The translations under genes and the position numbers were made by a program. From positions 1-64,000 of the forward strand of contig CANSSP010000010.1 of NCBI GenBank assembly GCA_947649645.1: 64,000 bases of DNA. Direction: 5' to 3'. This DNA comes from an uncultured Roseburia sp. (GTDB lineage Bacteria > Bacillota > Clostridia > Lachnospirales > Lachnospiraceae). The notes beneath the pieces were generated by a model. That model did not search any database. It saw only the letters and a program-made list of their open reading frames with translations, and was not told where the DNA came from. Position 1 is the first letter of the stretch, and each line of letters starts with the position of its first letter. Positions 1-64,000 of the stretch are shown here, piece after piece.

Positions 1-49
1 CGCTCGCCTGACTAGCGGGAGGTCAAGGGTTCGAGCCCCTTTGCTTCCA
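1..49 (+). tRNA. 3' part of a tRNA, probably tRNA-Val(GAC)
   Basis: T-arm AAGGG-TTCGAGC-CCCTT, acceptor 3' strand TGCTTCC + A73, 5-nt variable loop AGGTC, anticodon stem CTCGC/GCGGG with loop CTGACTA (anticodon GAC). 5' half is outside the window; CCA not encoded. Confidence 0.6.
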
Positions 50-77
50 TTTTTTATGCCCTTTTATAGCGGCTCAC

Positions 78-113
78 AAAGGTCAGCACAATATCGCGCT
101 GACCTTTCTTTTT
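78..113 (+). terminator. Rho-independent terminator after the tRNA
   Basis: Perfect 10-bp stem AAAGGTCAGC/GCTGACCTTT followed by CTTTTT. Confidence 0.8.
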
Positions 114-123
114 CATACGGCAA

Positions 124-787
124 TCATTTCGGGCGCTTTATTCCGCCTTTTCTTTTCAGCCCGAATCCGTGCAGATAGATTTCGGGGATATTAATTCTCC
201 CGTCTGTTGTTCTTATCACGATCCCCAGCGTCTCCAGGCATTCTAAAATTTCATGATCTGTTTTTCCCGGCAATCGTTCCCTCTCCGTTTCCGGCCAGTT
301 TTGCGGAACCAGATACGTCAGAAATTCATCCAGATCCATCAGCATTGTTTTATTTTTCAGACGTCTGATCAGATTCTGCAGCCATTGATACTCTTCTAAT
401 GTCAGCTCCTGCACACGATCGACAGAAACATGCGCCACTGCACCCTGCAGTCTCGTTGGCAGCAGCACACGTTCTTCTTCCAGGCTTTCCACATCCGTCT
501 TATGGCGCAGCATTTCTTCCGCCGCAAAGGCAAAACATTTTAAAAATGCTCTTGGCGCCACTTCCCCGTTTGCATCCTGGAGATGGTTTGGCACCCAGGT
601 ATAACTAAAACCACGCTTGGCGTCCTTTCCCATATAACGGCCAATCATTTTATCGATCAGCAGCCGAAATGACTCCTCGGAATCCCCTGGCAGATAAATT
701 GATCCGTCGTTACCGGAAACCAGCGGCCTAAAAACAGTCTGAAAAGGAACGGGAACGAAAAACGTGACTCTGTCACAGAAAGCTTAC
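124..787 (-). pseudogene. Probable 5'-truncated conserved protein (C-terminal part)
   Basis: ORF 124..648 stays open upstream of its listed ATG (...VSGNDGSIYLPGDSEESFRLLIDKMIGRYMGKD...) to a TAA near 788, with no convincing start or RBS; reads like the C-terminal part of a larger protein. Confidence 0.4.
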
Positions 788-857
788 CCGAAAAGTGATA
801 GACTACAGTCAGACACGAAAACAGAACAAAGCCAATAAAGAAAGGAATGGAACGCTT

Positions 858-1166
858 ATGTCCGTACTTATTGTAAACAAAGATAATTTCGATTCTGTAA
901 AAAGCAGCAGCAAACCCGTACTTCTGGATTTTTATGCCGACTGGTGCGGCCCCTGCCGCATGGTATCTCCCATCGTAGATGAGATCGCAGAGGAAAACCC
1001 GCAATACCTGATCGGCAAAATCAATGTAGACAGGGAGCCGGAACTGGCGCAGCAATTTAACGTCTTAAGCATACCCACTCTCGTAGTCATCAAAAACGAA
1101 AAAATCACAGGCCAGACTGCAGGCGTAAAACCGAAGCAGGACATTCTTGCCATGTTAGAGGGCTAA
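858..1166 (+). CDS. trxA: Thioredoxin
   Basis: DFYADWCGPCRM active site; start set at ATG 858 (MSVLIVNKDNF). Confidence 0.93.
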   Translation: MSVLIVNKDNFDSVKSSSKPVLLDFYADWCGPCRMVSPIVDEIAEENPQYLIGKINVDREPELAQQFNVLSIPTLVVIKNEKITGQTAGVKPKQDILAMLEG

Positions 1167-1829
1167 TTCACGGAGACGTTTTCTGTCAAGAATTGTGACG
1201 CCTCCTCTGGAAACTTCCACGATACCCTCACCGGCAAAATATTTCAGCATTCTTGACACAACCTCACGGGCAGACCCCATATACCGGGCAATCTGCCCGT
1301 GCGTCAGTGCGATGGTATCCGAACCGGTCCGCGCCGATTCGTCGGACAAAAAGATGGCCAGACGTCTGTCCATACTCATAAACAAAATCTGCTGCATCAC
1401 CCACATCACATCCGAAAAGCGGCTGACGGCAGTTTCCAGCGCAAATATCCGGATGTCCGGGTTCCGCTCCGAAACCGCCGCAAAAGCAGCCCCGCTGACC
1501 ACACAGCACTCGCTGTCCTCCTCTGCGTCCACAAACACATCAAATGTGACGGCGGACAGCACGCAGGAGGCAGACAGCATACACAGATCACCTTTGTGCA
1601 GACGGTAAAGTGTGATATCTTTCCCCTCATCCGACATCATATAAAGTCTCAGACTCCCCGAACGGACAAGGATCACACCGGAACATTCACTGCCGTCGTG
1701 AATATTCTTTCCCCTCGGATAAGTATAAATATAGGAATTCTGACAGATATAAGCCCTGTCCGTATCCGATATCTTCCCCCAGAAAGGAAAGATTTCCCTG
1801 TATATCGCTTCAAACATCCCCTCTGACAT
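1155..1829 (-). CDS. Crp/Fnr family transcriptional regulator
   Basis: cNMP-binding-like N-terminus plus winged HTH (LTHGQIARYMGSAREVVSRMLKYF). Confidence 0.9.
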   Translation of the reverse strand: MSEGMFEAIYREIFPFWGKISDTDRAYICQNSYIYTYPRGKNIHDGSECSGVILVRSGSLRLYMMSDEGKDITLYRLHKGDLCMLSASCVLSAVTFDVFVDAEEDSECCVVSGAAFAAVSERNPDIRIFALETAVSRFSDVMWVMQQILFMSMDRRLAIFLSDESARTGSDTIALTHGQIARYMGSAREVVSRMLKYFAGEGIVEVSRGGVTILDRKRLRELAL

Positions 1830-1943
1830 TCTGCTTTCACTCTCCCTTTCATATTTTAAGGAAACCGGTCCGACCTAAGCCGGACGCCCGCAGAATTTCA
1901 TTATAAATGGTTCCGCCTTTTCTGTCCACACTTCAAGGCATTT

Positions 1944-3740
1944 TCACTTACAGAAAACCGTCTCTCTTCCTTCGGTAATCCCGTTTTCGTTGAAAGCATC
2001 CACGCGTACATAGTACGATCTTCCTTTTACCAGCGCGCCGATTATCTTTTCTTCGCCAAAAATCTGGCAGCTGTGATAGAGTTTTTCGGGACTGCTGCCC
2101 CACAAAATATTGTATCCGACCGCATCTTCCCCTTTCACCGTAACTTTCATGTCGAGGTCACTTACGCGCTCTGCCGTAAACGACAAAACCTCCGGTTTTC
2201 TGCCGTCTCCGATGCCAAAGACACGCAGACCCGAAATACAGGGCTGCTGAGCGTAAGGCACCGCAAATACCGTCAGTTTCAGAAACCGGATATTTATCCC
2301 GTCTTCCCGCACCACAAGATCGTGGGAAAGATCCGTATCCGTTTCCGACTTGTCCTCAATCACGGTGTAATGCTCTCCGTCCGCGGAGCCCTCCAGCTTC
2401 CAGCGCGTCGCATAATCCGTCTCGTCAATGTAGCGCGCCTGCGTCGTCCCGCGAATCTCCCCCGGCACCGGAATATGGATCTGATCGTCCGCAAAATTGA
2501 TCTGGACGGCGCGGACATCGCTCACCTTTCCCAGGTCGACCGAAATCCACTCGCCCGGGTCTGCGGAGGCCGCCCTCCACCAGGTCTGCACATTTTCATC
2601 CGTCGCAAGCTCCGGCCCGCAGCCCGGCACAGACGAGGAAGCTTTTGCCTCCTTCCCGTAACTTAACAGATACCATTCCGGTTTTTTCCAGGGATCCGTC
2701 TCTTTGTCACAGACCGCAGACGGCCAGTCGCCATAGCGCTGATTGCAGAAAAGCTCCCCGTCCGCGTCAAACCCGGCCCTCCAGAGGCCGACGCGGCGCT
2801 CGAAATCAAAGTTCCGGCTGATCTGCATCGTGGAGGCATGCCAGAGATTCCCCTGTTTGTCCCACATCGTGGAGCCGTGCCCCGCGCCCCGGATAAAACC
2901 GCCCGGCTTATAGGAATACGGATTGTTTTCTGCCAGCACAAATGGTCCCAGCGGAGCGTCCCCGACATAGACGGCGTCCGCATAAATATTGTACTGCGTA
3001 CCCGGACACGCGTACTGCAGATAATATTTTCCCTGGTATTTCGTCATCCACGCCCCCTCAATATAAGGCGCGTCGCTTAACATCCCCTTAATCAGCGGGA
3101 TATATTCCTTCGGAAAGTCCTCTTCTGTGCTGTTCTGCGCTTTTAAAAACTGTGCAAAGGCAGTCTCCACTTCCTCCGCCGTCTTCGGACATTTACTGTG
3201 ATTTTCCCCGGCCCGCTCATATCCTTTGCTCCAGGCGTCCCCGGATACCACCGCTTTTTTCTCTCCGAGCGGATGCATCGTCTCCGGGTCAAGCTCCACG
3301 CCCCAGACCGGCGTCACGTTAGAGCACCCCCAGTAAAAATACAGCCTTCCATCGTCATCCTGGAACAGGTTCGGATCCCAGAAATCAAACGTGCCTCTGA
3401 TTTCCTCGTACGGGCCGTTTATGACATCCTTCGTCCGGTAAAAATGACAGGGTTCCCCGCGCTTTGATGCCGAAAAATAAACGTATTCCCCGACTACCCT
3501 TACGTCCGGCGCATAATCATAGAGCGGCAGGTTTTCTGGCAGCCTGTGACTTTCCCAGCAGGCCAGATCATCCGACACCCAGACGCTCAGCTGCATCGAC
3601 GCAAACAGATAATAGCGCCCCTTAAAACAGATCATCGACGGATCTGCCGCCTCCCTTCCGATGCGGATGCCGCCTCTGCGCTGGTCGGCGTTAAACTGGT
3701 ACCGGTAATTGACATTGACTGGATTACAATAATATTTCAT
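1944..3740 (-). CDS. Glycoside hydrolase family 43-like protein with F5/8 type C (discoidin) domain
   Basis: RGGIRIGREAADPSMICFKGRYYLFAS (GH43 beta-propeller start) and WWRAASADPGEWISVDLGKVSDVRAVQI (F5/8C). Confidence 0.8.
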   Translation of the reverse strand: MKYYCNPVNVNYRYQFNADQRRGGIRIGREAADPSMICFKGRYYLFASMQLSVWVSDDLACWESHRLPENLPLYDYAPDVRVVGEYVYFSASKRGEPCHFYRTKDVINGPYEEIRGTFDFWDPNLFQDDDGRLYFYWGCSNVTPVWGVELDPETMHPLGEKKAVVSGDAWSKGYERAGENHSKCPKTAEEVETAFAQFLKAQNSTEEDFPKEYIPLIKGMLSDAPYIEGAWMTKYQGKYYLQYACPGTQYNIYADAVYVGDAPLGPFVLAENNPYSYKPGGFIRGAGHGSTMWDKQGNLWHASTMQISRNFDFERRVGLWRAGFDADGELFCNQRYGDWPSAVCDKETDPWKKPEWYLLSYGKEAKASSSVPGCGPELATDENVQTWWRAASADPGEWISVDLGKVSDVRAVQINFADDQIHIPVPGEIRGTTQARYIDETDYATRWKLEGSADGEHYTVIEDKSETDTDLSHDLVVREDGINIRFLKLTVFAVPYAQQPCISGLRVFGIGDGRKPEVLSFTAERVSDLDMKVTVKGEDAVGYNILWGSSPEKLYHSCQIFGEEKIIGALVKGRSYYVRVDAFNENGITEGRETVFCK

Positions 3741-6427
3741 CTTTCACCTCTCACATACAAGTGTAATTCTCCTGTGATTCCACTTCCGCATGCCGGCGGT
3801 GCCGCCAGCATTTTCCGATATCCTTCCAGCAGCGGATAACACTGGCGCTCCAGCGTCGTCGCAACCTCGATGGCCAGAATATTTTCCCCTGCCTTTCCGG
3901 AAAGCGCATACCGGTACTCCGGCACGATCTGAATCCCCGCGCTTTCTCCGTTTAAAAAAACTTCCACGCCCTCACAGGCATCCGTGATCACAAGCAGAAG
4001 ACTGGCATCCTCTTTCAGCGAAAACCAGGTTTCATACCGGACATATCCGGAAAACTCCGGCTGCTCCTGCGCAAGCGTATCCGGCAGCGCTGCCTGCCGC
4101 GCCTCACCGAATGCAGGGTAGGCAGCACCCTCGCAGACTGCGCGCGTAAAGCCGGCCAGCCTGATCTCTTCCCCACAGCCTTCCGTTTCAGACGCATCAT
4201 TCCCATACATGCCGTCCCCCAAAAAATCGCACTCGCCGCAGACGAGAAAACAGCTTTTTAACGGTTCGATGCAGACCGAAACTTCCACGCCTTCCTGCGT
4301 TCCGGCGGATTCTGCCTGTTCCACACGGTTAAACCACCCGTCATACCGAAAAACCGTTTCCTTTTCCACCGGCAGCACAACCGTTCCGCGCCAGACCTTT
4401 GTTCCCTCGTTCACCAGCAGGAAGAGCTCTGTTTCTCCGTGAACCTGCAGGATGCGGATCCTCTCGTCAGCCGGAGCAATCTTCGGACATTTTATCCCCA
4501 GTCCTTCCACCGTATCCGCCAGCTTATCCAGGGATACAACAGGGCAGTCCGCCAGAACCTGCGGCAGTCCTTCCTCACCTCCACAGAGTCCTTCCGGTCT
4601 TTCGTCCACAAAATACACCGGCAGTCCGGCCTCTTTTAACCGCACAAGGCCCGATGCGGCCGCCTCCGGCAGCCTTCTGCAGCCCGGCACAAGAAAAACA
4701 TGGTACTCCTGCCCGTTTACGACAAACGGACAGCCATAAGCAGCCTGATACCGCCCGGGATCCGCAAAAACGTCCGCCGGAATCACGTGGCAGTCCATCT
4801 GTCTGTCATAAAGCCTGCGCAGCGGTTTCTCAAACGGCATCGCATTCCCGTCACACCATTCCGCCTCGCCGTGATAGAGAATCGCGACAGGAACCACATG
4901 TTTTCCGGAGCTTGTGAGCGTCGCCACACGGTTCATATAGCGCATCAGCTCCCCGAAATGGCGGTACTGCGGATTGTGCCCGTGCGCATAAAAGTGCGGC
5001 GGACAGTCGGGATCCGGAAAATCCGCTCCGCTGAAGGCATGCGGTACAAAGTAATTGATACCCCGCACAAGGAAATGGTCCGCCAGGTATTTTTCCAGCT
5101 TTACCCCCTCCTCCCAGCCATAATTGCCAAAAATCTCACACATCGCATTTCCATGTTTATGCGGTTCGATCGCCGCCGCGCTCTGCGCCAGTTTTGCAAG
5201 GCCATAGTGGTAAAATTCACCGTTGCGCGGACGGCGCATCGGATTCAGCGCCGGCCCGTCCTCACCCTGCGGAAGCACCTGGCCGCCAATATCGTCAATG
5301 CCTGCCATATCCTGTCCGTAAAGCCCCCGGAAATAATGGCCGAGGCTTGAGCCGGTCCGGCAATGCTGACCGTCGTCCTCGATTACATGGCCGATATAGG
5401 AAACACCGTGAGCCCTGCACCAGTCCCCGATCTGTTCACTGAAATTTTTCTGTACCAGCTTTGTCATCTCTTCCATATAGACCGTGTGGACAAACGATGT
5501 CTCTGCATCCGTCTCCTCCTGCCAGAGAGCCGAAAGACGCCTCTCCCAGCCTTCTCCCAGACGGCCCGAAACACGTTCTTTCAGAGTGCTGCCCCACGGC
5601 AGATCCTGGTTACAGCCCAAAATATTGCCCTTCTGGTATAGCATACCGTTTCCCAGCTCCGGTTCATCCGAAAAAAATCCCACAATTGTGCTCCCGAAAT
5701 CGTCGGCATAGCGGGCATAATGCGGCTCATAGACGGCATCGATCAGAAGACGACAGCTCTCCTTTTCCGTCATATTGATATAATCCCTGTGATAACCGCT
5801 GTTATGGCTCGCCGTCACCACCTCAAGCACCCACTTTCCCGCGCTCTTTTCAAACAGGACCTTCTCTCCGTCAAGACATTCCTTCAGATCGACTGCCGTC
5901 CCGTCTTCCTTCTTTGCGACAACGCTTAAGATCACATCCGTCGCGCTGTCAAAGACCCTGGCCGGCGGCTGGTTGAAAAACATGGCTTCCATTGCAGAGA
6001 GCCCTTCCTTTTTCTTAAGCCCGGGCGCGTCTAAAAGCCCCCGCTCCCTGAGATCAATCTCCTGTCTTCCCGCCGCTTTATCCAGTTTAAGTGTGTTACA
6101 AAAAATATTCTCCCTGCACAGCCCGGGGGCGGCGGAAGCCGCGGCGCCGTTTGCAAACCCGGTCGGAAAATGACTGTCGTCCAGAATCCACACCTTCATC
6201 CCACGTCTGCGCGCCTCATCTAAGATAACATCCATATCCTGCCACCACTTCGGCCCGCAGAAATCCGGATGCGGCCGGCTCTCCACGCAGACTGCCCCGC
6301 AGCCCGCTCCGCTGATGGCCGCCATCATCTCCCGCAGCGTCTCCCCGTCTTCCCCGTGCTGCCAGAAAAACGGCAGAATATGATTGTCCCATTCACCGTC
6401 AAGCAGCCTCTCGATTGTCTGATTCAT
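3737..6427 (-). CDS. Glycosyl hydrolase, GH106/alpha-L-rhamnosidase-like
   Basis: 896 aa; N-terminal WILDDSHFPTGFANG region and C-terminal galactose-binding-like domain; overlaps the GH43 gene by 4 bp. Confidence 0.6.
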   Translation of the reverse strand: MNQTIERLLDGEWDNHILPFFWQHGEDGETLREMMAAISGAGCGAVCVESRPHPDFCGPKWWQDMDVILDEARRRGMKVWILDDSHFPTGFANGAAASAAPGLCRENIFCNTLKLDKAAGRQEIDLRERGLLDAPGLKKKEGLSAMEAMFFNQPPARVFDSATDVILSVVAKKEDGTAVDLKECLDGEKVLFEKSAGKWVLEVVTASHNSGYHRDYINMTEKESCRLLIDAVYEPHYARYADDFGSTIVGFFSDEPELGNGMLYQKGNILGCNQDLPWGSTLKERVSGRLGEGWERRLSALWQEETDAETSFVHTVYMEEMTKLVQKNFSEQIGDWCRAHGVSYIGHVIEDDGQHCRTGSSLGHYFRGLYGQDMAGIDDIGGQVLPQGEDGPALNPMRRPRNGEFYHYGLAKLAQSAAAIEPHKHGNAMCEIFGNYGWEEGVKLEKYLADHFLVRGINYFVPHAFSGADFPDPDCPPHFYAHGHNPQYRHFGELMRYMNRVATLTSSGKHVVPVAILYHGEAEWCDGNAMPFEKPLRRLYDRQMDCHVIPADVFADPGRYQAAYGCPFVVNGQEYHVFLVPGCRRLPEAAASGLVRLKEAGLPVYFVDERPEGLCGGEEGLPQVLADCPVVSLDKLADTVEGLGIKCPKIAPADERIRILQVHGETELFLLVNEGTKVWRGTVVLPVEKETVFRYDGWFNRVEQAESAGTQEGVEVSVCIEPLKSCFLVCGECDFLGDGMYGNDASETEGCGEEIRLAGFTRAVCEGAAYPAFGEARQAALPDTLAQEQPEFSGYVRYETWFSLKEDASLLLVITDACEGVEVFLNGESAGIQIVPEYRYALSGKAGENILAIEVATTLERQCYPLLEGYRKMLAAPPACGSGITGELHLYVRGER

Positions 6428-6532
6428 ATGATCTCCTTTCCCGCGGCAGTTTTTACCCTGCGCCGCTCTTTCCAGAACAAATTCTCCATTGTGTTACAAA
6501 ATATCCCGTTGATACAGTCTTTATGGCTCTTC

Positions 6533-7384
6533 TCATACCACATACTTATTCAGAAATTCCGCGCTCACCTGAAGAGACTTCACCGGCGACTTTTCCACCC
6601 AGTTTTTGTGACTCTCCAGAATGACCGCATCCACCGGAACGGAAAGCGCCTGCGCCAAAAGCTCTGTAAGGTTCATATTGCCACAGCCCAGTTCCATGCT
6701 GTCGGACTTTAATATCGGCGTTATCGACGGGCCCGTCATGCGCGTCCCCCGGTCATTGATGTGATACAGCCGCATCCTTTTGCCCAGCATTTCCATAAGT
6801 GAAAGCGCCGATACGCCCGCCTCTGTCGGCCAGTATGAATCCAGCTCAAAATAAACAGATTCCGGATCCGTCTCCTCCACGATCAGCTCATAGGCTGTCT
6901 TTCCACGTGCAATCTTCCGAAATTCACAATTGTGGTTGTGGTACAGAAGATGGATCCCGCTCTTTTTCAGCACTTCCCCTGCGCGGTTTAAATCCTTCGC
7001 CAGGCCGCGCACCGCTTCCCTGTCCGAATAGTCAAACCGATACATTCCTGTGATCACAATTTTGTCCGTCCCAAACGCCTTTGCCTCTCCGATCACACGG
7101 TCGGGCTCCCGCTGAATGCTTCCCAGATCTTCGTGTATGCTGACAACCGATAGCCCTGCCTGTTTAACCAGCACCTTCCAGTCAGAACTTCCGCCCTTCC
7201 CTACCGGCATCCCTGCCATTTTTGTCATCGCGCGCACCAGAAATGATGTGGGGCGTATCATAAAACCGTTGAGTTCAATGCCCTGATATCCGGCATCTCT
7301 GATCGCCGCCAGCGTCTCTCTGGTCTGGTTTTCATTTTTCGTCACTGTCCCGAGCATAATCTGCTGCACTGCCCTGATTGCCAT
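6533..7384 (-). CDS. Sugar phosphate isomerase/epimerase (xylose isomerase-like TIM barrel)
   Basis: YQGIELNGF...VVSIHEDLG...LLYHNHNCEF...FELDSYW... Confidence 0.85.
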   Translation of the reverse strand: MAIRAVQQIMLGTVTKNENQTRETLAAIRDAGYQGIELNGFMIRPTSFLVRAMTKMAGMPVGKGGSSDWKVLVKQAGLSVVSIHEDLGSIQREPDRVIGEAKAFGTDKIVITGMYRFDYSDREAVRGLAKDLNRAGEVLKKSGIHLLYHNHNCEFRKIARGKTAYELIVEETDPESVYFELDSYWPTEAGVSALSLMEMLGKRMRLYHINDRGTRMTGPSITPILKSDSMELGCGNMNLTELLAQALSVPVDAVILESHKNWVEKSPVKSLQVSAEFLNKYVV

Positions 7385-7755
7385 AATAAACCTCCATGCT
7401 AAAGCTGATTTTGCGGCCGTCCGTGTCCGAAATGTCAGATTTCGGTCTGCGATTCAGATATGTACCAGCTTTATTGTAATAAAAACACACCGATTCAAAA
7501 AGGTTCTGAATTGACCGGAAAACTGTCCTCATTTTCGATACCACAGAACACTTTTCATCCTTTTTTTCAGTTTACCTTAGATTTTTCTTTTGCGCGTTGT
7601 ATTTTTCATTATTTCGTTCGAAAATTCAATCACATACTCTTTTCCAGATACAAACGAACTGCATTTCAGTTGTCACATCTGTATACCAGCTATATAATAT
7701 ACACAAAAAACAACATCCTGGCGCCCTTCCACATCACACCCACAAGGACTTCAAT

Positions 7756-8352
7756 ATGAAAAACCAGAACAGAACACGATATGATAAAACCGCACAATTG
7801 ATGCAGCAGACCCTGGTACGCATGGTTCAGCGCAACGGCTACGATCACGTTACCATTTCAGCCCTGTGCAAATGCGCCGGTGTAAACCGATCCACATTTT
7901 ATGCACACTACGAAAACCTCAGTGATCTTGTTGCGGAGACGATGGATCAGATCATTCAGGATTTCATAAAAAATACGCCTTCCCTGCACCGTTCGTCCGC
8001 AGACGAAGAACAGCGCCGTCTCCCCCCGGATTCCTGCCCGATACGCAGGGAAAGCCTGCTGCCGTATCTCGAATATGTATACCATCACCAGGCCCTTTAC
8101 CTTATGTATATTCGCAACCAATCCGTTTTTAACAGTGGCCACAGGTACGAAAATCAGTTACATGAACAGCTTTTTATTCCCCTATTTCAGAGCCTGGGCA
8201 TCCGAAACCCCGCAGTAATCCGCTATTTTACCGGGTATTACCTGGCCGGAATCACATCCATCCTGTCATCCTGGGTAAAACAAGGGTGTCCGGAATCCTG
8301 TGAAGATATCGCCGTTATCATAGAATCCTGTGTAAAACTACAGTTCCGGTAA
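7756..8352 (+). CDS. TetR/AcrR family regulator
   Basis: TISALCKCAGVNRSTFYAHYENLSDLV HTH; start set at ATG 7756. Confidence 0.85.
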   Translation: MKNQNRTRYDKTAQLMQQTLVRMVQRNGYDHVTISALCKCAGVNRSTFYAHYENLSDLVAETMDQIIQDFIKNTPSLHRSSADEEQRRLPPDSCPIRRESLLPYLEYVYHHQALYLMYIRNQSVFNSGHRYENQLHEQLFIPLFQSLGIRNPAVIRYFTGYYLAGITSILSSWVKQGCPESCEDIAVIIESCVKLQFR

Positions 8353-8452
8353 ACCGACATTTTTTCAAAACCTGTCGTTCCTTTTCCACAGATATTTTTA
8401 TATACTGACTGCATCAGAAAACCATTTTTATTCCAGGAGGAGCATTACAGAT

Positions 8453-8971
8453 ATGAAACAATCAGAACATTACTGGGCGAGACAGGACGATTACCGCAAG
8501 GTGACAGAGCAGATGAAAAACAGCGATATGGGACGCAGTGATTTTGAAAATGCAATTGTCGAAAAGATCTACCGCTGGTGGAAAGACTGGAAACCTGACT
8601 ACGAAGGCTGGCTTACATGTGCAGATACGCTGTACAGGGAAGACTGTATCATTGAAGCCATCGGTCCGAAACCACAGCTTTATTCCGACTACCGCAAGGC
8701 CATGAAATACCAGAGAGACGCGTTTCGCATGGATATGGGAAAAATCGAGCGATGCGTTGTCGAAAAAGACACTCTGACGATTTTCTACAAAATGTATATG
8801 ACCCCACGCTCCGATATGGGCTCCCTGAAAAAAGGCGAAACCTATGTGATCAGGGTAACGGAATTTAACACATTCGAGCCGGGAGACGACGGCTGCGATC
8901 CGATGGTTAACCATCTGCTTCTCATCGCCACCGCACCGGGAAGTGAATGTGAAAAAAATCAGAGTCCGTAA
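8453..8971 (+). CDS. SnoaL/NTF2-like hypothetical protein
   Basis: Good RBS (aggaggag) and SnoaL-like composition. Confidence 0.5.
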   Translation: MKQSEHYWARQDDYRKVTEQMKNSDMGRSDFENAIVEKIYRWWKDWKPDYEGWLTCADTLYREDCIIEAIGPKPQLYSDYRKAMKYQRDAFRMDMGKIERCVVEKDTLTIFYKMYMTPRSDMGSLKKGETYVIRVTEFNTFEPGDDGCDPMVNHLLLIATAPGSECEKNQSP

Positions 8972-9277
8972 ACATCCAGACAAATATCTCCGACTTTTTT
9001 CAAAGGCCACAATTCCAAGTATTTCCAATTACATGGAAACAGGTTTCCGTCTGGCGGTACAGCCCGGATTACAAGGGCGGTACCGTCAGATACCCTGCTC
9101 GATACGATCTGTTTCAGTACCCACGCAATAAAAGCCATCAATCACGGGAAAACGAACACATTAACGAATTTTCAGACTCGCCGATCCCAGACATGTGCTA
9201 TAATACGGAGCACCAGGTAAATCTGTCGTGCAGTATAACACGGACATTCTGATTGCAAAAGAAAGCGAGGAAAGAGC

Positions 9278-10597
9278 ATGCAAAAATTTAATTCTGATTT
9301 CTATATCGGCGCTGCCACCGCCGCACACCAGGTGGAAGGAAATAACACCCACAGCGACCTCTGGGCAATGGAACAGATGAAGACGACCAGCTTTACGGAA
9401 CCATCCCTGGACGCAGTCGATCACTATAACCTATATGAGGAAGATATCGCCCTGATGGAAAAAGCCGGCCTGAACGCTTACCGCTTCTCAATCGAGTGGG
9501 CAAGAATCGAACCGGAAGAAAACTGCTTTGACGAGGCTGCGCTTGCACACTACCAGAACGTCATCGCCTGCTGCAAAAAACACGGACTGGAACCGTTCGT
9601 GACCCTCCACCACTTTTCTTCCCCGAAATGGCTGATCGGCAAGGGAGGCTGGGAAGCAGAGACGACACCGGATGATTTTGAAAAATACGTGCGTTATGTC
9701 ATGCGGGCCATCGGTAAAGACGTAAAATATGTCTGCACGATCAACGAGGCAAATATGGGCCTTCAGATTGCCGCCATCATGGAGCGCTACAAAAGACAGA
9801 TGATGGCACAGATGGCAAAGGCACAGATGACCGCGCCGCAGCCAGAAAACGCCGCAGAGACGGACGGCAACGTACAGGTGGGCATCAATCTGGAAAAAAT
9901 GATGGCGGATCAGAAACTGGCCGCGCAGGAGAATCTGGAAGTGTTCGGCGTCGAAAAAGCAGAAAACTTTACGTCCATGCGGACCGCCCAGGGCGATCTC
10001 CTTATTATGCGCGCCCATCAGAAGGCAAAAACCGTGATCAGGGAGCTTTTCCCAAAAATCAAAGTCGGCCTGACCTTAAGTCTGCACGACATCCAGGCAC
10101 AGCCCGGCGGAGAAGCACGGGCACAGAAAGAATGGGACGATGAATTTATACACTACCTTCCATATATAAAGGAGGATGATTTCCTCGGCGTGCAGAACTA
10201 CACGCGCTCCCTCATCGGCCCCGACGGACAGCTTCCGGCCCCCGACGACGCTGAACTCACCCAGATGAACTATGAATTTTACCCCGAGGCCCTCGAAAAT
10301 GTCATCCGCAGAGTCGCCGGCAGCTTTCCCGGTGAACTGATCGTCACGGAAAACGGCATCGCCACCGCCGACGATGCCCGCAGAATCGCATTTATCCGCC
10401 GCGCCCTTACCGGGGTGGAAAACTGCCTTAAAGACGGTATTGCACTCAGAGGTTACTTCCACTGGAGTCTTTTGGACAATTTCGAATGGCAGAAAGGCTA
10501 CAGCATGACATTCGGGCTGATCGCGGTCGACCGCACGACACAGACACGCCTTCCCAAAGAAAGCCTTTCTTTCCTCGGAAGTTTTTCTTCCAGATAA
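9278..10597 (+). CDS. Glycoside hydrolase family 1 (beta-glucosidase type)
   Basis: GAATAAHQVEG, YRFSIEWARIEP, TINEAN and LIVTENGI motifs. Confidence 0.93.
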   Translation: MQKFNSDFYIGAATAAHQVEGNNTHSDLWAMEQMKTTSFTEPSLDAVDHYNLYEEDIALMEKAGLNAYRFSIEWARIEPEENCFDEAALAHYQNVIACCKKHGLEPFVTLHHFSSPKWLIGKGGWEAETTPDDFEKYVRYVMRAIGKDVKYVCTINEANMGLQIAAIMERYKRQMMAQMAKAQMTAPQPENAAETDGNVQVGINLEKMMADQKLAAQENLEVFGVEKAENFTSMRTAQGDLLIMRAHQKAKTVIRELFPKIKVGLTLSLHDIQAQPGGEARAQKEWDDEFIHYLPYIKEDDFLGVQNYTRSLIGPDGQLPAPDDAELTQMNYEFYPEALENVIRRVAGSFPGELIVTENGIATADDARRIAFIRRALTGVENCLKDGIALRGYFHWSLLDNFEWQKGYSMTFGLIAVDRTTQTRLPKESLSFLGSFSSR

Positions 10598-10624
10598 CGC
10601 TCAGGCTATCGCAAGGAGACACGC

Positions 10625-10855
10625 ATGAAACTTAAAGAAAACACAAACCTCGCCGATTTCATCTGCAAGGTAAAGGAATGCCGCTCCGCCGTCACCTTCC
10701 ACTCCGCAGAGGGGGATATACTGGCGCTTCAGTCCGCACTGTGCCAGTATATCTTTGCATCACTGCAGACACATCCAGAGCTTTTAAAAGACAGCCTTAT
10801 TGTCTGTGAAAACGAAGCAGACTATGCCGTTTTAAAAGACTATATCAAAGCTTAA
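10625..10855 (+). CDS. Small conserved hypothetical protein
   Basis: 76 aa, close operon spacing after GH1. Confidence 0.55.
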   Translation: MKLKENTNLADFICKVKECRSAVTFHSAEGDILALQSALCQYIFASLQTHPELLKDSLIVCENEADYAVLKDYIKA

Positions 10856-10873
10856 GCAAGGATCATTCTGTTT

Positions 10874-11455
10874 ATGAATAAAACCAAAAGTTACAATCAG
10901 AAATCCGCATGCCACCGCGACGCCCGCGTGCGTTGCACGCGCATGATCATCCGGGATGCCTTTCTGGAACTGTTAAAAGAAAAACCGCTCTCCAGAATTA
11001 CTGTAAAAGAAATCTGTGCGCTCGCAGAACTCAACCGCACCACGTTCTACAAGCACTACAAAGATCCCGCCGACCTGCTGAATACGCTCGAAAACGAGGC
11101 AATCGACCAGCTTCTGACCCTGATCGAAGAATGTGCCGGACAGAATCCAGAGCAGATTCTTGTGCCGGTCTTTCACACACTCAGACAACATTACGATCTG
11201 TTTGAGTGTTTTGTATCCGCAGACAAAGACAAAAGCTTTCCCCGACGCCTCGCCGTCCGCTGTTTCGAAAAAATATGCGCGACCGCCCGGCAGGAGAGCG
11301 ACGCCGACAGCCATACCCCCGCGGAGCCGCTGCGTTTCAGCTACATGGCCGGCGGCGTCAGCGGCGTTATTGAATACTGGCTGCAAAGCGGGATGAAGGA
11401 ATCTCCGGAAATCATTGCCAGAACGATTCAGGCGTTCCATTCTTCCCTGGCATGA
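10874..11455 (+). CDS. TetR/AcrR family regulator
   Basis: ITVKEICALAELNRTTFYKHYKDPADLL HTH. Confidence 0.85.
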   Translation: MNKTKSYNQKSACHRDARVRCTRMIIRDAFLELLKEKPLSRITVKEICALAELNRTTFYKHYKDPADLLNTLENEAIDQLLTLIEECAGQNPEQILVPVFHTLRQHYDLFECFVSADKDKSFPRRLAVRCFEKICATARQESDADSHTPAEPLRFSYMAGGVSGVIEYWLQSGMKESPEIIARTIQAFHSSLA

Positions 11456-11498
11456 TTTATCACCGTCGATCCGGATAAAACCGGCATGGAGGATTATT

Positions 11499-12710
11499 AT
11501 GACAACCGATGAGAAAGTATCCTTTTTCCTGGAACTTATCAACTGCAGTTATCCACTGTATCACTGGTATTTCGACGCATCGCTTCAGTTCCGGTCTACT
11601 GACTGGCAGAAAGAACTCTTTTCCGGCGATTTTTTCTCCTACATCGGATTTCGCGAACAGATCTTAAAACACATCGCCGAAGGAAACCGCGTCCCTGTCA
11701 TCCTGGAAGCCGAGTCCAATCTTCTCTGGATCGCCGGCTTTTCTTTCAATGGGGCAGAACTCTTAAGCTGCCATCTGATCGGCCCGACCCTGACCGGCCG
11801 CGACACTCCCATGCTGATTAAAAAGAAGCTGGATTCTTTTGAACTGACCGCAAAACTCCGCTCAAGTGTGTTTAAAGTACTCGACCAGATTCCCGTCGTT
11901 CCGACCAACATTTTAAGACAGTACGCAATCATGCTTCACCACTGTCTGAACCAGGAGAAATGCTCGCTCTACGACGTCCCCTTCCTGAATACGGTTCCGC
12001 CTGAAAAGACACAGACAGCGCGCACGCAATCCCCCGATCACGGCGGCATCTGGATCAGGGAACAGCATCTCCTGAACATGTTTGCGAACGGAGACCCACG
12101 GTACCGGGAGGCCCTCAGACAGTGTTATTCTCTGAGTGACGGCGTGAAGGCAGACACCGGAAACGCTTTGCGGGACCGGAAAAATACCTGCATCGTACTT
12201 CTCACCCTCTGTTCCCGCTCCTGCATTAACGGCGGTCTCCCCCCTGCGATCGCCTACGACCTCAACGACTATTACGTCCTAAAGATTGAAGAATGCGGCT
12301 CTTTAACCGCCCTCGCAGACCTGTGTGACAAAATGCTGGAAGACTACGTAAACCGGGTACAGGAAATACGAAACCACTCTTCTGTTTCCAGTCTGATCCA
12401 GAACGCATGCGATTATATCCGCACGCACATCACAGAGCAGCTGACCATCGCCGATCTGGCAAAACGCACCGGCTACTCGGAATACTATTTCTCCCACAAA
12501 TTCAAAAAGGAAACAGGCTGCAGCGTCAATGATTTTATCCTGAAAGAAAAAATTGAGCAGGCAAAACTGATGCTGGCCGGGACAAGCGACACCATTCAGT
12601 CGATCAGCGACAGCCTCTCTTTCGGAAACCGCAGTTACTTTTATACCTGTTTCCAGAAACAGACCGGCCTCTCCCCGAGTGAATACCGCAGACAGAACGG
12701 AAAGGTATGA
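11499..12710 (+). CDS. AraC family transcriptional regulator
   Basis: C-terminal double HTH (LTIADLAKRTGYSEYYFSHKFKKETGCSVNDFI...SISDSLSFGNRSYFYTCFQKQTGLSPSEYR). Confidence 0.93.
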   Translation: MTTDEKVSFFLELINCSYPLYHWYFDASLQFRSTDWQKELFSGDFFSYIGFREQILKHIAEGNRVPVILEAESNLLWIAGFSFNGAELLSCHLIGPTLTGRDTPMLIKKKLDSFELTAKLRSSVFKVLDQIPVVPTNILRQYAIMLHHCLNQEKCSLYDVPFLNTVPPEKTQTARTQSPDHGGIWIREQHLLNMFANGDPRYREALRQCYSLSDGVKADTGNALRDRKNTCIVLLTLCSRSCINGGLPPAIAYDLNDYYVLKIEECGSLTALADLCDKMLEDYVNRVQEIRNHSSVSSLIQNACDYIRTHITEQLTIADLAKRTGYSEYYFSHKFKKETGCSVNDFILKEKIEQAKLMLAGTSDTIQSISDSLSFGNRSYFYTCFQKQTGLSPSEYRRQNGKV

Positions 12711-12941
12711 TCTTTTGTTCTGTCTGCAGCACTGTCGGCAAACGATACACGATTCCTTAATCTGTCTCTTATTGTTACATTATTCATCTATATGTTCCCA
12801 ATCTGCACAGACAGACACATAACTGTCAGATTTCCAAACATTCTCCCGAATTTTCAGACACCCTTCTTCATTTTTCCCGATATAATTCTTTCAGAAACAC
12901 ACGGCAGAGCCGTAACAAAAGATACTATGGAGGGTTTTGTT

Positions 12942-14426
12942 ATGTCAAATGAAAAAAAACCAGGTCAAAGCGAAATCGACGGTGTAACGTACCGCCGCGC
13001 CAGAATGTGGCAGATCATCCTCGTCTCAATGAACGCCTTTATCGGCATGAGCTTTTACAGCCTGATGGGCCTGGCCAGCTACAGCGCCAGCATCGGATTC
13101 GGCATCGCAACTGTGGCCGTGGGCGGGATCCTGACGTTCACCCGCATCTTCGACGCGATCACGGATCCCATGCTCGCATTCATCTACGACAAGGTCAACA
13201 CACGATTCGGAAAGGTCCGTATTCTGATGGTCAGCGGCTGGCTGATTATGGTGCTCGCCGTCCTCTTCATGTACAACTGGGCGGCCGGCAAAGGCCACGG
13301 CATCGTCATGTTTATCATTTTGTACATGATCTACATCATCGGCTATACCCTTTTTAACATGACGGGACAGACGCTGTACGCCCTGATGACCAACGACCCG
13401 AAGCAGCGCCCCATGATCGGCGTCTACAGCACCATCTTCAACTATATCGTTCCGATCGCCTTAAGCCTGATCTTCTACACGAAGCTGATGCCGAAATACG
13501 GCGGATTCAGCCTCGAATTTCTGGCAGCGGCCTGCCAGACTGCCGTCGCGCTCTCCGCAGCCGGCATTATCGCAGCCTGCATCGGCATCTCGGAATTTGA
13601 CAAACCGGAAAACTTTATGGGCACGACCACAAAAAAAGAAAAGCTTAAGCTTTCCGATATGATTGAGGTTCTGAAAAACAACCGTCCCCTGCAGTGCTAT
13701 ATCGCCTCCGGCGCTTCGGACAAAATCGCGCAGCAGGTAGCCAGCCAGTCGATTATCTCCACAATGCTGGGAGGCATTATTATCGGCGACATGTCGATCT
13801 CGACGATGCTTAGCACGGTCAGCATTATCCCCTCGATCCTGTTCGCTTTTATCGGGGCAGGCTACGCGCGGAAACACGGCAACAAAAAGACGATCGTCAC
13901 CTGGACGTACATGTGCATCTACGTCACCGTCGCAACCATCGCCTTTTTCTGTTTCCTGCACATGGGCGGCAGCACACGCAATATCTCCGTTTCCATGCCA
14001 CTGATGATTCTCTATGTCGTTCTTACCCTGCTGGCGAACGCCACAAAAATGTGTGTCACAACCGGAAACAACGCCTTTATGGCCGATGTCATCGACTATG
14101 AGCTTGACCGCGGCGGCAGATATATCCCGGCCGTCGTATCTGGCGTCTACAGCCTGATCGACAAGCTTGTCTCCTCCGTGAGCGCACTGATCGCCACGGG
14201 CGCGGTCGCACTGATCGGATACCGCGAAACCATGCCGCAGCCGACCGACACGCTGACGCCGGGTATTTTCTGGATGACGATGGCGCTGATGTACGGCCTT
14301 CCCCTGACCGGCTGGGTTGTCACGCTGATTGCCATGCGTTACTGTTCACTGGGCAAAGAGGAAATGGTGGAGGTTCAGAAACGGATTGCGGAAAAGAAAG
14401 CCGCGGCCAGACAAAGCATATCATAA
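12942..14426 (+). CDS. MFS transporter, GPH (glycoside-pentoside-hexuronide):cation symporter family
   Basis: Multiple TM segments; DAITDPMLAFIYDKVNTRFGKVR signature. Confidence 0.88.
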   Translation: MSNEKKPGQSEIDGVTYRRARMWQIILVSMNAFIGMSFYSLMGLASYSASIGFGIATVAVGGILTFTRIFDAITDPMLAFIYDKVNTRFGKVRILMVSGWLIMVLAVLFMYNWAAGKGHGIVMFIILYMIYIIGYTLFNMTGQTLYALMTNDPKQRPMIGVYSTIFNYIVPIALSLIFYTKLMPKYGGFSLEFLAAACQTAVALSAAGIIAACIGISEFDKPENFMGTTTKKEKLKLSDMIEVLKNNRPLQCYIASGASDKIAQQVASQSIISTMLGGIIIGDMSISTMLSTVSIIPSILFAFIGAGYARKHGNKKTIVTWTYMCIYVTVATIAFFCFLHMGGSTRNISVSMPLMILYVVLTLLANATKMCVTTGNNAFMADVIDYELDRGGRYIPAVVSGVYSLIDKLVSSVSALIATGAVALIGYRETMPQPTDTLTPGIFWMTMALMYGLPLTGWVVTLIAMRYCSLGKEEMVEVQKRIAEKKAAARQSIS

Positions 14427-14450
14427 GGCAGACACGAAAGGAGACACGCC

Positions 14451-16667
14451 ATGCGCAATATTACACCCTTAAAAGATAACTGGATTTTTATCAAAAACGC
14501 TGCAGACGCTGCGGCGGCAGTCGCCGCAGCGTCTGCAGCCGAAAATACCATCTCCCTCCCGCACACCTGGAACGCTGTGGACGGGCAGGACGGCGGCAAC
14601 GATTACCACAGAGGCACATGCTACTATGTAAGACATCTTACAGAGCCGGATACCGGCAATTTACGGCAGACTTACCTGGAATTTTCAGGCGCTGCCATGA
14701 CGGCCGACGTCTATTTAAACGGCAAAAAACTGGCGCACCACGAGGGCGGTTACTCCACCTTCCGCGTCAACGTCACAAAACATCTCACAAATGACAGTAC
14801 GCTCGTCGTCGCCGTCAGCAACGAAGACAACACCACCATATACCCCCAGAAGGCGGACTTCACTTTCTACGGCGGCCTCTACCGCATGGTAAATCTGATC
14901 ACCGTGCCCGAAACGCACTTTGCACTGGACTACTGCGGCACTCCGGGTATCAGGGTAACGCCCGTCGTTAACCTTCACGATCACAGCGCCAGCGTCACCG
15001 CCGAGGCATGGACCACGGGCCTGTGTGAACGCGTATCTTTCACCGTAAACGGGGAGACAAAGACCGTCGCATGTGCCGACGGCCATGCCACAGCCGTATT
15101 TTCCATCGAAAACGTCCACCTCTGGGACGGGGTGAACGACCCGTTTCTCTACACCGCGGAAGCCTTCCTCGAGAGCGGGGACGCCGTAAAAACACGCTTT
15201 GGCTGCCGCCGCTATGAAATTGACCCGCAGAAAGGATTTCTCTTAAACGGGCGCTCCTTCCCCCTGCGCGGCGTCTCCCGCCACCAGGATTTTAAAGGCG
15301 TCGGAAACGCGCTGACCCTTAATCATCACAAAAAGGACATGGAAATCATCCGGGAAATCGGAGCGAACACCCTGCGCCTCGCCCATTACCAGCACGCACA
15401 GGAATTTTATGATCTCTGTGATGAAAACGGACTGATCGTCTGGGCCGAAATTCCCTACATCACCATGCACATGAAAGACGGCCGCGCAAACACCCTCTCT
15501 CAGATGGAAGAACTGATCGTACAAAATTATAATCACCCCTCCATCGCTGTGTGGGGGCTCTCCAACGAAATCACGGCAGCCAGTGTGGTGAACGAAGATC
15601 TGCTGGAAAACCACCGTCTGTTAAACGACCTGTGTCACAGACTGGATGCCACCCGGCCGACCACGATGGCAAACGTCTTTATGCTGGAAACCGACAGCCC
15701 CATTCTGGAAATCCCGGACGTCAACAGCTACAACCTCTATTTCGGCTGGTATCTGGGCGGGCTGGAACAGAACGATGAATTTTTTGACGCATACCACGCA
15801 AAATACCCTGAGCGCTGTATCGGTTTTTCAGAATACGGCGCGGACGCAAACCCGCAGTATCAGTCAGATATGCCGCAGATGGGCGACTACACCGAAAGCT
15901 ACCAGGCCGTCTACCACGAGCACCTGCTCAGCATGATTGAGGCGCGGCCCTGGATATGGGCGACCCATGTGTGGAACCTGTTTGATTTTGCCGCAGACGG
16001 CAGGGATGAGGGCGGAAAACACGGAGAAAACCAGAAAGGCCTTGTCACCATCGACCGGAAACTAAAAAAAGACGCCTTTTACCTGTACAAGGCGGCGTGG
16101 AATAAAAAAGAGCCTTTCGTCCACCTGTGCGGCAGCCGCTACGTCGATCGCACAGAAGAACGCACGGAAATCAAGGTCTACTCGAACCAGTCTGAAGTGA
16201 CCCTTTTTGTGGACGGAAAAAAATATGACACGCAAAACGGCAGAACCGTCTTCTCCTTCCGTGTCCCGATCCGGGGGGAACACGTCATCGAGGCAAAAGC
16301 CGGGGACTGCACTGACCACATCACCATCCGGAAAGTAACCGAAAAAAATCCGGATTACCTCTATACGAAAACTTCTCCCATCGTCAACTGGTTTGACGCC
16401 GGAGAATATGACGAAACCTGCTACTGTGTCTCCGACACTCTGGCCACCATCCGCGAAAATCCAGAAGCCGGTGCCATCGTCGATCGCATGATGGCCCAGG
16501 GCGCGGCTTCCCGCGGCGATGTGGCCGACGCAGTAAAGGACAATCCCGCCCTGCAGCGCATGATGGGGCGCATGACCCTGATCAGCCTCCTCACCCAGGG
16601 CGGTGTCGACGAAGAAAGCATCCGTCAGATCAACCGCATTTTACAGGGCATCCGGAAAACGCATTAG
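14451..16667 (+). CDS. Glycoside hydrolase family 2 (beta-galactosidase/glucuronidase-like)
   Basis: SLPHTWNAVDG, RGVSRHQDFKGVGNAL, WGLSNEI, GFSEYGAD. Confidence 0.92.
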   Translation: MRNITPLKDNWIFIKNAADAAAAVAAASAAENTISLPHTWNAVDGQDGGNDYHRGTCYYVRHLTEPDTGNLRQTYLEFSGAAMTADVYLNGKKLAHHEGGYSTFRVNVTKHLTNDSTLVVAVSNEDNTTIYPQKADFTFYGGLYRMVNLITVPETHFALDYCGTPGIRVTPVVNLHDHSASVTAEAWTTGLCERVSFTVNGETKTVACADGHATAVFSIENVHLWDGVNDPFLYTAEAFLESGDAVKTRFGCRRYEIDPQKGFLLNGRSFPLRGVSRHQDFKGVGNALTLNHHKKDMEIIREIGANTLRLAHYQHAQEFYDLCDENGLIVWAEIPYITMHMKDGRANTLSQMEELIVQNYNHPSIAVWGLSNEITAASVVNEDLLENHRLLNDLCHRLDATRPTTMANVFMLETDSPILEIPDVNSYNLYFGWYLGGLEQNDEFFDAYHAKYPERCIGFSEYGADANPQYQSDMPQMGDYTESYQAVYHEHLLSMIEARPWIWATHVWNLFDFAADGRDEGGKHGENQKGLVTIDRKLKKDAFYLYKAAWNKKEPFVHLCGSRYVDRTEERTEIKVYSNQSEVTLFVDGKKYDTQNGRTVFSFRVPIRGEHVIEAKAGDCTDHITIRKVTEKNPDYLYTKTSPIVNWFDAGEYDETCYCVSDTLATIRENPEAGAIVDRMMAQGAASRGDVADAVKDNPALQRMMGRMTLISLLTQGGVDEESIRQINRILQGIRKTH
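14499..14539. repeat. Perfect 18-bp inverted repeat inside the GH2 gene
   Basis: GCTGCAGACGCTGCGGCG / gcagt / CGCCGCAGCGTCTGCAGC; encodes an Ala-rich tract AADAAAAVAAASAA. Confidence 0.97.
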
Positions 16668-17071
16668 ATATTTTTGCGGATTCTGAGAATATTCTGTCCG
16701 TCTTTATACTCATAAGAGAGCTCATCCATGCTCTTTTTGACCATATAGATACCCAGGCCGCCGATGTCGCGCTCCTCTGCGGAGAGCGACGTGTCCGGGT
16801 CCGTTTTGGCCAGCGGGTCGTACTGCACCCCGTTGTCGATAAATGTGATGACGGCCGCGAGCGGATCTTTTGTCACCTCCACACGCACCGTCGCAGGCCC
16901 GACTCCCGGGTGATAGGCGTAATGTGCAATATTGCCGAACAGCTCGTCGATGGCGATCGCAATCTGCATCTGCGCCTTCACCGGACAGCCGTATTCTTCC
17001 AGCTGCCCTTCTATAAAACATGTGACTGTTTCAATATTTTCCACCGTCGCGTCAATTGTCAGTTCTTTCAC
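16664..17071 (-). CDS. RsbW-like anti-sigma factor serine kinase (HATPase)
   Basis: AIDELFGNIAHYAY N-box, DNGVQYDPL, GGLGIYMVKKSMD. Confidence 0.88.
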   Translation of the reverse strand: MKELTIDATVENIETVTCFIEGQLEEYGCPVKAQMQIAIAIDELFGNIAHYAYHPGVGPATVRVEVTKDPLAAVITFIDNGVQYDPLAKTDPDTSLSAEERDIGGLGIYMVKKSMDELSYEYKDGQNILRIRKNI

Positions 17072-18531
17072 CGGATCTCCTCCTTCATCTGTTTTTTATA
17101 CTCAAGACAAAGCATGGTAATATCGTCAAACTGCTCCGCGCCCCCCACAAACAGATCAATATCCTCCTTTACCGCAGAAAGCAGCTCCGACGGCGGAAGC
17201 GCCGCATTTTTTCGGAGGACCGCCCCGAGCCGCTCCATGCCGTACAGCTCATTTTTCTTGTTTGTCGCCTCCGTCACGCCGTCCGTATACTGGAAAAATT
17301 TATCGCCCGCCTCAAGCTGCATGGCACCGCACCGGTATCGGATTCCCTCCATGCCTGCGAGGACAAATCCGGCCTTTATCCTGTGCGGCAGAAAGGTGTC
17401 TCCCCTTTTACAGACAAACGGGATTTCATGACCGGCATTGACAAACCGGAATTCACCCGTCACAAGGTCAAGCACGCCCTCAAATGCCGTGATAAACATC
17501 CCTTCGCTGTTGGACTCGCACAAAAGATTGTTTACCTCGGTAAATACTTCGCCCAGATCCCGGCCCGGCTGCGTATGATCTTTGATCAGGGTCTTTCCGA
17601 TCACCATAAAAAGAGCTGCCGGAACGCCTTTGCCCGAAACGTCCGCCGCCACGACGGCCAGATGGCGCTCGTCGACCATAAAAAAGTCGTAAAAGTCGCC
17701 CCCGACCTCCTTTGCCGGCTCCATCGCTGCAAACACGTCAAACTCCTCCCGCTCCGGAAACGCCGGAAAAATACAGGGCAGCATTGATTTCTGGATATTG
17801 GTGGCCACATTTAACTCCGCCGTCGTTCTGATCGTCTTTGCACTCTGGTTGATCGAATAAAAAATCATCCAGAATTCGATGACAAAAATCACGCAGACCG
17901 TGATATAGAGCAGAAAAAACCAGTGGCTGTCCGGATATATTCCCACTCCGTTCGAGACAAGGTTGATCACATAAAAGCCGATCACCGAGATAAAGAGTGC
18001 CGGGAGAAATACCACCATCTTTCCGCCGACCGCCTCGATCGTCCGATGAAGCGTCTTCCTCAGGAAACGCACATACAGGACGGAAAAGACAGCGTATACC
18101 ACAATCTTGATCGCGATAAAAAAGATCAGATTTGGTATGTCGTACGGACTTTCCCTGATAAAACCGAGTATGGGGCCTAAGAGCGTGTCTGCCGTTCCAC
18201 AGAACATAAAAGTACACACATTGGCGATCAGACACGCCATCAGCGCAATCGAAAGCTTTGTCGACCAGCTGTCCTTATATAAAAACTGAGACACGATACA
18301 GACAAGGCCGGAAAGCCCTAAAATCCCCACCGCGTCGTTGTACAGATTGACAGAATAACTGACAAACGCCAGAATATAGCCGGCAACGGCCCCGATCGTC
18401 CAGAACAGCGCCCGGACAGATCCTTTATATCTGGGTGTCAGTGTGATTCCCGTCAGCAATCCCGCAAACACAGACGCCATAAAAACAGCAAAACTCCAAA
18501 GCGCAACCGACGCCATATCAAATCCCTCCAC
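17068..18531 (-). CDS. Membrane-anchored SpoIIE/RsbU-type PP2C phosphatase
   Basis: N-terminal TM segments; EVGGDFYDFFMVDERHLAVVAADVSGKGVPAALFM; overlaps the RsbW-like gene by 4 bp. Confidence 0.9.
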   Translation of the reverse strand: MEGFDMASVALWSFAVFMASVFAGLLTGITLTPRYKGSVRALFWTIGAVAGYILAFVSYSVNLYNDAVGILGLSGLVCIVSQFLYKDSWSTKLSIALMACLIANVCTFMFCGTADTLLGPILGFIRESPYDIPNLIFFIAIKIVVYAVFSVLYVRFLRKTLHRTIEAVGGKMVVFLPALFISVIGFYVINLVSNGVGIYPDSHWFFLLYITVCVIFVIEFWMIFYSINQSAKTIRTTAELNVATNIQKSMLPCIFPAFPEREEFDVFAAMEPAKEVGGDFYDFFMVDERHLAVVAADVSGKGVPAALFMVIGKTLIKDHTQPGRDLGEVFTEVNNLLCESNSEGMFITAFEGVLDLVTGEFRFVNAGHEIPFVCKRGDTFLPHRIKAGFVLAGMEGIRYRCGAMQLEAGDKFFQYTDGVTEATNKKNELYGMERLGAVLRKNAALPPSELLSAVKEDIDLFVGGAEQFDDITMLCLEYKKQMKEEIR

Positions 18532-21500
18532 TTAAAATAAGTCCATTCCGTTCAGCGCGGACAGATACCTGTCTATGTATTCTTCTGTGATGACGCTCCA
18601 GTCTTCCCCCATCTGCCGTATGTAGCCGTCCGTGATCTCCTGTGAGACCGGAATCTCACGGCAGTCCCCGGCAGATTCACTGGTCACAAGCCCCTGCAGC
18701 TGTTCCCTGCCTTCCTCTGTCTGTCTCTTTTCTCCGAGCAGCTTCTGAAACGCATCGTCCGGCAATACTTCCATCGGATAACCAAGTTTTCGCAGGCCAA
18801 AGATCAGGCGTTCCAGCTTTAACTCCGTCGGCGGGTACACGTGAAAGACCGCCGTCTCCTCTCCCGTCGCCGCCAGCGTGACAATGCGGTGCGCCGTCTC
18901 GTCCACCGGTGAAAAATTCACGCTGCCCTCATAAAAAGACTGCGGGACGGCGCCAAGCCTGGCATAGGCCGAAAAACGCCGCGTAAATGCGTTTGAGTGC
19001 AGGTTCATCTGAAATTCGCCGTCGCGGATGCGTCCCTGCAGATTTCCGACACGCATCACTTTTATCCGAAGCCCCTCGTCCACGGCTGCCCGCAGCATCT
19101 CATACTCCGCCCGGTACTTGGAATAAATATATTTGTTGCCGATCTTTTGTCCGATATAAAAATCCTTTTCAGAAAAACAGTTTTTCTCTGCTCCTGCCTC
19201 CGCCACTCCTGCGACGCTGATCGTGGAAATCTGGCAGAGCAGCGCATTTTCTTTTTTCGCAAGAGCGATCAGATTCCGCACGCCTGCCGTGTTGATCTGC
19301 TCCAGATGATCTCCGTAGGAAAAATGCGACACATCCGCCGCACAGTTGATGATTGTATCGACCGGAAACGGGCATCCCTGTGTAAAGACGTCCGGTTCTG
19401 TGATATCACCCTCCACCACCGTCCACGTCTGCCCGTAACAGTCCGAAAAATCTTCTTCCGCATAGTAAAACAGGGAAGATTTCACCCGTCTTTCCGCCGT
19501 CCGGTTTTTCTTCGTTCTGGAAAGACAGATGATTTTTCCGCACAGTCCGGGACGCCCCAGAAGATCGATCAGGATATGAATCCCCAGATATCCCGTAACG
19601 CCGGTCAGAAGCACATTTCCCAGACAGGCATTACCTGCCTCTCTGGCTGTATGCGCGTCGATCCAGGCGTCAAATCCGCTGTAATCCAGCGATTTCAGGT
19701 CAAAGCCTTCACCGCTGCCGCTCCCCTTCCCTATTTTTTCCAACAGGAGAGACGGCGTTGGATACCGGAACAGATCTCCAAATTCAAGCTCGTTCTCCCG
19801 CAGCCCCAGCCGCTCCCCGATCAGAAGCACTGCCGACGCCGCTGCCAGAGAATCGCCTCCAAGCTCAAAAAAATTATCGTCCAGCCCGGCCTGCCGCACC
19901 GACAGAACCTCCTGAAAGACGTCGCAGACCAGCACCTCCCGCTCCGATTCCGGCCTGCGGTAAGCCCTGACATACGTAACGCTTTCCGCCTCAAGCGCCT
20001 TTATATCCATCTTCCCGTTCGGCGTCTGAGGCATCTGCGAAAGCTCCTTAAGGATGTCCGGGACCATATAAGATGTCAGCCTCGCCTTCATATGCTCCCG
20101 GAGCGCTGCGGCGTCAATCTCCGCCCCTTTGGCTGCCGTGTAAAAACCGGCCAGATGATCCGTCTTCTCGATCTTCCTTATCAGGCAGCAGCACGACGCA
20201 ATGCCCGGATAGGCGCCCATAACCGTCTCGATCTCTGAAAGCTCGATGCGCAGCCCCCGCAGTTTTACCTGCCGGTCGTTGCGCCCGCCGTAAAGCAGCC
20301 TGCCGTCCTCCAGAAAACGGCCCAGATCGCCGGTCCGGTAGAGCCTCCTGCCGTTCCAGAAGATAAACTTTTCCTCTGTCTCTTTTGGTCTGTTCCGGTA
20401 GCCGATTCCGACACCGTTTCCATACACGCAGATCTCCCCGGCCGCACCGCACGGAACCGGCCTCATCCCACGGTTAAGCAGCACAACGCCCGTATTGGCG
20501 ATCGGTCTGCCGATCGAAACCGTATCCCCGGCCCCGGTGATCGTCGCGCCGATCGTCGTCTCCGTCGGGCCGTAGCCGTTGTAGACACGGATGTGATACG
20601 TATCTGCCAGCCTTTTTGCCAGCCCCTCCGGCAGGACCTCCCCGGCCGCAAGGATCGCCTTCACACCGGAAAGCGCACCGGAAAACGCCGCGTTCTCCAG
20701 ATACGCCGCGATACGCGACGGCGTACAGTGCAGAATATCCGCCCCGTGCCTCACGATATGCGCCGCCAGCTCCCCCGCGTCGAGCATGGCCTTCTCACTG
20801 CCGAGTTCCACAAACAGTCCGTTCATCAGAGGCACAAAAATCTCAAACAGCGAAATATCAAAACAGATGGAACCGATCGCCACGATCCCACGGCCGTTCT
20901 TTGTGATGTCACGGTTGAATGGATTATTGTCCGGGTGCACAATATTGGCAATTCCCCTGTGTGTAAGCATCACACCTTTGGGCCGCCCTGTCGTTCCCGA
21001 CGTATAGATCAGATACGCCAGATCTTCCTGCCGTATTTCAGGGAACAGCTCCTCCTTTGCCTCCTCCTTCAGCAGCGCATCGATACCGATAAAATCATAC
21101 TCCGCGGCAATTCTGACATCTGCGGACGAAATCAGAAGCGCAGCCTGACTGTTTTCCAGAATATAAGAAATCCGGTCTGCCGGATAGGCCGGATCCACAG
21201 GTACAAACGCTGCTCCCGCTTTCGAGATACCAAGGACGGCCGCGATCAGACGGAAATCCCGCTTCAGCAGAAACGCGACACAGTCCCCTCTTCTTATGCC
21301 CCGCCGGATCAGCCCGCAGGCAATCCGCCCGCTCACCTCATAAAGCTCCCGGAAAGTCAGGGACGCCTCCCCCGCATACAGTGCAGGCCTGTCCCCATAG
21401 AGTGAGGCCGCGCGCGAAAAAAGCGACGGGATCGTAAGCCCCCCGTCAACCGGAAACGATTTTCCCTCAACCGACGTGACTTTGTCATATTCCGCTTTCC

Positions 21501-22731
21501 CCAGTATGCGCATATCGCGAAGAACTGCGTGCCCTGCCCCGCCTTCACACCTCAGCCCGCCGGATACAATCGAAAGGATCGCGTCACAGAAAAACGCTGC
21601 CGTCTCCTCCGTATAGACACCCTCCCGGTAATCCGCCACAAGGTCCAGCCCGCCGCTTTCATTCCAGAACAGATTACATGTCAGATGATTTTGCATCTCG
21701 CCGGCAACGCTGAATCGAACGCTGTAGTTTACTTTTGTCCGGAACACAAAGCGATAAAAATTAAACACATAGTCCGAGACAGAATCCATAGCCGGACTTT
21801 CCTCGCGCAGAACCGACAGAATGCGGTCAAATCCACACCCCTTATGCGCCGACGCCTCCCGCGCGGCATCCTTTACCTTCCTGCACAGCGCAGCAAACGT
21901 ATCCGTCCGCTCCACCGTGACCCTGACCGGGACGAGAAGTGTAAAACACCCCAGTGTATCCATCTCCTCCGGCGTCCGGTTTAACCGTGGCATCAGAAAC
22001 ACCGCATCTCTTTTGTCTGTCGCCTCCGCCAGATAAAACGCAAAAGCAGCGGCAAAAACCGAAGGCACAGAAACGCCCTCCCGCTCCGCGAAAAGCGCCG
22101 TCTGCCGCATCAGATCTTCCGCCACGCTGACATGATAACTTCCATATCCTCCCCCTGCCGTACTTCGCCCAAAAACCGAAGGCTCATAATCCGCGCCCGA
22201 AAAATACTGCCGCCAGAACACATCTTCACCGGCCGCATCCCTGGCCGCAACACCTTCCCGCGCAAAAACGGACGGCCTTATCTTCTTCCCGGCAAACACA
22301 TCCAGGACCCTCTGCACAAACAGGCTCATGCCGTATCCGTCGATGATAATATGGTGAAAACGCACGTACAGAAAGACACCGCCGCCGGAGACCGGAAGCA
22401 CCTGTGCCTGCCAGAGCCTTTGTTCCGGGTCAAATGCAGTCCGGTCAGACGCCTCCATCCGTTCTTCCGCCAGCTCTGCCGTCCCCTCCTTTTCGATGCT
22501 GCACTCACAGCTTCTCTTTCCGCCTAAGACAAGCGTCCACTCCCGTCCGCTTCTGCAAAGGGAGGCGGCAAAAATATCCGCGCAGGAAAGCACAGTATCC
22601 GCCGCCTCCTTTACCGCCGCCGGTGTGTGCTCCGGCAGATAAAGTTTCAGAGAAATCGTATTTTTCGCGCTGTTCGGGCAGACCTGCTGAGCCATTGCAA
22701 TTTCTGTCTGGGATAAATTGAGTCTGCTCAT
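18532..22731 (-). CDS. Non-ribosomal peptide synthetase module C-A-PCP-terminal thioester reductase
   Basis: C: RFHHIIIDGYG; A: LAYLIYTSGTTGRPKGVML, YNGYGPTETT; PCP: DDNFFELGGDSLAAA; reductase: NVLLTGVTGYLGIHILIDLL. Confidence 0.95.
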   Translation of the reverse strand: MSRLNLSQTEIAMAQQVCPNSAKNTISLKLYLPEHTPAAVKEAADTVLSCADIFAASLCRSGREWTLVLGGKRSCECSIEKEGTAELAEERMEASDRTAFDPEQRLWQAQVLPVSGGGVFLYVRFHHIIIDGYGMSLFVQRVLDVFAGKKIRPSVFAREGVAARDAAGEDVFWRQYFSGADYEPSVFGRSTAGGGYGSYHVSVAEDLMRQTALFAEREGVSVPSVFAAAFAFYLAEATDKRDAVFLMPRLNRTPEEMDTLGCFTLLVPVRVTVERTDTFAALCRKVKDAAREASAHKGCGFDRILSVLREESPAMDSVSDYVFNFYRFVFRTKVNYSVRFSVAGEMQNHLTCNLFWNESGGLDLVADYREGVYTEETAAFFCDAILSIVSGGLRCEGGAGHAVLRDMRILGKAEYDKVTSVEGKSFPVDGGLTIPSLFSRAASLYGDRPALYAGEASLTFRELYEVSGRIACGLIRRGIRRGDCVAFLLKRDFRLIAAVLGISKAGAAFVPVDPAYPADRISYILENSQAALLISSADVRIAAEYDFIGIDALLKEEAKEELFPEIRQEDLAYLIYTSGTTGRPKGVMLTHRGIANIVHPDNNPFNRDITKNGRGIVAIGSICFDISLFEIFVPLMNGLFVELGSEKAMLDAGELAAHIVRHGADILHCTPSRIAAYLENAAFSGALSGVKAILAAGEVLPEGLAKRLADTYHIRVYNGYGPTETTIGATITGAGDTVSIGRPIANTGVVLLNRGMRPVPCGAAGEICVYGNGVGIGYRNRPKETEEKFIFWNGRRLYRTGDLGRFLEDGRLLYGGRNDRQVKLRGLRIELSEIETVMGAYPGIASCCCLIRKIEKTDHLAGFYTAAKGAEIDAAALREHMKARLTSYMVPDILKELSQMPQTPNGKMDIKALEAESVTYVRAYRRPESEREVLVCDVFQEVLSVRQAGLDDNFFELGGDSLAAASAVLLIGERLGLRENELEFGDLFRYPTPSLLLEKIGKGSGSGEGFDLKSLDYSGFDAWIDAHTAREAGNACLGNVLLTGVTGYLGIHILIDLLGRPGLCGKIICLSRTKKNRTAERRVKSSLFYYAEEDFSDCYGQTWTVVEGDITEPDVFTQGCPFPVDTIINCAADVSHFSYGDHLEQINTAGVRNLIALAKKENALLCQISTISVAGVAEAGAEKNCFSEKDFYIGQKIGNKYIYSKYRAEYEMLRAAVDEGLRIKVMRVGNLQGRIRDGEFQMNLHSNAFTRRFSAYARLGAVPQSFYEGSVNFSPVDETAHRIVTLAATGEETAVFHVYPPTELKLERLIFGLRKLGYPMEVLPDDAFQKLLGEKRQTEEGREQLQGLVTSESAGDCREIPVSQEITDGYIRQMGEDWSVITEEYIDRYLSALNGMDLF

Positions 22732-22748
22732 TTTCTCCTCCCGCGCCT

Positions 22749-23048
22749 CTACTTTTCAACCGTCAGAATATCCGCAAAACCAGTCACCTCAAAAATCTCC
22801 ATAATCGTATCGTTGACATGCGTCACACGCATCTGCCCCTGCTTGTTCATTGTCTTCTGTGCGCCTAAGAGCACGCGCAGCCCCGCCGATGAGAGATAAT
22901 CCAGCGCCTGCATGTCGATTGTCAGGTCTGTGACGCCTCCGATCGAATTTTTTAATGCCGCCTCCAGCTCCGGAGCCGTATTCGTGTCAAGTCTTCCCTC
23001 CAGTGCCAGGCATAAGCTTCCCTGATTTTCTGTTTTCGTGATTTTCAT
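22749..23048 (-). CDS. STAS-domain anti-sigma factor antagonist
   Basis: LEGRLDTNTAPELEAAL...DMQALDYLSSAGLRVLL. Confidence 0.93.
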   Translation of the reverse strand: MKITKTENQGSLCLALEGRLDTNTAPELEAALKNSIGGVTDLTIDMQALDYLSSAGLRVLLGAQKTMNKQGQMRVTHVNDTIMEIFEVTGFADILTVEK

Positions 23049-23134
23049 GTTTTTCCCTCTTTTCTGCGCAGCTTTTATACATCGCCCCGGCAGGGCCGTC
23101 TGCGGTTGCCGCGCGTCCGCAGATATTTGTATGT

Positions 23135-24226
23135 TTACAGACAGATCTTAAGACGGTTAACGCCGTCTTCATAGCTGTGTCCGATCTGTGTCGTCATTCC
23201 CTGTATCATCCGGACGGACAGATCTTCCCCGTCGCTGAACGGCTGAAACGGGGGGCCGCCGTAAGAAAAATACATCTGCGCCAGGTTCTCCCGCTCACTG
23301 TACTCTACATCCAGCGCAATCTCCCCTCCTGCAAAAGGCAGAAGTTTTCCGATCACAACTTCCTCCGAGACAAGCTGCAGTGCGTAAATCTGCCGCTGGG
23401 AAAGCTGCTGCTTTCTGCCAAATTCCTCAAGGCGCGTCATAAACGCCGGAAAGTCAAAATCGCGAGAGATCCCCTCCACATGCAGGATCTTGAGCTGACG
23501 GACAAACACCCGCGTCCGCTCCCTTAAAGGGTGTTCAAAAATCTGCTCCGGCGTGCCGTCCTCATAGATCTCACCCTGGTCCATATAAAAAATCCTCGTG
23601 GACACATCGCGGGCAAACTTCATCTCATGCGTGACGATCATCATCGTCATCCCCTGGCCGGCAAGTCCCCGGATGACGGAGAGCACCTCCCCGACCATAG
23701 TCGGATCCAGCGCCGAGGTCGGCTCGTCAAAAAGAATGATCTCCGGCGACATCGCCACTGTCCGCGCGATCGCCGCCCGCTGCTTCTGCCCGCCGGAGAG
23801 CTCATCCGGGTAGGACAGCGCCTTATCCGACAGTCCGATGGTGCGCAGCAGCTCCATTCCTTTGTCATACGCCTCCTGCGGACTTCTGCCGAGAAGGTCA
23901 ATCTGCCCCATCATAATGTTTTCAATGATCGTCTTGTGTGCAAACAGGTTGAACGACTGAAATACCATCCCCATTTTCCGCCGGATCTGACTGATGTTGG
24001 TGTTCCTGTCTGTCGTGACGACGCCGTCCACAATGATCTCTCCCCTTGTGGGAACTTCGAGAAGATTGATGCAACGCAGCAGCGTCGACTTTCCGGTGCC
24101 GGACGGGCCGATCACCGATATCACGTCGCCCTTATGGATATCCACGCTGACGTCCTTAAGCGGCGTCACATTGGGATATTCCTTGCGCAGATTCCGAATC
24201 GTTATCAGTGCTCTCTTCTCCATCAC
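23135..24226 (-). CDS. Polar amino-acid type ABC transporter ATPase with C-terminal HATPase/RsbW-like extension
   Basis: GPSGTGKST, LSGGQKQRAAIARTVAMSPEIILFDEPTSALDP, followed by about 115 aa ending ...LSVRMIQGMTTQIGHSYEDGVNRLKICL. Confidence 0.88.
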   Translation of the reverse strand: MMEKRALITIRNLRKEYPNVTPLKDVSVDIHKGDVISVIGPSGTGKSTLLRCINLLEVPTRGEIIVDGVVTTDRNTNISQIRRKMGMVFQSFNLFAHKTIIENIMMGQIDLLGRSPQEAYDKGMELLRTIGLSDKALSYPDELSGGQKQRAAIARTVAMSPEIILFDEPTSALDPTMVGEVLSVIRGLAGQGMTMMIVTHEMKFARDVSTRIFYMDQGEIYEDGTPEQIFEHPLRERTRVFVRQLKILHVEGISRDFDFPAFMTRLEEFGRKQQLSQRQIYALQLVSEEVVIGKLLPFAGGEIALDVEYSERENLAQMYFSYGGPPFQPFSDGEDLSVRMIQGMTTQIGHSYEDGVNRLKICL

Positions 24227-26481
24227 ATCACAACCCCCTTTACCGTCCGTTTTCTCCGCTTCGGATCTGTTTTCTGCTCCGCCAGGGAGAGCACCGCCGT
24301 CATCGCATTGGCGACGACAAAATAAATCACGGCAGTGACGATCAGTGGGAAAAATGCCTCCATCGTCCGCGAACGGATGATATCCGATACTTTCGTCAGA
24401 TCCTGTACGGCAATATAGCCGACCACCGATGTCATCTTAACCATAGAGATAAATTCCCCTTTCAGAACCGGAAGAAAGTTTCTGGCCGCCTGCGGGAATA
24501 CGATCTTAAAAAAGGTCTGCACCTTCGTATAGCCCATGGCAAGCGCCGCCTCGCTCTGTCCCTTATCCACCGTCGCGATGCCCGACCGCATCATCTCGGA
24601 GCTGTAAGCCCCGAAATTGACGGAAAAACCGATGATCGCCACCGCGATTCCGGGAACGGAAACCGAACCGAAGATCACATAATAAAGGATCATCAGAAAG
24701 ACGACGATCGGCGTCCCCTGAATCAGCCGGACAAAACCTGCGCAAAGCCACGACAGCACTTTCCGGTTCGTCCGCCGCAGCAGGCAAAGCGCAAAACCAA
24801 GAACCAGGCCGAAAATCCCCGAAAACACGGAGATAAATACCGTGACGCCAAGTCCCTGCAGAATCAGCTTCCATCTGCCCTCCACAAGAAATGTGCTCTG
24901 AAAGCTCTCCTTAAGGCCGTCGGCAAAACTGCTCGCGGCCTCCCCTCCCGTCTCTTCGCGAACGACCAGCATCAGAGCCGCCTCGTAATGCGTATCCGAG
25001 AAATCAACCCGCTTCATCCGTTCTTTGGTGATCGACATACACCCGCTCGCCACGTCCGCCTTTCCGCTCTCAAGAGCAGCGATCAGCGAGTTAAACTCAC
25101 AGGACGTCATCTCCACCTTCATGTCCAGCTCCCGCGCAATCAGAAGCACCAGGTCGGGCTCAAGCCCCAGGGGTTCTCCGCCGCCTCCCACATAACCCAT
25201 CGGTTCGTGCAGGTCATCGTAATAATAACGTATGGTTCCGTTTGTCCCCGCCTGATCCTGGGCGGTCAGCACCTTTATGGAATCGTCCGCCCCGAGCCAT
25301 TTTTCCTTCAACGCCGCAAGCGTCCCGTCCTCCTTAAACCGTGCGATAACCGTGTTAAACTGATCCCTTAAACGGCTGTTTTTTGGAAAGGCGTACCCAT
25401 ACTCGTCCGGCACCACCGGCTCGTCAAAAACCTTGATTCCTTCGTTTTTTGCCACCGCGAGCCGTGCTACCGGCTCGTCAAACGTAGCCGCATCGATGCG
25501 TCCCGTCTTCAGGGCCGCGATGACATCGGCCAGCGACTGAAAATAAGAAAAATCATCTGCATCGTCAACAGCCCCCTGTACGAGTCTGTCAGCCATCCCG
25601 CCGCTGATCGTGCCGAAACGTGCGCCTTCAAAATCGGACAATGTGCGGTACTCCCGCGCCGGTTCTCTCTCCCCTTCATCCGCAGCGACCATCACGGCCG
25701 TAACAGAAGGGTAAATGCAGTCCGAAAAGGAGATGCGCGCGCGCCGCTCCTCGGTCACATTGAGATTGGCCATAATACAATCGATCTCGCCCGTCTCCGC
25801 CGCCGCGATCAGCCCGCCGTAATCATATGTCCTGATCTCTGCCCTGGCGTTCATCCACGCGGCAAAGCGGTAAATCATCTCAACGTCATACCCCGTCAGC
25901 GTCGTCCCCTCATAGTAACTGAACGGTTCCAGCAGGCCCGTCGTCCCCACCTTGATCGTAAGCTTAGGATTTTCAGCCTCCGGCAGCTCCGGCATCGTAC
26001 CTGCCGCCGTCGACACCCAGCGTTCATACATATCGTCCAGCGTCCCGTCCGCTTTCAAGTCCGCGAGAAACTGGTTTATTTTTTCCGTCAGCCCGTCGAT
26101 GTCAGACTTCGGTGAGATTCCCACGGCGACGTCGACGCTTTCCCCGAGGTTCTCTTCGAGAATCCGTACGCCCGTCAGCCCGTTTGCAATCGCAAATTCC
26201 ATCATCACGCGGTCATAGACGAACGCGTCCAGTTTGCCCTGCGAGACGGCCAGACAGGCCGTCACACTGTCGCCGAAAGACTTTAATTCCGCCTCGCTCA
26301 GGCACTCCTCTGCCACATACATCCCAGCCGCGCCCTCCGGCACGCCGACTGTATATTTTGCATCATTTAACTGCTCTGCGGAGGTGATTTTCTCTCTCTC
26401 CTGTTTTCCGCAGCCGCCAAGGCACACCGTCCACAAAAAGAAAAACACAAACACCGCAGCTGCTTTTTTCCTTGTTCTCAT
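24223..26481 (-). CDS. Fused solute-binding (SBP_bac_3-like) segments and amino-acid ABC permease
   Basis: Signal peptide/lipobox-like N-terminus, SBP segments, then HisM-type permease (GTPIVVFLMILYYVIFGS...EAALAMGYTKVQTFFKIVFPQAARNFLPVL). Confidence 0.88.
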   Translation of the reverse strand: MRTRKKAAAVFVFFFLWTVCLGGCGKQEREKITSAEQLNDAKYTVGVPEGAAGMYVAEECLSEAELKSFGDSVTACLAVSQGKLDAFVYDRVMMEFAIANGLTGVRILEENLGESVDVAVGISPKSDIDGLTEKINQFLADLKADGTLDDMYERWVSTAAGTMPELPEAENPKLTIKVGTTGLLEPFSYYEGTTLTGYDVEMIYRFAAWMNARAEIRTYDYGGLIAAAETGEIDCIMANLNVTEERRARISFSDCIYPSVTAVMVAADEGEREPAREYRTLSDFEGARFGTISGGMADRLVQGAVDDADDFSYFQSLADVIAALKTGRIDAATFDEPVARLAVAKNEGIKVFDEPVVPDEYGYAFPKNSRLRDQFNTVIARFKEDGTLAALKEKWLGADDSIKVLTAQDQAGTNGTIRYYYDDLHEPMGYVGGGGEPLGLEPDLVLLIARELDMKVEMTSCEFNSLIAALESGKADVASGCMSITKERMKRVDFSDTHYEAALMLVVREETGGEAASSFADGLKESFQSTFLVEGRWKLILQGLGVTVFISVFSGIFGLVLGFALCLLRRTNRKVLSWLCAGFVRLIQGTPIVVFLMILYYVIFGSVSVPGIAVAIIGFSVNFGAYSSEMMRSGIATVDKGQSEAALAMGYTKVQTFFKIVFPQAARNFLPVLKGEFISMVKMTSVVGYIAVQDLTKVSDIIRSRTMEAFFPLIVTAVIYFVVANAMTAVLSLAEQKTDPKRRKRTVKGVVM

Positions 26482-26690
26482 CCCTCAATCTCCAATATCC
26501 CTACATTTCGTCCATTATAACAGGTTGCCGCCTTCCTTTCAGGCTTCTGCCATACTTCGCACTTTTTTCGTGATGCTTCGCACTGATATCTGCATGCACG
26601 GCGGCCGGCTGACCCGGCGCGCGGCAGAAAACACACGGTGATACCGGAACCAATGGCACGGACGCATTCCGCGCTCCCGGTAACTGCTCA

Positions 26691-28013
26691 TCAGGCATCC
26701 GCATTCCGCTGCGGAATATTCATCACCAGCCTGAAAACAAACACACCATTATCGTTTCTGAAATCATAGTCCCCGTCAAACTTCTGTGCCGTTCTGATAA
26801 TGCTGAGCACACCGATACCGCCCGTGGCTTCCGGCTTTGGCTGGCCATTTTTTATTTCCGTTTCATACCGGCAGGTATTTCTGCAGGAGATTACCAGTTT
26901 CTTTTTCTTCTCTTTCAGGACCACATGAATAAAACACTCCCTCTCCGGCGACTGTTTTTTCACTTCCATGCAGCCATAAATCGCATTTTCATAAGCATTG
27001 GCCAGTATCGTGACCAGATCGATATTGGGTATCGTCAGATTCCCGCCCAGCTCTACATCCAGCGTGACTCTGATCTGCTCCCTTTTCGCTTTTCTGGTAT
27101 AAGCTGCAAGAAGGTTGTTGACTGCCGTGTTCGCACAGATGGCTTTCGCCGCATTTTCTTCCGTCACTTCCTCATATTCCCTTAGGTACGAAAGCAGCTC
27201 TTCCCACTGCCCCCTGCGCGCAAACTCAGCGACCACCGCATTGTGATGCCTGACATCATGGCGGATCCTCCTTCCGGACTCCACATATTCCTCCAGAATC
27301 TCCATCTGACGCTCCAGCAGCCGGTGATTGAGAATCATAAGCTGGTTTTCCTTCTGATACTCCCGTTCCTTTCCGATGTGCAGATAAAGCCGGAACACCA
27401 GAAGCTGCAGAGAACCGGTGAGGAAAAAATTGATAACAACCTGAAACAGACGGTAAGGCGTCTGGTCTTTGATACTGGGATTTAAAATAAATCCGATCCC
27501 GAAGAGAATACTGATAATCATGACGGTTGCGCTGAACCGATCTACTTCGTTTTCTACGTAATAGCCAAACTCACGGATAGAGACCTTGATCTTTTTTTCT
27601 ATAAAAACCACCATGGCGGCGATCAGGAGAATGCGCGTGACAATATCCACCCACACATTCCCGTCAAAAAAAAGAATGGAAACCTCCAGTCCGCCGATAA
27701 GGAACGCTGCAAGCAGATAAAAGGTAAGCGCAAGTTTATACACAGACAGATAAAAATGATCACTGCTGATACAGACGGAAAAAACACAGAAACAAAAATA
27801 CATTACAAAAGCTACCAGCCGCACACAACTTTCCCGATCGGCCATATACCAGATACACGCGCCGGTAATAAGAAACAGACTGAACGCGCCATATCCGATC
27901 ATCGTCTTTTTTCGATCAAACCTCGATTCGCTCATCAGTAAAAACAAATATATTACGCCTGCAAGACTGATCGCAAACCGGATAAATGCTATATATACCG
28001 GACCACCCAACAT
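26691..28013 (-). CDS. GHKL-domain sensor histidine kinase (AgrC/NatK-like)
   Basis: About 6 TM segments, RRIRHDVRHHNAVV H-box, ILANAYENAIYGC, GGIGVLSI. Confidence 0.85.
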   Translation of the reverse strand: MLGGPVYIAFIRFAISLAGVIYLFLLMSESRFDRKKTMIGYGAFSLFLITGACIWYMADRESCVRLVAFVMYFCFCVFSVCISSDHFYLSVYKLALTFYLLAAFLIGGLEVSILFFDGNVWVDIVTRILLIAAMVVFIEKKIKVSIREFGYYVENEVDRFSATVMIISILFGIGFILNPSIKDQTPYRLFQVVINFFLTGSLQLLVFRLYLHIGKEREYQKENQLMILNHRLLERQMEILEEYVESGRRIRHDVRHHNAVVAEFARRGQWEELLSYLREYEEVTEENAAKAICANTAVNNLLAAYTRKAKREQIRVTLDVELGGNLTIPNIDLVTILANAYENAIYGCMEVKKQSPERECFIHVVLKEKKKKLVISCRNTCRYETEIKNGQPKPEATGGIGVLSIIRTAQKFDGDYDFRNDNGVFVFRLVMNIPQRNADA

Positions 28014-28051
28014 CTTCTCTCACACCTTTCCGATCACACGTCAGTTTCTCC

Positions 28052-28516
28052 CTAAAGCCGTCCCGCGATATCAAGGCCGCTGACGCGATACTGCATGATT
28101 TTTCTTTTAATATCCTCTGTCCGTTTGCGGCTGATAACCTGTTTTTCATAAATATCGTCGAGAAGCAGATCAATGTTTTTCTGCATAACGACAAAAGTCT
28201 TTGCCATATTCTGCATAATATCGATAGCATTTCCCGGATTGTTGCGGACAAATTCCTCCAGAGAATCTTTTGCGATCCGCATCAGAACGACATCATCATA
28301 TGCGACAACCGTATAACTGCAGGGCTGCCCGGACAGCAGCCCCATCTCGCCGAAACATCCGGCCTTTGAATAAATCCCGACTACATGCTCGTCCTTCTCG
28401 CCATACCTCATATAGACGACGACAGACCCCGACAATATTTTATACATCTCATCGCGTACATCTCCCTCGCGCATAATGATTTCATCCGCCCGAAACGTCT
28501 GTATTATACCATTCAT
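28052..28516 (-). CDS. Cyclic nucleotide-binding domain protein without HTH
   Basis: MREGDVRDEMYKILSGSVVVYM...GCFGEMGLLSGQPCSYTVVAYDDVVLMRI. Confidence 0.85.
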   Translation of the reverse strand: MNGIIQTFRADEIIMREGDVRDEMYKILSGSVVVYMRYGEKDEHVVGIYSKAGCFGEMGLLSGQPCSYTVVAYDDVVLMRIAKDSLEEFVRNNPGNAIDIMQNMAKTFVVMQKNIDLLLDDIYEKQVISRKRTEDIKRKIMQYRVSGLDIAGRL

Positions 28517-28539
28517 ATCCTGTTTCCTCCATTTCTATG

Positions 28540-30312
28540 TTATATTCTGATAATCAGATAATTCATATTCATGGTATTTGCGTACGAAACATCCTTCGCC
28601 ATCCCAAGAACCATACGGATTCCCACATTTTCCTCCGGATGTGCGGGATCCATCTCCCAGCTCTTTACCTTTTCCTTTAAGTCGAACCGTCTGCAGTCAT
28701 CCCGCTGGCGCAGCAGAATATCCCCGTCCTTTAACATGACGCGGATGTCGATGCTGTGCGCCCGCCCATCCGAAAAACCGTACTGTACCGTATTTCCCGC
28801 CATCTCCTCAATACACAGTGACAGAAGGTAACTCCGGCGTTTATCTGTCCCGTGCGCCGCACAGAAATCACCGATGCGCACGGAAAGTCCCATAACGTCT
28901 TCCAGATTGTAAACAGAAAGCGCAATGCTGTCCTCCTGCGGTATGTAAAAATCATCCGGCAGAAATAACAGCCGGTCCACTCCCCTGGCCTTTGTATTTC
29001 TCCTCAGCTTTGCGCAGATCAGAAAAATAAAAAGCAGAAGTACCTGCCCGGCCGGAAACGCAGCCCAGACGCCGTCTAAGCCGAACAGATGTGACAGAGA
29101 AATCACACAGGTGACAACACACACCAGCTCGCTCCCGACATTAAACAGATAGGCGCCTGTCTGATTTCCGACTGCCTGCAGATAATTTCCCACAATCAGG
29201 TTTACCGCCGTGAACGGCAGCGAGACGGCATACCACCGGATTGCATCGGCCGCCATCCCTCTGATGAGCGCATCGTCCGGCAGATAGAGTCCGGCGACAA
29301 AAGACGCCGACAAAAATACAACGGCTGCAAGCGCACCGACAAAAAATACGGCATGGCGCAGGGCAATGGCGAGCAGCTTTTTTAAACCGTCCACATCCTG
29401 TTCCCCTGCAAAAATCCCTGCGAGCAGAAGCACTGCGCCTCCGATGCCGCAGGCAGGCGCGCCGACAAAAAATTTGATATTGCTCTGAATGGACATCGCT
29501 GTCATTCCCGCCGTCGCGGCGATCGAAAGAACGACTGCGTTCGTAAAAATCGGTCCCAGCGCCCGGCAGAACATACTTGCCCCCCGCGGCAGTCCGCTCA
29601 GAAGAATCTCCGGCGCCATCCTGAAATCTTCCCTTTTCAGCCTGAATCGAAACATCCTGTCTTTTTTCCTGAAATGTGTGAGTAATACAAGCGCCGCTGC
29701 TGCATAACTGCATGTAGTCCCAAGTCCGATTCCCACGAGCCCCATATCAAGCACCGCCGTAAAGAGCAGATTTGCCCCCGCATCCACTGCCGCGACGATA
29801 AAGCTCGCCAGATTGGCGCGCACAGAATCCCCGTCGAGCTGTACGATCGGTGCCAAAATCACGACAAGCACATTTGCAGGCGTGCCTGCAAACAGGCCGA
29901 TCAGATAATTTCTGGTATAAGGAAGCAGCTCCGCCGAGGTACCGCGCGCGCCCAGAAGATAGGCGGCCGGGCCTGCGAACAGGATTCCGGCCAGGGCAAG
30001 CAGGCCCGAAAAAAGCAGCCCCAGCGCACAGGTCAGCGAAAAAATACGGTTTGCCTCCTCCACTTTTCCGCTTCCCACACTGCGGGCGCACATTGTCTGA
30101 CAGCTCACCATCAGAATCCCGCTGATAATGGCGACAATACTAAAATAAGGTGCCGAGATACCGTACGCGGCCATCTCCACAGGACCCAGAAAACGGCTCG
30201 TCATCAGTCCGTCCACCACACAGGAGACGGCGTTCGCCAGTTCCACCGTCGTCATGACAAGCATCGTGCCCAGAAATTGTTTCTTTGTTATGGAAACATG
30301 CTTTTCCCGCAT
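28540..30312 (-). CDS. MATE family exporter fused to C-terminal RsbW-like HATPase domain
   Basis: MATE transmembrane repeats plus C-terminal LCIEEMAGNTVQYGF and NVGIRMVLGMA. Confidence 0.88.
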   Translation of the reverse strand: MREKHVSITKKQFLGTMLVMTTVELANAVSCVVDGLMTSRFLGPVEMAAYGISAPYFSIVAIISGILMVSCQTMCARSVGSGKVEEANRIFSLTCALGLLFSGLLALAGILFAGPAAYLLGARGTSAELLPYTRNYLIGLFAGTPANVLVVILAPIVQLDGDSVRANLASFIVAAVDAGANLLFTAVLDMGLVGIGLGTTCSYAAAALVLLTHFRKKDRMFRFRLKREDFRMAPEILLSGLPRGASMFCRALGPIFTNAVVLSIAATAGMTAMSIQSNIKFFVGAPACGIGGAVLLLAGIFAGEQDVDGLKKLLAIALRHAVFFVGALAAVVFLSASFVAGLYLPDDALIRGMAADAIRWYAVSLPFTAVNLIVGNYLQAVGNQTGAYLFNVGSELVCVVTCVISLSHLFGLDGVWAAFPAGQVLLLFIFLICAKLRRNTKARGVDRLLFLPDDFYIPQEDSIALSVYNLEDVMGLSVRIGDFCAAHGTDKRRSYLLSLCIEEMAGNTVQYGFSDGRAHSIDIRVMLKDGDILLRQRDDCRRFDLKEKVKSWEMDPAHPEENVGIRMVLGMAKDVSYANTMNMNYLIIRI

Positions 30313-30330
30313 CGCTTCTCCTTTCCGCTG

Positions 30331-31788
30331 TCAGAACCCCTCCAGGGTCTGAAACGTATCTTTTGCATCTGTATCTGTCATGCCGCTGATATAGTCTGTA
30401 ACCATAAGCAGTCTTAAATACAGATCGTAATCCCGTTCACCCGTCCTTGCCCTTTCATAATCATCCTTGTATTTCTCCGGAATGATTCCGAGATAGCTTT
30501 TTTCCACTTTTCCGGTCTTTATCCCTTCCCACTTTGTATCCCAGTACAGAACGGACGGGATAAACTTATCCAGAAGCGCTTTGATGATCTTCTGCCCGGA
30601 TAACTCCTGCATCAGAATCTCCCTGCACGGGTATGTATATTTTTTCATAATGCCCTTTAAAATATCCGCCGTAAACGCGTACCACCCGTCATCCAGGAGC
30701 TCGCCCCGGTAAGTGCCCGCCATGATGCCGTCGTAATTCCTGAAAAAGGCAAAGGCCGCGGCATACATCAGCCAGTTTCTGATGTATTCCAGCCACTCCA
30801 GAAATGCCCCTGTCCTGGCATTTTCACCGGTCTTCCCCCGAAGGCGCCTCTTTAAATTATTTAAAATCTCCGTCGTCGCCATCTTCTGCAGTTCGTGAAA
30901 CTCGTCGCCGTCCGACGGAATCTGCCCAAGCTCCCGCTCAAAATACGCAAGTACCTGATCAATCGTAAAAAGCTTCATCCGCAGGGAATCCTCTGTATCA
31001 GATAACATATAGGCAATGTCGTCCGCCGCCTCCAGAAGGTAAGTAAGAGGATAACGCGCGGGCCCTGTCAGCCCGGCTTCCCCGCGTATCCTCTGAAATT
31101 CCGCCGCATCTGCCAGAAAATAACCCCATTTGTGCAGCCGAACGTCGCCGCTTCCCGTATCACACTCAGTGGAGGCGACGGGATATTTGACCAGCGTGTT
31201 TATGGTCGCGTGCGTCACGTTCATCTCCTTGTACTCCAAAAGACGCTGCGCCCGCAAAAGAATCCGGAGCGTCTGCGCATTTCCTTCAAACCGCACCAGA
31301 TCCTGCTTCATCTGTTCCGAGAGCACTTCTCTCACAGGCGTCACATCAAAAACAAACCCATTGCGCGCAAATGCACGGCGAAACCAGTCGCCGATTGCAG
31401 TCTCGCCAAAATGGCCGAACGGCGGATTGCCGATGTCGTGCAGCAGACCCGCGCACGAGAGAATCGACGCAAAATTGCGCGCGTACCGCTCTGATTTTTC
31501 GCCGAAATCCACCGCGTACTCCTCTCCCTTTCTGTTGCACGCGACCATCTCCCCCAGCTGTCTGCACACCGCCGACACCTCAAGGGAATGTGTCAGCCTT
31601 GTCCGTACATAGCCTCCCCTGACCAGTGGAAAAATCTGCGTCTTATCCTGCAGATTCCGAAACAGCTCGCCCGATAAGATCTCCCTGTAGTCCTTCTCAA
31701 ACGCATCCACAGGATAGGCCGCCCAGGAAGACGGCCCGGCCTCCCGTGGAATCTGTGTTTTTGCCGAAAGCAATTTCTCCCAATCCAT
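30331..31788 (-). CDS. dgt: Deoxyguanosinetriphosphate triphosphohydrolase-like protein
   Basis: TRLTHSLEVSAVCRQLG, GLLHDIGNPPFGHFGE HD motifs. Confidence 0.92.
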   Translation of the reverse strand: MDWEKLLSAKTQIPREAGPSSWAAYPVDAFEKDYREILSGELFRNLQDKTQIFPLVRGGYVRTRLTHSLEVSAVCRQLGEMVACNRKGEEYAVDFGEKSERYARNFASILSCAGLLHDIGNPPFGHFGETAIGDWFRRAFARNGFVFDVTPVREVLSEQMKQDLVRFEGNAQTLRILLRAQRLLEYKEMNVTHATINTLVKYPVASTECDTGSGDVRLHKWGYFLADAAEFQRIRGEAGLTGPARYPLTYLLEAADDIAYMLSDTEDSLRMKLFTIDQVLAYFERELGQIPSDGDEFHELQKMATTEILNNLKRRLRGKTGENARTGAFLEWLEYIRNWLMYAAAFAFFRNYDGIMAGTYRGELLDDGWYAFTADILKGIMKKYTYPCREILMQELSGQKIIKALLDKFIPSVLYWDTKWEGIKTGKVEKSYLGIIPEKYKDDYERARTGERDYDLYLRLLMVTDYISGMTDTDAKDTFQTLEGF

Positions 31789-32008
31789 CTATGTGCTCCT
31801 CTCCTTCCATCAACAGATTTATGATAACAAAAACCGGCTTCATTTCGGAATGTATGGTATGGATTGCACTTTTTTTGGTATACTTTGCATTGAAAATCAT
31901 TCTGAACATACAAAAAGCGCCACAGCAGCAGGGATGTCCCATACTGTCGTGACGCTTTTCATCCGATCAGAGCGTTTTGATACTGCCTCAGAATAACCTT
32001 GCAGACGC

Positions 32009-33139
32009 TCACCCCTGTATACGGGTGTTAAAATCAGCCATCGCGTCCGCGATTTTTATCTGCTGCGGGCAGACAGCCTCGCAGCTGTGGCATCCGATAC
32101 ACCCTGAAGGATGCTTTTCCTGCGGAACTGCCATCAGCGCCATCGGCGCGATAAAACCGCCTCCCGTAAAAGCGTGTTCATTGTAGAGATTTAAGAGCAT
32201 CGGTATATCAAGTCCCTTTGGACAGTGGCTTACACAATAGTGGCAGGCGGTACATGGCAGACAGCCGTTTAGCATGCCGTCCGCAACGGAAAGCAGTGCG
32301 TTCATCTCTTCTTTTTCAAGCGGCTTATCCTCCGAAAAAATCGTGATGTTCTGCTTTAACTGCGCAAAATCGGACATACCGGATAAAACGACGGCAACGT
32401 CCGGCAGCGACTGCAGAAAACGAAAGGCAAAACTCACAGCCGTCTCGTCCGGCCGCAGTTTCTTTAATGTTTCCGTGTCCGCGGCCGAAAGCTCCGCCAG
32501 CCGTCCGCCGCGCAACGGTTCCATCACCCAGACCGGAATATTGTAGGAACGCAGCAGCTCCACTTTTTTCTCTGCCTCCTGAAAAGTCCAGTCAACATAA
32601 TTGAGCTGGATCTGGCAGAACTCCATGTCCGGGCCATAGGCCTTAAGAAAACGTTCCATCACCTCGCAGCTTCCGTGTGCGGAAAATCCCAGATGCTTTA
32701 TCCTGCCGTTTTTCTTCTGTTCGGTCAGATATGTAAATATACCGTATTTTTCATCGAGATAGGCGTCGATATTCATCTCGCATACATTGTGAAACAGATA
32801 AAAATCAAAATACTCCACCTGACATTTTTCAAGCTGCTTCTCAAAGATCTCTTTCACTTTCGACATATTCGAAAGGTCATACCCCGGAAATTTTGTCGCA
32901 AGATAAAAACTTTCACGCGGATATCTGCTGAGTACTTTCCCCATAACCGTCTCTGAATTGCCGCTGTGATAACCCCACGCCGTGTCATAGTAATTGACGC
33001 CCTGCGCCATCGCATAGTCTGTCATTTTCTCTACGGCAGCAAAATCAATATCCGCATCGTTTCCGTCCGTCACCGGGAGACGCATGGCTCCCATTCCCAG
33101 TGCGGATAACTGCAGACCTTTAAACGCTTTATAAATCAT
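32009..33139 (-). CDS. Aldo/keto reductase with C-terminal 4Fe-4S ferredoxin-like domain
   Basis: YDTAWGYHSGNSE; CxxCHYCVSHCP and CIGCHSCEAVCPQ. Confidence 0.92.
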   Translation of the reverse strand: MIYKAFKGLQLSALGMGAMRLPVTDGNDADIDFAAVEKMTDYAMAQGVNYYDTAWGYHSGNSETVMGKVLSRYPRESFYLATKFPGYDLSNMSKVKEIFEKQLEKCQVEYFDFYLFHNVCEMNIDAYLDEKYGIFTYLTEQKKNGRIKHLGFSAHGSCEVMERFLKAYGPDMEFCQIQLNYVDWTFQEAEKKVELLRSYNIPVWVMEPLRGGRLAELSAADTETLKKLRPDETAVSFAFRFLQSLPDVAVVLSGMSDFAQLKQNITIFSEDKPLEKEEMNALLSVADGMLNGCLPCTACHYCVSHCPKGLDIPMLLNLYNEHAFTGGGFIAPMALMAVPQEKHPSGCIGCHSCEAVCPQQIKIADAMADFNTRIQG

Positions 33140-33239
33140 ATTTACCTCCTATGTATCCATACACATTTCTGCATGCTTCAGGTTTGCGCATGACGTACCC
33201 TCTGTGCAGCCGGCCATCCTGCGGCAAAAAGCAAAACAT

Positions 33240-34124
33240 TTATGCACAACACCGCACTCCCTGGCATGCATCCTGCCTCCCACCGTCTGCACTGCCACAG
33301 ACGATCTGCCCATGGGCTTTTTCATCATCACAGATGATCTCTCCGACGGACGGCACGCAAATACACCCCGACCGTGGATTTTTAATGCTCACAACCGGCG
33401 TGGTAATGAACGCCTCCACCTCGGAATTTTCAAAACAAAGATCGGCGTCCGTCATTTCACAGTCGACCAGTTTTAAACCTTTACAGTAACAAAGCGGCTG
33501 TGTGCCGATGATTCTGCAGTTTTCAAAGGTGACGTTCTCGCAATACCATGCGAGATATTCCCCTTTTACGGTACTGTTTTTCACCGTCACGTTCTTTGCA
33601 TGCCAGAACGCGTCTTTCGTGTCGAATATGCAGTCCTCAAACACGGCATCCTCAATATATTGAAACGAGTACTTTCCTGTAAGATGTACCTTCGAAAAAG
33701 ATAACTTTTCTGCCCGCATCATAAAATATTCGCCTTCCACCGTGCAGTCTCTCATCTCAATGTCTTTTACAGACCATCCAAACTCCGGCGAGATCACGTC
33801 ACATCCCTGCATTCTCACGTGACTGCACTCTCTCAGCGCCTTGATTCCGTGCATTTTCGTATCCGCAATCTCAATATTTTCTGAATACCAGAGAGCCGCC
33901 CGACAGAGCTCTGTCATCTCCGAATCCTCAATTTTCAGTCCGTCGTCATGCCAGAACGGATATCTGAGATTGAAAAAGCAATGGGAAACCTCTGCTGCCC
34001 TGCTCTCCTTAAGCGCGCTCTCCCCGTCCGCCGGGCCATCAAAGACACAGTTCTTCACCACAATATCTCTGCTCCCGTATAACGCCCGCTCCGCATCAAA
34101 CGTTTTATTTTCAATCGTTTTCAT
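33240..34124 (-). CDS. DUF3737-like right-handed beta-helix protein
   Basis: Repetitive beta-helix pattern. Confidence 0.75.
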   Translation of the reverse strand: MKTIENKTFDAERALYGSRDIVVKNCVFDGPADGESALKESRAAEVSHCFFNLRYPFWHDDGLKIEDSEMTELCRAALWYSENIEIADTKMHGIKALRECSHVRMQGCDVISPEFGWSVKDIEMRDCTVEGEYFMMRAEKLSFSKVHLTGKYSFQYIEDAVFEDCIFDTKDAFWHAKNVTVKNSTVKGEYLAWYCENVTFENCRIIGTQPLCYCKGLKLVDCEMTDADLCFENSEVEAFITTPVVSIKNPRSGCICVPSVGEIICDDEKAHGQIVCGSADGGRQDACQGVRCCA

Positions 34125-34264
34125 TTATACCGCCCCTTCCTGTTTTCATCCCATGTCATTTTGCCATCCTTATTATAGTCCAAAGGGTCCAGACCTGCAA
34201 ATACTTATCACGAATGCGTCTCTATAGCGAAAAAGCATAAAACAACGGAAGGTTTATGTAAATC

Positions 34265-34600
34265 TTACCATTCGCGCTTGCCGATAGCGTCTTCCACATC
34301 AATTTCGATGCCAGACCACTCCAGGATATACCCCACGGTGCTGCCGATACACTCCCGCGCGACCGTCTCGATCTCACTGTCGTTTTCCTCAAATTCTTCC
34401 TGCAGATCATTGATCGCCAACGTCATCCCGTCAAACTTCTCCTGTACTTTTTCCGGATCCGTTTCCCCCGTCTCCAGAAAAGCAATCACATCCTCCACCA
34501 GCGATTTTACCTTATCCACCAGAAAATCGGGAAAATATTCGTCCTCGTACATCTCCGCAAGCAGTCTGTAATTCGTATCAAATTTTTTCATATCCGTCAT
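34265..34600 (-). CDS. DUF5713-like hypothetical protein
   Basis: YRLLAEMYEDEYFPDFLVDKVK... Confidence 0.6.
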   Translation of the reverse strand: MTDMKKFDTNYRLLAEMYEDEYFPDFLVDKVKSLVEDVIAFLETGETDPEKVQEKFDGMTLAINDLQEEFEENDSEIETVARECIGSTVGYILEWSGIEIDVEDAIGKREW

Positions 34601-34810
34601 TCCCTTCTTTTTCTTAAAAATATATCACATCTTCATCTCATTTGCCACACCGCCTTTTACGGCGCCGGACATCGCAGGTACAGCGCCAGAACCTTTACCT
34701 GTGCCAAAAAGCGTTTTCAGATCGTATTGCCGGACGTATATCTTTGTCAGCAAAACAAGAAGCATAGGCGGAGAACAGCGGCACAGGCAGCCAGACGGCG
34801 CTGACGCAGA

Positions 34811-35491
34811 TCAGTCCCTGTCTTTCCCGGCATCGATCAGACTGTGAAGCTTTAAGAACGCCTTATCGATTCCTCCCACTTCGTTGATCAGCCCTTCCTG
34901 TACCGCTTCCTCCCCCACCAGGATCGTCCCCAGGTCTTTCGTCAGCATGCCCGTATTCATCATCATCTGTTCCAGGCGCTCTTTCTGGGCATCGGAGTGT
35001 GTACTGATAAAATTCAGAATCCGGTTCTGCATCTGTTTAAAATAATCGTACGTGGGCTGCGCGCCGATGACCGTGCCGCTCAGTCGGACGGGGTGAATGA
35101 CCATTGTCCCCGACGGAACGATAAAAGAATAATCCGTGGATACCGCAAGCGGCACTCCGATCGAGTGGCTTCCGCCCAGTACCAGGGAAACGGTCGGCTT
35201 GCTGATGGAAGATACCATCTCCGCGATGGCAAGACCGCTCTCCACATCTCCTCCTACCGTGTTTAAGAGGAGCAGGAGGCCGTCCACATCCATATTATCC
35301 TCAATCTCCGCCAGCTTCGGAAGAACATGTTCATACTTTGTCGTCTTTGTCGTCGCAGGCAGACAGTCATGTCCCTCAATTTCGCCGATAATCGTCAGCA
35401 TAAAAATCTTATTATTTTCCCGGTTATTTTTCAGTTCCAGCTCTCCAAATTCCTTAATCTGTTCGTTTTTCTTTTCCGTATTCTCCGCCAT
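34811..35491 (-). CDS. ClpP/TepA-like protease
   Basis: LLLLNTVGGDVESGLAIAEMVSS, GGSHSIGVPLAVS; start set at MAENTEKK with RBS ggaggc. Confidence 0.85.
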   Translation of the reverse strand: MAENTEKKNEQIKEFGELELKNNRENNKIFMLTIIGEIEGHDCLPATTKTTKYEHVLPKLAEIEDNMDVDGLLLLLNTVGGDVESGLAIAEMVSSISKPTVSLVLGGSHSIGVPLAVSTDYSFIVPSGTMVIHPVRLSGTVIGAQPTYDYFKQMQNRILNFISTHSDAQKERLEQMMMNTGMLTKDLGTILVGEEAVQEGLINEVGGIDKAFLKLHSLIDAGKDRD

Positions 35492-35632
35492 ATTGCCTCC
35501 TGTCATAAAAATGTCACGCAGTGCTCTGCGGCATGCGCGGCGATGCCGTATCAAAAAAACAGGATGCTCACCGCATCCTGTTTTTTAATATCTGCAATAT
35601 AAAACAGAAATATACATCCGTTTTTCCCCGGT

Positions 35633-37084
35633 TTAATAACCAAGCAGGTAGTTGTAAAGTCCCTCATAGCGGCCTTTTGAATTTCTCCAGGAATAGTCAT
35701 TCGCCATTCCCCGGTCGACCATCTGATTCCACTGTTTTTTCCGGTCAAAGAAAATATGTTTTGAATAGTTGATTACATTTAACATCTCTTCCCCGTTGTA
35801 ATTTGCGAAAGAAAATCCGTCTCCGGTATTCTCATACTCATTGAACGGGACCACCGTGTCCTTAAGGCCGCCGGTCTCGCGCACAATCGGCACCGTGCCA
35901 TAGCGGAAAGAGATAAGCTGGGTCAGGCCGCACGGCTCAAACTGCGACGGCATCAGAAACGCATCTGCCGCAGCGTAAAGCTTATGCGCAAGATCGTCTG
36001 AATAACAGATGTTCGCCGATACCCGGTCGCCGTATTTCCATGCATAATGACGGAACATATTTTCATACTTCGGATCTCCGGTTCCAATCACGACAAACTG
36101 TGTATAGTCATCCACAATGCGGTCAATTACATAGTTGATCAGATCGAGTCCCTTCTGGTCAGTCAGTCTTGAAATCAGACCAAGCATATACCTCTTTTTA
36201 TCGACGGCAAGGCCAAGCTCTTCCTGCAGCTTTGTCTTGTTGAGCGCCTTCTTTTTCCGGAAAGACTCTGCATCGTAATTGACATAAATCTTGCCGTCCG
36301 TCTCCGGATTATAAATATCATAGTCAATTCCGTTTACGATTCCCTGCATATCGTAATGACGGGCGGAAAGCAGACCGCTTAAGCCCTCACCATAATACTC
36401 CGTCTGAATCTCGTTTGCATACGTATCGCTCACCGTCGTGATATAATCCGCATAGACCAGACCACCTTTGAGCATATTTGCATCCTTCTTAAATTCAAGT
36501 TTATCCGGCGTAAACAGATTCTTCGAAAAACCAGTCAGTCCCTGCATCGTCTTGATATCCCAGACACCCTGGAATTTCAGATTGTGGATCGTGATTATGG
36601 ACCGGATACCCCAGTAAAAGGAATCCGCCTGAAACTCATTTTTCAGATAAACCGGAATCAGGCCGGTCTGCCAGTCATGGCAGTGAATCAGGTCGGGTCT
36701 GAATCCGATCTGTTTTAAGATCGAGAGCACAGCCTTGTCAAAAAAACAGAACTTCTCGACATCATAGCGGACATCCCCGTACGGCACAACACAGTCAAAA
36801 TATTCCTGGTTGTCGATAAAGTAATATGTAATTCCATCCAGCACATACTTCAGCACGCCGACGTATTTGTTCGTAATATAGCTTCCGGCATTCATATAAA
36901 AATGTGTCACGTATTCAAACTGACTCCGGAATCGCTCGGGAATACACGTATAATTCGGAAGTACGACCCTGACGTCCCACTCCTCCTTGTCAAATTCTTT
37001 CGGGAGCGCCCCGCAGACGTCTGCAAGACCGCCTGTTTTGATAAACGGAACACACTCCGATGCAGCAAAAAGTATTTTTTTCAT
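35633..37084 (-). CDS. glgA: Glycogen synthase
   Basis: MKKILFAASECVPFIKTGGLADVCGALPKE; PSQFEPCGLTQL. Confidence 0.96.
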   Translation of the reverse strand: MKKILFAASECVPFIKTGGLADVCGALPKEFDKEEWDVRVVLPNYTCIPERFRSQFEYVTHFYMNAGSYITNKYVGVLKYVLDGITYYFIDNQEYFDCVVPYGDVRYDVEKFCFFDKAVLSILKQIGFRPDLIHCHDWQTGLIPVYLKNEFQADSFYWGIRSIITIHNLKFQGVWDIKTMQGLTGFSKNLFTPDKLEFKKDANMLKGGLVYADYITTVSDTYANEIQTEYYGEGLSGLLSARHYDMQGIVNGIDYDIYNPETDGKIYVNYDAESFRKKKALNKTKLQEELGLAVDKKRYMLGLISRLTDQKGLDLINYVIDRIVDDYTQFVVIGTGDPKYENMFRHYAWKYGDRVSANICYSDDLAHKLYAAADAFLMPSQFEPCGLTQLISFRYGTVPIVRETGGLKDTVVPFNEYENTGDGFSFANYNGEEMLNVINYSKHIFFDRKKQWNQMVDRGMANDYSWRNSKGRYEGLYNYLLGY

Positions 37085-37164
37085 AGCAACCTCCTGATTT
37101 AATTTACATATAAAGAAAAGTCCGCGCCGGCTCCAAGCGTGCTTTTCGTTATTACCTGACTGTT

Positions 37165-38457
37165 CTATATTGCTTTGAGAGCGCTCTTCAGGTCGTCAAT
37201 GATATCCTCCACATTTTCGATTCCGATTGAAAGACGCATCAGATCCGGCCGGATTCCCGCCTCTTTAAGCTCCGCCTCACTCATCTGACGATGCGTATGG
37301 CTCGCCGGGTGCAGAATGCAGGTGCGCGCGTCCGCCACGTGTGTGACGATCGCCGTCAGCTTCAGACTGTCCATAAACCGCATCGCTGCCGCCCGGTCTC
37401 CCCTGACGCCAAATGCCAGAACCCCGCAGGTTCCCCCTGGCATATACTTCTGTGCCAGCTCATAATACGGGTTATCCGGAAGTCCCGCATAATTCACCCA
37501 CGCTACCTTATCGTGCCCGTGCAGAAACTCTGCCACTTTCTGCGCATTCTCACAGTGTCTTGCCATCCTGAGATGAAGTGTCTCCAGCCCGACATTTAAT
37601 AAAAATGCATTCATCGGGGACGGAATGGAACCCAGATCACGCATCAGCTGTGCCGTCGCCTTTGTGATAAACGCGCCTTTGCCAAACTTTTCTGCGTAAA
37701 CGATCCCATGATAAGAATCGTCTTTTGTCGTCAGACCCGGAAATTTATCCGCATGTGCCATCCAGTCAAAATTGCCGGAGTCGATAATCGCACCGCCCAC
37801 CGCCATTGCATGACCGTCCATATATTTTGTCGTGGAATGCGTCACGATATCTGCTCCCCATTCAAACGGTCTGCAGTTGATCGGCGTAGCAAACGTATTG
37901 TCCACAATCAGAGGCACGCCGTGATCGTGTGCCAGACGCGCAAATTTTTCGATATCCAGAACCACAATAGACGGATTTGCGATCGTCTCCGCAAAGACAG
38001 CCTTCGTGTCCGGCCTGAACGCCGCAGAAAGTTCTTCATAAGAAGCATCCGGATTGACAAACGTGCACGCAATCCCCTGTTTTTTCATCGTCGTCCCAAA
38101 TAAATTGTAGGTCCCTCCATAAATCGAATTGGAGCAGACGATGTGTCCTCCCTCTTCACAGATATTAAACACCGCATAATAATTTGCCGCCTGCCCAGAA
38201 GAGGTAAGCATTCCCGCAACGCCGCCTTCCAATTCTGTAATCTTCGCCGCAACAGCATCATTTGTCGGATTCTGGAGCCGCGTATAAAAATAGCCTTCAG
38301 CCTCCAGATCAAACAGCCTGCCCATATGATCACTGTCATCATACTTAAACGTCGTACTCTGATAGATCGGAAGGACCCTTGGCTCGCCGCAGCCTGGCCT
38401 CCATCCGGACTGAATACATTTTGTCTCTATCCTGTAACCTTTCTCCATTTCTCTCAC
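37165..38457 (-). CDS. O-acetylhomoserine aminocarboxypropyltransferase/cysteine synthase
   Basis: Cys/Met metabolism PLP enzyme; VTHSTTKYMDGHAMAVGG. Confidence 0.94.
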   Translation of the reverse strand: MREMEKGYRIETKCIQSGWRPGCGEPRVLPIYQSTTFKYDDSDHMGRLFDLEAEGYFYTRLQNPTNDAVAAKITELEGGVAGMLTSSGQAANYYAVFNICEEGGHIVCSNSIYGGTYNLFGTTMKKQGIACTFVNPDASYEELSAAFRPDTKAVFAETIANPSIVVLDIEKFARLAHDHGVPLIVDNTFATPINCRPFEWGADIVTHSTTKYMDGHAMAVGGAIIDSGNFDWMAHADKFPGLTTKDDSYHGIVYAEKFGKGAFITKATAQLMRDLGSIPSPMNAFLLNVGLETLHLRMARHCENAQKVAEFLHGHDKVAWVNYAGLPDNPYYELAQKYMPGGTCGVLAFGVRGDRAAAMRFMDSLKLTAIVTHVADARTCILHPASHTHRQMSEAELKEAGIRPDLMRLSIGIENVEDIIDDLKSALKAI

Positions 38458-38667
38458 AGCTCCTTACTGTCTTTTGTTTCAATACCTCTATCTAGTAATC
38501 ATATACTATTTTGTTCCATAATGCCATAAATTTTTCTGATTTCCACCTTTTTCATCACGCCGCGGAGATCCGCTGCGCAGTGAAACCCTCCGGTTGTAAG
38601 TTACCGGAAACTTCCACGGTCTTCATACCGTCTGTTCCGACACCGCCTGCATAAAAAAGGGTAATGA

Positions 38668-38697
38668 TAAAAATGAGCGCAGTAACCCCGTTACTGC
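38668..38697 (-). terminator. Rho-independent terminator downstream of yebC
   Basis: GCAGTAAC/GTTACTGC hairpin with T-rich tail on the minus strand. Confidence 0.65.
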
Positions 38698-38706
38698 ACT
38701 CTGTCC

Positions 38707-39435
38707 CTACTCATCCCAGTTGTGATAAACTTCCTGTACATCATCATCCTCGTCCAGAAGATCCAGAATACGGTTGATATTGGCAAGATCTTCCTCCGTC
38801 TTCAGTTCGACATAATTCTGTGGAATCATCGTGACCGAGGCTTCCGCCATCGGGATTCCTCCGGCTTCCAGAGCAGCTCTCACCGCCTCAAAATCTTCCG
38901 GCGCCGTCAGCACTTCAAAACTGTCGTCTTCCTCTGCAAAATCTTCCGCTCCCGCGTCAAGCGCCGTCATCATCAGATCATCCGGCTCCATTGCGCACTC
39001 TTCCCTGTCAATGATAATCTGCCCCTTTTCATCGAACATATACGACACACACCCCTGTGTCCCGATACTGCCGTGTCCTTTTGTGAATGCATTTCTGACA
39101 TTTGCGGCCGTGCGGTTTTTATTGTCCGTAAGGCATTTAACGATGATCGCCGTACCGCTCGGACCATAGCCTTCATATGTACAAAATTCGTAATTGACCG
39201 CATTGCCGTCCCCGGCCGCCTTTTTAATTCCACGGTCAATCGTGTCATTTGGCATATTGTTCGCTTTCGCCTTGGCAATCACCTGCGCCAGCTTGAAATT
39301 GTTCGCCGGATCGGGTCCGCCTTCCTTCACAGCCACTGCGATTTCTCTTCCGATAATCGTAAAAATCTTTCCCTTCGCTGCGTCATTTTTCTCTTTTTTA
39401 TGTTTGATATTTGCAAACTTGGAATGTCCCGACAT
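38707..39435 (-). CDS. yebC: YebC/PmpR family regulator
   Basis: MSGHSKFANIKHKKEKNDAAKGKIFTIIGREI. Confidence 0.96.
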   Translation of the reverse strand: MSGHSKFANIKHKKEKNDAAKGKIFTIIGREIAVAVKEGGPDPANNFKLAQVIAKAKANNMPNDTIDRGIKKAAGDGNAVNYEFCTYEGYGPSGTAIIVKCLTDNKNRTAANVRNAFTKGHGSIGTQGCVSYMFDEKGQIIIDREECAMEPDDLMMTALDAGAEDFAEEDDSFEVLTAPEDFEAVRAALEAGGIPMAEASVTMIPQNYVELKTEEDLANINRILDLLDEDDDVQEVYHNWDE

Positions 39436-39532
39436 ACCTGTTTCCTCTTTTCTATCTCATTTTTCCAGATCATTCTTCCTTGTCTGTAACTTCTCCGTCT
39501 TTCCAGCTGTTACAGATTTTCAGCAACATGTA

Positions 39533-40990
39533 TCATTCTATCACTGTTTCCGGATTCTTGCAAGAGTCTTCCCCGCTTTCTTCCGATATCTGCTTTCCTC
39601 CCGTCCGCACTTCGTCCCCCGCCTTATCGACGGCCGCCGCATCCGTTTCACGGGCAGCCGCCTGTTGTCCTTCCCTCTCCGGCAGCTTCTCTGCCCGCAC
39701 GGACCGAATCATTTTATTCTCCACAGAGCGAACCTCGAACAGACAGCCGCCGGCCTGCAGCGAAAACACTTCGCCGTCCCCCGGAATCCGCCCCAGCTGT
39801 GAGATCAGAAAGCCGTTCAGCGTCTCAAACGTATCTTCTTCCTCATCCTCCCGGATAATCCCAAGCGTCTCTGCCACCTCGGAAAAAGACGCAAGGCCGT
39901 CGATCAGATAGCTTCCGTCCGAAGCCATAACGATCATCGCATCTTCGTCGTCATGTTCATCCTCGATATTCCCGACGATCTCTTCCAGAATATCCTCCAT
40001 CGCGACAACTCCCGCCGTCTGCCCGTATTCATCGACCACAATGACCATATGACTCTTCTTTGCCTGCATTTCCGCAAACAAGGTATTGATATTTCTGGTC
40101 TCCGGAATAAAATCCACATCCCGGATCAGCCCGTCAATCTCGCCGATCGCCTTCTGATAGACAGACTGCTCTGTACAAAGCGCAAGCGCTTCTTTGATGT
40201 GAAGCACGCCGATGATATTATCAATCTCATCCCGGTATACCGGAAATCTTGAATGTCCGTTCTCGCCGAGGAAATCCATCGCCTCAGAAAACGTCACGGA
40301 TGCACTCAGCGCCGTGATATTCTTCCGGTGTGTCATAATGTCCTTGGCCTCTTTATCTCCAAACGCGAAAATATTGTGTATCATCTCCGCCTCGCTGGCC
40401 AGAAGAACGCCCTGCTCATGTCCCTCATTCACCATGGAGATGATCTCTTCTTCCGTCACATCATCGGTATCGCTGTGCGGATCCACCCCAAAGAGGCGCG
40501 CCAGAAAATCCGAAAGAAAATCCGCCATAAAAATCAGCGGAAAGAGAATGATCTCCGATGCACGGATAAAGCTGATCAGCAGGCACGCCCACCTCCCCGG
40601 CTTTCTCGCCGCGACTTTCTCCGGCGTATAGATGCCGAGAATCAGAATCCAGAGCATCATGGCCGCGAAAACCAGCACATCCGCAATCAGTACGGTGAGC
40701 AGCCCCGATTTTCCATGTACAATCAGCCGCCTTCCAAGCGGAACCATCAGGAATCCGAGCAGCATATGAGCCAGCAGCATCATAAGTCTGCAGACCTGCA
40801 GATACCGGTCCGCCCGTTCAAGATATCTCTCCAGAAATTTTCCGTGCTTCTCATCCTCTTTCTCTATTTTTTCCGCCTCCGGTCCGCTCAGATTCTGCAT
40901 GGCCGCCGTAAAACCGACTGCCGCAAAATCAATTCCCGTCAATATTACAAAAAAAAGTATCCACATACCGGGACTGACACCGTCGTCCAT
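39533..40990 (-). CDS. Hemolysin-family (CNNM/CorC) transporter with CBS domains
   Basis: TM domain, MTHRKNITAL CBS pair, CorC_HlyC C-terminus. Confidence 0.88.
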   Translation of the reverse strand: MDDGVSPGMWILFFVILTGIDFAAVGFTAAMQNLSGPEAEKIEKEDEKHGKFLERYLERADRYLQVCRLMMLLAHMLLGFLMVPLGRRLIVHGKSGLLTVLIADVLVFAAMMLWILILGIYTPEKVAARKPGRWACLLISFIRASEIILFPLIFMADFLSDFLARLFGVDPHSDTDDVTEEEIISMVNEGHEQGVLLASEAEMIHNIFAFGDKEAKDIMTHRKNITALSASVTFSEAMDFLGENGHSRFPVYRDEIDNIIGVLHIKEALALCTEQSVYQKAIGEIDGLIRDVDFIPETRNINTLFAEMQAKKSHMVIVVDEYGQTAGVVAMEDILEEIVGNIEDEHDDEDAMIVMASDGSYLIDGLASFSEVAETLGIIREDEEEDTFETLNGFLISQLGRIPGDGEVFSLQAGGCLFEVRSVENKMIRSVRAEKLPEREGQQAAARETDAAAVDKAGDEVRTGGKQISEESGEDSCKNPETVIE

Positions 40991-41014
40991 CTCTTTCTTC
41001 CTCTCTCCTCTCTG

Positions 41015-42013
41015 CTATGCCTGCCCCTGCAGGCCGAAATGCCGATAAGCCAGCTCTGTAACCACCCTGCCTTTGGGCGTCCGGTTGATCAGACCGTTCT
41101 TTACCAGATACGGCTCATACACGTCCTCTATCGTCCCGGCGTCTTCCCCGATCGCTGCGGCCAGCGTATCCAGCCCGACCGGTCCGCCGGAAAATTTATC
41201 GATCATTGTCATCAGGATATTCCGGTCACTCTGATCTAACCCCATACGGTCCACCTCCAGAAGATCCAGAGCATACGAAGTGACTTCTTTTGATATCCTT
41301 CCGTCATATTTTACCTCCGCAAAATCACGGACACGCTTTAACAGACGATTTGCAAGCCGCGGCGTCCCCCGCGACCGCCTGGCAAGCTCGATGGCCCCCT
41401 CTTCTTCAATCTCCACTCCAAGTGCCGCCGCCGAGTGGACGATAATTACCTTCAGCTCCTCCACCGTATAAAACTCCAGATGATGCACGACGCCGAAACG
41501 GTCCCTGAGCGGCGCCGAGAGCAGGCCTGCCCGCGTCGTCGCGCCGACAAGCGTGAACTTTGGGAGATCCAGACGGATGGAGCGTGCCGTCGCTCCCTTT
41601 CCGATCATGATATCGATCACATAATCTTCCATCGCAGGGTATAACACTTCCTCCACCTGACGGTTAAGACGATGAATTTCATCCACAAAAAGGACATCCC
41701 TCTCTGTCAGATTGCTTAAGATTGCCGCCATCTCCCCCGGTTTTCCGATTGCAGGCCCCGACGTGATCTTCATATGGGTTCCCATCTCATTTGCGATAAT
41801 GCCCGCAAGCGTCGTCTTCCCGAGCCCCGGCGGTCCATAAAACAGCACATGATCAAGCGGCTCTCTGCGGCCTTTTGCCGCCTCAATATATATTTTCAGA
41901 TTTTCCTTTGCCTTCCGCTGTCCGATATAGTCATCCAGCGTCTGGGGACGGAGGTTTTTTTCGATTCTGATATCCTCCTCCTGGACCTGGGTCGATATTA
42001 CACGTTTTTCCAT
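41015..42013 (-). CDS. ruvB: Holliday junction DNA helicase RuvB
   Basis: [25 protein letters not shown]. Confidence 0.97.
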
Positions 42014-42040
42014 GATGTCTCCTGGTTGCTAAATTAAGAA

Positions 42041-42652
42041 TCAGAGGAACGCCATATTCCTGAGCGCAGCCTTTAAAACCGCTTCTACCTCCATATTGTC
42101 CGTGTCCGCAACACCGCTGACTGCCTTCGCTGCTTCCATGGGAGAATAACCGAGCGATACAAGCGCCTGAACGGCTTCTTCCTTCACGCCGGGCATACCT
42201 TTGCCTCCGTCGGCTGCAGGTCCCGGCGCATCATCTCCGAAGATATCTTCTATGCTCAGCCTGTCCTTCAGCTCTAAGATAAGCCTCTGCGCTGTCTTTA
42301 TCCCGACTCCCGGCGCCTTTGCAATCGCTTTCGCGTCGTCTCCGGCTACGGCAAACCGCAGATCGTCTGTTGTCATGACAGAGAGAATGGCAAGCGCCCC
42401 TTTCGGGCCGATTCCGCTGACGCCAATCAGCAGCTTAAAAATTCTTAGGTCATCCCTGGTCAGAAAACCGAACAGCAGCACGGCGTCCTCTCTGACATGC
42501 AGATACGTATAGACTTTTATCGTCTCCCCGACACAGGGAAGCGCCTTAAATGTCTGTCCCGTCGTATAGATGTGGTATCCGATACCGCCCGCTTCCACGA
42601 TAACCGCATCCTCCTCCATACCGGCCAGCATTCCTTTGATATATGCGTACAT
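42041..42652 (-). CDS. ruvA: Holliday junction DNA helicase RuvA
   Basis: MYAYIKGMLAG...LIGVSGIGPKGAL...GVGIKTAQRLILELKD. Confidence 0.96.
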   Translation of the reverse strand: MYAYIKGMLAGMEEDAVIVEAGGIGYHIYTTGQTFKALPCVGETIKVYTYLHVREDAVLLFGFLTRDDLRIFKLLIGVSGIGPKGALAILSVMTTDDLRFAVAGDDAKAIAKAPGVGIKTAQRLILELKDRLSIEDIFGDDAPGPAADGGKGMPGVKEEAVQALVSLGYSPMEAAKAVSGVADTDNMEVEAVLKAALRNMAFL

Positions 42653-42694
42653 ATTTTTCCTCATTTCCGCACCGCTTTATCTCTTCTGGCGCAA

Positions 42695-42727
42695 ATTATA
42701 GCATACATTCGTTCGGAACACAAGTTT
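42695..42727 (-). promoter_or_regulatory. ruvAB promoter with LexA-like boxes
   Basis: Minus strand TTGTGT-N17-TATAAT; overlapping AAACTTGTGTTC and GAACGAATGTAT. Confidence 0.6.
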
Positions 42728-42731
42728 GTCT

Positions 42732-43235
42732 TTATTTTATACGGTCACCGACCCGCAGGATACACTCTCCAGCCGCAATTCCGATCAGAAAGCCGGTGAC
42801 GATCCCCGCCGCCAAAAGTACAGGCATATAATAAAAAATATTGTAATTTTCCACAATCAGCGCCGCTAAAATAAGCTGTCCGATATTGTGGAAAACTCCG
42901 CCGCAGATACTGACCGGAACCACCCCGAACTTTTGCGTCTGTCTGAGCATGACCATTGCCAGAAAACTGAGCCCTCCCCCTGCAAGGCTGTAAATTATTC
43001 CAAAAAGATTGCCAAACAGGAATCCGGCCAGCACAATACGGACAACCGAAATCGCAAACGCCTCTTTTGTCCCGACGCAGTACAGCATCAGGACCACAAC
43101 AATATTGGTAAGTCCCAGTTTCACCCCCGGAACCCCGAAATAAAAAGGAATCAGAGACTCCACATAACTGAAAACCAGTGCAAGCGCCAGAAAAACACCG
43201 AGATATGCCGTCTTATAAACTGATTTATTTCGCAA
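42732..43235 (-). CDS. Gx transporter/heptaprenyl diphosphate synthase component I-like membrane protein
   Basis: KTAYLGVFLALALVFSYVESLIPF; probable TTG start overlapping the NusG-II gene stop. Confidence 0.8.
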   Translation of the reverse strand: MRNKSVYKTAYLGVFLALALVFSYVESLIPFYFGVPGVKLGLTNIVVVLMLYCVGTKEAFAISVVRIVLAGFLFGNLFGIIYSLAGGGLSFLAMVMLRQTQKFGVVPVSICGGVFHNIGQLILAALIVENYNIFYYMPVLLAAGIVTGFLIGIAAGECILRVGDRIK

Positions 43236-43677
43236 TCGTATCCAACCCGCTTTCTTTTCCGCCCGCCACCTGCACCACAACGCGGTTCGGAAGGCAGACA
43301 ATCGTCTCATTTTCCCCGGAAATCGCTTTCTGCCGCACACACAGCCGGTCGGGGCAGTCCGCCCAGGTCATATCCGCCTCCTGATCACGTATCATGAGAA
43401 CATTCGTCGTGACACCGTCAATCTGAATCGGTACTTCCTGCTCCTGTCCAAGGGAATATTCCCCGTACGGTTCCCCGTCGACTGTGACGATCACCTTTGC
43501 CCCCGGTGTCAGACGCCACCGGCCGGACAGCAGAAGTCCGGCTGCCGCAGCCACTGCCAGAACCAGAATAAATCTTCTGTCATTTCTGCTGAATCGTTTT
43601 AAGGCTCCCGGACTTAAGCCGTCCCGCCTCACGACAAACCGTCCTTTCTCCTTCCGAGATAGTAAAAACCTCTGCAC
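43225..43677 (-). CDS. NusG domain II-containing protein
   Basis: DCPDRLCVRQKAISGENETIVCLPNRVVV. Confidence 0.85.
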   Translation of the reverse strand: MQRFLLSRKEKGRFVVRRDGLSPGALKRFSRNDRRFILVLAVAAAAGLLLSGRWRLTPGAKVIVTVDGEPYGEYSLGQEQEVPIQIDGVTTNVLMIRDQEADMTWADCPDRLCVRQKAISGENETIVCLPNRVVVQVAGGKESGLDTIAK

Positions 43678-45086
43678 TCCGCAAGCTCTACATCCCAGAT
43701 CTTTCCGATCATATCCGCCGTACCCGGAAAATGCACAACCGAATTGTTGCCAAGCCGTCCCGTCAGCAGCGACTGATCCTGTTCGTTGATCTGCTCCGCC
43801 AGAACCGGAAGCGTGAGCCCTGTCAGCGCGGCGCTTTTTTCTGCCGCTATTTTCTGAACCTCTCTTAAAAGCCGGTCAAACCGTTCTTTTGCAATTTCCT
43901 GTGGAATCTGTTCTTCCATCACCGCCGCAGGCGTTCCGGTCCGTTTTGAATAGAGAAACGTAAAAGCACTGTCAAACCGCGCTTTTCTCACAACGTCCAT
44001 CGTCTCCATGAAATCTTCCTCCGTCTCCCCCGGAAATCCAACGATAATATCCGTCGTCAGCGCAAGATCCGGCATTGCCGCTCTCAGCTTGTCCACAAGT
44101 GCAAGATAATGTGCTTTGTCGTATCTGCGGTTCATCTTTTTCAGGATACGGCTGCTCCCCGACTGCAGCGGCAGATGCAGATGACGGCAGATTTTCTCTG
44201 ATCGCTGCATCACCCCGATCAGCTCGTCCGAAAGATCTTTTGGATGGGAAGTCATAAAGCGAATGCGTCCGATGCCCTCGATCTGTTCAATCTTTTCCAG
44301 AAGCGCGGCAAACGACAATGGATCTTTTAAGTTTTTTCCATAAGAATTGACATTTTGCCCGAGCAGCATGATTTCAACGACACCATCTGCAGCCAGGCGC
44401 CGGATCTCACGGATAATATCGTCCGGCTCGCGGCTTCGCTCGCGGCCGCGCACATACGGCACGATACAATAGCTGCAGAAATTATTGCATCCATACATAA
44501 TATTGACGCCCGATTTGAAAGAATATTTCCGGTCGGAAGGAAGCTCCTCCACGATCTGTCTGCCTTCCTCCCAGATATCTGTCACCATGGAATCCGAATC
44601 CCCCGCTGCATCCAGCAGCTCCGCAAATTTATAAATATTATGCGTTCCGAAAATCAGATCCACAAACCGATAACTTTCCCTGATTTTTTCCACGACAGAC
44701 GGTTCCTGCATCATACAGCCACACAAAGCGATGCGCATATGCGGATTTTTTTTCTTTCGGTGCTGCAGACCGCCAAGTCTGCCGTACACTTTGTTATTTG
44801 CATTTTCCCGGACGGTACATGTATTGTAGATGACAAGATCTGCATCCTCCGTGTCTGTCCTGACGTAACCGATTTCTTCCAGAATCCCCGCCAGTTTTTC
44901 CGAATCCCTGGCGTTCATCTGACAGCCGAACGTTACGACTGCCGCCGTCAGAGGGCGGCCCAGGCGTTCGCTCTCCGCCTTCACATACCGGCGGCACTTT
45001 GCCATAAAATAATACTGCCTTCCCGGCTCTTCTGCCGGAGGCTCTGAATTTATATCTATTATATCTAAATCAATTTCATTATACAT
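43629..45086 (-). CDS. miaB: tRNA-2-methylthio-N6-dimethylallyladenosine synthase MiaB
   Basis: TFGCQMNARDSEKLAGIL, GCNNFCSYCIVPYVRGRERSR. Confidence 0.95.
   Translation of the reverse strand: MYNEIDLDIIDINSEPPAEEPGRQYYFMAKCRRYVKAESERLGRPLTAAVVTFGCQMNARDSEKLAGILEEIGYVRTDTEDADLVIYNTCTVRENANNKVYGRLGGLQHRKKKNPHMRIALCGCMMQEPSVVEKIRESYRFVDLIFGTHNIYKFAELLDAAGDSDSMVTDIWEEGRQIVEELPSDRKYSFKSGVNIMYGCNNFCSYCIVPYVRGRERSREPDDIIREIRRLAADGVVEIMLLGQNVNSYGKNLKDPLSFAALLEKIEQIEGIGRIRFMTSHPKDLSDELIGVMQRSEKICRHLHLPLQSGSSRILKKMNRRYDKAHYLALVDKLRAAMPDLALTTDIIVGFPGETEEDFMETMDVVRKARFDSAFTFLYSKRTGTPAAVMEEQIPQEIAKERFDRLLREVQKIAAEKSAALTGLTLPVLAEQINEQDQSLLTGRLGNNSVVHFPGTADMIGKIWDVELAECRGFYYLGRRKDGLS
44923..45038. repeat. 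Copy A of a miaB 5'-end direct repeat (116 bp)
   Basis: Identical to 45742..45862 except for a 5-bp insertion in copy B. Confidence 0.97.
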
Positions 45087-45154
45087 TTCTCTTGACTTTT
45101 TTCCCTTTCCAATATATAATATACGAGAAGAAGCGGGTTTTTTACCGTACAGCT

Positions 45155-45679
45155 TTATGGCTCAAGCGGGGTGCTCGTTTCTTTTTTTATGTTTATGATA
45201 TCGTATAAATACAGTTTTCTATTCTCAGAATGTCTTATCACCAGTTCTGCATGAAATACATTATACCGCAAAACATCATTATTTTCATCAAAAATTGGTA
45301 TTGCAAATCTGGAATCATATCGATACCAGCCATATCTGGCATTTTTATCATGTTTTCTTTCCAGATTTTCCCGAAATCTTTTATTTTGGGCAATTTCTAT
45401 CATCTCTGGGATTCCTTGCGCAGCATTTGCTTTTGCCTTTGCCAATGCTCCTTTTAATTTTGCAGTATAATCTGAACCAGAATATTCATCAGGAAGATCA
45501 CTGCCAATATATACGATTTCTTTACTTTCTGCGATTTCAATAAATTCTCCAACATACTGTTTTAAATATTGTTCAACCTCATCCCAGTCTATGTTTCTTT
45601 TCCCTTTAAATCGAATATCATTCACAATAACAATCTGATTCCCGTTCACATCCTTGATAACGCTTATGTTTCTTTCCAT
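45155..45679 (-). CDS. Standalone hypothetical protein resembling phage/ICE polyvalent-protein or MuF-associated C-terminal (possible nuclease/toxin) domain
   Basis: MERNISVIKD...; SDYTAKLKGALAKAKANAAQGIPEMIEIAQNKRFRENLERKHDKNARYGWYRYDSRFAIPIFDENNDVLRYNVFHAELVIRH...LYLYDIINIKKETSTPLEP; RBS ggagga. Confidence 0.6.
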   Translation of the reverse strand: MERNISVIKDVNGNQIVIVNDIRFKGKRNIDWDEVEQYLKQYVGEFIEIAESKEIVYIGSDLPDEYSGSDYTAKLKGALAKAKANAAQGIPEMIEIAQNKRFRENLERKHDKNARYGWYRYDSRFAIPIFDENNDVLRYNVFHAELVIRHSENRKLYLYDIINIKKETSTPLEP

Positions 45680-45741
45680 AATCCTCCCTTGTACGCTGCC
45701 CTGCAATACTTTTCAGAATCCTGTTTACTCACACAAACGGG

Positions 45742-45862
45742 CAGCCGAACGTTACGACTGCCGCCGTCAGAGGGCGGCCCGGCCCAGGCGTTCGCTCTCC
45801 GCCTTCACATACCGGCGGCACTTTGCCATAAAATAATACTGCCTTCCCGGCTCTTCTGCCGG
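45742..45862. repeat. Copy B of the miaB 5'-end direct repeat (121 bp, with 5-bp GGCCC-type insertion)
   Basis: Same sequence as 44923..45038 apart from gggcggcccGGCCCaggcg. Confidence 0.97.
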
Positions 45863-45916
45863 CGCTTCCTTCGCCATGTCCTGCATCCCGATTATCCCAC
45901 TGTATTCTTCGTTCAT
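45767..45916 (-). pseudogene. Remnant of original miaB 5' end, frameshifted to stop after 49 codons
   Basis: MNEEYSGIIGMQDMAKEAPAEEPGRQYYFMAKCRRYVKAESERLGRAAL*; shares the PAEEPGRQYYFMAKCRRYVKAESERLG stretch with intact miaB. Confidence 0.85.
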
Positions 45917-46254
45917 ATATCGTTAAATCCCTTCCCGTTTCTCTCATAACCAGACAACATTTTTTATTATACACGAAACGTCTTATTTTTGAAAGAAAAA
46001 TATCCTGCTTTTCCCGTACCGGAAGCGCCGCATGCAGGCATAGCCGGTCATGTACCGTGGATGCCTGAGCAGAATAACCGCCAGTCAGAAAAGACCATTC
46101 CGGCAGCAAGTTTTAAGATACCGCGCAATTCTGATATGCCTTTTTCCTTCCGAATTACGCGGACAACTTTTATCGGATCAGAAAATTCCCGATCCTCTGT
46201 GATATCTCCGCCATGCAGCGTCAAAATACATATACTTTCGTCCCGGACGCAGAT

Positions 46255-46995
46255 TCAGCTCCCCCGGACCAGATTGTCTGCATGTATGATTCCCCACGCT
46301 TTCCTGCCGAGCTGCTCCCCTCTCGGATAGGCACGCTCATATAGCCTGAGTTTCATTTCAGCCGGAGTCAGATACGGATACCGCTCAAAGGCAAGTGCAA
46401 GAACGCCTGTCACAACAGGAGCTGCCATGGAAGTGCCGCTTTTGATCTGATATCCGCTCCCGCTTGCGGAGCAGCTTGTAATTCCGGTTCCCGGCGCCAG
46501 AATTTCCGGCTTTATAATGCAGCACTCCGTCGGTCCTTTTCCACTGTAACCCCGTCCGAGCCCTCTTCCTCCCCCTTCCGCCATCTCGTCGTCGCTGCTG
46601 CCAACCGTCAGGATCTTGCGCGAAATACCGGGAATCGTGACAGAGTTTTCCCGCGGCCCGTTGTTGCCGGCCGCAGCCACTACCAGAATTCCCCGGTCCC
46701 ACGCTTCATCTACGGCTGCAAGCAGCTCCTGCTGTTCTTTTTCTCCGGCACCCGGAAGCATTCCCACCGATATATTAAGCAGTCTGATATGGTATCTGTC
46801 CCTGTTACGGATAATCCATTCAATCCCCTGCAGCACTTTTGCCGTGCTGCCGTTTCCTTTTTCGTCCAGAACTTTTAACAGTATCACGCCTGCGCGGGGA
46901 GCAACGCCGCTGTAGACGCAGACTCCACGCTGATCACGCGACATCTTTCCGTTTCCTGCAATAATGCCGGATACATGGGTTCCATGCCCGAAACA
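46255..46995 (-). pseudogene. C-terminal part of an S8 (subtilisin-like) peptidase interrupted by the downstream element
   Basis: HGTHVSGI His motif, AAGNNGPRE, SGTSMAAPVVTGVLAL Ser motif present; Asp-containing N-terminus absent. Confidence 0.85.
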
Positions 46996-47000
46996 CGATA

Positions 47001-48617
47001 TCAGAACTCCCAATAAATCGTGATATTCTGCCGTCCCGTGCTTTTGTCTTTCTCACCGATCTCAATCATATCTATAAAATCGTTGACGATCTCATGGGTC
47101 AGTGAATCATATGCCGTATATTCCTGTACCAGTCTGCGGACGTCACTGTGCCGTCCGGCTGCTTTTGTCACAGATAAGATGGCATTTTTTCTTTCGTTTA
47201 ACGACTTTCTCTCTTCTTCAAAATCGCGTATCAGCCGGAAGAAAAGATCATCGTCAATTCGCCGCGCCGCCCGGTCTTCGTACAGGCATCTGATCGATTC
47301 CACGCTGCTTTTGATGGCACACTCCGTTTTTCGCAGTTCCTTTTTCTGATCTGACATCCACTGTCTGTCATCCGTACCCTGCACCAGCTCCACCAGCTTC
47401 TCAGAATACTGCCTTGTTTCCAGCACCTGTTTTACCGTTTCCTGTATCCTTTTTCGCACTGTCTCTTCCACGACAGAATAGCGTATGTTGTGGGACGAGC
47501 ACTCTTTTCCCCTCGACTTGTTTGACAGCTGACACCTAAGATACCAGTCGTCTTTCTTTCCTCTGACACCTCCCGATTTAATCATCGAATGTCCGCAGTC
47601 CGCACACCGGAGTTTTCCGGCAAACAGATGCACTTTTTTCCCGCCGTTGCAGTTTTCGCAGCCGATTCTCCGCCGGGAGCGCATCTTTGCCACTTTAAAA
47701 AAAGTATCGTTGTCGATCACCGGCTCGTGATGATTTTCCGTGACAAACCACTGTTCTCTCGGAACGGCCGTCACCTTTTTGTCTTTATAGCTGACCCTTC
47801 TGCACGTTCCCTGCGCCAGACGGCCGATATAAGTCTCATTTGAAAGAATCCGCTTTACTGTCGTTTCGCTCCAGAGATGATACCTGGCGCCAAGCATATC
47901 CGCTTTTACATTCTGATAAGCAAGTCCCTGCCGCTTTTTATATAACGTAGGATTTAAGATTTTTTCATCTTCCAGGATATGACAGATGGCCTTTACGCTA
48001 TAACCATCCAGAAAAAGAGAATAAATTTTCCGGACCACCCCGGCGGCATACTCGTCGATGACAAATTTATACTTATCGTCCGGGTCCTTTAAATAACCAT
48101 ACGGTGCGAACGGACCAATATACTGTCCCGCTCTCATTTTCTGTTGAAAAACAGCTCTGATATTTTCTGATAAGTCCTCACAATACCACTCGTTTACGAG
48201 TCCGCTGATCTGCCTCGCCTTTTTGTTTTCTCTGTTTTGCGTGTCCACGCCGTCGACAACACCGATAAACCGGATTCCAAGCAAGGGAAAATCGTGGTGC
48301 AGATATTTCTCAACATGTTCCATGTTCCTCGTAAATCTGGACTGCGTTTTAGCAAGTACGACGTTGAACTTTCCAAGCTTTCCATCGCGGATCAGACGTT
48401 TGAAATCCGGCCGGTCATCGTACAGCCCCGAGTAATCATCGTCCGAATAGACACCGGCGATCTGCATTTCATGTCTGAGTGCAAAATCCGTAAGCAGAAG
48501 CCTCTGGTTTATAACACTTTCGCTGTCGTCATTTTTGTCTGCCTTATCGCCATCCTCTTTGCTCAGCCTTAAATACAGCGCCGCTCTGTCCATCTTTTCC
48601 TCCGCTTTCGTCCGCAC
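47001..48617 (-). CDS. Large serine recombinase (resolvase + recombinase + zinc-ribbon)
   Basis: AALYLRLSKEDGD...; FAPYGYLKDPDDKYKFVIDEYAAGVVRKIYSLFLDGYSVKAICHIL; LRCADCGHSM. Confidence 0.95.
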   Translation of the reverse strand: MRTKAEEKMDRAALYLRLSKEDGDKADKNDDSESVINQRLLLTDFALRHEMQIAGVYSDDDYSGLYDDRPDFKRLIRDGKLGKFNVVLAKTQSRFTRNMEHVEKYLHHDFPLLGIRFIGVVDGVDTQNRENKKARQISGLVNEWYCEDLSENIRAVFQQKMRAGQYIGPFAPYGYLKDPDDKYKFVIDEYAAGVVRKIYSLFLDGYSVKAICHILEDEKILNPTLYKKRQGLAYQNVKADMLGARYHLWSETTVKRILSNETYIGRLAQGTCRRVSYKDKKVTAVPREQWFVTENHHEPVIDNDTFFKVAKMRSRRRIGCENCNGGKKVHLFAGKLRCADCGHSMIKSGGVRGKKDDWYLRCQLSNKSRGKECSSHNIRYSVVEETVRKRIQETVKQVLETRQYSEKLVELVQGTDDRQWMSDQKKELRKTECAIKSSVESIRCLYEDRAARRIDDDLFFRLIRDFEEERKSLNERKNAILSVTKAAGRHSDVRRLVQEYTAYDSLTHEIVNDFIDMIEIGEKDKSTGRQNITIYWEF

Positions 48618-48714
48618 GGGGAAACGCAGTCTTTACGATCTGCTTTTTTATGATTTCAAAGACAATCTCTTCCCTCTTATTGTCCTCTGTCGTCCGATAC
48701 ACGTCTCTTATCAT
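48544..48714 (-). CDS. Possible 56-aa ORF overlapping the recombinase start
   Basis: MIRDVYRTTEDNKREEIVFEIIKKQIVKTAFPRADESGGKDGQSGAVFKAEQRGWR*; not in the supplied ORF track. Confidence 0.35.
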   Translation of the reverse strand: MIRDVYRTTEDNKREEIVFEIIKKQIVKTAFPRADESGGKDGQSGAVFKAEQRGWR

Positions 48715-48801
48715 CACCTGCACAGACGTCCTCCGCTTTTCTGACTTTGTTTTATCTTATCGTCAGCGGTTTGTACATTATTCCGTCTTTTTTCCCGACA
48801 T

Positions 48802-50907
48802 TCAGGCCGTCCCCGCCCTTCCCCTATAGCGCAGAAAATCCTGCTTCATAAGACGAAAATTCTGCTCCTGATCAATCAGATATACCGGATCCTTTTCGGC
48901 ATATTCTCTGAGCCAGTCCTCCAGATCTTCATCCACTTTGTATGAATAAATCATCATGGCCAGCATGGACAGACGGTTTCCTTCCTCCAGCAGTCTCGAG
49001 CCGTCCCTGACAGTATTGTGCGTCAGATTTTCCAGCGACTCTGCATAAAAATCCAGATCGCTGTGCAGTTCCCTTCTGTCCATACCCAGATTTCTCGCAA
49101 GAAAAGCTTCCTCATCCGCCCTCTCATCTTCTCCTTCTCTCCCATCCAGACCGAAAAACGCATGCATCAGACTCACCAGACCGTTGATCTTTCCTGCGAC
49201 GACCGTTTTATCTCTTGTATTCTTACTCTTATAGACATCTACAAACGCTTTTCCGTTTACCGTCAATCGTTCGAGAGATTTGTCAACATACAACATAAAC
49301 GCTTTAAACTGTCCGTCCGGAAGGTTTAAACTCTTAAAACGGTCAAACACGGCAAACCAGACAGGAGAATTGGTCACGGTAAACATATTTCTGACTTCTT
49401 TATCCACAAACCCGCACAGCCGGTCGAGACTGTCGCGAAATGATTCAAACATGCCATCCGTGGCATGTTTGCTGACATATGCATACGAATCCTTCACTTC
49501 TTTTTTCCATTCATTCAGAAAATAAATCGCCATAATACTCTCGGCGACAACCTTGTCCACGTCGCCCTTGACCTTATTTCTGCCGGTATATTTTCCATAA
49601 TCATCCTTAAAAAAAGCGTGCTTTTCTGACAGGCATTTTATCTTGTCCGCCACATGGATATCCATTCCCGTAAATCCATACTGATTCTTATTCATTCCCT
49701 CCTGATTGTTGTAATTGCGGATATGATACGCGATCTGTTCATCCGTGCAATTGAAATACGTTGTCACATTGACATTGAATTTTTGAAACCGTTCTTTTAA
49801 AAACGCAGGAAATTCACTGAATTTTTTCCCGATCACATTAAATACCTTTTCTTCAGACAGTGCGTCCCCCGCTTCGTCCAGAAGTATATTTCCATTTCCG
49901 TCATACTGGTATTCCCGGTATGGAATTTCGTAAAATTCGGCGCCCTCCCGCTTTACCACAACCCCGTCCGCGCGAAACAATTCTGAATACGACAGTCTCT
50001 GCAGTCCGTCGATCAGATGGGACTTCTTCCTGCCGTTTATGGTCTGTTCACAGATGACAATCTCCGGAACCGGCTGTCCATTTAAAACTCTGGTAAGAAA
50101 TTTATTTTTCTGCCTCTCTGTCCACTGAAACGGCTTTCTCTGCAGAATATGTTTTTTATTGATCTTTCCGTCCCTCATGTCATCCAGCAGACTGCCCAGA
50201 GGATACTTATCCATTCTGTAATTGTCCGTCACGTCAAGCGGTATGATATCGCGCATCCCTTTCCCCTCCCTATATCGGTTCGACTGTTTTGTAAATAGTA
50301 CCAGGTTTTCATTGAGCCTGGCGTCTTTCATGTGATTGCGGTATTCCTTATCCGTCAGGCCGAGCGCCTCTCTGATCACGGAAACCGGAATCCCCTCCAT
50401 CTTCATCTCGATCATCCTTCTCCCGATCGCGGAGAGACTGCCAAGATACGTCTCAACCCTCTCATCCTGACAGCCGTCCATATGCCGGAACAAAATCTCA
50501 TCCATGTCAGAATCAGACCGCAGTACATCGCCCATTGTCAGACCGTCCGCATCCTCTGCGTCAATCGAAAGATCTGCAATATACTCATTTTTACCGGGAA
50601 GCCGCCCGTCTGCGGATCCCTCTTTCACAATCACAGTCCGCCGTTTCTTTCTGTTGTGGTCTGTCATCTCTTTTCGCACGGAATTGCGGATGACTCCGGA
50701 AATATATTCCATAAATGTCCGCCCTCTTGTCGGATCGTATCTGTCTTTCGCCACGCAGATCTCCAGTCCGGCTCTCGAATAAAAATCGTCGTAATCCTTC
50801 TGCCAGATTCCCCCGAATTTATCCATCTCTCTGTGGCACATCTTTCGCAGCTTCTTCCCATTATCCGAATAAAGTTCCTGTATTGTCTCTTCCATTGTAT
50901 TTTCCAT
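48802..50907 (-). CDS. Fusion of sigma70-like regions 2/4 with a DUF262 domain
   Basis: DDFYSRAGLEICVAKDRYDPTRGRTFMEYISGVIRNSVRKEM (sigma region 2-like); LSAIGRRMIEMKMEGIPVSVIREALGLTDKEYRNHM (region 4-like); HLIDGLQRLSYSELF (DUF262 DGxQR). ORF is open to 50982, but the promoter overlaps that ATG, so start set at MENTMEET. Confidence 0.75.
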   Translation of the reverse strand: MENTMEETIQELYSDNGKKLRKMCHREMDKFGGIWQKDYDDFYSRAGLEICVAKDRYDPTRGRTFMEYISGVIRNSVRKEMTDHNRKKRRTVIVKEGSADGRLPGKNEYIADLSIDAEDADGLTMGDVLRSDSDMDEILFRHMDGCQDERVETYLGSLSAIGRRMIEMKMEGIPVSVIREALGLTDKEYRNHMKDARLNENLVLFTKQSNRYREGKGMRDIIPLDVTDNYRMDKYPLGSLLDDMRDGKINKKHILQRKPFQWTERQKNKFLTRVLNGQPVPEIVICEQTINGRKKSHLIDGLQRLSYSELFRADGVVVKREGAEFYEIPYREYQYDGNGNILLDEAGDALSEEKVFNVIGKKFSEFPAFLKERFQKFNVNVTTYFNCTDEQIAYHIRNYNNQEGMNKNQYGFTGMDIHVADKIKCLSEKHAFFKDDYGKYTGRNKVKGDVDKVVAESIMAIYFLNEWKKEVKDSYAYVSKHATDGMFESFRDSLDRLCGFVDKEVRNMFTVTNSPVWFAVFDRFKSLNLPDGQFKAFMLYVDKSLERLTVNGKAFVDVYKSKNTRDKTVVAGKINGLVSLMHAFFGLDGREGEDERADEEAFLARNLGMDRRELHSDLDFYAESLENLTHNTVRDGSRLLEEGNRLSMLAMMIYSYKVDEDLEDWLREYAEKDPVYLIDQEQNFRLMKQDFLRYRGRAGTA

Positions 50908-50981
50908 TGTCTCTGTTTCTCTCTTCTGTCTGACTTGTACTGATACAGCCGGTCTCTTTATTTCCGCTATCACTGAATCCA

Positions 50982-51010
50982 ATTATAGAACATTTGTTTG
51001 CATCTGTCAA
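50982..51010 (-). promoter_or_regulatory. Consensus sigma-A promoter for the sigma-DUF262 gene
   Basis: Minus strand TTGACA-N17-TATAAT. Confidence 0.85.
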
Positions 51011-51040
51011 CATTCTTTTCGAATATATGTTTGCATCCGT
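50988..51040. promoter_or_regulatory. Two LexA-like operator repeats
   Basis: GAACATTTGTTTGCATCTGT (50988..51007) and GAATATATGTTTGCATCCGT (51021..51040), 17/20 identical, 33 bp apart; core GAAC-N4-GTTT. Confidence 0.65.
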
Positions 51041-51140
51041 GTAACTTAAGATTTCTTTTCGTCAGAGTACAGGGGCGGACCGGAAAACGAAAAAGAGAAA
51101 GGAAAAAGAAAAAAGAAAAAAAAGAAAGGATAACAGAACA

Positions 51141-53801
51141 ATGCATGACAGACAATATCATCTGTATTCCCTTGACACGGGACATTTTTACAGCAGCCGT
51201 GAAAAATATTTACACAACATGTACTGCAGATACCGCAGGGAGCTGCCCGGTCTGCAGGAGAAAATCGCGCCGCTCTCCGATATGGACGCCGGTTACGGAC
51301 AATGGACGGATCAAATCCGACACAAAAGAGAAAAGGCAAAGCAGGCCAGAAATAAACTCCTCACCCTTCTCTCCAACAAAACGGCGCAGAACGAAAAAAC
51401 AGACGGTGCAGACCATATCCGCACAATCCGGGAAGACAGCCTGAAAGACACCGATATCATTTCCATGTCTGACTCCGCTTTAAGCCGGATGATCGGCATA
51501 AAGCCGGACCATCTGACAGATGCCCTGATCATCGTCCGGGTGTACTATTTTGCTGTTTTTAAGGATCTTTCTTTCTACGGCTTTCTCTATAAAGGTGAAA
51601 AATATCGCTATTTTACCTCTTCAGCCGGGCAGATCCGCACTAAAAAAGCGTTATTTATCAAAGAAACCGTCTGGAATAAAATCAAAGAAAAAGTAATGTG
51701 TGGCCTGACCATCGATAAAATCAATGCAAAAGGCGGGAACAATGTGAACAGACATCTGGCTTATATGGCCCTGACTAATTCCACGACAGACGAGTGGAGT
51801 GACTTTGACATTGACCGCTCCATCGTCATCGATGATTTTGAAACGAATGTATATGGAACATTTGACTTTGTGGACGAGACCGACTATTCCATCACCCGTA
51901 AAAGCGGTTCTGTCCCCATTCCCCACACAGACGGCGCGGGGATGATCCTGCCGTGCATATCGAAAAAAAATTTTATGTTCCGCGCGCCCTGGATCAAAGG
52001 CCTTCTGGGCGTGTTTGACTTCCGGAAATTTGTAGAGGTCAGCGGCTGTTCTCCCGTCATCACCGACATCTACGGCGCTTCTCATGATATCATTGAAGAA
52101 GACATCCGGATCATTTTCACAAAGAGCCAGTTTAAAATGTACCGATATTACGAATCCTGGGATGAATATAAACATTTTTTTAAAATCTATGGCTGTCACG
52201 CCGGCGTCTGCAACGTCGAAGAAGACCGGATCCGGAACGCAAAAATCAATTACCAGATGCTGCAGACGCTCACCGACATTACCGACGAGGAAATCGACCG
52301 GCTGACCCACAGATCCGCGGAACGGATCCGCAATATCTGCAATTCAAAAGAAACCATGATGGAAACCCTTGGAATCACACCTTACAACACAAATATGACA
52401 CCCTTCCAGCAGGCGGTAAAACAATACCCTGCCCTTCTGGGCGACACGTACACCAAAGATATCTTACGGGAGATAAAAAAGAGCCTTTTGAAAAAATACC
52501 GCAGCGGAAAGCTCGAAGTCAACGGTAAATATACGTTCCTGCTCCCCGATTATTATGCGGCATGTGAACACTGGTTTCAGAAAATCCCCGAGCCGGACGG
52601 ACTTTTACGTGATAAAGAGGTATATTGCCGGCTGTTTCCGCAGCACGAAAAACTTGACTGTCTGAGAAGTCCTCATTTGTATAAAGAACACGCCGTACGC
52701 CGCAACACTGCAAATACGTCTTACGGCACGCGTGCCGGCACAATTGGAGAATGGTTCCTCACGGACGGGCTCTATGCGGGCTCACACGATCTGATCACAA
52801 AAATACTGATGTACGACGTCGACGGCGACAAAGCCCTTGTCGTCGCAGACAAGGATTTTATCGCCATCGCCGAACGCAATATGAACGGGATAGTCCCACT
52901 CTACTATAATATGAGAAAAGCAGAGCCCACAGAGTTAAACAAAAAAAATATTTACGCAGGCCTCACCGCCGCATTTACAGGCGCAAACATCGGCGCTTAC
53001 AGCAACCATATTGCAAAAATATGGAACAGCGACGTTTTTCTGACCGGGTCAGAAGCAGAAAAGCAGGACGCGACGGACTGTGTAAAACGGCTGTGCTGTC
53101 AGAATAACTTTGTGATCGATTACGCCAAAACCCTCTACAAGCCGGAATTTCCGCCCGCAGTAAAAAAACAGGTTTCAAAATATACCACCACAAAACTTCC
53201 CGCCTTCTTTGTATATGCAAAAGACAAAACGCCTTCGCAGGTGACGGCGCCCAACGGGAGTCTTGTCAACCGGATCTGTGACAAAATAAAAGATCATCCG
53301 ATTCGGACGCACAGCATCTGTGCCGGCCCCCTCGAATACCGGAAAATGATGTCGGACCCACAGATCGTCTGCGACAGGACAATTTCAGATCTGTATGACA
53401 GACTGGCCAGACAGTATCGCTATATGTCAAACACAAAAGAGGACAGCAAAGATAATCTGCGTTATCTCGCTGACAAAATCAGGGAAACCTTCCGCGAGCC
53501 GGGGTATTCCGACGAGACAGTCGCCGACATGCTGACGCAATATCTCTATGGCGGAAAAAAACGCTATAAACAACTGCTCTGGTTCTGCTACGGAAACAAT
53601 ATTGTAGAAAATCTTAAAAAAAATACAGATCAGCAAAAAACAAAATACATCCGGTGCCCCGAATGTGGAGAATGGTCTGAAGTCCCCACATCCTCCCGGC
53701 GCAGACGCTGCGAGACATGCGGCACGCTCCACAGAAAAAAAGCAATCTGCGAAAATGCAAAACGATATTATCACACAAAAAAACATTTTTATACAGACTG
53801 A
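51141..53801 (+). CDS. YonO-like/cellular-RdRP-like single-subunit RNA polymerase candidate (two double-psi beta-barrel superfamily)
   Basis: TDGAGMILPCISKKNFMFRAPWIKGLLGVFDF (residue 263 on) and MYDVDGDKALVVAD (DVDGD at 559-563; nt 52815..52829); C-terminal zinc ribbon CPECGEW...CETCG. Confidence 0.72.
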   Translation: MHDRQYHLYSLDTGHFYSSREKYLHNMYCRYRRELPGLQEKIAPLSDMDAGYGQWTDQIRHKREKAKQARNKLLTLLSNKTAQNEKTDGADHIRTIREDSLKDTDIISMSDSALSRMIGIKPDHLTDALIIVRVYYFAVFKDLSFYGFLYKGEKYRYFTSSAGQIRTKKALFIKETVWNKIKEKVMCGLTIDKINAKGGNNVNRHLAYMALTNSTTDEWSDFDIDRSIVIDDFETNVYGTFDFVDETDYSITRKSGSVPIPHTDGAGMILPCISKKNFMFRAPWIKGLLGVFDFRKFVEVSGCSPVITDIYGASHDIIEEDIRIIFTKSQFKMYRYYESWDEYKHFFKIYGCHAGVCNVEEDRIRNAKINYQMLQTLTDITDEEIDRLTHRSAERIRNICNSKETMMETLGITPYNTNMTPFQQAVKQYPALLGDTYTKDILREIKKSLLKKYRSGKLEVNGKYTFLLPDYYAACEHWFQKIPEPDGLLRDKEVYCRLFPQHEKLDCLRSPHLYKEHAVRRNTANTSYGTRAGTIGEWFLTDGLYAGSHDLITKILMYDVDGDKALVVADKDFIAIAERNMNGIVPLYYNMRKAEPTELNKKNIYAGLTAAFTGANIGAYSNHIAKIWNSDVFLTGSEAEKQDATDCVKRLCCQNNFVIDYAKTLYKPEFPPAVKKQVSKYTTTKLPAFFVYAKDKTPSQVTAPNGSLVNRICDKIKDHPIRTHSICAGPLEYRKMMSDPQIVCDRTISDLYDRLARQYRYMSNTKEDSKDNLRYLADKIRETFREPGYSDETVADMLTQYLYGGKKRYKQLLWFCYGNNIVENLKKNTDQQKTKYIRCPECGEWSEVPTSSRRRRCETCGTLHRKKAICENAKRYYHTKKHFYTD

Positions 53802-53875
53802 GCCGTCCGCAAAACACTCGTTGTTTACGGAAGAATCCGAAAATCAAAAAATAAAATCACCCGTAAATAACGGCG

Positions 53876-53887
53876 GAACATATGTTT
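53876..53887. promoter_or_regulatory. Third LexA-like box
   Basis: GAACATATGTTT. Confidence 0.5.
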
Positions 53888-53937
53888 GTATAAGGGAAAC
53901 AGGGAAATAAAATACGGATCGGAGGTGAATAACGAAT

Positions 53938-54279
53938 TTGACGCTCACACAGGATACATTGCTGAAAAAAATTGCAGACAGGGAAGGAATAGACGTAACG
54001 ATGGTCAGAAACATATTTAAGTCCGCAGAGGATATTATTTTTGACTGTCTCTCCTCCACCACACCGTCTGAACCGATCAGGATCAAATGCCTGAAAGGCG
54101 TTCAGATCGAGCGGACTTACGTCGAAGAGAAGAAATATTCCAAAGGCATGTTTCAGAACATCGATTGTCCGGAGCACGTAAAAACAAATGCAAAACTGTC
54201 GGATTACTACAACGGACAGATCAACAGAACATTATTCGACAGAGAAACGGAAAACGGTGGCTGTTATGTACAACGATGA
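53938..54279 (+). CDS. HU/IHF-like DNA-binding protein
   Basis: LTQDTLLKKIADREGIDVTMVRNIFKSAEDIIFDCL...RIKCLKGVQIERT; TTG start with RBS ggaggtg. Confidence 0.55.
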   Translation: MTLTQDTLLKKIADREGIDVTMVRNIFKSAEDIIFDCLSSTTPSEPIRIKCLKGVQIERTYVEEKKYSKGMFQNIDCPEHVKTNAKLSDYYNGQINRTLFDRETENGGCYVQR

Positions 54280-55003
54280 ATTAAAAATATACCGCGGTGA
54301 AGATTTTGCCGTCACAGACGCCATCGCAATCCACCAGCCCACTTTAAATGAAATTGCCGATTACGGCGAGCGGGAATACTATTCCATGATCTGTCAGCTC
54401 ACCGCAACGCCGCAGACCATGAAGGTGCAGTTATGGGATATCGGAATCGACTATACAAAGATCACGCCCTATGAACTGTTCTGCCAGGTAATCTGCCGGC
54501 TATACACACAGGAACAGACTTCCATCCTGTTCGGCGGGCTGGATTTTACCAGATTCCGGATCACACAGTCCGATGCAGACGAGCCCGTACTGCTGCAATT
54601 CGTCCACGGCAGACCCGTTGTCATCGATACGTCTGCTTATCATAAAATAGCAGATTACATAAGAAGCGTGCACGGGCTCACGAAGGATGAACGTCTTCCG
54701 GCAAACGAGACGACAAAGCGGATTCTGATCGAAGACGACAGAGAAGAGCTGGAGCGCTGTAAAAACAGGGAGTATCGCTCCCAGCTAAAAAATCTGATCT
54801 CTTCCATGGTCAACTCGCAGGGGTTTAAGTACAATCATTCCCAGGTCTGGGATATGAAAATTAACGCTTTTATGGATTCCGTAAAAAGGATATCCAGGAT
54901 CAAAAATGCAGAGCTGCTTTTACAGTCCGGCTATTCGGGCTATGGAATCAGTCTGAAAGACATTGACAAAAAACAACTAGACTGGATTGGCGATCTCGAA
55001 TAG
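54266..55003 (+). CDS. Phage hypothetical protein
   Basis: MYNDELKIYRGEDFAV...; overlaps the HU-like gene by 14 bp. Confidence 0.6.
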   Translation: MYNDELKIYRGEDFAVTDAIAIHQPTLNEIADYGEREYYSMICQLTATPQTMKVQLWDIGIDYTKITPYELFCQVICRLYTQEQTSILFGGLDFTRFRITQSDADEPVLLQFVHGRPVVIDTSAYHKIADYIRSVHGLTKDERLPANETTKRILIEDDREELERCKNREYRSQLKNLISSMVNSQGFKYNHSQVWDMKINAFMDSVKRISRIKNAELLLQSGYSGYGISLKDIDKKQLDWIGDLE

Positions 55004-55036
55004 AGTCCCATCCGAAAAACCAAAGGAGGAAATAAC

Positions 55037-55834
55037 ATGAGCTTTAATCTCAACGAACTTATTCTTGAAAAAATCAGATCTGTCGAAGAGTACGATCCTG
55101 CGACAAACGAACTGACAGGCCTCTATACACAGATAGAGGAGCCCAGCCTTAAGACAAGTGCGGACGCCACGGAAGTAACCGACGCCATGGGCGCTTCGAT
55201 CTATACCATCTATAAAGCCCAGAAAGGTACGTTTGATTTCACAAACTCTCTCTTTTCGCTCGATCTGGCCGCTTCCCAGTATGGCTCCGAAAAGATTGTC
55301 GCAAGCGATACAGACAGGCTTCTCGTTCCCGTATCTGAGGTAATCACCATCGGGGCAGACCACACGGTGGTTTTAAAATATGTTCCCGCAGGCACCGAAG
55401 GCGCAGAGATCCGATCTGTCAGAGTAATAAACCCGGATAATACCTTCGGCGGGATTTACGAGGTGTCCGCTGCGGCCGGCGAAGGAAAGTTTACCTTAAA
55501 CGCCGCGACAAAGACGATCACACTGCCGGACGATGCGACAGGCAGGGTATTCGTAAATTACGAGAAAGAAAGCACACAGGCCGTCCAGGTGACAAAGAAA
55601 ACAGACAGTGTCCCGAAAGTCAAAACACTGGTAATCCACGCCATCTTCCACTCGGTCTGCGATACCAACATCGTATATGCAGGCGTGATACGGTGTCCGA
55701 GAGCGCAGATTGACCCGTCCGGCACAGAGCTTTCTCTTAAATCCGACGGAAAGCACTCCGCTTCTTACATCCTGCAGAAAGATTACTGTTCTGACAGCGG
55801 AAAGCTTTTCGATATCATCATCAGCAAAGACTGA
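55037..55834 (+). CDS. Probable phage structural (tail-tube-like) protein
   Basis: RBS aaaggagg; beta-rich 265 aa sequence in a tail gene context. Confidence 0.5.
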   Translation: MSFNLNELILEKIRSVEEYDPATNELTGLYTQIEEPSLKTSADATEVTDAMGASIYTIYKAQKGTFDFTNSLFSLDLAASQYGSEKIVASDTDRLLVPVSEVITIGADHTVVLKYVPAGTEGAEIRSVRVINPDNTFGGIYEVSAAAGEGKFTLNAATKTITLPDDATGRVFVNYEKESTQAVQVTKKTDSVPKVKTLVIHAIFHSVCDTNIVYAGVIRCPRAQIDPSGTELSLKSDGKHSASYILQKDYCSDSGKLFDIIISKD

Positions 55835-55836
55835 TC

Positions 55837-56133
55837 ATGGAAGAACAGAACATAAACGCCTACTGCTCGATCTGCGGAAAAGGCTACCATGTCTGCAAGG
55901 CCTGTATGGAACAAAGGGCATTCCGGCCCTGGCGGACCATTGCGGACAGCGCCGCGCACTATCAGATTTATATGGCAATCCACGGGTATACCGTGTCGAA
56001 AGACAAAAAAACTGCCAGAAACGAACTGGAAAAATGCGATCTCAACGGCTGCGAAAACTTCAGGCCCGAGATAAAGGCGGCCATACGCCGCATTTTGTCG
56101 GAAACAGAAGAAAAAGACGGACAGGCAGAATAA
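55837..56133 (+). CDS. Small zinc-ribbon phage protein
   Basis: YCSICGKGYHVCKACMEQ. Confidence 0.6.
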   Translation: MEEQNINAYCSICGKGYHVCKACMEQRAFRPWRTIADSAAHYQIYMAIHGYTVSKDKKTARNELEKCDLNGCENFRPEIKAAIRRILSETEEKDGQAE

Positions 56134-56228
56134 ATTCTGCACGTCTGCCATCTCCTGTATTTACAAAATTTTCAACCTGTGTTACTCTGGATAAATCAGA
56201 ATAATTTTGATTTCCGGAGGGTACAATC

Positions 56229-57224
56229 ATGAGAACATCGAGCAAAGAACGGACACTGCAATGGATTCAGAACCAGTACAAAAAAGGAAATATATCGTTT
56301 TCACACAAACTCCAGCGTCCGATCGGACAGTGGACCCCAAAAATGAAATCTCTTCTGATTCACAGTCTTCTGTCCGGTTTCCCTGTAAATCCCATTTACG
56401 TCGTCGAAGAAAACGGTACCCTTTATACCCTCGACGGCTCACAGAGAACTTCGACGTGCCTTAATTACATAAACAACGAATTTTCGCTGAGCAAAGACAC
56501 TCCCGATATCATAATCGAGAGCAGGGAGAACGGCGAATCCGTCTCCAGAACCTATGAAATCGCCGGCAAAAAATTCGGCAGACTCGACGAGGAAGTGCAG
56601 AACAGCCTCCTCGCATGCAGTCTGGAATTCTGCATGCTGTCCGACTACACAGAACACGAAGTCAGAGAAATGTTCCGTCGTCAGAATGCCGGAAAACCGC
56701 TCAACAGCAGGTTGCTGCGCATTGTAAATGAATCCGATGCATTCAGCGATACCGTGTATTCGCTCGCCACACATCCGTTTATGGATAAGATTGTGACAAA
56801 AATGCAGCGCAAAAACGGAACCGACAGGGATCTGATCATTCAGACACTGATGCTGATTGAGACAAGTCCGGAACAGGAATTTACCTCTTTTCGGACCAGG
56901 GACATCGACGCCTTTGTATCGGAACATTCGGATGCCATCGGCGCCGAAAAAATCGAACTTTTGCGCGACGCGATGACGGCTTTTGACGAGGCTTTTGATC
57001 AGATTAAAATTCCCGTTACATCCATCCCTATGATTCTTTACAGCGGTTATCACATGAAAAAAGATCAAAAAGCCTTTTCCGGCCTTATCGGACCGATTCA
57101 GACTTTTCTGGAGCATTACAACGACAACGAAGAATATAAACAGTATGTCCGGTCCGGCACAGGAAGTGCGGAAAATGTACGCGGGCGCTTTGACTACTGG
57201 AAAAACATTATAAAAACAGCATAG
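56229..57224 (+). CDS. DUF262-domain protein
   Basis: SLLSGFPVNPIYVVEENGTLYTLDGSQRTSTCLNYI. Confidence 0.82.
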   Translation: MRTSSKERTLQWIQNQYKKGNISFSHKLQRPIGQWTPKMKSLLIHSLLSGFPVNPIYVVEENGTLYTLDGSQRTSTCLNYINNEFSLSKDTPDIIIESRENGESVSRTYEIAGKKFGRLDEEVQNSLLACSLEFCMLSDYTEHEVREMFRRQNAGKPLNSRLLRIVNESDAFSDTVYSLATHPFMDKIVTKMQRKNGTDRDLIIQTLMLIETSPEQEFTSFRTRDIDAFVSEHSDAIGAEKIELLRDAMTAFDEAFDQIKIPVTSIPMILYSGYHMKKDQKAFSGLIGPIQTFLEHYNDNEEYKQYVRSGTGSAENVRGRFDYWKNIIKTA

Positions 57225-57243
57225 CACGAATAACAGCAGAAAG

Positions 57244-57290
57244 AGGGCTGCCACATCCGGCCGGAGAGTCGGATGCGGCAGCCCTTTTTT
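57244..57290 (+). terminator. Rho-independent terminator after the DUF262 gene
   Basis: AGGGCTGCC-A-CATCCG / CGGATG-C-GGCAGCCCT followed by TTTTT. Confidence 0.9.
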
Positions 57291-57334
57291 ACAATGGAAC
57301 CGGCGCGGCCATATGCCCCGGCAGGGAGATTGAT

Positions 57335-57619
57335 ATGAAAATAATACAGACACAACAGATCAGACATTACAGACAGGCCATCGGGCAGCTTGTGGCCGAA
57401 AATGAAACACTCCGAAACAGACTGAGACAATACGAAGAAAACGGCTTTTTAAAAGCAGCCGCCAGGACAGTAAAGGCAAAAAACAGATATGAAGCACTCA
57501 TAAAAGAAGCGGCCCGATGCAAAGAAGAATACGAACAGCTCATCAGGGAACAGAAAATAAGAAACAGGGAAGGTGATAAAAATTGGCGAAACGATTATTT
57601 GACTCACAAAATCAGTTAG
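57335..57619 (+). CDS. Small coiled-coil phage protein
   Basis: QAIGQLVAENETLRNRLRQYEENG...; overlaps the next gene. Confidence 0.55.
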   Translation: MKIIQTQQIRHYRQAIGQLVAENETLRNRLRQYEENGFLKAAARTVKAKNRYEALIKEAARCKEEYEQLIREQKIRNREGDKNWRNDYLTHKIS

Positions 57620-60600
57620 ACATCCCCACTCTCATCCTTGAGACAAAAAGCGGAGAACGATTTGGCTCCATTGACGGCGTAACCGGACTGACCTATAAAA
57701 AGACGATGGGAGCAGACAGCGTCAGTTTTGTCGTACACAAATACGTCGACGGGATTTTACATCCCCTGTGGGAAGACATCACAGATCTGAAAACTCTTTT
57801 TATCCCGGAATACGGGGAAAAATTTGAAATAAAAATAACATATGAGGACGAAGAATACGAGACGAAATCCGTCAGCGCAGTCTCCCTGTGTGAGGCAGAA
57901 TTGTCACAGATCCTGCTGCGCAATTTTGAAGTCAACACAGAAACCGACATCGCGCGCGACGATTACAGACTGACCGTGTTTTACGATCCCGATCATCCAG
58001 ACGCCTCCCTTCTGCACCGCGTCTTATCGGCAAAGGCGTCCTTTTATCAGATCGGCGAAGTCGATGAAACACTGCGCAGCCTTTCTTTTGAATTTTCCGC
58101 CGACAACACGGACGTCTATCAGTTCCTGACAGATGAAGTCGCAAAGGAGATGCAGTGTATCTTCCTGTTTGACTCAATGACAAGAACCATTCACGTTTAT
58201 GACCTTAACAGCACATGCAACGAATGCTTTCAGACCACCCCCTCAGGACTGTCTGAAAGACATTACCGCGGCGACTTTCATGATATCTGCCCCAATTGCG
58301 GGAGCACAAATATCAGGAATGGTTTCGGTGAGGATACCACTATATTAATCGACAGGGAAAGCATCGCCAGCTCCATCGTTGTCGAAAGCGATGCCGACGC
58401 GCTGAAAAATTGCTTTTATGTCGAAGGCGGAGACGATGTGATGACGGCCGCATTCTGTCTGATCAACCCGAACGGTACACCCTGCCTCTACTATTTTCCG
58501 CCGCGGGAGCTTGACAAAAAAGCTTCGGACCGGATTTACAAATTTCCGGATGAACTGATTGACGCGTTAAACGCATATGATACGGATTACAGGTACTACC
58601 TGACACAACACACCTTCGATCCCTCCCGCTTATCACACATTTATCATCCCGGAACCAATGACTTTACTCCCACCACTTACGATCCGCAAAGCACCGATTT
58701 AAACTATATCACGGCTTACAACGCTGTTGTAGAAAAAATCTCCGGCCTCTCTGACCAGTCTCCCTATCATGACTGCATTCATTATAAAAGTACGCTTACC
58801 TTTAAAGGACAGAGTGCGCTCGTGGCCGCTTATTTTAACTCGGTTGATTTTGAAGCATTCGTACAGACAAAAATGATGCCGGACTGTGAGATGGAAGTCT
58901 GTACCAAGGAGGAAGCCATCCGAAAACTGACCTCCGCCTCACTCGGCACGATCGCCATCGCCGGTTTTGGCAGCGCAACGACCAGAACCGTCGTCGACAA
59001 TGCCGTTCTGATGACCGCAAAGACCATCGTAAACACTGCACTCTTTGATGTCGGAATTGAATCCAGCGTTTATACGGCCGGAAATTCTTCCTGGACCGGC
59101 CGGTTTGTGATCACAGACCGACAGGACGATAATGTCGGCACAAGGACGATTGTCTCACCACAAAACGTGACTTTATCCGTCAACGGAGACATCCCGGCCT
59201 ACTGCAGGGCCCGCATAAAATCGCTCCTCTCAAAAAATGACCTGCCGGCCACAGAGCCTTTGTACGATCTGACCATAACCGACGCGGATTTTAAAAGCCG
59301 GATTGCCCTTTACGGTGCAGATCAGCTTAAAATTCTCTACAACGTGATGTTAAGCTGCCTTGACGTATTGCAGGAACAGCTCGACAAAAGCGGGATCCGG
59401 AAAGAAAACAGTGTAACCGAAGAATTAAAACGATACTACTCCGTCTATCACAGACGCATGGGCGAAATTTCCGCGAAAATATCCGAGAGAGAGGCAGATC
59501 TGAATAGCATATGGCGGTACAAAGCACTGCTCTGCTCCTATCTCGAAACTGTCCGGTCCATCCTCAGCTTTCCGTCCTACCTCGCACAGTACGCTAAAAC
59601 GCACGCACTTTCCGTTGACCTGTGGGAACTTTTTAATCTGCACCGGCGCGAAGAGACTTATCGGAACAGCCATATTATTTCCGATTCCCTAAAGAATAAC
59701 AGCGACATCATACGCCATGCCGGATCTCTTATGGAACTGGCAAAGAGAGAGCTGATTACGGCCGGAACCCTGCAGTATTCCATATCTGCTTCTCTCTCGA
59801 GCCTCCTCGCGCTGACAGAATTTGCTCCGCTCACGGAACACTTTGAAATCGGAAACTGGATCCGGGTCCGCACCGATATCAGGGAAGATACACCGGAGGA
59901 TTCCATTTACCATTTAAGACTCCTCTCCTATCAGATCACATTCGATGACGTCCAGGAAATCGACGTGGAATTTTCTACCGTTACAAAAACCTGGAGCGGT
60001 ATGCAGGATTCCGGCTCCGTTCTGGAATCGATCCAGGGTATCGCCTCTTCCTACGACGGGGTAAAACGACAGACCGACAAAAACAGCGCGGCAGCAGATA
60101 TCGTTGATGACTGGGTCGCAAAGGGCCTTGACATGACAAATCAGAAAATCGTCAACAGCACAGACAGCCAGGCTTTTGTAATTGACGAGCACGGGCTTCT
60201 GGCAAGAAGCTATGATGATCTCACCGATGTGTACGGCCCCTGCCAGCTGAAAATTCTGCACAACGGCCTCTACACAACCCACAACAGCTGGGAAACCGTG
60301 GACGCGGGAATCGGCTCGTTTATTTATTACGATCCGCTAAATCAGTTCCGGGAAACCGTCGGATATGGTCTCATCGCAAAAACAGTCGTCGGCTCACTTA
60401 TCCTGGGGGAAAACCTTGGAATTTACAATAAAACCGGTTCCATGCGTTTCGACGAAGAGGGACTTGTCATCTCAAACGGGAAAAATACGATTTTTATCCG
60501 GCCGGACAAAACGGCATTCGAAATCTGCCGGGGAACCACAAAGCAGTTTTACCTGGACATGGACGGAAATGCGACGTTCCGCGGAACCATCTATGCGGAC

Positions 60601-61773
60601 GCAGGCGAATTTACAGGAACCATAAACGCCGGCTCCACCATCACGGGCTCGCACATTTCCGGAAGCACGATCCGCACAAAAAACAATCTGTTCCATGTCG
60701 CTGAAGACGGCAAAACGACCGTAAAAGATCTGATTGTGACAGATTCCATATATGGACAGTACTCCCACTCCAGTCAGCCGGCAGGAATAGCAGAAATCCT
60801 CCGGTTTGTGAGCACGCCGGCTTATTCCTACGATAAAATCTTTTACAGCGAATCCCTGGATGAATTTGTATCTGTCACAGAAAACTATAAAGGGCCCGCA
60901 AAGGAATCGTCCAGTCTGCAGGTCTGCCCCGATGTATGCTCGTTTGATTCTGTCGCTCTCTTTAAAAATGTCGCCGACTTCAGGCAAAATGTCTTCTTCC
61001 GCTCGACAGCCGCATTTTCCGACGGGGCATCCGTCGGGAAGGCACTGCATGTCAGCGGAAATATTCATACGGACGGCAGCTCCTACACCGGCAGCGATCT
61101 GCATGTCGACGGCAGCCTGATCACACAGGGAGAAGCCCGGCTCCATGGAGATGTTTATTTTCACTCTCTCATCCGTCTGCAGCGGAAAGGCGAACGGCAC
61201 ATCAGCGCCCAGTGGGCCGACGGGAGATACCACACGCTGCTCAGCCTCTATGACGACGGCCTGAAACTGGCGGTGGGATGGACCGGATTGAGCGAAGACG
61301 GGGAAACCTATCCGACTGATCTCGTTTTAAGAGGGCAGACGGTACATGCGCCGTATGCGAGTGGTATGACAGTTACATCCGACGAACGCCTGAAACGCTC
61401 CTTTGAGAGTCTGGACGCCTTTGACGACGTATACATGGACCTGAGACCAGTCTCATTTGAATATGTCAACGGCTCGTCCGGGCGCAGGCACTTCGGCTTC
61501 GGCGCGGGCGCAGTCAGAGAAAATCTTGAAATGCATGGCTTTACAACACAGGATTTTGCCGGGTTTGTACAGATAAGCGAGAAACCCGAAAGCCAGGATT
61601 ACTGTGGAATCGAAGACCCCATGGGACTTATCTACACAGAATTTATCGCCTGGAACACGCACATGATACAGCAGACGCGCAGGGAACTTGACGAACTCCG
61701 TCTGCAGGTAAAAGAACTGTCTGAAAAATACAACAGGCTTCTGCCCGAAAAAACACAGGAGGTGAAACCATAA
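57583..61773 (+). CDS. Large phage tail/tail-spike protein with C-terminal S74 intramolecular chaperone domain
   Basis: N-terminal Tal-like region; CNEC...CPNC zinc-ribbon; C-terminal TSDERLKRSFESLD...PVSFEYV...FGFGAG. TTG start with RBS. Confidence 0.85.
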   Translation: MAKRLFDSQNQLDIPTLILETKSGERFGSIDGVTGLTYKKTMGADSVSFVVHKYVDGILHPLWEDITDLKTLFIPEYGEKFEIKITYEDEEYETKSVSAVSLCEAELSQILLRNFEVNTETDIARDDYRLTVFYDPDHPDASLLHRVLSAKASFYQIGEVDETLRSLSFEFSADNTDVYQFLTDEVAKEMQCIFLFDSMTRTIHVYDLNSTCNECFQTTPSGLSERHYRGDFHDICPNCGSTNIRNGFGEDTTILIDRESIASSIVVESDADALKNCFYVEGGDDVMTAAFCLINPNGTPCLYYFPPRELDKKASDRIYKFPDELIDALNAYDTDYRYYLTQHTFDPSRLSHIYHPGTNDFTPTTYDPQSTDLNYITAYNAVVEKISGLSDQSPYHDCIHYKSTLTFKGQSALVAAYFNSVDFEAFVQTKMMPDCEMEVCTKEEAIRKLTSASLGTIAIAGFGSATTRTVVDNAVLMTAKTIVNTALFDVGIESSVYTAGNSSWTGRFVITDRQDDNVGTRTIVSPQNVTLSVNGDIPAYCRARIKSLLSKNDLPATEPLYDLTITDADFKSRIALYGADQLKILYNVMLSCLDVLQEQLDKSGIRKENSVTEELKRYYSVYHRRMGEISAKISEREADLNSIWRYKALLCSYLETVRSILSFPSYLAQYAKTHALSVDLWELFNLHRREETYRNSHIISDSLKNNSDIIRHAGSLMELAKRELITAGTLQYSISASLSSLLALTEFAPLTEHFEIGNWIRVRTDIREDTPEDSIYHLRLLSYQITFDDVQEIDVEFSTVTKTWSGMQDSGSVLESIQGIASSYDGVKRQTDKNSAAADIVDDWVAKGLDMTNQKIVNSTDSQAFVIDEHGLLARSYDDLTDVYGPCQLKILHNGLYTTHNSWETVDAGIGSFIYYDPLNQFRETVGYGLIAKTVVGSLILGENLGIYNKTGSMRFDEEGLVISNGKNTIFIRPDKTAFEICRGTTKQFYLDMDGNATFRGTIYADAGEFTGTINAGSTITGSHISGSTIRTKNNLFHVAEDGKTTVKDLIVTDSIYGQYSHSSQPAGIAEILRFVSTPAYSYDKIFYSESLDEFVSVTENYKGPAKESSSLQVCPDVCSFDSVALFKNVADFRQNVFFRSTAAFSDGASVGKALHVSGNIHTDGSSYTGSDLHVDGSLITQGEARLHGDVYFHSLIRLQRKGERHISAQWADGRYHTLLSLYDDGLKLAVGWTGLSEDGETYPTDLVLRGQTVHAPYASGMTVTSDERLKRSFESLDAFDDVYMDLRPVSFEYVNGSSGRRHFGFGAGAVRENLEMHGFTTQDFAGFVQISEKPESQDYCGIEDPMGLIYTEFIAWNTHMIQQTRRELDELRLQVKELSEKYNRLLPEKTQEVKP

Positions 61774-61774
61774 C

Positions 61775-62590
61775 ATGTATGCATTTGATTTTGAATATGA
61801 CGGATATGCGCTTTCCGATTTCGGAATGATGATCTGCGCATTTCAGTCATCCGATCTGGAAACGGTATCCTCCGGAGCCGATCTGTCTTTTCAGGTCATA
61901 AAACCGACCGGTTCTGATAAATTCCGGTTTTACGGCTCAAAATACGAAGAATCTTACTCCGCCACAATCCAGATCTGCAAATCGCCATGCGGCGATACCG
62001 GACTGTATCTTGAACCGTCCGAAATTTCCGCCCTGCAGCGCTGGCTATGCAGAAAAGACGGCTATCACCCGTTTCACGTCATACAGGACGACTTAAAAGA
62101 TCTCTTCTGGAACGCGACCTTTACCTGCCGGCAGCTCCTCTTTAAGGGACAGGCCGCAGGGCTTGAACTGACACTGTACACAGACGCGCCTTACGCGTAC
62201 CTGAAATCAGAACCGCTCTTTTACTCCCTTACTCCCGGCGAGAGCTTCTCCGTTTTCGACCAGTCGGACGAAACGGGAAGCATTTACCCGACCGTCGAGA
62301 TTTTATGTAAAGGGCAGGGCGACATCCGGCTTACAAACAGCCTGGACCGGAAAATCCTGACATTGACTTCTCTGTCATACAATGAACGGATTACGCTGGA
62401 CGGAGAGCATAAAATCATAACGTCCTCCCTTCAGAGAAAAGACCTGCCGGACCATTTTAATTTCTATTTTCCCAGAATCCGCAACACATTCCAGGAACGC
62501 GAAAATATTTTTACACTGACAAGGAATGACAGAGCCATTCCCTGCGATATTACCTTTCACTATCATCCGATCGTAAAAATCGGACTGTAG
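61775..62590 (+). CDS. Phage distal-tail-like protein
   Basis: MYAFDFEYDGYALSDFGMMICAF...; 271 aa, Dit-like N-terminus. Confidence 0.65.
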   Translation: MYAFDFEYDGYALSDFGMMICAFQSSDLETVSSGADLSFQVIKPTGSDKFRFYGSKYEESYSATIQICKSPCGDTGLYLEPSEISALQRWLCRKDGYHPFHVIQDDLKDLFWNATFTCRQLLFKGQAAGLELTLYTDAPYAYLKSEPLFYSLTPGESFSVFDQSDETGSIYPTVEILCKGQGDIRLTNSLDRKILTLTSLSYNERITLDGEHKIITSSLQRKDLPDHFNFYFPRIRNTFQERENIFTLTRNDRAIPCDITFHYHPIVKIGL

Positions 62591-62627
62591 TGTCGGCAAC
62601 AGACAACCATTCAAGGAGGTAAAATGT

Positions 62628-64000
62628 ATGTCAGTCATACAATATAAACTAAACTTAGATTTGCGCAGAAACGTCCACCAGGTACTTGTAATGAAAGAAG
62701 GCGACGTCAACGCAAGGGAAATCTGCATCACCGTCACCGACAATGGGAAAGTTTTCAATCTGGACGGTTACTCCGCCGACTGTAAATGGAAAAAACCGGA
62801 CGGAACCTATGTATTTAACACCTGCCCCGCCAGACAGGGACAGCTCTATATCTTATGTACCAGACAGATGCTTGCCGTTTCCGGCATCGCCAGAGTGGAA
62901 ATCGTCCTCTACCGTGATATCAACACCGAAAACCAGGACAAAAACGTAATCTCCACCATGAAATTTCACGTCAGTGTCAACCCGTCCGTCGTCTGCGATA
63001 AAGACATCGAATCGTCAGACGAATTCGGCGCACTCACGGAAATTATGCTCAAAAACAAACAGCTCGCAAAATCCCTGGAAGAACTAATGGAGGACAGCAC
63101 GCTTGTACACACCAGTGACCTGGGCGTCCCGGGCGGCGTTGCAACGTTAAACGAAAGTGGAACCATCCCCTCTGCGCAGCTCCCTTCCTACGTCGACGAC
63201 GTAAAAGACGGTCATGCCGTTCACGTCATGGTCGACGATACGACCGGTTCCAGAACAGCCTCGGAATTTATTTTTACAGGAGAAAGCGAGCCCTGTGTCC
63301 CCGAAACAGACAAAATCTATATCGATATTGACGAGGGCATCACCTACCGCTGGTCGGGAACCATCTTTGTCAGCATCGGCTCTCCGCTCTCACTGGGCAC
63401 CACCTCTTCCATGGCCTTCCCCGGCGACAGAGGACTTTCCCTCGAACAGGCTGTCCAGGACCTATCCAGCCCCGCGACCTGGCAGAAAAACGGCCTCTTA
63501 TCGTCGGAGGATAAAAAGCGGATCGATAACTATGCCAATCTGAGAGAAATAAGGATCACCCTCCCTGCCGCATCCTGGTACGGGACGGCCGCCCCGTACA
63601 CACAGGCCATAGAAACCGAAGATCTCTCCGTTTACAATAACTGCAGCATTGAAATGGACACCGACGCGACTTACGCCCAGACAACCGCAGCCGCAGATGC
63701 AAAAATTAACAGGATTACATATGAAAATGGTCAGCTTAGCTTCTCTGCGGACGGTACAAAGCCATCCGTGGATCTCCCGCTCCTTCTCTGCGTCGGGACA
63801 AGCATAAATATCGTCAGCGTACCGGCCTGTTTTGAAGAAATGATTCACCCCGGAATGATCGCAAACAATGACGCAACGGAAGAGGAAGGTTTTGTGGCAG
63901 ATGCAAGAATCGTGAAAGTACACGGGGATGAGATTGATGCGGTTCATGATTCCATTGTTTCGCTGAACAATAATCTGACAAACATCGACACATCTGTCAA
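62628..64000 (+). CDS. BppU-like baseplate upper/receptor-binding protein (runs off window)
   Basis: MSVIQYKLNLDLRRNVHQVLVMKEGDVNAREICITVTDNGKVFNLDGYSADCKWKKPDG; frame open to the window end, RBS aaggaggt; absent from the supplied ORF track. Confidence 0.75.
   Translation, partial: MSVIQYKLNLDLRRNVHQVLVMKEGDVNAREICITVTDNGKVFNLDGYSADCKWKKPDGTYVFNTCPARQGQLYILCTRQMLAVSGIARVEIVLYRDINTENQDKNVISTMKFHVSVNPSVVCDKDIESSDEFGALTEIMLKNKQLAKSLEELMEDSTLVHTSDLGVPGGVATLNESGTIPSAQLPSYVDDVKDGHAVHVMVDDTTGSRTASEFIFTGESEPCVPETDKIYIDIDEGITYRWSGTIFVSIGSPLSLGTTSSMAFPGDRGLSLEQAVQDLSSPATWQKNGLLSSEDKKRIDNYANLREIRITLPAASWYGTAAPYTQAIETEDLSVYNNCSIEMDTDATYAQTTAAADAKINRITYENGQLSFSADGTKPSVDLPLLLCVGTSINIVSVPACFEEMIHPGMIANNDATEEEGFVADARIVKVHGDEIDAVHDSIVSLNNNLTNIDTSV

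Follow-up and report, generated by a model that had tools for sequence, protein, structure and literature searches.

A sigma–DUF262 gene with a LexA-box promoter, divergent from a YonO-like RNA polymerase, in a headless SPbeta-like tail element of an uncultured Roseburia

YonO, the single-chain relative of cellular RNA polymerases encoded by the Bacillus phage SPbeta (SPBc2), is required for transcription of the SPbeta late genes, yet what activates it and how it locates its promoters remain open, as does its dependence on a phage factor (PMC5467207). In SPbeta, yonO is followed by yonN, and yonR and yonP occupy the place upstream. Here we analyse a stretch of 64,000 nucleotides (the window; positions 1-64,000 of contig CANSSP010000010.1, assembly GCA_947649645.1) from an uncultured Roseburia sp., a gut bacterium, in which a YonO-like gene is instead divergent from a gene combining sigma-like and DUF262 parts. 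An initial annotation had grouped these two genes with an HU-like gene, virion genes and a second DUF262 gene into one element in which DNA damage would induce the sigma-like switch. Every gene that it named was found where it had been placed, and its view that the divergent partner is foreign to the SPbeta arrangement holds.

A polymerase and its divergent sigma–DUF262 neighbour

The polymerase gene (51141-53801, plus strand) encodes a protein of 886 aa with 42.4% identity to SPbeta YonO at 97% coverage and a match to phrog_8308 (E 1e-246). The catalytic Asp triad, DVDGD (D559, D561 and D563), is kept and is invariant across 17 divergent homologues; the identity first proposed is confirmed, the protein being a genuine YonO, a single-chain DNA-dependent RNA polymerase. 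Comparison with PDB sequences gave no match. A motif search upstream of yonO returned an A-rich candidate, about GGAGAAATAT, common to the loci (score 61.6 versus 40-48 for a simple shuffled null), which is only a lead and not convincing by itself.

The divergent ORF (48802-50982, minus strand; 726 aa as listed) is, from profiles and predicted fold, a SigH/ECF-like sigma factor joined to DUF262. Its listed TTG start falls within the -10 box described below, and the true start is likely the ATG at 50907, giving 701 aa. Regions 2 and 4 of sigma-70 are both present in the sigma part, which matches NCBIfam sigma70-ECF (E 4e-7) and a PHROG sigma profile (E 3e-6), while a stand-alone homologue (locus L014) matches sigma70-ECF at E 4e-9 and SigH models at E 1e-9. 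Since the sigma part scores 29.9 bits against a curated family cut-off of 42.9, we regard it as a divergent, sigma-like protein and no typical member of the sigma-70 family. The DUF262 half matches Pfam GmrSD_N (37.3 bits; cut-off 33.2) and its DGxxR motif (D325, G326, R329) is invariant. An AlphaFold model of the fusion from the single sequence was unusable (pLDDT 33), and a model built with a 38-sequence alignment as input (pLDDT 86) was used in its place; in Foldseek searches with this predicted structure the N-terminal half resembled RNA polymerase sigma chains and the DUF262 half found BrxU and SspE as its best structural matches. The description as a single gene stands for this locus but not in general, as sigma and DUF262 are elsewhere mostly two separate, adjacent genes and are fused in some lineages only.

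In front of this gene lies a sigma-A promoter, TTGACA-N17-TATAAT (50981-51009, minus strand; 12/12 match), with its -10 element at 50981-50986 and its -35 element at 51004-51009. The spacer between them holds LexA box 1, AGAACATTTGTTTG (50987-51000), a 14-mer that recurs unchanged in the operator region preceding the host lexA gene. Box 2, CGAATATATGTTTG (51020-51033), lies 33 bp from box 1, a spacing kept in most divergent loci, and a LexA-like box 3, GGAACATATGTTTG (53875-53888), with one mismatch to the consensus, is located upstream of the HU-like gene. A LexA box embedded in a TTGACA-N17-TATAxT promoter recurs in 13 of the 14 loci in which sigma is divergent from yonO, and the promoter with an embedded box is absent in large phages whose sigma is located away from yonO. 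The identity with the host lexA box and the shared promoter design thus support the proposed SOS gate, that is, control of the sigma–DUF262 gene by putative LexA binding.

Recurrence and co-variation of the genes

On viral contigs, relatives of the locus were found by scanning with a sigma alignment, a scan with YonO alone having found none. Most relatives are cut short by the edges of their contigs. Divergent sigma and yonO genes were found at 14 loci, and nearly all large records that carry the sigma also have YonO, so that the pairing, whose absence from other elements would have counted against the initial proposal, does occur elsewhere. As YonO frequently occurs without an adjacent sigma, in many cases with the same gene order kept, the dependence appears to be mainly one-way.

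This adjacency raises the alternative that the sigma–DUF262 protein is a dedicated initiation factor, serving promoter recognition by YonO and not by host RNA polymerase. The divergent arrangement, the near-constant presence of YonO in large records with the sigma and the unsettled need of YonO for a phage factor (PMC5467207) are all in its favour. However, distances between sigmas do not correlate with those between YonOs (r -0.05, p 0.72), nor do those between DUF262 proteins (r about 0), whereas sequence co-variation links sigma to DUF262 (Mantel r 0.62, p 0.0003). Similar sigmas adjoin YonOs of 15-73% identity, the YonO phages SPbeta, Perkons and TR-TP1 have no detectable DUF262 partner, and the predicted sigma fold resembles factors that bind multi-subunit RNA polymerase. 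A locked sigma–YonO unit was rejected for lack of co-variation, and we judge the role of a YonO initiation factor unlikely. Because sigma and DUF262 co-vary with each other and neither does so with YonO, the sigma probably partners host RNA polymerase. The gene pair, recurrent and predicted to be damage-controlled, seems to represent a genuine mode of operating such elements that has not been described before.

The second DUF262 gene (56229-57224, plus strand) encodes a protein without a sigma part (GmrSD_N 47.1 bits, cut-off 33.2; phrog_2598, E 1e-37), with close relatives in the contiguous related cluster G015 and in MT835469. Its presence in the element is clear, but a part for it in the switch is not supported: it is missing from 3 of 5 comparable tail cassettes, and in G015 it has a piece of the tape-measure gene on either side. 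We rejected it as a conserved component of the switch. No Rfam RNAs, group I introns included, were found around this gene or the split tape measure. That both DUF262 proteins might be defence-type cargo of the GmrSD, BrxU or SspE kind, unrelated to transcription control, is suggested by DUF262 being the N-terminal domain of GmrSD and by the structural matches to BrxU and SspE. A C-terminal nuclease domain was, however, detected in neither protein (Pfam, with GmrSD_N as the sole match in both), and the first DUF262 is near-constantly paired or fused, and co-varies, with the sigma, an objection that does not apply to the second. We consider the cargo explanation quite improbable.

A bounded element with tail genes and no head

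The mobile element is bounded and spans 18.5 kb (46,990-65,470), inserted into an S8-protease gene. Its left attachment core, TACATGGGT (46972-46980), shares a 9-bp identity with 65469-65477 of the same contig and lies within the protease gene, the C-terminal piece of which occupies 46261-46989; in an intact S8-protease homologue (L034) the split point coincides with this core. The probable integrase is a large serine recombinase (47001-48617, minus strand) with Pfam matches to Resolvase, Recombinase and Zn_ribbon_recom, all above cut-offs.

The HU-like DNA-binding protein (53938-54279, plus strand, as are all the genes that follow) holds the yonN position, and the order of yonO and an HU-like gene matches that of SPbeta, as had been noted. 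Position argues strongly for this assignment and homology weakly: the window protein has no Pfam match, and its homologue in L014 reaches Bac_DNA_binding at E 4e-4 and 20.9 bits, just under the cut-off of 22.4. Tail genes of SPbeta type come directly after the HU gene, and a direct succession of HU and tail genes is seen in several loci. The first, G4 (54188-55003, likely starting at about 54266), is a relative of Perkons ORF199 (hhalign probability 95%) and, weakly, of SPbeta YomV (33%), and matches phrog_4051, and G5 (55037-55834) is a YomU-like virion protein (profile E 1e-15; hhalign 97%), probably the tail tube; these relations came from profile comparison, tblastn of both against phages giving no match. 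G6 (55837-56133) is a small conserved protein of unassigned role, with homologues in the corresponding position of L015 and L016 and an apparent counterpart in G015. Beyond the second DUF262 gene lies a small coiled-coil protein (57335-57619), placed by ORF and position and with no match in a family search, whose 93-aa counterpart comes after the tape measure in L077. It is followed by a tail-tip (Tal-like) protein with an S74 chaperone domain (57583-61773; phrog_6211, phrog_7121, Pfam Peptidase_S74), a YomH-like distal tail protein, Dit (61775-62590; phrog_33, E 3e-13; hhalign to YomH 90%), and a BppU-like baseplate ORF (62628-64000, continuing to 64307 on the contig) whose G015 counterpart matches Pfam BppU_N (E 6e-10).

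The virion genes expected downstream are present but are tail genes only. Head genes were found neither in the window element nor in G015, an ordinary complete prophage was rejected on this ground, and of the idea that an own polymerase transcribes phage late genes the polymerase stands, but the element is a headless tail cluster and no phage. Both it and G015 hold tail structural genes without capsid, portal or terminase. By profile, no SPbeta-type terminase was found in nine host genomes; the profile detected that of the G066 phage but missed the large phage records G071 and G074, so these negatives are incomplete. The G015 cluster contains a YomU-like tube, amidase, holin, tape measure, Tal, Dit and BppU, and L015 likewise has lysis genes and tape-measure sequence within its cluster. 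Within the window element there are no lysis genes and no tape measure, and a lysis-side marker was not found in its genome; lacking what G015 has, the window copy may be impaired. An intact tape-measure gene (2465 aa) with its own LexA boxes lies on another contig (C1) of the same genome, for which reason the tail set appears to be dispersed but SOS-co-regulated.

These absences of head, lysis and tape-measure genes inside the element would also fit a decaying prophage remnant with functionless, left-over regulatory genes. Such decay seems rather unlikely, given that every large ORF of the element is intact, that the headless order and LexA promoter are found again in other genomes, and that the separately located tape measure is likewise intact and bears LexA boxes. 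A phage satellite whose own tail tube and tail tip serve a helper phage would account for the serine integrase, the clean boundaries and the tail genes without head genes, but no packaging or replication genes were seen and no helper was identified; the G015 and L015 clusters, with their lysis genes and tape-measure sequence, fit a tailocin better, which makes a satellite highly improbable.

A proposed relay and its relation to known systems

We hold with moderate confidence that the element is an integrated, headless SPbeta-like siphophage derivative of the tailocin kind with a two-step transcription relay. As read from its promoter, the sigma(-DUF262) gene would be repressed by LexA at a strong sigma-A promoter until DNA damage frees it; the SigH/ECF-like sigma may then guide host RNA polymerase to the promoter of yonO and possibly to further ones, while the NTP-binding DUF262 partner would hold or license the sigma. 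By homology to SPbeta, YonO would transcribe the tail genes. More tentatively, headless SPbeta-type tail clusters of Lachnospirales might form a whole domesticated class under a damage-triggered relay of two polymerases, in which LexA releases a sigma gated by an NTP-binding DUF262, host polymerase next produces YonO, and YonO transcribes tail genes dispersed over several loci. If true, this would make the sigma–DUF262 pair, currently labelled restriction-like or hypothetical by annotation pipelines, a novel kind of sigma/regulator module. Because a compact, recurrent module links YonO to a putatively LexA-controlled sigma, the question of how YonO is switched on and finds promoters becomes directly testable.

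With SPbeta the element shares the succession of a YonO orthologue and an HU-like gene, YomU- and YomH-related tail genes and, as predicted from the LexA boxes, induction by DNA damage. SPbeta differs in having no divergent sigma or DUF262 and in retaining terminase, portal and capsid, whereas head and packaging genes were not found in the window element, whose first gene has a promoter with a LexA box. Like GmrSD, BrxU and SspE, the window DUF262 proteins have the DUF262 fold and DGxxR motif; unlike them, they have no detected nuclease domain, and the first is paired with a sigma factor. SigH/ECF sigma factors whose regulatory domains are fused to them or encoded next to them offer a parallel in their regions 2 and 4, small size and co-encoded partner, but here the partner is DUF262, of ParB-like fold, and the scores lie under curated family cut-offs. 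Our literature search found no paper combining 'tailocin' and 'YonO'. With tailocins (R/F-pyocins and other phage-tail-like bacteriocins) G015 shares, in its gene content, a tail tube, tape measure, tail tip, lysis genes and LexA boxes with no head genes; what sets these elements apart is an own YonO polymerase and sigma–DUF262, and in the window copy an integrase and a tape measure at a second locus. If borne out, this would extend the tailocin-like elements by a class that encodes an RNA polymerase of its own.

The sigma-DUF262 gene, YonO and a predicted SOS promoter

The window belongs to a 101,775-bp contig (C10) of a 3.07-Mb draft genome, on which an S8 protease gene that other members of the genus carry uncut is split into three pieces (46261-46989, 65469-65573 and 69113-69220), implying two insertions, elements A and B. 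Element A (46,990-65,470; 18.5 kb) carries sigma-DUF262, YonO, tail genes and a serine integrase (47001-48617), and its two ends have the 9-bp core TACATGGGT in common. Element B (65,573-69,113 of the contig, locus L009; about 3.5 kb), with two further serine recombinases on the minus strand, occupies the same protease gene about 100 bp from element A. The 5' part of miaB, the neighbouring gene, appears to be repeated upstream as a similar fragment at about 45729-45850.

At 51141-53801 lies an orthologue of YonO, with 42.4% identity to the SPbeta protein across 97% of its length, 41% identity to Perkons YonO and a match to phrog_8308 (E 1e-246); its catalytic Asp triad stays invariant among 17 homologues as distant as about 16% identity. 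The gene divergent from it (48802-50982) combines an N-terminal part resembling sigma-70 with a DUF262 domain (AlphaFold pLDDT 86, with a 38-sequence alignment as input). Foldseek matched the DUF262 half to BrxU (E 7.5e-4), SspE and ParB/Noc, and the sigma half to many RNA polymerase sigma chains, with single E-values that were weak (above 0.1) for a query consisting of a two-domain chain.

The SOS gating of this gene proposed in the initial annotation is supported by its promoter, a 12/12 match to sigma-A, in which a LexA box (AGAACATTTGTTTG, 50987-51000) fills the interval between the -10 (50981-50986) and -35 (51004-51009) elements. The 14-mer of this box also occurs upstream of the host lexA gene, near GGAATATATGTTTG, a box similar to the second LexA box of the window, which lies 33 bp from the first. 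The annotated TTG start falls within the -10 box, and the true start is likely the ATG at 50907. Of the 14 loci with divergent sigma and yonO, 13 (the window, L011-L015, L029, L030, L060, L061, L062, L068 and L148; L057 is the sole exception) have this promoter with a box in its spacer, most of them keeping the second box at 33 bp, and neither a LexA box nor such a promoter was found in large phages with sigma apart from yonO. Sequence evidence supports a sigma(-DUF262) promoter controlled by LexA. In L148 (G373:C11) both boxes, 33 bp apart, are perfect. At L151 (G365:C1), a LexA box (CGAACATGTGTTTG) lies 28 bp upstream of yonO itself, which suggests direct SOS control there without sigma.

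Co-occurrence with YonO and a candidate circuit

The predicted association of sigma-DUF262 with YonO in other elements was recovered. Starting from YonO, all five close relatives on long enough contigs have sigma and DUF262 divergent, and a sixth, genome G064, has them divergent on its other contig (L030). A search starting from sigma yielded 22 IMG/VR loci, with DUF262 following or fused in nearly all; of 23 virus records that bear sigma, 18 also contain YonO, among them eight of the nine longer than 100 kb. Among host genomes of the order, YonO was present in 31 of 395 and a strong sigma match in 6 of 296, five of these six having YonO on the same contig. The dependence does not hold in reverse: YonO often lacks an adjacent sigma, most of its loci having none within about 1.5 kb, and no DUF262 partner is detectable in SPbeta, Perkons, BUCT082 or TR-TP1.

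Pairwise distances are correlated between sigma and DUF262 (r 0.62, p 0.0003) but uncorrelated between sigma and YonO (r -0.05), for which YonO distances are near saturation. We would argue, short of proof, that sigma and DUF262 form one working unit to which YonO is exchangeable, in which case sigma most likely acts on the host RNA polymerase. In the circuit we envisage, the putatively LexA-controlled promoter would yield sigma(-DUF262), DUF262 may gate sigma through NTP binding, sigma would switch on yonO, and YonO, by homology to SPbeta, would transcribe the downstream genes. Deleting yonO in SPbeta leaves 37 genes silent, and transcription there begins upstream of yonK (PMC5467207). Several loci (L014:9400-9936; L015:9779-9988; L011:13565-13891; L030:8704-8955) encode, ahead of yonO and at the place of SPbeta yonP, a small conserved protein (FGGxxxPSDFNTD...RRIxxDxRFDEQC).

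The second DUF262 gene (56229-57224; 331 aa), initially counted as a component of the candidate system, has close relatives in genome G015 and in MT835469, a 176-kb phage that also carries YonO, HU and a sigma-DUF262 fusion. The tail cassettes of G024:C51, G033:C2 and G061:C49 lack it, and its G015 relative lies between two tape-measure pieces; it is therefore not an established part of the switch. A strong intrinsic-terminator-like hairpin (GGGCTGCC...GGCAGCCCTTTTTT; 57240-57290) separates it from the tail-tip genes.

Tail genes and their apparent dispersal

The cluster is contiguous in G015 (contig C19, from 26 kb up to where the contig stops at 53.6 kb), with DUF262 and sigma on one side and, on the other, YonO, HU-like, G4, YomU-like, G6, cysteine desulfurase, amidase, holin, tape measure (in two pieces), Tal, Dit and BppU; no head genes were found in this cluster. 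In element A, G4 is homologous to Perkons ORF199, G5 to SPbeta YomU (E 1e-15; hhalign 97%) and Dit to YomH. The SPbeta-type terminase profile matched once, in phage G066 (E 2e-67), and in none of nine host genomes that carry the divergent arrangement, its sensitivity being incomplete, as two other large phages were also negative. The virion genes of element A, as far as sequence supports it, are tail genes only.

The window copy is without the stretch from the desulfurase through the tape measure. Elsewhere in its genome, on contig C1, a tape-measure gene of 2465 aa is intact (phrog_14917, E 1e-40; L188, G000:C1:143169-150566); it stands alone among host genes, preceded by TTGACA-N17-TACTAT and two LexA boxes. 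A lysis-side marker that was looked for in this genome was not found. G033 and G061 likewise have a tape measure-Tal-Dit-BppU cassette separate from that of YonO. Within tail clusters, the cysteine-desulfurase-like (Aminotran_5) gene adjoins lysis genes (L014:14884-16032; L015:15065-16180; L057:1097-2218; L029:14448-15635). Tape-measure genes are interrupted by HNH endonuclease genes in Thomasclavelia phage TR-TP1 (L181); in G015 (C19:37819-46955) the DUF262 gene does this, and no known intron RNA was found there.

Comparison with YonO phages

Novelty can be stated only within the open-access literature, where no paper was found pairing 'tailocin' with 'YonO' and no sigma-DUF262 pair was apparent from titles or abstracts of the five papers on DUF262, sigma factors and phage. 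SPbeta and Perkons have terminase, portal and capsid genes between HU and the tail genes, whereas in the window, L012, L013, L015, L016 and L148 a G4-type tail gene follows HU directly. Large phages, G074 and G066 among them, have sigma-DUF262 and YonO tens of kilobases apart; the side-by-side arrangement with a LexA promoter seems to be a domestication step.
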